32,394 nucleotides of DNA, taken from NCBI GenBank assembly GCA_028685295.1, contig JAQUEL010000012.1, positions 1-32,394 on the forward strand, written 5' to 3'. The notes beneath the pieces were generated by a model. The model was not told the origin of the DNA. It saw only the letters and a list, made by a program, of their open reading frames with translations, and ran no database searches. This document shows positions 1-32,394 of the stretch, in pieces. The DNA is from a bacterium (GTDB lineage Bacteria > UBP13 > UBA5359). A program made the position numbers and the translations under genes. How positions within the stretch are numbered: the stretch's first letter is position 1; each line of letters begins with the position of its first letter.

Positions 1-1
1 G

Positions 2-292
2 AAATTACTAATGATAAGCCTGGCTGGCTGCAGCATCCAGACTATCCAGTATATTCTGGGCAAATCAGGAGTTAAAATTGACGATATAAAGGCTATTGTA
101 ACCGGACAGCGCCGTATGAATGAGCACCCAACCATTTTGACCAGAATAGAACTGGAGTATCAAATAATGGGAAATAATCTGAACGCTTCTGCAATTGAGA
201 AGGCCATAAAGGCGGCGGAAGAAAAGATATGTCCGGTATGGGCGATGCTGGATGAGGGAATAGAAATAGAGTGGAAGTATACCATTAATTGA
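2..292 (+). CDS. OsmC family protein, C-terminal part (5' end outside window)
   Basis: Frame is open to the left edge. 'SLAGCSIQTIQYIL...VTGQRRMNEHPTILTRIELEYQIMG...CPVWAMLDEGIEIEWKYTI' fits the OsmC/YhfA C-terminal pattern (CxV-type Cys near the end). Confidence 0.75.
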   Translation, partial: KLLMISLAGCSIQTIQYILGKSGVKIDDIKAIVTGQRRMNEHPTILTRIELEYQIMGNNLNASAIEKAIKAAEEKICPVWAMLDEGIEIEWKYTIN

Positions 293-373
293 TGTTAACA
301 AGCAGCTCATTACCATATTAGTCGGCACATGCCGCTTATGTGTGCTGTTGCATGGGGGTTTGAAATTTATTCT

Positions 374-1087
374 CTAATAATATAGTTCTTTCAGCCCTTT
401 AACTGCACCCGGCTTTCCGGTAAATGGTATGCCTCTGGTCTGCATGGTTCTCTCCAGGTTTTCAACTTCCTGTCGGGAAATTTCTTTCAGTTCAAATCCC
501 GCCCCTTTGGCATAGAGCAGACTGCGAGCGGTGCCCTCCAACAAATCCAACTTGCCGTAAGCTTCCATTATTCCACCGCGATTTAGGACCAGTACGCCGT
601 GGTTTTCCATGATAAAGGTGTTGTATTTATCCAGAAAGGGGGTGAAATTATTTGCCAGCTGCTCTGTTAACGGCTCGGCGTAAGGCACCACCGGTACGGG
701 ACCGCAATCGATAACCATCTCCGGATAGAAGGGGCGCATTAAAGGATTATCATCATCTATAACGGCGAAGGCACAGGCTGCCGGCGGATGTGCGTGGATG
801 ATGCTGCCGATATCGGGGCGCTGGTTGAAGATGTTGAGATACATCGGCATTTCTCCGGTTGGCTTGCGAGCGCTCTCGATAATTCGGCCTTCTATATCTA
901 TAAAGACCATATCGCAATCACGGACCAGGCCCTTGTTAAGGCGGGTGGGAGTTATCAGCAGAAGATTCTCTTCCAGCCTTACGGCCAGGTTGCCTCCTTC
1001 TGCCGTAACATATCCTCGGCTTGATAACAGGCTGCAGACGGCTACAGCCTCGCTTATGTTGTCGGCGTATTTTTGGCGTAGAATCAT
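374..1087 (-). CDS. Class II aldolase/adducin family protein (fuculose-phosphate aldolase-like)
   Basis: 237 aa; 'GNLAVRLEENLLLITPT', 'HAHPPAACAFA', 'MENHGVLVLNRGG', typical class II aldolase zinc-site His motifs. Confidence 0.88.
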   Translation of the reverse strand: MILRQKYADNISEAVAVCSLLSSRGYVTAEGGNLAVRLEENLLLITPTRLNKGLVRDCDMVFIDIEGRIIESARKPTGEMPMYLNIFNQRPDIGSIIHAHPPAACAFAVIDDDNPLMRPFYPEMVIDCGPVPVVPYAEPLTEQLANNFTPFLDKYNTFIMENHGVLVLNRGGIMEAYGKLDLLEGTARSLLYAKGAGFELKEISRQEVENLERTMQTRGIPFTGKPGAVKGLKELYY

Positions 1088-1339
1088 TTGTTCGGTCTCC
1101 TTTCAGGCTACAGTCCGCTGATATTAAACCATAGATATAGGTTTGTGTGAAGGAGTTTTTATTTATGAAGGCAAAATTTGATAAACGGTCTCTCTTTCGA
1201 TAGAGGAGACAGAGGCTTTTTTCGGTACAGGCAAAACATGGGAGAAAAACGGCGCTCTATTTGTGAGATAGGTGCCGGCAATCACAGCTTTGAAGTTGAT
1301 TTTTAGCAACTAGAATAACGATGGGCAGCACTAATAGCC

Positions 1340-1369
1340 TTGGAAAACAACTTTTGTTCGTAGTATAAT
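1340..1369 (+). promoter_or_regulatory. Sigma-A-like promoter (TTGGAA-18-TATAAT)
   Basis: TTGGAA at 1340-1345 and TATAAT at 1364-1369, spacer 18 nt, upstream of the NAGPA remnant and nif3. Confidence 0.4.
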
Positions 1370-1438
1370 AAAAGCCTGCTTCGGTTATCGATGTTTATCG
1401 AAGTGGCAACGGCGGATACAGTTCTCTCTGGGAGATGA

Positions 1439-1847
1439 CTGGAGGGTGTTCTTCAGGCTCTGATCGGTGGCTCCAGAGTGCTTAAGAACGGCAGTATCTG
1501 GGTAAAATCAAAGCAAGAAGGCTTCAAGGGAGGGGTTTTATCTCCGACCTTCAGGACTGCTATAGGCGTGTCTGCTGATAATCGCTTGCTGCCGATAGTT
1601 GCAGATAGACAACGCAAAGGATAGGGCGCCGGTATGTTTATTAAACCGACACGCCTGATGCGGCATGGACGCAATCGACACCATGGGGCTGGATAGCGGC
1701 GGCTTCAGCACCTTATACGCCGGCGACAGGACAGAGAATCGTTCTGCTGGAGGATCACAGCGTCTTGTCAAGTCTTGTATTGCTTGTTATGAAAAGATAA
1801 CAGGCGGGTTCTATTCCGCCTATAGAAGAGGTGGAAGATGGCTGTAA
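1439..1847 (+). pseudogene. Decayed phosphodiester glycosidase (NAGPA domain) gene, C-terminal part
   Basis: Frame A: 'LEGVLQALIGGSRVLKNGSIWVKSKQEGFKGGVLSPTFRTAIGVSADNRLLPIVADRQRKG*GAGMFIKPTRLMRH' (in-frame TAG 1622-1624). A frameshift near 1663 leads to 'MDAIDTMGLDSGGFSTLYAGDRTENRSAGGSQRLVKS'. Together these follow the NAGPA order: GGxxLVKNG, RTAIG, DGGGSSTL, NRPS. Confidence 0.75.
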
Positions 1848-2947
1848 AGGTTAAAAGGCTATTACGTATCATGGAGGAACTGGCTCCATCCAGGCTGACC
1901 TCCGAATGGGATAACACGGGCTTACAGGCGGGCCACCCTGAAAATAATATCGATCGCATAATGCTGACTTTGGATATCAATGGTGCGGTGGCTGAGGAAG
2001 CTGTACAGCGGCATGCTCAGGCTATAATAAGCCATCATCCTCTTATCTTCAAGCCTTTGTCTACGCTGCGTTCGGATAACCCTGTCGGGGCAGCATTATC
2101 AGTTCTCATCAGTCACGACATAGCTCTTATTTCAGCTCATACTAATCTTGATGCCTCCGTCGGCGGCGTCAATGATGCTTTGGCGGAGCTGCTCGGGCTG
2201 TTGGAGCTCAGGGTATTACAGCGAACAGAGGCTGAAGCTCTCTTCAAGCTGGTCGTATTTGTTCCCGTCGATGCCGTCAATGCGGTTAGGGAGGCTGTTT
2301 CTGATGCCGGCGCGGGGCATATAGGGCAGTATAGCCATTGCACTTTTATGGCCAGAGGAACGGGTACATTCAAGCCTTTGGAAGAGGCGCAGCCTTATCT
2401 CGGAGAAATAGGCCGTCTGGAGGAGGTGGATGAATACAGACTGGAAACGGTAGTTCCTGCATCCTCTCTGGATAGAGTGATAGCTGCTATGCGCAAAGCG
2501 CATCCTTATGAAGAGGTGGCTTATGACGTTTTTCGGTTGCAGCAAACAGGTATAGAGAGCGGTTTAGGCCGTTACGGGCGATTACCGCAGGAGAAACGTC
2601 TGGATGAACTGGCCGGAGAGATCCGGAGCCTTCTGGGCGTTGAATATCTGAGAATAGTAGGAGATGCAGAGCGTATTATAAAAAAAGTGGCGGTTTGCGG
2701 CGGTAGTGGAGGAAGACTTATAGAACGTGCTGTAGATCGCCAGGCAGACCTGCTTCTGACCGGCGATATTAAGTATCATGAGGCTCAGCAGGCGGAGGCC
2801 CTAGGCCTGGCATTGATTGATGCAGGGCATGCCGCTACGGAGAGACCGGTTGTTTTCAGGCTTAGGGATAGCCTGCAGCAAAGGCTTAGCGACGAAGTTG
2901 AAATCTTGATATCGTCGGTGGTAACCGATCCTATAAGGTTGTTCTGA
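1838..2947 (+). CDS. Nif3-like dinuclear metal center protein with YqfO-type insertion
   Basis: 369 aa; 'LAPSRLTSEWDNTGLQAG', 'AIISHHPLIFKPL', 'SAHTNLDASVGGVNDALAELLGL', 'GDIKYHEAQQAEALGLALIDAGHAATE'. Confidence 0.93.
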   Translation: MAVKVKRLLRIMEELAPSRLTSEWDNTGLQAGHPENNIDRIMLTLDINGAVAEEAVQRHAQAIISHHPLIFKPLSTLRSDNPVGAALSVLISHDIALISAHTNLDASVGGVNDALAELLGLLELRVLQRTEAEALFKLVVFVPVDAVNAVREAVSDAGAGHIGQYSHCTFMARGTGTFKPLEEAQPYLGEIGRLEEVDEYRLETVVPASSLDRVIAAMRKAHPYEEVAYDVFRLQQTGIESGLGRYGRLPQEKRLDELAGEIRSLLGVEYLRIVGDAERIIKKVAVCGGSGGRLIERAVDRQADLLLTGDIKYHEAQQAEALGLALIDAGHAATERPVVFRLRDSLQQRLSDEVEILISSVVTDPIRLF

Positions 2948-2964
2948 CAGCATTAAATTAATTA

Positions 2965-3654
2965 ATGGAGGAATTTGCCATGCGAATGGCGAAAGAGGAT
3001 ATAACCTATTGGTTGGTATATTCCGATAACCGGATAAATGCCTGGTCAGAATTGCCTGAAGAGGAGGTTGTGTATGCCGCCGCCGGCGGCAACGAGCGTG
3101 CCTGTGAGTATATTTTAAATAAATACAGGGGTCTTGTTTACAGAAACATACGATCGTATTATCTCAGAGGAGCCGAGCGTGAGGATCTGATGCAGGAGGG
3201 AATGATCGGCCTTTTAAGCGCTATCAGGGATTACGACCCCCGGAAGCATTCATCTTTTCATTTTTTTGCCGCCCTCTGCATCCGGCGCCAGGTTCTTACA
3301 GCCGTAAAAGGAGCCAACCGGCGTAAGCATGTACCGCTCAACACTTCCAGATCGATTGATGCCCTATGCGGCAGCGATAATGGAGATAAAGCGATGCATG
3401 AGCATCTGGCTGTTGCCGGTAGTGATGATCCGGAAACATTGCTTATAGGCTCTGAGTTTATCAGACTTTTGAAAGTCAATTTGGAGAAAGTCCTATCGCC
3501 TCTGGAGCATAGAGTGCTACTTTCCTACATTGATGGTAAGAGCTACAAGCAAATTGCTATTGAGATAAGCCGATCCGAGAAATCTGTAGACAATGCCCTT
3601 GCCAGAATAAAGAGCAAGGCTTCCAGAATAGTGACCTGGATATACCGGGATTAA
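2965..3654 (+). CDS. sigH: Sigma-70 family RNA polymerase sigma factor, SigH-like
   Basis: 'GAEREDLMQEGMIGLLSAIRDYDPRKHSSFHFFAALCIRRQVLTAVKGANRRKHVPLN' closely resembles SigH region 2; C-terminal 'LSPLEHRVLLSYIDGKSYKQIAIEISRSEKSVDNALARIKSK' resembles region 4. Confidence 0.85.
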   Translation: MEEFAMRMAKEDITYWLVYSDNRINAWSELPEEEVVYAAAGGNERACEYILNKYRGLVYRNIRSYYLRGAEREDLMQEGMIGLLSAIRDYDPRKHSSFHFFAALCIRRQVLTAVKGANRRKHVPLNTSRSIDALCGSDNGDKAMHEHLAVAGSDDPETLLIGSEFIRLLKVNLEKVLSPLEHRVLLSYIDGKSYKQIAIEISRSEKSVDNALARIKSKASRIVTWIYRD

Positions 3655-3671
3655 CTGGGGCCATAAGGCAG

Positions 3672-4499
3672 GTGAAGGTATTGTCTGCGACATTGGCATC
3701 GGGCAGCGTGCTGCGTCGACGCTATCGCATATTGCAGTTATTGGGACAAGGCGCCGTTGGTGCCGTATATAAATCGGAAGAGATAAAGACAGGTGATTTA
3801 TGGGCTGTAAAGCAAGCTCTTCCGCAGAATGGCCGCCAGGCTGTCAGGGCTTTGCGGCATGAGGGTGCTATTTTATCATATCTGAACCATCCCAGAATAC
3901 CGGCTTTAAAGGAGAGGTTCTCCATTTGGGGCAGATATTATATGGTACGGCAATTTATTCAGGGTGTCAGTTTGAAAGATATGGTAGAAGGGCATTCATT
4001 GCCGTCGGAGAGGAATGTTCTGGATTGGTCCATACAGGTGGCGGAGGTGCTTACCTACTTGCATAGCCTGTCGGTGCCGGTAGTGGTGGCTGACCTCAAA
4101 CCCAGCAATATGTTATTGGATGATAATGGTGCTGTTCACCTGGTGGATCTGGGTTTGGCCGGGTTCTATAGGAACGGCTCTTCCGATCATACAGGAGGAA
4201 CGCCGGGTTATGCTGCGCCGGAGCAATTTGTGGGACATGTTGGGCCGCGCTCGGATATTTATTCCCTGGGAGCCACCATGTATTACCTGCTTACCGGTAG
4301 AAAGCTGGAAAGGCGCCAGCCTAACGTCAGCTTTGCCTCTCCACTTGAACTGAGATCGGAGCTGACTCCCGGAATAAGTAATATAGTGATGAAAGCGCTG
4401 TCATATAATTTGGGCGATAGATTTGTCTCCGTATCGGAGATGAAGGAACGGCTGGTTATACAGGCGGCAATGTTGTCTGCACTGAAAGAAGCAGAGTAA
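3672..4499 (+). CDS. Stand-alone serine/threonine protein kinase
   Basis: GTG start; 'LLGQGAVGAVYKSEE', 'WAVKQAL' (VAIK Lys), 'VADLKPSNMLLDDNGAVHLVDLGLAG' (HRD/DFG equivalents), 'GTPGYAAPEQF'. No PASTA repeats or TM segment seen. Confidence 0.9.
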   Translation: MKVLSATLASGSVLRRRYRILQLLGQGAVGAVYKSEEIKTGDLWAVKQALPQNGRQAVRALRHEGAILSYLNHPRIPALKERFSIWGRYYMVRQFIQGVSLKDMVEGHSLPSERNVLDWSIQVAEVLTYLHSLSVPVVVADLKPSNMLLDDNGAVHLVDLGLAGFYRNGSSDHTGGTPGYAAPEQFVGHVGPRSDIYSLGATMYYLLTGRKLERRQPNVSFASPLELRSELTPGISNIVMKALSYNLGDRFVSVSEMKERLVIQAAMLSALKEAE

Positions 4500-4524
4500 C
4501 GAGCCGGTTGAAGGAGCGACTTGA

Positions 4525-4938
4525 ATGGGGGAAGCAAAACTATATACGGACGGTGGAGCCAGAGGCAACCCCGGTCCTGCCGGCATAGGGTTTGTGCTTC
4601 TGGACAGCGATGACAAGTTGCTGGCGGAAGAGGGTCGGTATATAGGTGAAGCTACTAATAATGTGGCCGAGTACCGGGCTTTGCTTCTGGGTTTGGAGTG
4701 GGCGTTGGCGCGGGGAATAGATAGATTGGAGGTCTATTCCGATAGTGAATTGATGGTGCGCCAACTCAAGGGAGAGTATAAGGTAAGGAATGACGGACTG
4801 ATACCTCTTTATCAGGAGGCGCTGAGAATCACCCGACGGTTTTTCTCGATATCTTTCACGCATATCCCTCGTGCTAAAAACCGCCGGGCGGATAAACTCG
4901 TCAACCGGGCTGTGGATAAGGCTTTGGCTCGTTGCTGA
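4525..4938 (+). CDS. Ribonuclease HI family protein
   Basis: 137 aa; 'YTDGGARGNPGPAGIGFVL', 'NNVAEYRALLLGLEWAL', 'VYSDSELMVRQLKGEYKV', 'IPRAKNRRADKLVNRAVD'. Confidence 0.93.
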   Translation: MGEAKLYTDGGARGNPGPAGIGFVLLDSDDKLLAEEGRYIGEATNNVAEYRALLLGLEWALARGIDRLEVYSDSELMVRQLKGEYKVRNDGLIPLYQEALRITRRFFSISFTHIPRAKNRRADKLVNRAVDKALARC

Positions 4939-4967
4939 TTGTGATCGCGCTTTGATTCGGGTATAAT
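4939..4967 (+). promoter_or_regulatory. rnpB promoter (TTGTGA-17-TATAAT)
   Basis: TTGTGA 4939-4944, TATAAT 4962-4967; predicted start lies 7 nt later, exactly at the 5' strand of the rnpB closing stem. Confidence 0.65.
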
Positions 4968-4973
4968 AACTAC

Positions 4974-5388
4974 GAGAGCAGATCGGGTGGTCGCGGGCGG
5001 CTGATGCCGTTCGAGGAAAGTCCGGGCTCCATAGGGCAGGGTGCTGGATAACGTCCAGCGGGGGCGACCCCAGGGAAAGTGCCACAGAAAACAAACCGCC
5101 GCCTTAGGGCGGTAAGGGTGAAAAGGTGTCGGTAAGAGCGCACCAGCGGATGGGTGACCATCCGGCTTGGTAAACCCCACCCGGAGCAAGATCAAATAGG
5201 AGAGAATCCGCTCAGGCGGATAGCGGTGGCCCACCGGACTCTCGGGTATGATCGCTACCGGCCGTCGTGTCGCTGAGAACCGCAAGGTTCAAGGCGGAAA
5301 GGCCGACGAGGCGATAGGTAACTATCGTCCCAGATAGATGACCACTGTCTCGCAAGGGATACAGAACCCGGCTTACAGGTCTGCTCTC
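4974..5388 (+). ncRNA. rnpB: RNase P RNA, bacterial type A-like
   Basis: 'GAGGAAAGTCCGGGCTCC', 'ACAGAAA', 'GGGTGAAAAGGTG', 'GGTAAGAGCGCACCAGCGG', 'GGTAAACCCC', 'AGATAGATGACC...ACAGAACCCGGCTTACAGG'. Terminal stem GAGAGCAGA (4974) pairs with TCTGCTCTC (5380-5388). Confidence 0.96.
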
Positions 5389-5393
5389 ACTTT

Positions 5394-6809
5394 TTGAGAT
5401 ATGTTGGGGCGGGATCCTCTTTGAATTCCGATAACGATAACCTAAAAGATCAATTGACAAAAGCGCAGCAACGTCATGGGCAGCGCAATATCACCGCCAC
5501 CTCAATTTTCAGCATAATATACTTTTATTCAGTAAATGCTACGGTTCTCAATCTCTTTGCTGTCAAAATAGGCATGCCTCCGGATAAAGTGGGTCTGATG
5601 AACTCTTTTGTTTCTCTGTTTGCCATAGTACAGCTTTTTCTGGCGAATGCCCTTGAAAGAGATGGTAAACGGCGTTATGTACTGTCGTTTTATGGTTTGC
5701 AGGCACTTTGTGCCTTTGCCTTCCCATTAATACCTTTAATCTATCATTATTTAGGCAGCGTTCAGGCTATAAATGCATTGCTGCTGGTCACTGCTGCCGC
5801 TGCTATGTTCGGCAACCTGGGCCAGGCAGGATGGTTCCCGCTGATCAGGGATTCTGTTCCGGATGCAATAACCGGGCGCTTCTTCGCCCGAATGAGAACA
5901 GCCTGGCAGATAGCCGGCACCCTCTATCTTATTCTTACAGGCATATATCTGGGCAGTGAGCCTTCTATGGCCAGGTTTTCAGTTGTTTTTGCTATCGGTT
6001 TTATCGCGGCGATCGTCAGACAATTTTTTATTTTACGTATACCCGAACGAAAGGTCAATCCTGAAGCCGAAGAAACCAGCCTGGCACAGGCTTTGGTCAT
6101 GCCGCTGCGGGATCGTAATTACAGACGCTATCTTCTCTTTTCCATGGCGCTCTTTTTTGCTGTAGGTTTTGTAACACCATTTATTGTAGTGTACATGAAA
6201 AGTTGTCTTAAGCTGCCATCTGGGATGGTGGCCGTTATTTCTGCCATGGAGGCCGCCGGAGCTGTTGTTACACTCATACTCTGGGGGAAGATATCGGACA
6301 GGTACGGCCAACGCAGTGTCTTTGGATTATCAGCCTTTCTTCTTGGGTTGACGACATTAGCCTGGGCCGTTATTTACGGAGAGGGGGTGGCATTGATTTT
6401 TTCAGCAGCGCTGGTAAGCTTGCTCCGTGGAGCCGCTATTGCCGGCATCAATCTGGGACAGATTAGTTACAGTATGCGGGTTGCACCGCATATCAAAGGT
6501 GCTTCCTACGTCATAGCCGCATTTATAGCCAGTGGAACGGCTTTGGGCCTGGGTCCGATTATCGGAGGCAAGGCAATACTCTTTATGGATAATAATGCAA
6601 GCGTTCTGTATAGCGGTAGTTCATCTTATAGTATCTTGTTTCTGACGGATGTTCTGCTGATAATAGCAGCTATGGTGCTGAAAAAACGTATAAATTGGGA
6701 AGGGGATTTGGCCTCGATAGGCATGGCCGGTCGAATGGGAAAGACAGCCGTAGGCAAGCTGACAGAGATATCCTTTTTCGGCAGGCAGGATAAGGAAACT
6801 CCCGAATAG
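5394..6809 (+). CDS. MFS transporter (start uncertain, probably downstream of the listed TTG)
   Basis: Hydrophobic 12-TM-like ORF with 'LWGKISDRYGQRSVFGLSAFLLG' MFS loop motif. Confidence 0.8.
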   Translation: MRYVGAGSSLNSDNDNLKDQLTKAQQRHGQRNITATSIFSIIYFYSVNATVLNLFAVKIGMPPDKVGLMNSFVSLFAIVQLFLANALERDGKRRYVLSFYGLQALCAFAFPLIPLIYHYLGSVQAINALLLVTAAAAMFGNLGQAGWFPLIRDSVPDAITGRFFARMRTAWQIAGTLYLILTGIYLGSEPSMARFSVVFAIGFIAAIVRQFFILRIPERKVNPEAEETSLAQALVMPLRDRNYRRYLLFSMALFFAVGFVTPFIVVYMKSCLKLPSGMVAVISAMEAAGAVVTLILWGKISDRYGQRSVFGLSAFLLGLTTLAWAVIYGEGVALIFSAALVSLLRGAAIAGINLGQISYSMRVAPHIKGASYVIAAFIASGTALGLGPIIGGKAILFMDNNASVLYSGSSSYSILFLTDVLLIIAAMVLKKRINWEGDLASIGMAGRMGKTAVGKLTEISFFGRQDKETPE

Positions 6810-6856
6810 AATAAGTAAAGACGATTATTGATTTCTCAAGGAATGGAGTAAAAAGC

Positions 6857-8383
6857 GTGGGTATAGATGTAAGAAACTCTAAAAAGCATCAGGCATTCCT
6901 GGCTGCAGTTACGAATATGGATATATATCCGGCCTCCATCATAGAGGCCGGTGGTCTGATCTGGGCCATGGGGCGCAAGGACCTTGATAAATATTTATTA
7001 ATCGCTACCATATGCGGTTGCGGTTGTGATTGCGGGCTTTCACCTGATTTTGAAGGCCGCGTGGTTCGTGGTGAAGGAATGGTCGTCAAAATCTGCCCTC
7101 TGGCCCATGGCAATGCCGTTGCTTTACGTAAGGCGCTTCCCTTTACGGCACCTCGGTTGGTGGGTCTGTCCGGGAGCGTGGGCTGTGGAGACCGTTTGGG
7201 ACTGGCTACGCCCGGTCATATCAGGGCGGTTTGCGGCAGCGGATTTATTCCCTTTCTGGCTCAGCAATCAATCCGCGAAATGGAACGGACCGGACGCACA
7301 CCGGAAGATGTTATGGATGATGCAACCTGGGGCGTAATGCAGGAAGGATATACCGATGGCTATGGCTCAGATGCTGATCATCTGAAGCAACCGGAAGATA
7401 TAGATAATTGCCTGGCGGCAGGATTTACTCTTTTCACCGTTGATCCGGGCGATCATGTGGATAATGCGGCCGATGGCTATAACGATGCCGAATTGGAGGC
7501 ACGCTTCCAGAAGTTGCCCTTTGCCGATTTAGGGGTTACGGCTGATGAAATGATATTCATCTACGAAGGCAGGCAGTTTGACCTGGGGCAATCAATGTTA
7601 AGTTTCGATCACCATACTCTGCTTAAGGCAGCGGTCAAATACTCTAATGCAGTGCTGCATACTGTCGATATGTACCGGCATTTAAGGGAAGCGGCAGCCG
7701 GTAGACCGTATGAACTGGAAGTCTCCGTGGACGAAACGGAAACTCCCACTACCGCGCTGGAGCATATCTTCATCGCTTCCGAGCTAAAGCGTCTGGGGGC
7801 GAAGTGGGTCAGCTTGGCGCCACGCTTTACAGGCAGGTTCGAGAAAGGCGTAGATTATATTGGCGATTTATCGGAATTTGAAGTCCGTTTTGCTGAGCAC
7901 GCTGCTATTGCCAAGCTTTTTGGCGGATATAAGATCAGCTTGCACTCCGGTAGCGATAAGTTCTCCATCTACCATGTAGTAGCCCGATATACCGGACAGC
8001 TCGTCCATCTCAAAACGGCCGGCACCAGTTATCTGGAGGCTATAAGGGTGATAGCTGCCTGTGATCCGGCTCTCTTCCATGAGATATTCATCTTTGCCCG
8101 CGAGCGCTATGAAACGGATAAGGCGACTTATCATGTTTCCGCCGTCATGGATCGTGTACCGGATATATCCGATATAAAGGATGCCGATTTACCCAAATTA
8201 CTGGATCATTTTGATGTTCGCCAGATGCTGCATGTTACTTTCGGTTCGGTTCTGACCACCATCAAGCCGGATGGCAAACTGCTCTTTCGCGACAGGCTTA
8301 GAGATGTTTTACGTCGGCATGAAGAGAAGCATTATGAGATCCTGGCAACGCATATGAAGCATCATTTGGAACTCTTCGGCTAG
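6857..8383 (+). CDS. Tagaturonate epimerase (UxaE)-like protein
   Basis: 508 aa; 'YPASIIEAGGLIWAMGRKDLDKYLLI', 'FTLFTVDPGDHVDN', 'HIFIASELKRLGAKWVSLAPRFTGRFEKGVDYIGDL', 'GGYKISLHSGSDKFSIY' match my recollection of the UxaE family. Confidence 0.75.
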   Translation: MGIDVRNSKKHQAFLAAVTNMDIYPASIIEAGGLIWAMGRKDLDKYLLIATICGCGCDCGLSPDFEGRVVRGEGMVVKICPLAHGNAVALRKALPFTAPRLVGLSGSVGCGDRLGLATPGHIRAVCGSGFIPFLAQQSIREMERTGRTPEDVMDDATWGVMQEGYTDGYGSDADHLKQPEDIDNCLAAGFTLFTVDPGDHVDNAADGYNDAELEARFQKLPFADLGVTADEMIFIYEGRQFDLGQSMLSFDHHTLLKAAVKYSNAVLHTVDMYRHLREAAAGRPYELEVSVDETETPTTALEHIFIASELKRLGAKWVSLAPRFTGRFEKGVDYIGDLSEFEVRFAEHAAIAKLFGGYKISLHSGSDKFSIYHVVARYTGQLVHLKTAGTSYLEAIRVIAACDPALFHEIFIFARERYETDKATYHVSAVMDRVPDISDIKDADLPKLLDHFDVRQMLHVTFGSVLTTIKPDGKLLFRDRLRDVLRRHEEKHYEILATHMKHHLELFG

Positions 8384-8450
8384 ATATACGTTTTGGAAAG
8401 GGCCATACGGGTATACTGATGACAGACAGGTGGCAAAGGAGTGTGACGTT

Positions 8451-8945
8451 ATGGCCCGATACTTGCGAATATCCTGGCTGTCCGCACTGATCATTACAGC
8501 CTTTGTTTACGGTACTGCCGTTATCGGTTCGCTGTTCACGACTGTCGGCATGTTCGGCTGGTATCAGAACATCGCCAAGCCGCCCTGGACTCCCTCCGGC
8601 AGTGTTATCGGTATCGTCTGGACAATACTCTTTACCCTTACGGCCATGGCCGGTATTCTAGCCTGGAACATGCGCCCTCGCAGCGGTGACAATATTATGG
8701 CCATGGAGATACTGGGTATAAACCTGTTGCTCAATATGCTATGGACGTATATTTTCTTTATGCAGCACTCTATCAACGGGGCGCTGTTGGAGATGGTCCT
8801 GCTGTGGCTCAGCATCCTGGCAGCTATAGTCGTATTCCGGCGTCTGAACCGAGTGGCCGGGCTGTTGCTGCTGCCGTACATTCTCTGGGTGAGCTTTGCC
8901 TTTTACCTCAACTGGGCCATCGCTATGCTCAACAGGGCTCTATAA
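8451..8945 (+). CDS. TspO/MBR family (tryptophan-rich sensory) protein
   Basis: 'GSLFTTVGMFGWYQNIAKPPWTPSGSVIGIVWTILFTLTAMAGILAWN' and 'LLLLPYILWVSFAFYLNWAIAMLN' are TspO hallmarks. Confidence 0.92.
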   Translation: MARYLRISWLSALIITAFVYGTAVIGSLFTTVGMFGWYQNIAKPPWTPSGSVIGIVWTILFTLTAMAGILAWNMRPRSGDNIMAMEILGINLLLNMLWTYIFFMQHSINGALLEMVLLWLSILAAIVVFRRLNRVAGLLLLPYILWVSFAFYLNWAIAMLNRAL

Positions 8946-8950
8946 GAGGA

Positions 8951-9853
8951 TTACAACCCGAAATCAATGTTCGCCTTCTTGAGGGAGGCTACACCGATAA
9001 CCGTATCTGCTGCGCCGTAATAAACGTAGTATTCGTCTCCCATATCGACGGCGCCACAACTAAAGACCACGTTGGGAACAAAACCTTGCTTCTCCCATGG
9101 CAGCTTCGGTTCCAAGATAGGCTCAGGATAGATAGCCAAAACGTTGCCGGGATCGTTTTCATCGAGCAGGGCCGCTCCAAGACGGTAGATGTTGTTCTCA
9201 TCTACGCCGTGAAAGATGATCAGCCAGCCTTGATCGATCTTTATCGGCGGAGCGCCGGCACCTATGCGAGACGACATCCAGGTATTCGGTTGGACATCGA
9301 TAATTTTGCGATGATTGCCCCAGTTGCTCAGAGTGCCGGAATTGGCCAGCCATATAGCGGGAGGACGCCGATGCAACATGAAATATTTGCCGCCGATCTT
9401 TTCCGGGAAGAGCGCTCCATCCTTATTGGCCTCATCCAGGACGATACCTTTGCGCTCCCACTGCACGAAGTTTCTTGTGCTGGCCATAGCCAGGCGGAAA
9501 TTATCGTGAGAGGCGAAGCCGCCGAAAGCAGTATAGACCATGTAAAACTCATCACCTATTTGCGTGATGCGTGGGTCCTCGCATCCCCAGGCTTCCTCCG
9601 GCCCACCGCCCTGAAAAACAGGCTTATCAAAGCGGTAGAAGCTGATGCCGTCGTGGCTGACGGCATATCCAATGCTGGAGACATATTTCTCCTCGCAGCT
9701 GAAGGCCTTACAGGCCTTGTCCGTTGCTCGGTACAACATATGTATAAGATCGTTATCTTTGGCTACAGCGGCGTTAAAAACAGCTGCAGCCTCCCAGGTA
9801 TGGATCGGGTTAGGGGTGAGAATAGGTTGATCTGTTAACCTCTGAAGCTTCAT
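8951..9853 (-). CDS. Glycoside hydrolase family 130 protein (beta-mannoside phosphorylase-like)
   Basis: 300 aa; 'WGCEDPRITQIGDEFYMVYTAF', 'KDGALFPEKIGGKYFMLHRRPP', 'GWLIIFHGVDENNIYRLGAALLDENDPGNVL'. Confidence 0.9.
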   Translation of the reverse strand: MKLQRLTDQPILTPNPIHTWEAAAVFNAAVAKDNDLIHMLYRATDKACKAFSCEEKYVSSIGYAVSHDGISFYRFDKPVFQGGGPEEAWGCEDPRITQIGDEFYMVYTAFGGFASHDNFRLAMASTRNFVQWERKGIVLDEANKDGALFPEKIGGKYFMLHRRPPAIWLANSGTLSNWGNHRKIIDVQPNTWMSSRIGAGAPPIKIDQGWLIIFHGVDENNIYRLGAALLDENDPGNVLAIYPEPILEPKLPWEKQGFVPNVVFSCGAVDMGDEYYVYYGAADTVIGVASLKKANIDFGL

Positions 9854-10015
9854 ACGCTAGCTGCCACCTTATCAAAATAGCTGTAATAGTTATACCTAAA
9901 ATATCGAATGTAGTAACATATTATATAGTTATCCATAATCTACACCATTAATGGTATATATTCAAGGACAATCAGGGGCTTGCCCTATCGCTAAAACAAC
10001 AGTATTATTATCTGT

Positions 10016-13000
10016 ATGAGTAGCAAGAATCAGACCATTAATTCGCATAGTGTGGAGGGGAGCTTGAGGGCCCCCTCTCAGTTTGTACATTTGCATTGTC
10101 ACAGCGAATATTCGCTTCTGGATGGAGCCAGCCGGCTTAAGGACCTGGCTGCCCGAGCGGCCGAATTGAAAATGCCTGCCCTGGCACTTACGGACCATGG
10201 CAGCATGTATGGAGCGGTGGATTTCTATAAGGCTTGTAAGGATGTCGGTGTTAAGCCTATTATAGGATGCGAAGTCTATGTCGCACCGCGCACTCGTCAC
10301 GATAAATCCCCCGGCCTGGATGCCGCCAATCATCATTTATTGCTGCTGGCCAAGGACGATGAGGGATATCGCAATCTTATAAAATTAGTTTCCGTCGGCT
10401 GGCTGGAAGGTTTTTATTATAAGCCGCGCATAGATAAGGATTTATTGTCACAGCATTGCAAGGGTCTGGTGGCTGCCAGCGCCTGTTTGGCCGGGGAGAT
10501 CCCCGAATTACTATTGCAGGATAACATCGATCAGGCCGCTGAAGCGGCCGGTTTTTACCATGATCTTTTTAGCGAGGATTTCTATCTGGAACTTCACGAT
10601 CATAATCTGGCCGAGGAACGCAAGGTTCTGCCCGGATTGATCGAACTATCAAGGCGTTTGGGTATACCGATGGTGGCAGCGAATGACAGCCACTATACTC
10701 GCTTAGAGGATGCGGGAGCGCACGATATCCTGCTCTGCATACAGACGGGCAAGACGGTCAACGATCCCGGCAGGCTGCGGTTTGGCACCCAGGAGTTTTA
10801 CTTCAAATCGGCCGGCGAGATGGCTGCTCTATTCGGAGAGATCCCCGGGGCGTTATCGAACACCCTTGAGATAGCCGAGAAGTGCAATTTTAACATGGAT
10901 ATGAAGAGTATCCATCTGCCTCAGTATAATACGCCTGACGGTATTCCTCAGAAGGAGTATCTGCGCCGTCTTTGCCTGGAGGGATTGGAAAAGCGCTATA
11001 ATCCTGTGACATCAGAGGTACGGCAGCGTCTGGAGTATGAATTATCTGTTATCTCTCAGATGGGCTTTCCTTCTTATTTTCTGATAGTCTGGGATTTTAT
11101 CAAGTATGCCAGAGAACAGGGTATAGCGGTGGGGCCTGGGCGGGGTTCTGCCGGTGGTAGCCTGGTAGCTTATTCTTTGGGAATAACTAATATCGATCCT
11201 CTGCGTTATAACCTGCTTTTCGAGCGTATGCTCAATCCTGAAAGAGTGGATATGCCCGATATAGACACTGATTTCTGTTATGAAAGACGTGACGAAGTTA
11301 TTCAATATGTGACTGAAAAATACGGTCAGGACAGAGTTGCTCAGATAATCACTTTTGGAACCATGAAAGCCCGGGCTGCCGTCAGGGATGTAGGCCGGGC
11401 AATGGATATCCCTTATGCAGATGTAGATCGTATCGCTAAGATGATCCCTTTCGGAGAGACATTAAAGGCTGCGTTGGAGCTTTCTCCCGAGCTGAAGGAT
11501 TACTACAATACCAATCCCATCGGACGCGATCTGATAGATGCCGCCATAGCGCTGGAAGGTTTGAGCCGACATGCTTCTACTCATGCCGCCGGAGTAGTTA
11601 TAGCCAATGAACCTTTATCGGATTATGCGCCGTTGCAGCGTCTGGGGGAGAGTGATGTCACAACTCAGTATTCCATGGATGCCTTGAAAAAGATAGGCTT
11701 GTTGAAGATGGATTTTCTGGGGCTGAGAACCCTGACGGTTATCAACAATGCTCTGAACCTTATTGCAGAGACAAGCGGGAAGAGCGTAGACCTGGATAAT
11801 CTGCCGCTTGATGATGCCGCTGTCTATGCTACTATCTCAGAAGGTCAATGCATTGGCCTGTTCCAGATGGAAAGTGCCGGCATGAGGAATCTCTGCCGGG
11901 AGATCAGGCCGGACTGCATAGACGATATTATTGCTTTGATCGCTCTTTATCGTCCGGGTCCGCTTGGCAGCGGCACGCCGCTCTTTGCCGCCAGGAAGAG
12001 AGGCGAGCAGGCGGTGGAATACCTGCATCCCATGCTGGGGCCGATACTTAAAGAAACCTACGGCGTCATAGTCTATCAGGAGCAGGTTATGCAGATAGCT
12101 AATGAGCTGGCCGGCTTCTCGCTGGGACAGGCTGACCTGTTGCGTCGGGCTATGGCTAAGAAGAATTTCCAGGTTATGGATAAGCAGAGAGGTATCTTTA
12201 TAGATGGCTGCCGGGAGCGGGGCATCGATGGCAAGACAGCCGACGCCATCTTCGACCAGATCGCCTTCTTTGCCGAATACGGCTTCAATAAGAGCCACTC
12301 CACCGCCTATGGCATTATTACCTACCAGACAGCTTATCTGAAATGCCACTATCCGGTAGAGTTTATGGCCGCTTTACTATCCAGTGAAATGAGCAGCGAG
12401 GATAAGCTCTCTCTCTACATCGAGGAGAGCCGGCGCCTGGGCCTGGAAGTCTTGCCGCCGGATATCAACCGCAGCCAGTGGGGCTTTAGCGTAGAAAACG
12501 GATGCATACGCTTGGGCCTGGGGGCGGTAAAGAATGTTGGGCGAGGTTCGGTTGATGCTATTATCGAAGCGCGCCGACAGGAAGCTTTCAGCGATATTTT
12601 CGATCTTTGCTGCAGAGTGGACGGTAGATTACTGAACAAACAAGTACTGGAAAGCCTTATCCGTTGCGGTGCCTGCGATGGCCTGGAAGGTCATAGGGGG
12701 CAGTTGCTGGCTGTTGCTGATACGGCCATGGATTACGGGCAGCGGCGCCAACAGGAAGCTCAATCAGGCCAGACATCCCTATTCGATCTTTTGGGTGGAG
12801 ATACAACCCGGGATATCGTCAAGCCGGAGATACCCCATGTTCCCGAACTCGAGCATAATATAATGCTGGATATGGAGCGGGATGTGCTGGGCCTGTATAT
12901 ATCCGATCATCCGTTGCGCCATCTTCAGGACGAGATAGAAAAAATAACTTCATTAAATATTGAGAGTCTTGATATGCTCCAGAATAAGGATGAGGTCACT

Positions 13001-13612
13001 GTTGTGGGGATGGTCTCTTCCGTCAAGCCTATTATCACCCGTAACAATAAAGCTATGGCCTTTGTTCAGATGGAGGATCTCACCGGAAAGCTGGAGCTTA
13101 TAGTCTTCTCCGAGACCTATGAGAAATGTCGTCCCTGCCTTAGCAAGGATGCTGTTCTGGTAGCCAGAGGAAAGATAAGCCGAAAATCATCTAGAAAAGG
13201 TGCCGCAGAGACAGAGGAAGAAGAGGTCGAGGAGATCAAGATAATATGCGAGGAGGTCTCGCCGCTGGCGGAAACATTAGCCGGGATGGTGCCCGATTTG
13301 CATATCAGACCTGGGCGCAAGGCCACTCAGGAAATGCTGGCCGGTATCAAAGAAGTGCTAGCGCTTCATCCTGGGCCGATAGCAGTCTACTTACATCTGC
13401 AGAATGGAGAATCGGTTACGATAGCTCTTGGCGATGCTTATAAGGTAGCTGATAAGCAGATTGTTGTAGAAAAATTGAAACAATTGTTGCCGGGCGGTGC
13501 TGTTTGGCTGGAAGGGAGAAAGACGAATGGGAATAAGGGAAGAAGCTCTGAAGCTGCATCTGGAGCACAAAGGAAAGATAGAGGTTACCAGCAAGGTCTC
13601 GGTGGAGAATAA
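10016..13612 (+). CDS. dnaE: DNA polymerase III subunit alpha (DnaE)
   Basis: 1198 aa; PHP N-term 'HLHCHSEYSLLDGASRLKDL', 'GPGRGSAGGSLVAYSLGITNIDPLRYNLLFERMLNPERVDMPDIDTDF', 'EYGFNKSHSTAYGIITYQTAYLK', C-terminal OB-fold. Confidence 0.98.
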   Translation: MSSKNQTINSHSVEGSLRAPSQFVHLHCHSEYSLLDGASRLKDLAARAAELKMPALALTDHGSMYGAVDFYKACKDVGVKPIIGCEVYVAPRTRHDKSPGLDAANHHLLLLAKDDEGYRNLIKLVSVGWLEGFYYKPRIDKDLLSQHCKGLVAASACLAGEIPELLLQDNIDQAAEAAGFYHDLFSEDFYLELHDHNLAEERKVLPGLIELSRRLGIPMVAANDSHYTRLEDAGAHDILLCIQTGKTVNDPGRLRFGTQEFYFKSAGEMAALFGEIPGALSNTLEIAEKCNFNMDMKSIHLPQYNTPDGIPQKEYLRRLCLEGLEKRYNPVTSEVRQRLEYELSVISQMGFPSYFLIVWDFIKYAREQGIAVGPGRGSAGGSLVAYSLGITNIDPLRYNLLFERMLNPERVDMPDIDTDFCYERRDEVIQYVTEKYGQDRVAQIITFGTMKARAAVRDVGRAMDIPYADVDRIAKMIPFGETLKAALELSPELKDYYNTNPIGRDLIDAAIALEGLSRHASTHAAGVVIANEPLSDYAPLQRLGESDVTTQYSMDALKKIGLLKMDFLGLRTLTVINNALNLIAETSGKSVDLDNLPLDDAAVYATISEGQCIGLFQMESAGMRNLCREIRPDCIDDIIALIALYRPGPLGSGTPLFAARKRGEQAVEYLHPMLGPILKETYGVIVYQEQVMQIANELAGFSLGQADLLRRAMAKKNFQVMDKQRGIFIDGCRERGIDGKTADAIFDQIAFFAEYGFNKSHSTAYGIITYQTAYLKCHYPVEFMAALLSSEMSSEDKLSLYIEESRRLGLEVLPPDINRSQWGFSVENGCIRLGLGAVKNVGRGSVDAIIEARRQEAFSDIFDLCCRVDGRLLNKQVLESLIRCGACDGLEGHRGQLLAVADTAMDYGQRRQQEAQSGQTSLFDLLGGDTTRDIVKPEIPHVPELEHNIMLDMERDVLGLYISDHPLRHLQDEIEKITSLNIESLDMLQNKDEVTVVGMVSSVKPIITRNNKAMAFVQMEDLTGKLELIVFSETYEKCRPCLSKDAVLVARGKISRKSSRKGAAETEEEEVEEIKIICEEVSPLAETLAGMVPDLHIRPGRKATQEMLAGIKEVLALHPGPIAVYLHLQNGESVTIALGDAYKVADKQIVVEKLKQLLPGGAVWLEGRKTNGNKGRSSEAASGAQRKDRGYQQGLGGE

Positions 13613-14699
13613 TCATGATCTGAGCCTGGCATATACGCCGGGCGTAGCTGATGCCTGTATGGAAATTCACCACCATCCGGATAGAGTCTGGGATTATACG
13701 GCCAGAGGGAATCTGGTGGCGGTGGTTACGGATGGCACGGCGGTGCTAGGCCTAGGAAAGATAGGTCCGGAAGCCGGTATGCCGGTTATGGAAGGTAAAG
13801 CAGTGCTCTTCAAAGCTTTCGGCAATGTGGATGCCTTTCCGATATGCCTTAATGCCGAAAATCCGGATTCCATCATTGAAACCGTTGAAGCCATAGCCCC
13901 TACTTTTGGAGGCATAAATCTCGAAGATATAGCGGCCCCAGAGTGTTTTTATATAGAGGATGAGCTTAAAAAACGGCTGGATATTCCTGTTTTTCACGAT
14001 GATCAGCATGGCACGGCTGTAGTAGTGCTGGCCGGGCTTATCAATGCCTTAAAGATAACCGGCAAGGAGATAGGGGAGTTACGAGTTTTAATGAATGGTG
14101 CGGGGGCGGCCGGTACAGCTATCTCACGTTATCTATTGGCGGCCGGAGTTCATGATATAGTGATATGCGATACCAGAGGAGCTCTCTATGCAGGACGCCC
14201 CGGCAACAACAGCTTCAAGGAGAAGCTGGCTGGGGAGACTAATAGAGAGGGTCTAAAAGGGGATCTGGAAGAGATCATTGAGGGCATGGACCTCTTTATC
14301 GGGGTCTCTGTAGCTGGAGTTCTGAAGCCGGATATGGTCAGGCGTATGGCTGATGACCCCATTATCTTTGCTATGGCCAATCCGGTACCGGAGATAACAC
14401 CGGATGAAGCCCGGGCTGCCGGGGCATCGGTAATAGGTACCGGTCGCTCTGATTATCCAAACCAGATCAATAATGTGTTGGCTTTCCCGGGTATCTTTCG
14501 CGGCGCTTTGGATGTCAGGGCCAGGGAGATAAACCATGTCATGAAGATGGCCGCCTCGGAAGCCATAGCCGGCCTGGTGAAACCGAAGGAGCTGAATTCC
14601 GACTATATCATCCCCGAAGCCTTTGACAAGCGTGTAGGGCCGGCTGTAGCCGAAGCTGTGGCGTGTGCAGCCAGGAAGAGCAATGTAGCCCGCCTCTGA
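13527..14699 (+). CDS. NAD(P)-dependent malic enzyme
   Basis: 'LAYTPGVADAC', 'VAVVTDGTAVLGLGKIGPEAGMPVMEGKAVLFK', 'DDQHGTAVVVLAGLINALK', 'ANPVPEITPDEA'. ATG at 13527 fits the conserved N-terminus. Confidence 0.95.
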   Translation: MGIREEALKLHLEHKGKIEVTSKVSVENNHDLSLAYTPGVADACMEIHHHPDRVWDYTARGNLVAVVTDGTAVLGLGKIGPEAGMPVMEGKAVLFKAFGNVDAFPICLNAENPDSIIETVEAIAPTFGGINLEDIAAPECFYIEDELKKRLDIPVFHDDQHGTAVVVLAGLINALKITGKEIGELRVLMNGAGAAGTAISRYLLAAGVHDIVICDTRGALYAGRPGNNSFKEKLAGETNREGLKGDLEEIIEGMDLFIGVSVAGVLKPDMVRRMADDPIIFAMANPVPEITPDEARAAGASVIGTGRSDYPNQINNVLAFPGIFRGALDVRAREINHVMKMAASEAIAGLVKPKELNSDYIIPEAFDKRVGPAVAEAVACAARKSNVARL

Positions 14700-14840
14700 A
14701 AGCGGCAACTAACTGTTGCTTTTACAGCTCGAGTTCTTTCCGGACATCTTCCCATGGCGACCAGCACCTCTATCCAGCTTATGATGCTTTTATGCAATCT
14801 GTAAAGGGAAAGAGGAGCTTTTTCAATGATGTCGAATAAT

Positions 14841-14852
14841 ATTGTATACAAT
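14841..14852. promoter_or_regulatory. Putative GntR operator, perfect 12-bp palindrome ATTGTATACAAT
   Basis: Self-complementary 12-mer upstream of the GntR gene; TGTATACAAT recurs upstream of larA. Confidence 0.65.
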
Positions 14853-14877
14853 GCACAATTCAAGCTAGGTGGTCGTC

Positions 14878-15549
14878 ATGTCATTTAATCTGTCGCAAAT
14901 AGAGCATGCCAATATAGATCATAGAATATACGAGATCATAACAGAGCAGATCCTCACCGGGAAGCTGGCTCCCGGAGCCCGTCTTACTGAAGAGGAGATA
15001 GCACGGCAATTGGGTGTCAGCCGGACGCCGGTCAGAGAAGCCATGAAGTCTCTGGCCAAAGATGAACTGGTGGAGCTTATTCCTCGGAAAGGCATGTATG
15101 TCAAGAAACTGGAGTTGCAGGATGTAGTGGAGATTTACGATATCAGAGCCGTTCTGGAGGAACTGGCCGTAACTCTGGCAACGCTGCGGATACCGGAGGC
15201 CGTTATCAAGGAATTCAGGGTCAGAGCCGGAAAGAGCCGTCAGGAGATAATATCAGGCCGTAATGAAGAAAGCCATGCTTTCGACCGGGAATTTCACTAC
15301 TGTATTGCCGAGCATTCCGGCAACAAGCGCCTAGCTGCAACCATAGAATCTCTGGGTAACATGGTTAATTTTTTCAGGATTACTGTTATAGCCAGAGATG
15401 ATAAACAGATCAGACAGGCGCTTGAAGAGCATATACAGATCATAGAGGCCCTTGAAAAGAGAGACGCAACGGCGGCGGCGGAAGCCATGAGGGAGCATAT
15501 TCTCCATACCAGAAGCAATATCATGGAAACTTTGAGAGAGGAGGCCTAA
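14878..15549 (+). CDS. GntR family transcriptional regulator (FCD/FadR subfamily)
   Basis: wHTH 'LAPGARLTEEEIARQLGVSRTPVREAMKSLAKDELVELIPRKGMYV' followed by FCD-like helical domain 'DREFHYCIAEHSGNKRL'. Confidence 0.95.
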   Translation: MSFNLSQIEHANIDHRIYEIITEQILTGKLAPGARLTEEEIARQLGVSRTPVREAMKSLAKDELVELIPRKGMYVKKLELQDVVEIYDIRAVLEELAVTLATLRIPEAVIKEFRVRAGKSRQEIISGRNEESHAFDREFHYCIAEHSGNKRLAATIESLGNMVNFFRITVIARDDKQIRQALEEHIQIIEALEKRDATAAAEAMREHILHTRSNIMETLREEA

Positions 15550-15582
15550 GAACAATATAGACTATATAAGGCGCTATACTAT

Positions 15583-15594
15583 AATGTATACAAT
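15583..15594. promoter_or_regulatory. Second putative GntR operator (AATGTATACAAT), overlapping a TATAAT -10-like element
   Basis: 11/12 identical to the site at 14841; TATAAT at 15580-15585 overlaps it. Confidence 0.55.
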
Positions 15595-15710
15595 CTACAA
15601 TTGCTCGACCTATCTGCAAGTCAGCAGTAGGAATTTGGGAGTATGGCTGATGAAAGCTGCAACAACTGAAGCCGCTGTGAAAAAATACCTTTGAAACAGT
15701 GAGAGGAAAA

Positions 15711-16982
15711 ATGAGAGTAGCGTTAAAATATGGTGACGGCCATTTGATGGTGGATCTGCCTGATACCGGTATCAATGTTATAGAACCCGTATATACCGCC
15801 GGACTATCTGACGAAAGAGACGCCTTTATCAAGGCTGTCAGAGCTCCTTTAGGTTCATTGCCGCTTAGAGAAATGATCTCAGCTGAAGAGAGCGTGGCGA
15901 TAGTAATACCTGATATTACACGGCCTTTTCCCGGTAACAGGGCCATATCCTGGCTGATGGAAGAGATGGGGCATGTGTCGCCTGATCGAATAACGATAAT
16001 CATTGGTACCGGGTCGCATCGAGCCTGTACTCCGGAAGAGATGACGACTATGCTGGGGCGAGAGATAATCAGCCGATATCACGTCGTCAATCACGATGCC
16101 TTCAAACCGGATAAGCTGGACAGTGCCGGTCAACTTCGTGGAGGGCGTCGCATAAGGATGAATCGTGAATATATCCGGGCGGATAAACGTATTCTATTAG
16201 GTTTTGTCGAGCCGCATTTTATGGCCGGATTTTCCGGTGGATACAAAGCCGTTTGTCCGGGGATACTCGGTATAGAGGATATCATATACTTTCACGGAGC
16301 TGAAATGATCGATCATTCTTGTTCCACCTGGGGCGTGCTTGATGGCAATCCTACTCAGAACATGATCAGAGAATGCGGTGCTTTGCAGCCGGCGGATCTT
16401 TGCATCAACGTAACCCTGAACCGTGATCGTCATATCACCGGATTATTTGCCGGGGAACCGATAGCCTGTCATGAAGAAGCCTGCCGTTTTTGTCGTGAAA
16501 GCGCCATGTTATCCGTTCCCGACTATTACGATATAGTGATAACTACCAATGGCGGTTATCCGCTGGATCAGAACCTTTACCAGACGGTAAAAGGCATGTC
16601 GGCAGCCAGCAGGATTGTTCGTTCGGGGGGGCTTATACTATGTGCCGCTGAGTGTCGTGATGGTTTCCCGGATCACGGCAATTTCAAGAGCCTGTTGACA
16701 ACTCATAGCTCTCCGGAAGATTTGTTAGCTCAAGTAAGGGTTTCGAAAGAGGGCATACTCGATCAGTGGGAGGCACAACTGTTGGCAATTATAGCTTCCC
16801 GGGCCCGGATAGCTCTCTATTCCGGCTTGGCGGCATATGAGGTGTCACAGGCATATATGGAAGCGGTTGAGAATATTGAATTACGCCTGGCCGCAGAGCT
16901 GGATAAGCTGGGGGGCAGTGCCTCCATAGCCGTTTTGCCGGAGGGGCCGATGACCATACCTTATATTAAGGAGGAGAACTAA
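15711..16982 (+). CDS. Nickel-dependent lactate racemase (LarA) family protein
   Basis: 'VAIVIPDITRPFP', 'IGTGSHRACTPEEM', 'VEPHFMAGFSGGYKAVCPGILG' (His and putative cofactor-linking Lys), 'NGGYPLDQNLYQTVKGMSAA'. Confidence 0.92.
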   Translation: MRVALKYGDGHLMVDLPDTGINVIEPVYTAGLSDERDAFIKAVRAPLGSLPLREMISAEESVAIVIPDITRPFPGNRAISWLMEEMGHVSPDRITIIIGTGSHRACTPEEMTTMLGREIISRYHVVNHDAFKPDKLDSAGQLRGGRRIRMNREYIRADKRILLGFVEPHFMAGFSGGYKAVCPGILGIEDIIYFHGAEMIDHSCSTWGVLDGNPTQNMIRECGALQPADLCINVTLNRDRHITGLFAGEPIACHEEACRFCRESAMLSVPDYYDIVITTNGGYPLDQNLYQTVKGMSAASRIVRSGGLILCAAECRDGFPDHGNFKSLLTTHSSPEDLLAQVRVSKEGILDQWEAQLLAIIASRARIALYSGLAAYEVSQAYMEAVENIELRLAAELDKLGGSASIAVLPEGPMTIPYIKEEN

Positions 16983-18395
16983 ATGTCAAATATTGAAAAA
17001 TGGATAGAGCGTGCTGAAAGTATCGTGGGAAGCGGAAACGTCTTGACAGCTTTTGAAGATATCGAGTTCTTTTCTCATGACGAATATGCCATGGAGGAAT
17101 TTGCTTGTATGCCTGCAGCTGCTGTTCGCCCCGGCTCAGAAGAGGAAACGGCGGCCATCGTCAGGCTGTGTGCGGAGATGAAAATACCTTTGACTGCCCG
17201 TGGTGGAGGAACGGGTCTCTCTGCCGGGTGCGTCCCTGCTGCAAGAGGAGTTGTGCTCAGTCTGAATAGATTGAATGGCGTTGTGGATGCTGACCCGGAT
17301 AATCATACCATTACCGTCCAGGCGGGCATGGCCCTGCACGATCTTTATCAGCATGTAAAGGAGATGAATCTCTTCTTCCCACCTCATCCGGGAGATGAAG
17401 GAGCTTTTATCGGTGGTGCTGTAGCTGCCAACGCAGGCGGTGCACGCGCCGTCAAGTACGGTACGGTGAAGCGATACGTTATCGGACTTCAGGTTGTTCT
17501 GGCTGACGGCAGAATAGCAAATCTGGGAGGCAAGTTTATTAAATCCAGCTCCGGCTATAATTTGCTGGATCTGATGATCGGCTCAGAAGGTACGCTGGGT
17601 ATAATCACCGGGGTTACAATCTCTCTATTGCCGCCCCCAGGTGTAAGCAAGACTCTGGTAGTTCCATTTGCCGACGTGGCAGAGGCCATTTCCGTTGTAC
17701 CGAAAATACTCAAAGCAGATATCATGCCGTGTGCTGTGGAATTTCTGGAGCACTCCGTAATACGCTGTGCAGAGAGGCTGCTTGACAGAAGCTGGCCGGC
17801 TCGTGATGGGGCAGCCAGCTTGATGCTTATTCTGGATGGGCGCAATGAGGATGAAGTGCTGGGACAGGCAGAGGATCTGGCGGCCATAGTCGAGGCCGGT
17901 GGAGCTCTGGATATGTTGCTAGCAGAGGATGACAGCCGTCAGGCCGATATACTGGAACTGCGCAGCATGCTTTATGAAGCTTTGCGTCCCGGCACGGTGG
18001 AACTCTTTGATATTTGTGTTCCCAGGTCTGAAATAGCCGGACACATCGGTTTTATTCACGAACTGGAGGTTCGGTACGGCATATCGCTTCCCACCTACGG
18101 CCATGCGGCCGACGGCAATGTTCACACCCATTCACTGCGCTGCCGTCTGGATGATGGAATTATCGGTGGAGATCTGCCCGGCTGGCAAGAGATGCATGAG
18201 CAGGTACGACAGGATCTCTTTGCCGATGCTGTTGCCCGCGGCGGAGTGATTTCAGGGGAACATGGCATAGGGCTGGCCAAGAGAGACTATTTGAAAGCGA
18301 TGTCGCCTGCCGCCAATCTCGATCTGATGATCGCCGTCAAAAAAGCGCTTGATCCGGATAATATTCTCAATCCGGGTAAGGTGGTGCTAGTCTGA
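16983..18395 (+). CDS. FAD-binding oxidase, GlcD/D-lactate dehydrogenase family
   Basis: 'LTARGGGTGLSAGCVP', 'GAFIGGAVAANAGGARAVKYG', 'SEGTLGIITGVTISLLP', 'YGHAADGNVHTH', 'ISGEHGIGLAKRDYL', 'DPDNILNPGKV'. Confidence 0.95.
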   Translation: MSNIEKWIERAESIVGSGNVLTAFEDIEFFSHDEYAMEEFACMPAAAVRPGSEEETAAIVRLCAEMKIPLTARGGGTGLSAGCVPAARGVVLSLNRLNGVVDADPDNHTITVQAGMALHDLYQHVKEMNLFFPPHPGDEGAFIGGAVAANAGGARAVKYGTVKRYVIGLQVVLADGRIANLGGKFIKSSSGYNLLDLMIGSEGTLGIITGVTISLLPPPGVSKTLVVPFADVAEAISVVPKILKADIMPCAVEFLEHSVIRCAERLLDRSWPARDGAASLMLILDGRNEDEVLGQAEDLAAIVEAGGALDMLLAEDDSRQADILELRSMLYEALRPGTVELFDICVPRSEIAGHIGFIHELEVRYGISLPTYGHAADGNVHTHSLRCRLDDGIIGGDLPGWQEMHEQVRQDLFADAVARGGVISGEHGIGLAKRDYLKAMSPAANLDLMIAVKKALDPDNILNPGKVVLV

Positions 18396-18670
18396 GGGTG
18401 AAGCGATCCTTCCCGTTTTTAAAATTACCGATAGCGGATAGCTGCCAAAACGAGATGATTTTTTATCTTGCTGCGTGAAATAAGATAACACCTGAGAATT
18501 GATCTTATCCGGTAACCTCTAAATGGCTGAGCGAGGCCACCGCTCGCAGCAGAAATAACATGCACGTGGCAGGTAGAGATACAAGCATACGAACTCAGTA
18601 TTGACAAGCGCATATCGGCCCGATATCTTTAATAGCAGTGGATAGTACATGGAACATGGGAGCATCGTAA

Positions 18671-19168
18671 TTAGGTATTAACGAATACCAGGGTTTTGAG
18701 GAACTCTTCGATCAACTGTGCAATAATGATGAAATCGTGGAGATTGAGGCTAAACGAGGCTCTGAAATCGGTAAGAGTGTTCTTGAGACGGTCTGTGCCT
18801 TATCCAATGAGCCGAATCGAAAAGGCGGCTATATCATGCTTGGGCTTGGCCGTGACGAAGGCGTGGTGTGGCCGGGGTATTCGATGAACCGACCGGGCAC
18901 AATCGAGAAGAGAGATATGCAAAAATTTTTGCTGCAGATGCTACCGGAAATGTTACAAGAAGAAATTAATAAGCTGGGCAAGCGGATTGCTCCGGCAACT
19001 TTGGATAATTTGGTGGAAAGAATATGTTATCAGATACCTATGAGCAGGCAAAAACTGTCATACCTGCTTGCTAAGAGCGATAAGCACATGCAGGATTGCC
19101 TGCGTCGTATGGTCGATACTCGTAGATTAAGACGTCTTTATCCGGAAATATATGCATATAAATGCTGA
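18671..19168 (+). pseudogene. Internally shortened AlbA_2-type ATP-binding/regulatory protein remnant
   Basis: Frame: 'LGINEYQGFEELFDQLCNNDEIVEIEAKRGSEIGKSVLETVCALSNEPNRKGGYIMLGLG' (AlbA_2), then abruptly 'LPEMLQEEINKLGKRIAPATLDNLVERICYQIPMSRQKLSYLLAKSDKHMQDCLRRMVDTRRLRRLYPE' (C-terminal wHTH-like). No ATG in frame upstream of the AlbA_2 block; only GTG at 18737. Confidence 0.6.
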
Positions 19169-19192
19169 TAATCAGAATTCTCGGAGGCAGCC

Positions 19193-19861
19193 ATGAGCAT
19201 CGTAGACCCTTCAAACTATCTCTCCGGCATAGTGGAGCAACTGAAGGTACACTGGCCGGAAAACAGGATAGTCAATATCGTCTGCCACGGGCACAGCGTG
19301 CCGGCGGGGTACTTTGCCCCGCCGTTTGTAGATACCTTCAACGCCTATCCTTATCTGCTGCACCGGGCGTTGAAGGAGCGTTTCCCCTATGCCGTGATCA
19401 ATGTTACGGTCACCGCCATCGGCGGCGAGAATTCCGAGAGCGGGGCCGCCCGGTTTAAGTCGGACGTATTCTGCCGCCGACCCGATGTTCTGACCATAGA
19501 TTACGCCCTGAACGACAGAGACATTGGTCTGTCCCGGGCAGACAGGGCCTGGCGGTCGATGATAGATAAGGCCTTGGATAAAGATATCAAGCTCCTGCTC
19601 TTGACGCCGACCGCCGATGTTTCCGGTATAGCCGATCCGGCCGCGGCAGCGTGGACGGCGCTGCAGGCGCATGCAAACATGATACGCAAGCTGGCGGCGG
19701 AGTACGACATCGGGCTGGCGGACAGCCTGGCTGCCTTTGAGAGATATGCGGCAGAGGAGGGTGATCTTACCGATCTGCTCTCCTGGAGTAACCATCCCAA
19801 CCGCCATGGCCACGAACTGGTGACCCGTGAGCTGATGCGCTGGTTTCCGGTTTCGGCGTAA
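19193..19861 (+). CDS. SGNH/GDSL hydrolase family protein
   Basis: 222 aa; 'CHGHSVPAGYF' (block I), 'TIDYALNDRDIG' (ND block), 'SNHPNRHGHEL' (block V His). Confidence 0.85.
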   Translation: MSIVDPSNYLSGIVEQLKVHWPENRIVNIVCHGHSVPAGYFAPPFVDTFNAYPYLLHRALKERFPYAVINVTVTAIGGENSESGAARFKSDVFCRRPDVLTIDYALNDRDIGLSRADRAWRSMIDKALDKDIKLLLLTPTADVSGIADPAAAAWTALQAHANMIRKLAAEYDIGLADSLAAFERYAAEEGDLTDLLSWSNHPNRHGHELVTRELMRWFPVSA

Positions 19862-20114
19862 CGGTTACCGGAAACAAGGGTGGAAGCCTTGCTTCACCTG
19901 CCACGGCTTCCAGTGTTCGTACCGTGAACGGTGGGAAGTGTGATTTTGACTGAGCTTTTATCCGATCAGATGGCTCATGGGAATAGCCCACAGGCGCTCT
20001 CCGAGTTTTACGGCATCAGTACCGTTGCAAGCCGGTATCGCGGCTATACAATCGGGTGTTCTTTCCTGGAAAGTTGGCAATTTGGACAGATCGTTATCGG
20101 TTCAGCGTGTAGAT

Positions 20115-20308
20115 GCCTTTGCCTCGATAGCGGCGACATTGCGTCGGTAGTACGATCTACAAAATCATCATGCATGACTATTACATGGCCGTCATTACCC
20201 AGATGAACATCAATCAATCGCTTCGATATCCAGCTTGAGAGCCGATTTAAAAGCCGCCAGGGTCTTCTCTGGAGCTACACTGCTATGGCCTCGATGGGCA
20301 ATAATCAT
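20115..20308 (-). pseudogene. Decayed glycerophosphodiester phosphodiesterase, N-terminal part
   Basis: Minus strand from 20308: 'MIIAHRGHSSVAPEKTLAAFKSALKLDIEAID*', then after a 1-nt shift near 20212: 'DVHLGNDGHVIVMHDDFVDRTTDAMSPLSR'. Both are canonical GDPD N-terminal motifs. Confidence 0.85.
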
Positions 20309-20473
20309 CGTCTTTTCATCATTATTCTTTCCAACCGTAGCATTTTCTTCTTTTTAGCTTCTTTGATATAGATCTTGACTAATCTGCCGACAAACAGATT
20401 ACAGTTGGTCCGGATGATCGATGAGTATCTCTTCTACCAATACGCATTTGCTCAGGATACAGCTTATCCGTAT

Positions 20474-21064
20474 TTATTGGCTTACTGCCATCGGTTTACT
20501 GATTTTAACATCATCATAAGCCGTTTTTATCCGCCAGGCCGATAGGGAAACATCGCCTTTCATGTCGGGCTCGATAAGGGTGCAAATTTTCTCGCCGTTG
20601 ACAGACCACTCAAAGGCTCCGGCTGCGCTCCGAATTATCCTATAATTATACCATTTGCCGAAGGCAATATCGGCTTTTTTCAGAGAACCGAGAGATCTCT
20701 CTGCGCCGGGTTTGCGGTACGGCCACCAGAACCCGTCCGATCGCAGCACAAAGTTGATGCCCGAGACTCTGATCCCGGCAAACCCGCCTGGTTTCTCCGG
20801 GTCGGCTTCCAACAACTTTACCCGTGCTTCCAGTATGAAAGATTCACCCAGGTCTTGCTTGATGGCGGCGCTGCCGGAGTATGCAGCCGTGACGGCGCTT
20901 CCTTAAAGAGAATAGCCACCATCGGCGATAGCGAGAATGAGGATGGCGACGTTCCGCCGGCGGCAGGCATCGGCAGGGCCTTTATTATCGACCGTTGTCT
21001 TGAAACGGAAGCCGAAAGTGCAGGCGGTAAGGTCTTTATGCGCGAGCCGAGCGTAATCCTTAGC
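20474..21064 (-). pseudogene. Remnant of a LamG/concanavalin-like (DUF1080-like) domain gene
   Basis: Continuous frame with one in-frame TAA (20903-20905) and no start: 'FGFRFKTTVDNKGPADACRRRNVAILILAIADGGYSL*GSAVTAAYSGSAAIKQDLGESFILEARVKLLEADPEKPGGFAGIRVSGINFVLRSDGFWWPY...FGKWYNYRIIRSAAGAFEWSVNGEKI...YDDVKISKP'. Confidence 0.6.
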
Positions 21065-21145
21065 TTATTCAACACATAACCTTTAATCTCTTAAATATAA
21101 CCTATCTTCCCATAATTTTGCTGTTGCTTAAGTACCGGTATTTGT

Positions 21146-21174
21146 TTGACAGAGCTCCTGTGAGATGATAATAT
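21146..21174 (+). promoter_or_regulatory. Promoter-like TTGACA-17-TAATAT
   Basis: TTGACA 21146-21151, 17-nt spacer, TAATAT 21169-21174, about 180 nt upstream of the HNH_repeat-like ORF. Confidence 0.55.
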
Positions 21175-21357
21175 CTTGTAGGATATTCATAGCCGGCACC
21201 TCTGTTTCGGCAGGGGATTTTCATTTAAGTCAACAAAATCGTTGAAGTAGTAAGAGCGACGATAGCCATGGACGTATTGAAATAGTCGTTTCAATTATCA
21301 ACCAGAGCCTTGATATCCATTGCAGATGGCGACGGAGTTTGTGGGAGGAAAAATCAT

Positions 21358-22200
21358 ATGCCCAGGAAAATTTGGACCAGATCTATAATAGCGGCTGAAA
21401 TAAAGCGCTTACATGAGATAGGACAGGATCTTAGCTGGACGTCTATGCGGCAGGAATACGGCTATCTGCTGGCAGCTGCCGGCAGATACTTCGGCGGATG
21501 GCAGGAAGCTATTGAATTTATCGGTCTTGATTACAGCACCATACGACGTGTTGCTTCTTGGGATGCTGATAAAATCGTGAGAAAGATCAAGGAACTTTAC
21601 AAACAGGGCCATGATCTCAGCCTCAGGAATATGGTGGCTGACAGGGAGCTTTCACGTATCACCTATGCTGCCAGCCGGCACTTTGAATCCTGGAAGAATG
21701 CCATAGAGGAAGCCGGACTTGATTATGATGCTATTGCCAGACAGAAGACCTGGAGCCAGAGCGAAATAGAGGAGACTATTCTTCAGTTGCATCGTGCCGG
21801 TGAAGATCTCAGTTCCAAGCAGATGGATATATCTCACCAGCCTCTGATTAGTGCTGCCCGCAAGAGGTTCGGCACTTGGGAAAAAGCCATAAATCATGTA
21901 GGTCTCGATTACGATAAGATCCGTAAACGTGAACATTGGACCAGGGATAAGATTTTAAATAAAATCAAAGCGCTTCATGAGGATGGCGAGAGCCTGCGCA
22001 GCACATACATTCTGAAGCGCTATCCCGCACTCTATGCGGCTACACAGAAGAAGCGTTATTTCGGCGGCTGGATTAATGCCGTCAGAGCGGCAGGTATAGA
22101 GTATAACAGCCGTAAAGTTCCTAAAATGACCAGACTTCAGCTTGACCAGTTTATAAAAAAACAGCGCCTGGATAAGAAGAGAGTTGCGGCGGTAAAATAA
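21358..22200 (+). CDS. Four-repeat homing-endonuclease-associated repeat (HNH_repeat-like) protein without nuclease domain
   Basis: ATG preceded by GGGAGGA. 280 aa with repeats starting at W6, W68, W132, W194: 'W(T/S)xxxI...I..LH..G.DLS......L..AA.R.FG.W..AI...GLDYD.I'. Confidence 0.85.
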   Translation: MPRKIWTRSIIAAEIKRLHEIGQDLSWTSMRQEYGYLLAAAGRYFGGWQEAIEFIGLDYSTIRRVASWDADKIVRKIKELYKQGHDLSLRNMVADRELSRITYAASRHFESWKNAIEEAGLDYDAIARQKTWSQSEIEETILQLHRAGEDLSSKQMDISHQPLISAARKRFGTWEKAINHVGLDYDKIRKREHWTRDKILNKIKALHEDGESLRSTYILKRYPALYAATQKKRYFGGWINAVRAAGIEYNSRKVPKMTRLQLDQFIKKQRLDKKRVAAVK

Positions 22201-22222
22201 ACAATAAATAAAACCGGGCTTA

Positions 22223-22252
22223 TTGAAGGGTAGCGGGCATATATGGTAGAAT
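22223..22252 (+). promoter_or_regulatory. rpmE promoter-like TTGAAG-18-TAGAAT
   Basis: TTGAAG 22223-22228, TAGAAT 22247-22252, followed by an approximately 90-nt leader. Confidence 0.5.
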
Positions 22253-22349
22253 ACTATAGCTTTCATTTGAAAATCGGTCTTGTTGCTCCATAGCATAAGG
22301 CTTGACTTCCATGCTAAAGGCAAGATGGAAGAGGAAAGAGGGTTAAATC

Positions 22350-22556
22350 ATGAAAACGGGAATACATCCTAAGGTTGTCAAGACGACCATAACATGCAGT
22401 TGTGGAGAGAAGATACCTATTCAATCTACTAAGGAAGATCTTAAAGTTGAGATCTGCTCTTGTTGCCATCCTTTCTATACAGGAAACCGGGGCAGGGTAG
22501 CTTCTACAGCCGGTCGGGTTGAGAAGTTCAAAAAGAAATACGGCTTGGCAGAGTAG
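22350..22556 (+). CDS. rpmE: 50S ribosomal protein L31 (zinc-binding form)
   Basis: '[65 protein letters not shown]' with CxC...CxxC. Confidence 0.97.
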
Positions 22557-22581
22557 CTCACAAGCGGTTGTTAAACAAGTT

Positions 22582-22626
22582 AGGGCCTGCCCTTTGAATA
22601 ATCTTTATTGTTCAGGTGCAGGCCCT
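22582..22626 (+). terminator. Long hairpin between rpmE and yqhQ (no downstream T-run)
   Basis: AGGGCCTGC (22582-22590) pairs perfectly with GCAGGCCCT (22618-22626); inner arms also partly complementary (GAATAAT/ATTGTTC). Confidence 0.4.
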
Positions 22627-22656
22627 TAAGCGTGAGCTCTAATTATTTCTGGAGCG

Positions 22657-23571
22657 ATGTTCTTGTTGAAAAGCAATTATAATTACGGCGGACAGGCAGT
22701 AATCGAGGGCGTAATGATGCGCGGGCCGTCAGCAGTATCTGTGGCTGTGCGGGATCCCGGGGGAGATATACAGCTGGATTACCGGTTGGCACCGAATATT
22801 TTCAAGCGTTATCCCTGGCTTAACCTGCCGCTGGTCAGGGGAGCCTTTGCACTCTATGATTCTCTGATGCTCGGTCTTCAGGCTCTGGCCTTCTCTGCGA
22901 GTATTGCCTCTGACGAGGAAGAAGCGCAGCTTAGCAAAGCGGCTATAATGGGAACGATAGCGCTTGGGTTTCTATTGGGCATAGGGTTTTTTGTAATTTT
23001 GCCTAATTTGCTGGCAGGTTTTCTTATATCGGTTAAGCACAATGTGCTTTTCAATCTGGTCGAGGGCATAGTACGCATAGCTCTTTTTATAGGCTATATC
23101 TTCTTTATTGCCAGACATAAGGATATTCAGCGGGTTTTTCAATACCACGGAGCTGAACATAAGGTTATAAACACCCTGGAAGCAGGAGAAGAACTCTCTG
23201 TTAAAGCGGTGCGTCCGTTCAGCACTATCCACCCGCGTTGCGGGACTAGTTTTATATTGCTGGTGCTGTTGTTAAGTATAATTGTATTCTCGCTTATAGG
23301 CGAGCAAGGCTGGTTCTGGCGGTTGGCCTCCAGAGTCCTCTTATTGCCTTTTATTGCTGGGATATCTTATGAGATCATTAAGCTTGCCGGACGGCATAAG
23401 GAGAAAATCTGGTTATCTTGGATAGTGGTACCCGGCCTCTGGTTGCAGCATATAACCACCGGTGAGCCTGATGACCAGCAGATAGAAGTAGCTATTGCCG
23501 CCTTGAGCCCCTTGCTGGCAGATGAGGTCGGCAAGGAGCAAGCAGTTACGGAGCGTGAAACATTTGCTTGA
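22657..23571 (+). CDS. DUF1385 domain-containing membrane protein (YqhQ-like)
   Basis: '[15 protein letters not shown]', '[44 protein letters not shown]', '[25 protein letters not shown]'. Confidence 0.95.
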
Positions 23572-24631
23572 TAGATTAAAAGATATGGAGGAGAGATATG
23601 AAGAGCTCGGGCGTCTTCTAGGAGACCCTGAGGTAGTGGCTGATCTGGCCCAATATCAGAAATATGCCAAGGCGCATGCCGATCTCCAAGACGTAGTAAG
23701 CAAATATAGAGAATATAATCAGATAATAAAGCAGATCGACGAAGTATCGAACATACTTGATACCGAGGAAGATGCCGAGTTTCTCGCTATGGCCAGGACA
23801 GAACTGGAGGAGCTGGGACCATTAAAAGTACGAATGGAAGAAGAGTTGGCAGTTCTGCTTCTTCCCAGAGACCCATATGACGATAAAAATGTTATCATGG
23901 AAATACGGGCAGGCGCAGGTGGCGACGAAGCAGCGCTCTTTGCCGGCGACCTCTTACGGATGTACTCTCGCTATGCTGAGCGCACAGGCTGGAAGACGGA
24001 GATGCTCAGTTCCAACCCTACAGGATTGGGAGGCTTTAAGGAAGTTATTATCTTGATCAAGGGAGAAGGAGCATACAGCCGGCTGAAGTTCGAGAGCGGC
24101 GTTCATCGTGTTCAGCGTGTGCCCACAACGGAATCCGGTGGGCGCATTCATACTTCTACCGCCACTGTGGCCGTTCTGCCGGAGGCTGATGAGGATACCG
24201 ATATAGATGTTAATATGGATGACCTTAGGATAGATACCTATCGTTCTTCCAGCGCCGGAGGCCAAAACGTCCAGAAGAACGAAACAGCTATCCGTATTAC
24301 GCACCTGCCGACAGGAAAGGTTGTTACCTGTCAGGATGAAAGATCTCAATATCAGAATAAGGAGAAAGCCTTTCGCTTGCTGCGTTCACATCTGTTGGAT
24401 ATGAAGATCCGCGAGCAACAGGCGGAGGTGGCCATGAATCGCAAGCTACAGGTAGGAACTGGAGATAGAAGTGAGAAGATACGCACGTATAATTTCCCGC
24501 AGAACCGCATTACTGATCACCGAATCAGCCTGACGCTTCATCGTTTGGAATCCGTATTGGACGGGGATCTGGGAGAGCTTGTGGAAACGCTTATTGCCAG
24601 TGATCATGCGGAAAGGAGGGAGGCTTTATAA
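23555..24631 (+). CDS. prfA: Peptide chain release factor 1
   Basis: GTG start giving '[27 protein letters not shown]'; GGQ motif '[25 protein letters not shown]'. Confidence 0.97.
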
Positions 24632-25557
24632 TGCCGGGCGATATAGTTGCACGTGGCGCCGGTGAGGTCTCTTCTTTTCTATCCGGACGCACAGTGGGGG
24701 AAATATTGCGTGAGGCCGCCGGCTATCTGGAGAAAACGGGCGTAGAACGTGCCAGGGTTAATGCTGAGCTGTTGATGGCGCATTTGCTTGGAATTGATCG
24801 GCTGGCACTTTATCTCGGTTCCGAACGTCTTCTTGATGATGAATTGCTGGCTCGCTATGACCATCTTCTATCAATACGCAGTCGTGGGTGCCCGCTGCAA
24901 TGGTTGACAGGGCACCAGGAATTCATGTCTATCGATCTCAGGGTGGAGGAAGGCGTTTTTATTCCTCGCCCGGATACAGAGGTTTTGGTGGAAACGGCAA
25001 TACCTTTGGCTCGAGAGATATTGTCATGCCGGAAAAAGGCACTATTAATGGATATTGGTACAGGCAGCGGTGCTATTGCCGTGTCTATAGCCGGATTTAT
25101 AAGCGGTGTCAGAGTGCGGGCGTATGATATTTCTACCGCGGCTGTCAGGACGGCAAGGTATAATGCTGCCTGTCAGCGACTTACAGACAGAGTTACCGTA
25201 ATTGAGGATGACCCCCTATCGGATGGCCATGACGATGATATCTGGAAGAAAGCCGATATGGTGCTATCCAATCCACCCTATGTTCCCTCCCGGGATATAG
25301 ATATGCTGCAGCGCGAAGTCAGGGATTTCGAGCCTCGTCTGGCTCTGGACGGCGGCCCTGACGGCCTGGATGTTTATCGTCGGATTACGGCCAGAGGAAG
25401 ATTGTTGCGTCAGGGGGCCTTTATTATTTTGGAGATCGGTATCGGGCAGGGAGCCGGTGTTGTGGAGCTGCTTTCTACGGCCGGATTTGAGGTTCTCCGC
25501 ATAGTCCCTGATTATGCCGGTATAGACCGGGTTGTTGTGGCTTGTCGAAAGGAATGA
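24631..25557 (+). CDS. prmC: Peptide chain release factor N5-glutamine methyltransferase
   Basis: 'PLQWLTGHQEFMSIDLRVEEGVFIPRPDTEVLVE', 'DIGTGSGAIAVSIA', 'LSNPPYVPSRD'; overlaps prfA stop (TAATG). Confidence 0.97.
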   Translation: MPGDIVARGAGEVSSFLSGRTVGEILREAAGYLEKTGVERARVNAELLMAHLLGIDRLALYLGSERLLDDELLARYDHLLSIRSRGCPLQWLTGHQEFMSIDLRVEEGVFIPRPDTEVLVETAIPLAREILSCRKKALLMDIGTGSGAIAVSIAGFISGVRVRAYDISTAAVRTARYNAACQRLTDRVTVIEDDPLSDGHDDDIWKKADMVLSNPPYVPSRDIDMLQREVRDFEPRLALDGGPDGLDVYRRITARGRLLRQGAFIILEIGIGQGAGVVELLSTAGFEVLRIVPDYAGIDRVVVACRKE

Positions 25558-25558
25558 C

Positions 25559-26422
25559 ATGTCCTCTTCTATTTATAGAGAAAAAGGCATATATGGTAAA
25601 TATGGGCATACCCTGACTGAAAGAGATGCCTATCTTTTTGGCAAGGCCCTGGGAAGGCGTTTATCCGGACATACCCTGGCTGTTGGCGGAGATATACGTC
25701 TGAGCACCATAACGCTTAAGGAAGAGGCTATTAAGGGATTGATAACCTCCGGCTGCGTGGTGATGGATGCCGGTATACTTCCTGTTCCTGCACTGGCTTT
25801 TGCTGGCGAAGCCTGTGAGGCGTCAGCCATAGTCATGGTTACCGCATCTCCTCGCCCGGCTCAATATAATGGATTCAAGGTTTATATGCAGGATGGACCT
25901 TTATCTGCGGCAGGGATAGTAGATCTGAAGCTGGCCGTAACCCGGCATAAAGAGTTTATTTACCGTGGCGGCAGGGTAGGAAGGATCAGCCCTATGCTCT
26001 CATATCTGCATCATCTGGAGAGTATTGCCGGCCCTCGGCAAAAAGGGCGTATTGTATTGGATTGCGGGCATGGGGCCTGTAGTGCCATAGCTCCCAGGCT
26101 CTTTCTCGGTCTTGGATATGATGTGGTGGAGCGTTTTACCGATATTAACGGAGCTTTCCCGGATAGGAACCCTGCTCTTACAGGCAGGAATATTGCAGCT
26201 TTAGGCAGAGCAATCGCTGTATCCGGGGCAAGCCTGGGCATTGCTTTTGATGATGATGGCGATGAGATGGCTTTGATAGACGGCGATGGCCGGGAGATAA
26301 GCCGGAATGCTTATGGCAGCTTCTACAGCATGGAACAGACTGCTTACGGCTGTAATGATGCCTTGCTGGCTGCAATACTTATGCTTGAGGCACTCGACTT
26401 CACCTGGCTGGAAGATGTTTGA
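25559..26422 (+). CDS. Shortened phosphohexomutase (phosphomannomutase/phosphoglucomutase)-like protein, domains I-II plus a fragment
   Basis: 'VTASPRPAQYNGFKVY' (phosphoserine loop TASHNP variant), 'AFDDDGDEMALIDGDG' (metal loop). Lacks GEMSGH loop and domain IV; ends 'CNDALLAAILMLEALDF'. Confidence 0.75.
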   Translation: MSSSIYREKGIYGKYGHTLTERDAYLFGKALGRRLSGHTLAVGGDIRLSTITLKEEAIKGLITSGCVVMDAGILPVPALAFAGEACEASAIVMVTASPRPAQYNGFKVYMQDGPLSAAGIVDLKLAVTRHKEFIYRGGRVGRISPMLSYLHHLESIAGPRQKGRIVLDCGHGACSAIAPRLFLGLGYDVVERFTDINGAFPDRNPALTGRNIAALGRAIAVSGASLGIAFDDDGDEMALIDGDGREISRNAYGSFYSMEQTAYGCNDALLAAILMLEALDFTWLEDV

Positions 26423-26483
26423 GAATGATTTCTGGAAATAGTTCTTTAGAGGGTTTCCGTAATTAAGTGCCGGAGATGCGAGC

Positions 26484-27596
26484 GTGAAAGCCGACAACCA
26501 ACAAACTGCAAATAATAGCTGCCTCCGCAAGATGCATAGCGGAGAAGAGATAGCTGAAGTATTGCCCGTCTGGTGGGATGGTGATGGTCCCGCAATGCTG
26601 GATCAGACCCTGCTTCCACATGAGGAAACCGTTATCCGTCCCAGGACTTTGCCAGACCTTAAGGAAGCTATCTGTTCTCTAAGAGTGCGTGGCGCTCCTG
26701 CTATTGGTATTGCCGCTGCCATGGGAACGGCAAGTCTGGCTATATCGTGCAATGCTCAGGACAGCCGATCCTTGATGGAAGAGGTGGAAAGAATAATTGC
26801 CGGACTTACCTTGACACGTCCGACGGCTGTCCATCTCTTCCGGGCTTTGGATCGTATGCACTGTCGGGCAAAGGGGGCTGTTTGTTCAGGGTTGAGAGGT
26901 ATCAAAGAGGCCTTGTTGGATGAAGCTCTTCTGATTCAACGAGAAGAGATAGAAGCTTGCCGTCGTATAGGAGCTTATGGAGCCTCTTTGATACCTGCCG
27001 GGGGCGGTGTGCTCAATCACTGCAATGCCGGAGCTCTGGCTACCGGTGGATACGGCACTTCTTTAGGTGTATTGCGACATGCCTGGAGAAATGGAACTAA
27101 ATTTACCGCCTATGTAGATGAAACAAGGCCGCTTTTACAAGGGGCACGCCTGACGACCTGGGAGTTGGAAAGAGAAGGCATACCGGTTATCCTTATCTGC
27201 GATAATATGGCGGGCTATATGATGAAGAGCGGCCGTATAAAGGCAGTTATAGTAGGAGCCGATCGTATAGCGGCCAATGGTGATACTGCTAACAAGATAG
27301 GCACGTATACAACGGCTGTTTTAGCTCGTTATCATAATATACCCTTTTACGTAGCCGCTTCGGTCAGCACCTTTGATCCGGCTCTTCCCGATGGAACATC
27401 CATACCTATAGAGGAGCGTAATCCTGATGAAGTGAGAAATTTTGGTTTCTCTTGTATGGCTCCGGCAGATGTGGCGGCTGCCAATCCTGCTTTTGATGTT
27501 ACTCCGGCAGAATTGATAAGCGCTATAATTACCGATAAGGGTTTGATAAAACACCCTGACAGGGTAGGCATCATGGCCATTCTTGGAGGTGTTTAA
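26484..27596 (+). CDS. mtnA: S-methyl-5-thioribose-1-phosphate isomerase
   Basis: 'LRVRGAPAIGIAAAMG', 'HCNAGALATGGYGTSLGVLR', 'VDETRPLLQGARLTTWEL', 'VIVGADRIAANGDTANKIGTYTTAVLA'. Confidence 0.95.
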   Translation: MKADNQQTANNSCLRKMHSGEEIAEVLPVWWDGDGPAMLDQTLLPHEETVIRPRTLPDLKEAICSLRVRGAPAIGIAAAMGTASLAISCNAQDSRSLMEEVERIIAGLTLTRPTAVHLFRALDRMHCRAKGAVCSGLRGIKEALLDEALLIQREEIEACRRIGAYGASLIPAGGGVLNHCNAGALATGGYGTSLGVLRHAWRNGTKFTAYVDETRPLLQGARLTTWELEREGIPVILICDNMAGYMMKSGRIKAVIVGADRIAANGDTANKIGTYTTAVLARYHNIPFYVAASVSTFDPALPDGTSIPIEERNPDEVRNFGFSCMAPADVAAANPAFDVTPAELISAIITDKGLIKHPDRVGIMAILGGV

Positions 27597-27597
27597 T

Positions 27598-28701
27598 TTG
27601 TTCGATTTACGCCTGCTGCGGCGTCTGGACTGGGTGATATTGCCGGCTCTGATACTATTACTGGGATTGGGTGTAGCGGCTTTGAAAAGTACCGCCCAGG
27701 CCAGGCCGGCCATAGGCCTGCTGGTAGGCAAACAGATTATCTGGATTGCTGCAGGTTTTGCTTTTATGTGCCTGGCAGCCCTGATCGATTACAGAGCGTT
27801 GGCTCGCTGGTATCATCAGATATATTGGTTGAATATTGCTCTTTTAGTAACAGTTCTGATACTAGGGCACAGCAGCAAGGGAGCCCAGCGCTGGATACCG
27901 CTGGGCCCTTTTATGCTGCAGCCCTCAGAAATATGTAAGCTGACTGTTATCGTGACCCTAGCAGTCTACTTATCATCCGTTAAAACGGATATCTCCAGCT
28001 TTTCCTCCTTTATGGGCGCTTTGAAACATATCGCTTTGCCTATATTGCTGATCGCCGCTCAGCCGGATCTGGGTACGGCATTGGTAATAATTGCCATTCT
28101 GGGAGGCATGCTTCTGGTATCCGGGGCCGGTGCCAAACATCTGGCCGCTTCAGCAGGATTACTATTGGCCCTGTTCCCATTGATCTGGCGTTATGGGCTG
28201 CGAGATTATCAGAAAAGACGCCTGACCGGTTTTCTTAATCCTCTGGCCGATCCTCTGGGTACATCATATCAGCTTAACCAATCCAAGATAGCTATCGGTT
28301 CCGGCCGGCTGTTCGGCCAGGGGCTCTTTCAGGGCAGTCAGAAGGATCTGAGTTTTATTCCGGAACAACATACGGATTTTATCTTTACCGTTATAGGAGA
28401 AGAGCTGGGCTTTATGGGCGGGCTTGCTCTATTGGCTCTTTTCGGCATTATTCTCTGGCGCGGCTTTCTTATAATGACGGAGAGCGAGGATATCTTGGGA
28501 GCACTGATGGTTACCGGAATCCTATCCATGTTGGCTTTTCATATTTTTATAAATTTAGGCATGATTACAGGTATAATGCCTACCACCGGTATCCCTCTGC
28601 CTTTTATTAGTTACGGAGGCAGTGCCATGATAACAGATATGACGGCGATAGGATTGCTTCTCGGCATAGGCATGCGCCGCAACAAATTAATGTTTTTTTG
28701 A
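27598..28701 (+). CDS. FtsW/RodA/SpoVE family (RodA-like) cell-shape protein
   Basis: 'GAQRWIPLGPFMLQPSEICKLTVIVTLA', 'PDLGTALVI', 'IPEQHTDFIFTVIGEELGF', 'MPTTGIPLPFISYGGSAM'. TTG start immediately after mtnA stop (GTG 27589 also possible). Confidence 0.92.
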   Translation: MFDLRLLRRLDWVILPALILLLGLGVAALKSTAQARPAIGLLVGKQIIWIAAGFAFMCLAALIDYRALARWYHQIYWLNIALLVTVLILGHSSKGAQRWIPLGPFMLQPSEICKLTVIVTLAVYLSSVKTDISSFSSFMGALKHIALPILLIAAQPDLGTALVIIAILGGMLLVSGAGAKHLAASAGLLLALFPLIWRYGLRDYQKRRLTGFLNPLADPLGTSYQLNQSKIAIGSGRLFGQGLFQGSQKDLSFIPEQHTDFIFTVIGEELGFMGGLALLALFGIILWRGFLIMTESEDILGALMVTGILSMLAFHIFINLGMITGIMPTTGIPLPFISYGGSAMITDMTAIGLLLGIGMRRNKLMFF

Positions 28702-28902
28702 CCCCTCGGCAGAAATGGTATTGCTTTATCGAAGGAAAAATAGTAAGATACCTATTTGGATAGACGGGAATCGAAAGATAAGACCAAGATAGAATTGCAG
28801 ATCGGTTATAAAGCTTTGAGGAAGGTGCTGCAGGTTCAGGAGCAGGGCTTGTAAGGGGACCTCAAGGATGGCAATCGATAACTGTGTTCGAAGAACTATT
28901 TT

Positions 28903-31017
28903 ATGGGGGTGTCTTTGTTGGAAGGCATTAATTACAGTACGTTGAACTTCTTTATCCTGATAGCAGCGGCAGTGGGCCTTATAGGTATACTCTATGCCAT
29001 TTACACTGCTATCAAGGTACTGAAAAATGATCCTGGAAGCAAAGAGATGGTAGCCATCTCGGACGCAGTTCACGAGGGTGCCATGGCTTTTCTGAGACGA
29101 GAGTATAAGACCATCGCGCTGTTTGTAGCAGTGGCCTTCGTGCTTTTGGCTGCCGGCATAGGTCTGCTGACAGCCATTGCCTTTGTGTTTGGTGCTGTTT
29201 GCTCAACTACGGCCGGATACTTCGGTATGAAGATCTCCACCAGGGCCAATACCAGAACAGCTCAGGCAGCTACTAAAGGCTTTGAAAAGGCTCTCGGTGT
29301 GGCTTTCCCCGGTGGCCTGGTGATGGGTATGGCCGTTGTTGGTATAGGTCTGTTCGGCGTATCCATATTGTATTATATCTTCAACAGCCTGGGATCAGAT
29401 CCTGCAGCTGCTCTTCAAACGGCTACTACGGCTATTGCAGGCTTCAGCATGGGGGCCAGCTCCGTGGCTCTCTTTGCCAGAGTCGGCGGAGGTATCTATA
29501 CAAAAGCAGCCGATGTAGGTGCCGATCTGGTAGGTAAGGTTGAGGCCGGTATTCCTGAGGACGACCCGCGCAACCCTGCTGTTATTGCTGACAATGTGGG
29601 CGATAATGTGGGAGATGTTGCCGGCATGGGCGCAGATCTCTTCGAATCCTATGTTGGCTCGATAATATCGGCTATAATTATAGCCACTGCTGTGACGGCG
29701 GTGCCGGTAACCGAGGGTATACTGCTGGCTCTGCTGTTGGCGGCCGTAGGCCTGATTGCCTCCATTATCGGGGCACTCTTTGTTCGTAGCGGCAGCAATG
29801 CACAAGCATCGCTGCGTAATGGAACATTCGGTAGCGCAGCCGTATTCATTGTCGGTGCTTTCTTTTTGACACGCTGGCTTATGGACGGAAGCCTGTACTT
29901 CTTTTACGCTACGCTGTCCGGATTAATAGCCGGTGTCGTCATCGGTTTGGCTGCAGAGATATATACCTCCGGCAAAACGGTGGAATCCATCGCTGAGTCC
30001 TCTCAGACAGGTGTGGCCACCAACATAATCAATGGTTTTGCCGTAGGAATGAAGAGCACGGTAATTCCGATAGTCATCATCAGTCTGGCAGTTCTTACAG
30101 CCTACTACTTCGGTGGTCTGGCTGGTGCCGGCGGAGGCTTCTACGGTATCGCTTTGGCTGCGGTAGGTATGTTGTCTATTGCAGGCATGACGGTAGCCGT
30201 GGATGCTTATGGCCCTATCGCTGATAATGCCGGCGGCATTGCCGAGATGGCCCATATGGGTTCGGAGGTCAGGGTCATAACCGATACGTTGGATTCAGCC
30301 GGTAACACTACGGCCGCTATTGCCAAGGGCTTTGCCATAGGATCGGCTGCTCTGACGGCCCTGGCTCTATTTTCAGCTTATATACAGGCGGTCAATCTAG
30401 TTGCTCCGGGAACTTTGACTGTTATAGATGTTATGCAACCCGGTGTGATAGCCGGTCTCTTTATCGGGGGTATCATACCGTTTGTCTTTGCCGCCATGGC
30501 TATGCAGGCCGTTGGCCGTGCTGCTTTTGGTGTAGTTAATGAGGTGCGGCGTCAGTTCAGGGAGATACCTGGTCTGATGGAAGGCACCGGTAAGCCGGAG
30601 TATGCCCGCTGTGTGGATATAACCACCAGTGCCGCTCTGCGAGAAATGATAGTCCCTGGTCTGGTAGCGGTAATCGTTCCCATACTGATAGGGATTGTTC
30701 TGGGAATGGAGACGCTGGGAGGCTTTCTGGCAGGTTCTCTTATAAGCGGTGTTCCATTGGCACTTATGCTGGCCAATGCCGGCGGGGCATGGGATAATGC
30801 CAAGAAATATATCGAGTCCGGCAATATGGGCGGCAAGGGGTCCGATGCTCATAAGGCTGCCGTTACCGGCGATACGGTAGGCGATCCTTTCAAGGATACA
30901 GCTGGACCGGCCATGAATATTCTGCTTAAGCTCATGGCTGTGGTTTCTGTTGTCGTAGCTCCGCTTATCGTTAAAGCGCACCCGGTGCTGATGCGTATTT
31001 GGGGAGGCCTTTTCTAA
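28903..31017 (+). CDS. hppA: Membrane-bound ion-translocating pyrophosphatase, K+-dependent type
   Basis: '[56 protein letters not shown]', '[16 protein letters not shown]', '[21 protein letters not shown]', '[23 protein letters not shown]'. Confidence 0.97.
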
Positions 31018-31042
31018 GAATCCGATAAAAGAGATCGGTGCT

Positions 31043-31076
31043 GAAAAGCTCCTTGCCGCGGCAGGGAGCTTTTTTA
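31043..31076 (+). terminator. Rho-independent terminator after hppA
   Basis: AAAGCTCCTTGCC-gc-GGCAGGGAGCTTTT stem followed by T-run. Confidence 0.85.
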
Positions 31077-31202
31077 ATCTTATTTTACTATTATAAAGGA
31101 AAAAAGGAAGAAATCACGAATAAATAGATAGGCAAGGAATAGCCGAGTATTGAAAGGCCGGAACATTATGCCGGCTGCTTAAATGAACTGGAGTTAAAAA
31201 GT

Positions 31203-32394
31203 GTGGGGGAACGGCTCTCGCAGGAGCTTATAGAGGAGATCAGGCGTAGAAACGATATTGTAGATATCGTTGCAGGGTATGTTTCTCTCAAGAAGAGCGG
31301 TAAAACTTATAAAGGGCTCTGCCCATTCCACAATGAGAGGGATGCTTCGTTCAGCGTCAACCGGGAAAAGCAGTTATTCAAGTGCTTCGGATGCGGTGAA
31401 GGTGGAAATGTAATTACCTTTGTTATGAAGGTTGATAATCTTTCCTTTATCGAGGCGCTGGAGAAGCTGGCCCGTAAAGTTGGTGTAATAATAGAGCGTA
31501 CTCCCGAAGCCCGTCACAGGGAAACGGAGAGGAAGCGCCTTCTGAAGCTTAATGAACTGGCCTGTTGTTATTATCAGCGTCTACTGGTGATGGATGATTG
31601 TGGCAAAGACGCCAGAGAATATCTGGAAGGCCGTGCATTGAGTTCGGAGATGATAAAGGAATATCGTTTGGGGTATGCACGTCCTGAATGGAGAAGCTTG
31701 GCTGCTGTTATAGAAGAGAGAAAGCTCTCTATACAGGACGGGGTTAAGGCCGGGCTATTGCTACCTCGTGGTACTGGTGGTGTATATGATCGTTTTCGGG
31801 GAAGAGTGCTTTTCCCTATCTTCAACCTGGATGGAGATATCGTCGGCTTTGGCGGCAGGACGATGGGCGATGAGCAGCCTAAGTATCTGAATACTACTGA
31901 GACGCCGATTTTTAGCAAGGGGAAGCTGCTATACGGCTTATACCAGGGTAGATCGGAGATCAGCCGCCTGGATGAGGTCATAGTGGTTGAAGGGTATACC
32001 GACGTTTTGAGTTGCCACCGCGTGGGAATAAGGAACGTGGTTGCCAGCCTTGGAACGGCGTTGACAGCAGAGCAGGTGCGGCTGATAGCTCGGTACACGC
32101 GTAATGTAAAATTATGTTATGATGCCGATTCGGCCGGTATGGCCGCAGCGCTGAGGGGGCTCGATCTATTTGAAGCAGAGGGTTGCAACGTTATGGTTGT
32201 AAACCTTGGCAGCGGAGTGGATCCGGACGATCTTATAAGAAGCGGTGGGGCCAAGGCTTTCAGGGAAGAGATGGCCTGTGCCCACAATGTAGTTGAATAT
32301 AAACTATCTATGTCTTTGAACCGTCATTCTGGTGATGGGACGGCGGTTCTTCGAGAGATGCTGCCGGTGCTGGCTGGAATTAGAGATGCACCGC
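31203..32394 (+). CDS. dnaG: DNA primase, N-terminal part (runs off right edge; absent from the ORF track because no stop is in the window)
   Basis: GTG start; 'LSQELIEEIRRRNDIVDIVAGYVSLKKSGKTYKGLCPFHNERDASFSVNREKQLFKCFGCGEGGNVITFVM' (CHC2 zinc finger), 'VGFGGRTMGDEQPKYLNTTETPIFSKGKLLYGLYQ', 'VVEGYTDVLSCHRVGIRNVVASLGTALT'. Confidence 0.97.
   Translation, partial: MGERLSQELIEEIRRRNDIVDIVAGYVSLKKSGKTYKGLCPFHNERDASFSVNREKQLFKCFGCGEGGNVITFVMKVDNLSFIEALEKLARKVGVIIERTPEARHRETERKRLLKLNELACCYYQRLLVMDDCGKDAREYLEGRALSSEMIKEYRLGYARPEWRSLAAVIEERKLSIQDGVKAGLLLPRGTGGVYDRFRGRVLFPIFNLDGDIVGFGGRTMGDEQPKYLNTTETPIFSKGKLLYGLYQGRSEISRLDEVIVVEGYTDVLSCHRVGIRNVVASLGTALTAEQVRLIARYTRNVKLCYDADSAGMAAALRGLDLFEAEGCNVMVVNLGSGVDPDDLIRSGGAKAFREEMACAHNVVEYKLSMSLNRHSGDGTAVLREMLPVLAGIRDAP

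Follow-up and report, generated by a model that had tools for sequence, protein, structure and literature searches.

Described relatives of the array protein

The module family to which the protein studied here belongs, Pfam HNH_repeat (PF18780), is already known. Its members include a Halobaculum plasmid protein (L024) that has tandem modules of the same family but, unlike our protein, which lacks such a domain, is annotated as an HNH endonuclease. Ordinary HNH_repeat arrays also stand alone: an 872-aa Bacillus plasmid protein contains 15 matched stretches and another stand-alone protein, of 427 aa, contains five, and several lineages, as well as Bacillus plasmids, have nuclease-free arrays of 2 to 15 modules. 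The repeat-only architecture, which a preceding sequence-only reading of this locus had presented as unusual, is therefore not itself new. (The protein with 15 stretches, annotated as hypothetical, is one of three HNH_repeat-type proteins lying near each other on a Bacillus subtilis plasmid, L023 1405–5984.) The literature searched, a limited library, yielded no paper on the function of PF18780 and no DNA-binding experiment on such modules, and no solved relative of PF18780 was found by sequence or fold.

A four-module array upstream of rpmE

The window (the whole 32,394-nt stretch of DNA that was analyzed) contains one such gene, with the following features.

21119–21151, + strand: 33-bp conserved block, a candidate operator, which ends with the −35 box included
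21130–21143, + strand: imperfect palindrome AAGTACCGGTATTT inside the 33-bp block
21146–21174, + strand: sigma-70 type promoter, TTGACA–17 nt–TAATAT, with TG before the −10 box
21343–21348, + strand: ribosome-binding site GGGAGG, kept with small changes across the genus (alignment)
21358–22200, + strand: four-module stand-alone HNH_repeat coding sequence (ATG open reading frame, 280 aa, pI 9.9 [9.88])
21373–21558, + strand: module 1, W6 to S67
21559–21750, + strand: module 2, W68 to T131
21751–21936, + strand: module 3, W132 to H193
21937–22122, + strand: module 4, W194 to about residue 255 (end at ~251–255)
22123–22197, + strand: basic C-terminal tail (residues ~256–280), one helix predicted at residues 259–279
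22350–22556, + strand: rpmE (ribosomal protein L31), the downstream neighbor, name read from sequence

The module starts proposed from the sequence (W6, W68, W132, and W194; spacing of 62, 64, and 62 aa) were reproduced, and the four modules share 30 to 45% pairwise identity. The suggested likeness to HNH_repeat was borne out by a PF18780 search, in which the whole protein scored 80.2 bits (E = 1.4e-22, four stretches) against a gathering cutoff of 26 bits. In contrast to PF18780 at large, the modules open with an invariant W and have a longer GLDYxxIR-type linker, and the subgroup that they represent, here called W-led, scores weakly per module. Scans against Pfam, NCBIfam, and PHROGs found no HNH, GIY-YIG, or LAGLIDADG nuclease domain, as the sequence-only reading had maintained. 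All remaining Pfam and NCBIfam matches fall below their cutoffs; Pfam detects neither an HTH_3 nor a receiver domain, and no solved chain with sequence similarity was found. The tail, described earlier as short and basic, is indeed basic and can now be refined to a single predicted helix. The protein as a whole is also basic, versus a pI of 4.9 to 6.4 for most window proteins tested, and its gene is present as a single copy in the genome.

Two other origins or roles were considered and rejected: phage records gave no match and a scan of close relatives brought up no viral contig, which speaks against a phage or mobile origin, and PADLOC returned no match that would mark the protein as part of a defense system. 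Elsewhere in the window, at 4975–5391 (+), lies a bacterial class A RNase P RNA (RF00010, 281 bits), the sole Rfam match in the whole stretch.

Conservation within the genus

Two other genomes of the genus encode the same four-module protein at 96% and 85% identity, matching it in length and modules (alignment), and in all three genomes the array gene occupies one locus, before rpmE. Because one of the two ortholog genomes is the UBP13 MAG UBA5359, the host is a bacterium of candidate phylum UBP13 and not a Clostridium; the earlier placement in the Clostridia is accordingly dropped. The gene is under purifying selection, with dN/dS values of 0.067 and 0.064 against the two orthologs.

These data bear on whether the gene is what remains of a homing endonuclease after loss of the nuclease domain, as the family name and the HNH-annotated relatives on haloarchaeal plasmids might suggest. 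Such a relic is very improbable given the purifying selection, the single architecture in three genomes, the conservation of stand-alone W-led arrays in other phyla, and the lack of a nuclease among the W-led proteins scanned. A truncated endonuclease is excluded by the intact four-module orthologs, together with that selection, and the homologs examined do not consistently end in a nuclease, in keeping with the earlier view of the protein as a complete, nuclease-free unit. Nor does the gene have the patchy occurrence at different sites expected of homing-endonuclease mobility, being at the same locus in 3/3 genomes.

Promoter region and neighboring genes

The two other genomes of the genus also keep the TTGACA–17–TAATAT promoter (alignment), which supports the promoter-like element noted earlier. 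Overlapping it, the 33-bp block has a single mismatch between the window and a second genome of the genus (G002), against 53% identity at the fourfold sites of the gene. Searches of the three genomes for the block returned only the gene's own promoter, plus one site in G002 with three mismatches; thus, no regulon is visible beyond the window gene itself. The promoter region has no direct repeats matching the four modules. The block could be a site for the window protein or for another factor, and is a candidate only; autoregulation through it is possible.

The position just upstream of rpmE, also noted from the sequence, recurs in 3/3 genomes, with a gap of 149 bp between the stop codon of the window gene and the start of rpmE. 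The latter has its own promoter-like site at 22223–22252 and is thought not to be part of the system. The gene run after the array, which we take from the translations to be rpmE, a yqhQ-like gene, prfA, and prmC, follows the array gene in the two other genomes as well. The translations read reveal no recognizable receiver or kinase gene adjoining the window gene.

W-led arrays in other lineages

When PF18780 was searched with a strict threshold for each module, even the window's own genus went undetected, so a multi-module profile (A2), built from seven W-led array sequences, was used instead over 386 genomes at a cutoff of 1e-8. W-led arrays of 2 to 8 modules occur in 14/386 genomes, and further W-led members were found in two small phyla (7/7 and 6/14 genomes). 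Module number varies from two (L074) through three (L073, L075, L078, and L080) and four (L072) to eight (L070), and one protein (L069) has an N-terminal part followed by three modules. Slot-by-slot module orthology between the window protein and the arrays of other phyla was attempted and abandoned, there being no consistent register. One genome (L100/G121) contains several W-led arrays, of which the eight-module protein adjoins a resolvase/recombinase gene.

Several W-led arrays share their polypeptide with a DNA-binding domain (Pfam). The proteins of L034, L081, and L085, the first of which was the top-scoring hit from beyond the genus when genomes were searched, have W-led modules like the window protein but differ from it in an N-terminal ROS/MUCR zinc finger. 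Proteins of a Brevibacillus plasmid (L021), a viral contig (L052), and an Alicyclobacillus plasmid (L022) each have roughly four W-led modules, which can be aligned over the length of the window protein; they differ from it in an added C-terminal HTH_3/Xre domain and in residing on plasmids or viral-type contigs. With such fusions among its relatives, the nucleic-acid-binding role first put forward from the sequence is probable.

Among the W-led array proteins scanned, none has a known nuclease domain. On one viral contig (L086), a W-led protein also carries DHH domains, and a bacterial hexapeptide-repeat enzyme of the sugar nucleotide type (L141 3873–4961) ends in two C-terminal W-led modules. 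Small viral-contig proteins of ~106 to 126 aa (L059, L064, and L087 to L096) consist of a single W-led module with a tail rich in Cys and His; in the three scanned, this tail matches no Pfam family.

Two-component genes beside W-led arrays

Along with the variation of 2 to 8 in module number, the survey of relatives and their neighbors found receiver or kinase genes beside the arrays of two phyla. In one small phylum, whose seven genomes span three families and four genera, a lone receiver (Response_reg) gene immediately precedes a three-module array in 7/7 genomes (L103 2979–3967, L107 5891–6915, L110, L117, L118, L119, and L120); three of these receivers were identified by Pfam and the rest by similarity to two of them. 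Receiver and array overlap by 13 bp in L103, L110, L144, and L145 and are separated by gaps of 14 bp in L107 and 51 bp in L143. Such a pair is a candidate split response regulator.

In another phylum, five genomes (G391 to G395; L136 to L140) have a HisKA+HATPase_c kinase gene with 15 to 40 bp between its end and the four-module array that follows, with both domains confirmed by Pfam in two of the five kinases and the same C-terminal motif present in the other three. The arrays, with a relative in G385, have four modules like the window protein and a length close to its own (268 to 276 aa), and the one scanned has no other Pfam domain; in contrast to the window gene, those of G391 to G395 are directly downstream of the kinase gene. 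About 4 to 7 kb of each locus holds the gene run rplT–pdxA–histidine kinase–array, convergent with a run whose translations read like ftsZ–ftsA. The kinase-array arrangement is absent from G385, the sixth array-bearing genome of this phylum. The DNA upstream of the G391 to G395 arrays is the end of the kinase coding sequence, and phylogenetic footprinting found no shared upstream element among the other array groups. G116 and G253, two genomes from a single genus, each have a three-module array gene that runs 4 bp into the beginning of the gene that follows (L105 3019–6044, L106 5624–8652); in L105, Pfam identifies that gene as polA.

The proposed role of the array resembles that of two-component response regulators, as the DNA-binding output of signaling, with the difference that the relatives encode receiver and array separately and that neither a receiver nor a kinase gene adjoins the window gene. 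The link between W-led arrays and receivers or kinases appears not to have been described in the literature searched, a limited library, and neither was the W-led stand-alone group found there.

Another reading is that the array binds RNA, for example an rpmE or ribosomal leader, as an RNA-binding or ribosome-associated regulator. The basic pI would suit such a role, as would the position upstream of rpmE in 3/3 genomes of the genus, the rplT–pdxA–kinase–array run that holds the four-module arrays of G385's phylum, and the proximity of one REC-linked array to rpmE and prfA homologs. It is nonetheless unlikely: rpmE lies 149 bp beyond the array gene and is preceded by a promoter-like site of its own, other arrays adjoin polA, ldh, recombinase genes, or a gene for a lumazine-binding-domain protein, and the W-led fusions are to zinc finger and Xre domains that bind DNA.

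Predicted structure and candidate contact residues

AlphaFold models module 3, from a 39-row module alignment, with a pLDDT of 88.5 and a pTM of 0.75, as four helices (5–17, 24–30, 32–42, and 45–51) plus a linker helix. For the full-length protein, a pLDDT of 79.9 with a pTM of 0.34 means that the modules are fairly confident and their relative placement uncertain. Foldseek found no PDB match at E below 0.001 for the module or the full-length model, and thus fold alone gives no hint of function.

The absence of a structural match to a DNA-binding fold agrees with a protein-protein adaptor or scaffold, one that would bind receivers or kinases rather than DNA in a signaling pathway, and the linkage of arrays to receiver and kinase genes would fit that role too. 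We consider an adaptor distinctly unlikely in view of the zinc-finger and HTH domains fused to W-led arrays, the DNA-acting domains that accompany this Pfam family in proteins of the HNH type, and the basic character of the window protein.

We analyzed 58 module columns in five ortholog groups for slot specificity, that is, for residues that vary between modules but are fixed per slot among orthologs. Such columns, of the kind that a TALE-like reader with one module per base or base group and a residue code would need, take in column 22 of helix 2 together with columns 33 and 37 of helix 3. A bias of such columns toward helices 2 and 3 over helix 1 is significant in two of the five groups (P = 0.0005 in the kinase-linked group and 0.019 in the group of 223-aa arrays), borderline in the window genus (P = 0.067), and absent from the REC-linked (P = 0.49) and polA-linked (P = 0.42) groups. 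Because the comparison of helices 2 and 3 with helix 1 was picked after the columns were seen, the bias is a lead and not proof. Statistical support for the earlier idea that an extended site is read one module at a time is thus weak and mixed, with a counterpart in two groups, a hint in the window's own, and none in the remaining two.

Slot specificity also bears on whether the array coats or bends DNA nonspecifically, in the manner of a nucleoid protein. That would accommodate a basic protein of repeated modules whose number varies among relatives, yet it has only a slim chance of being right, as a nonspecific coater needs neither modules that are just 30 to 45% identical nor slot-specific residues that are kept in orthologs.

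A putative DNA-binding regulator

On the basis of sequence comparison, the window protein is probably, with considerable room for doubt, a sequence-specific DNA-binding transcription regulator in which the four-module array is the DNA-contacting part. The adjacency of relatives to signaling genes and their fusion to DNA-binding domains make a gene regulator the most likely identity. DNA would be contacted by the four helical HNH_repeat modules, with no catalytic domain involved; the modules, which are predicted to fold separately with short linker helices between them, would lie along an extended DNA site, and helices 2 and 3 of every module would form the likely contact face. In other phyla, arrays of this kind are, judging from gene order, probably the output partners of lone receiver proteins or of histidine kinases. 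In the window genus, the array gene has no such neighbor, and the protein may perhaps be a constitutive or autoregulated factor, conceivably with the 33-bp block at its own promoter as its site.

The regulator reading is favored by the ROS/MUCR and HTH_3/Xre fusions of W-led relatives and by the receiver and kinase genes that adjoin them, as well as by HNH_repeat membership in a nuclease-free protein with conserved orthologs and low dN/dS. Also in its favor are the basic pI, the confident four-helix model of the single module, the helix 2–3 bias in two of five groups (borderline in its own), and a 33-bp block far more conserved than fourfold sites. Against it stand the failure of either model to match any solved structure (E below 0.001), the missing helix bias in two of five groups, the fact that partner genes do not adjoin the window gene, and the restriction of the block, which another factor could bind, to the gene's own promoter.

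More broadly, and quite tentatively, W-led arrays may constitute an undescribed class of bacterial regulators whose 2 to 8 modules read extended DNA module by module, in some phyla as a separate DNA-binding output of two-component signaling, with the window protein as a stand-alone member. Conserved module-only genes beside receivers or kinases offer a clean system for testing the module as a sequence reader, and they are equally suited to asking whether the bound site follows from the order of the modules. Should this prove so, these arrays would represent both a new modular scaffold for DNA recognition and a novel type of output for two-component systems.
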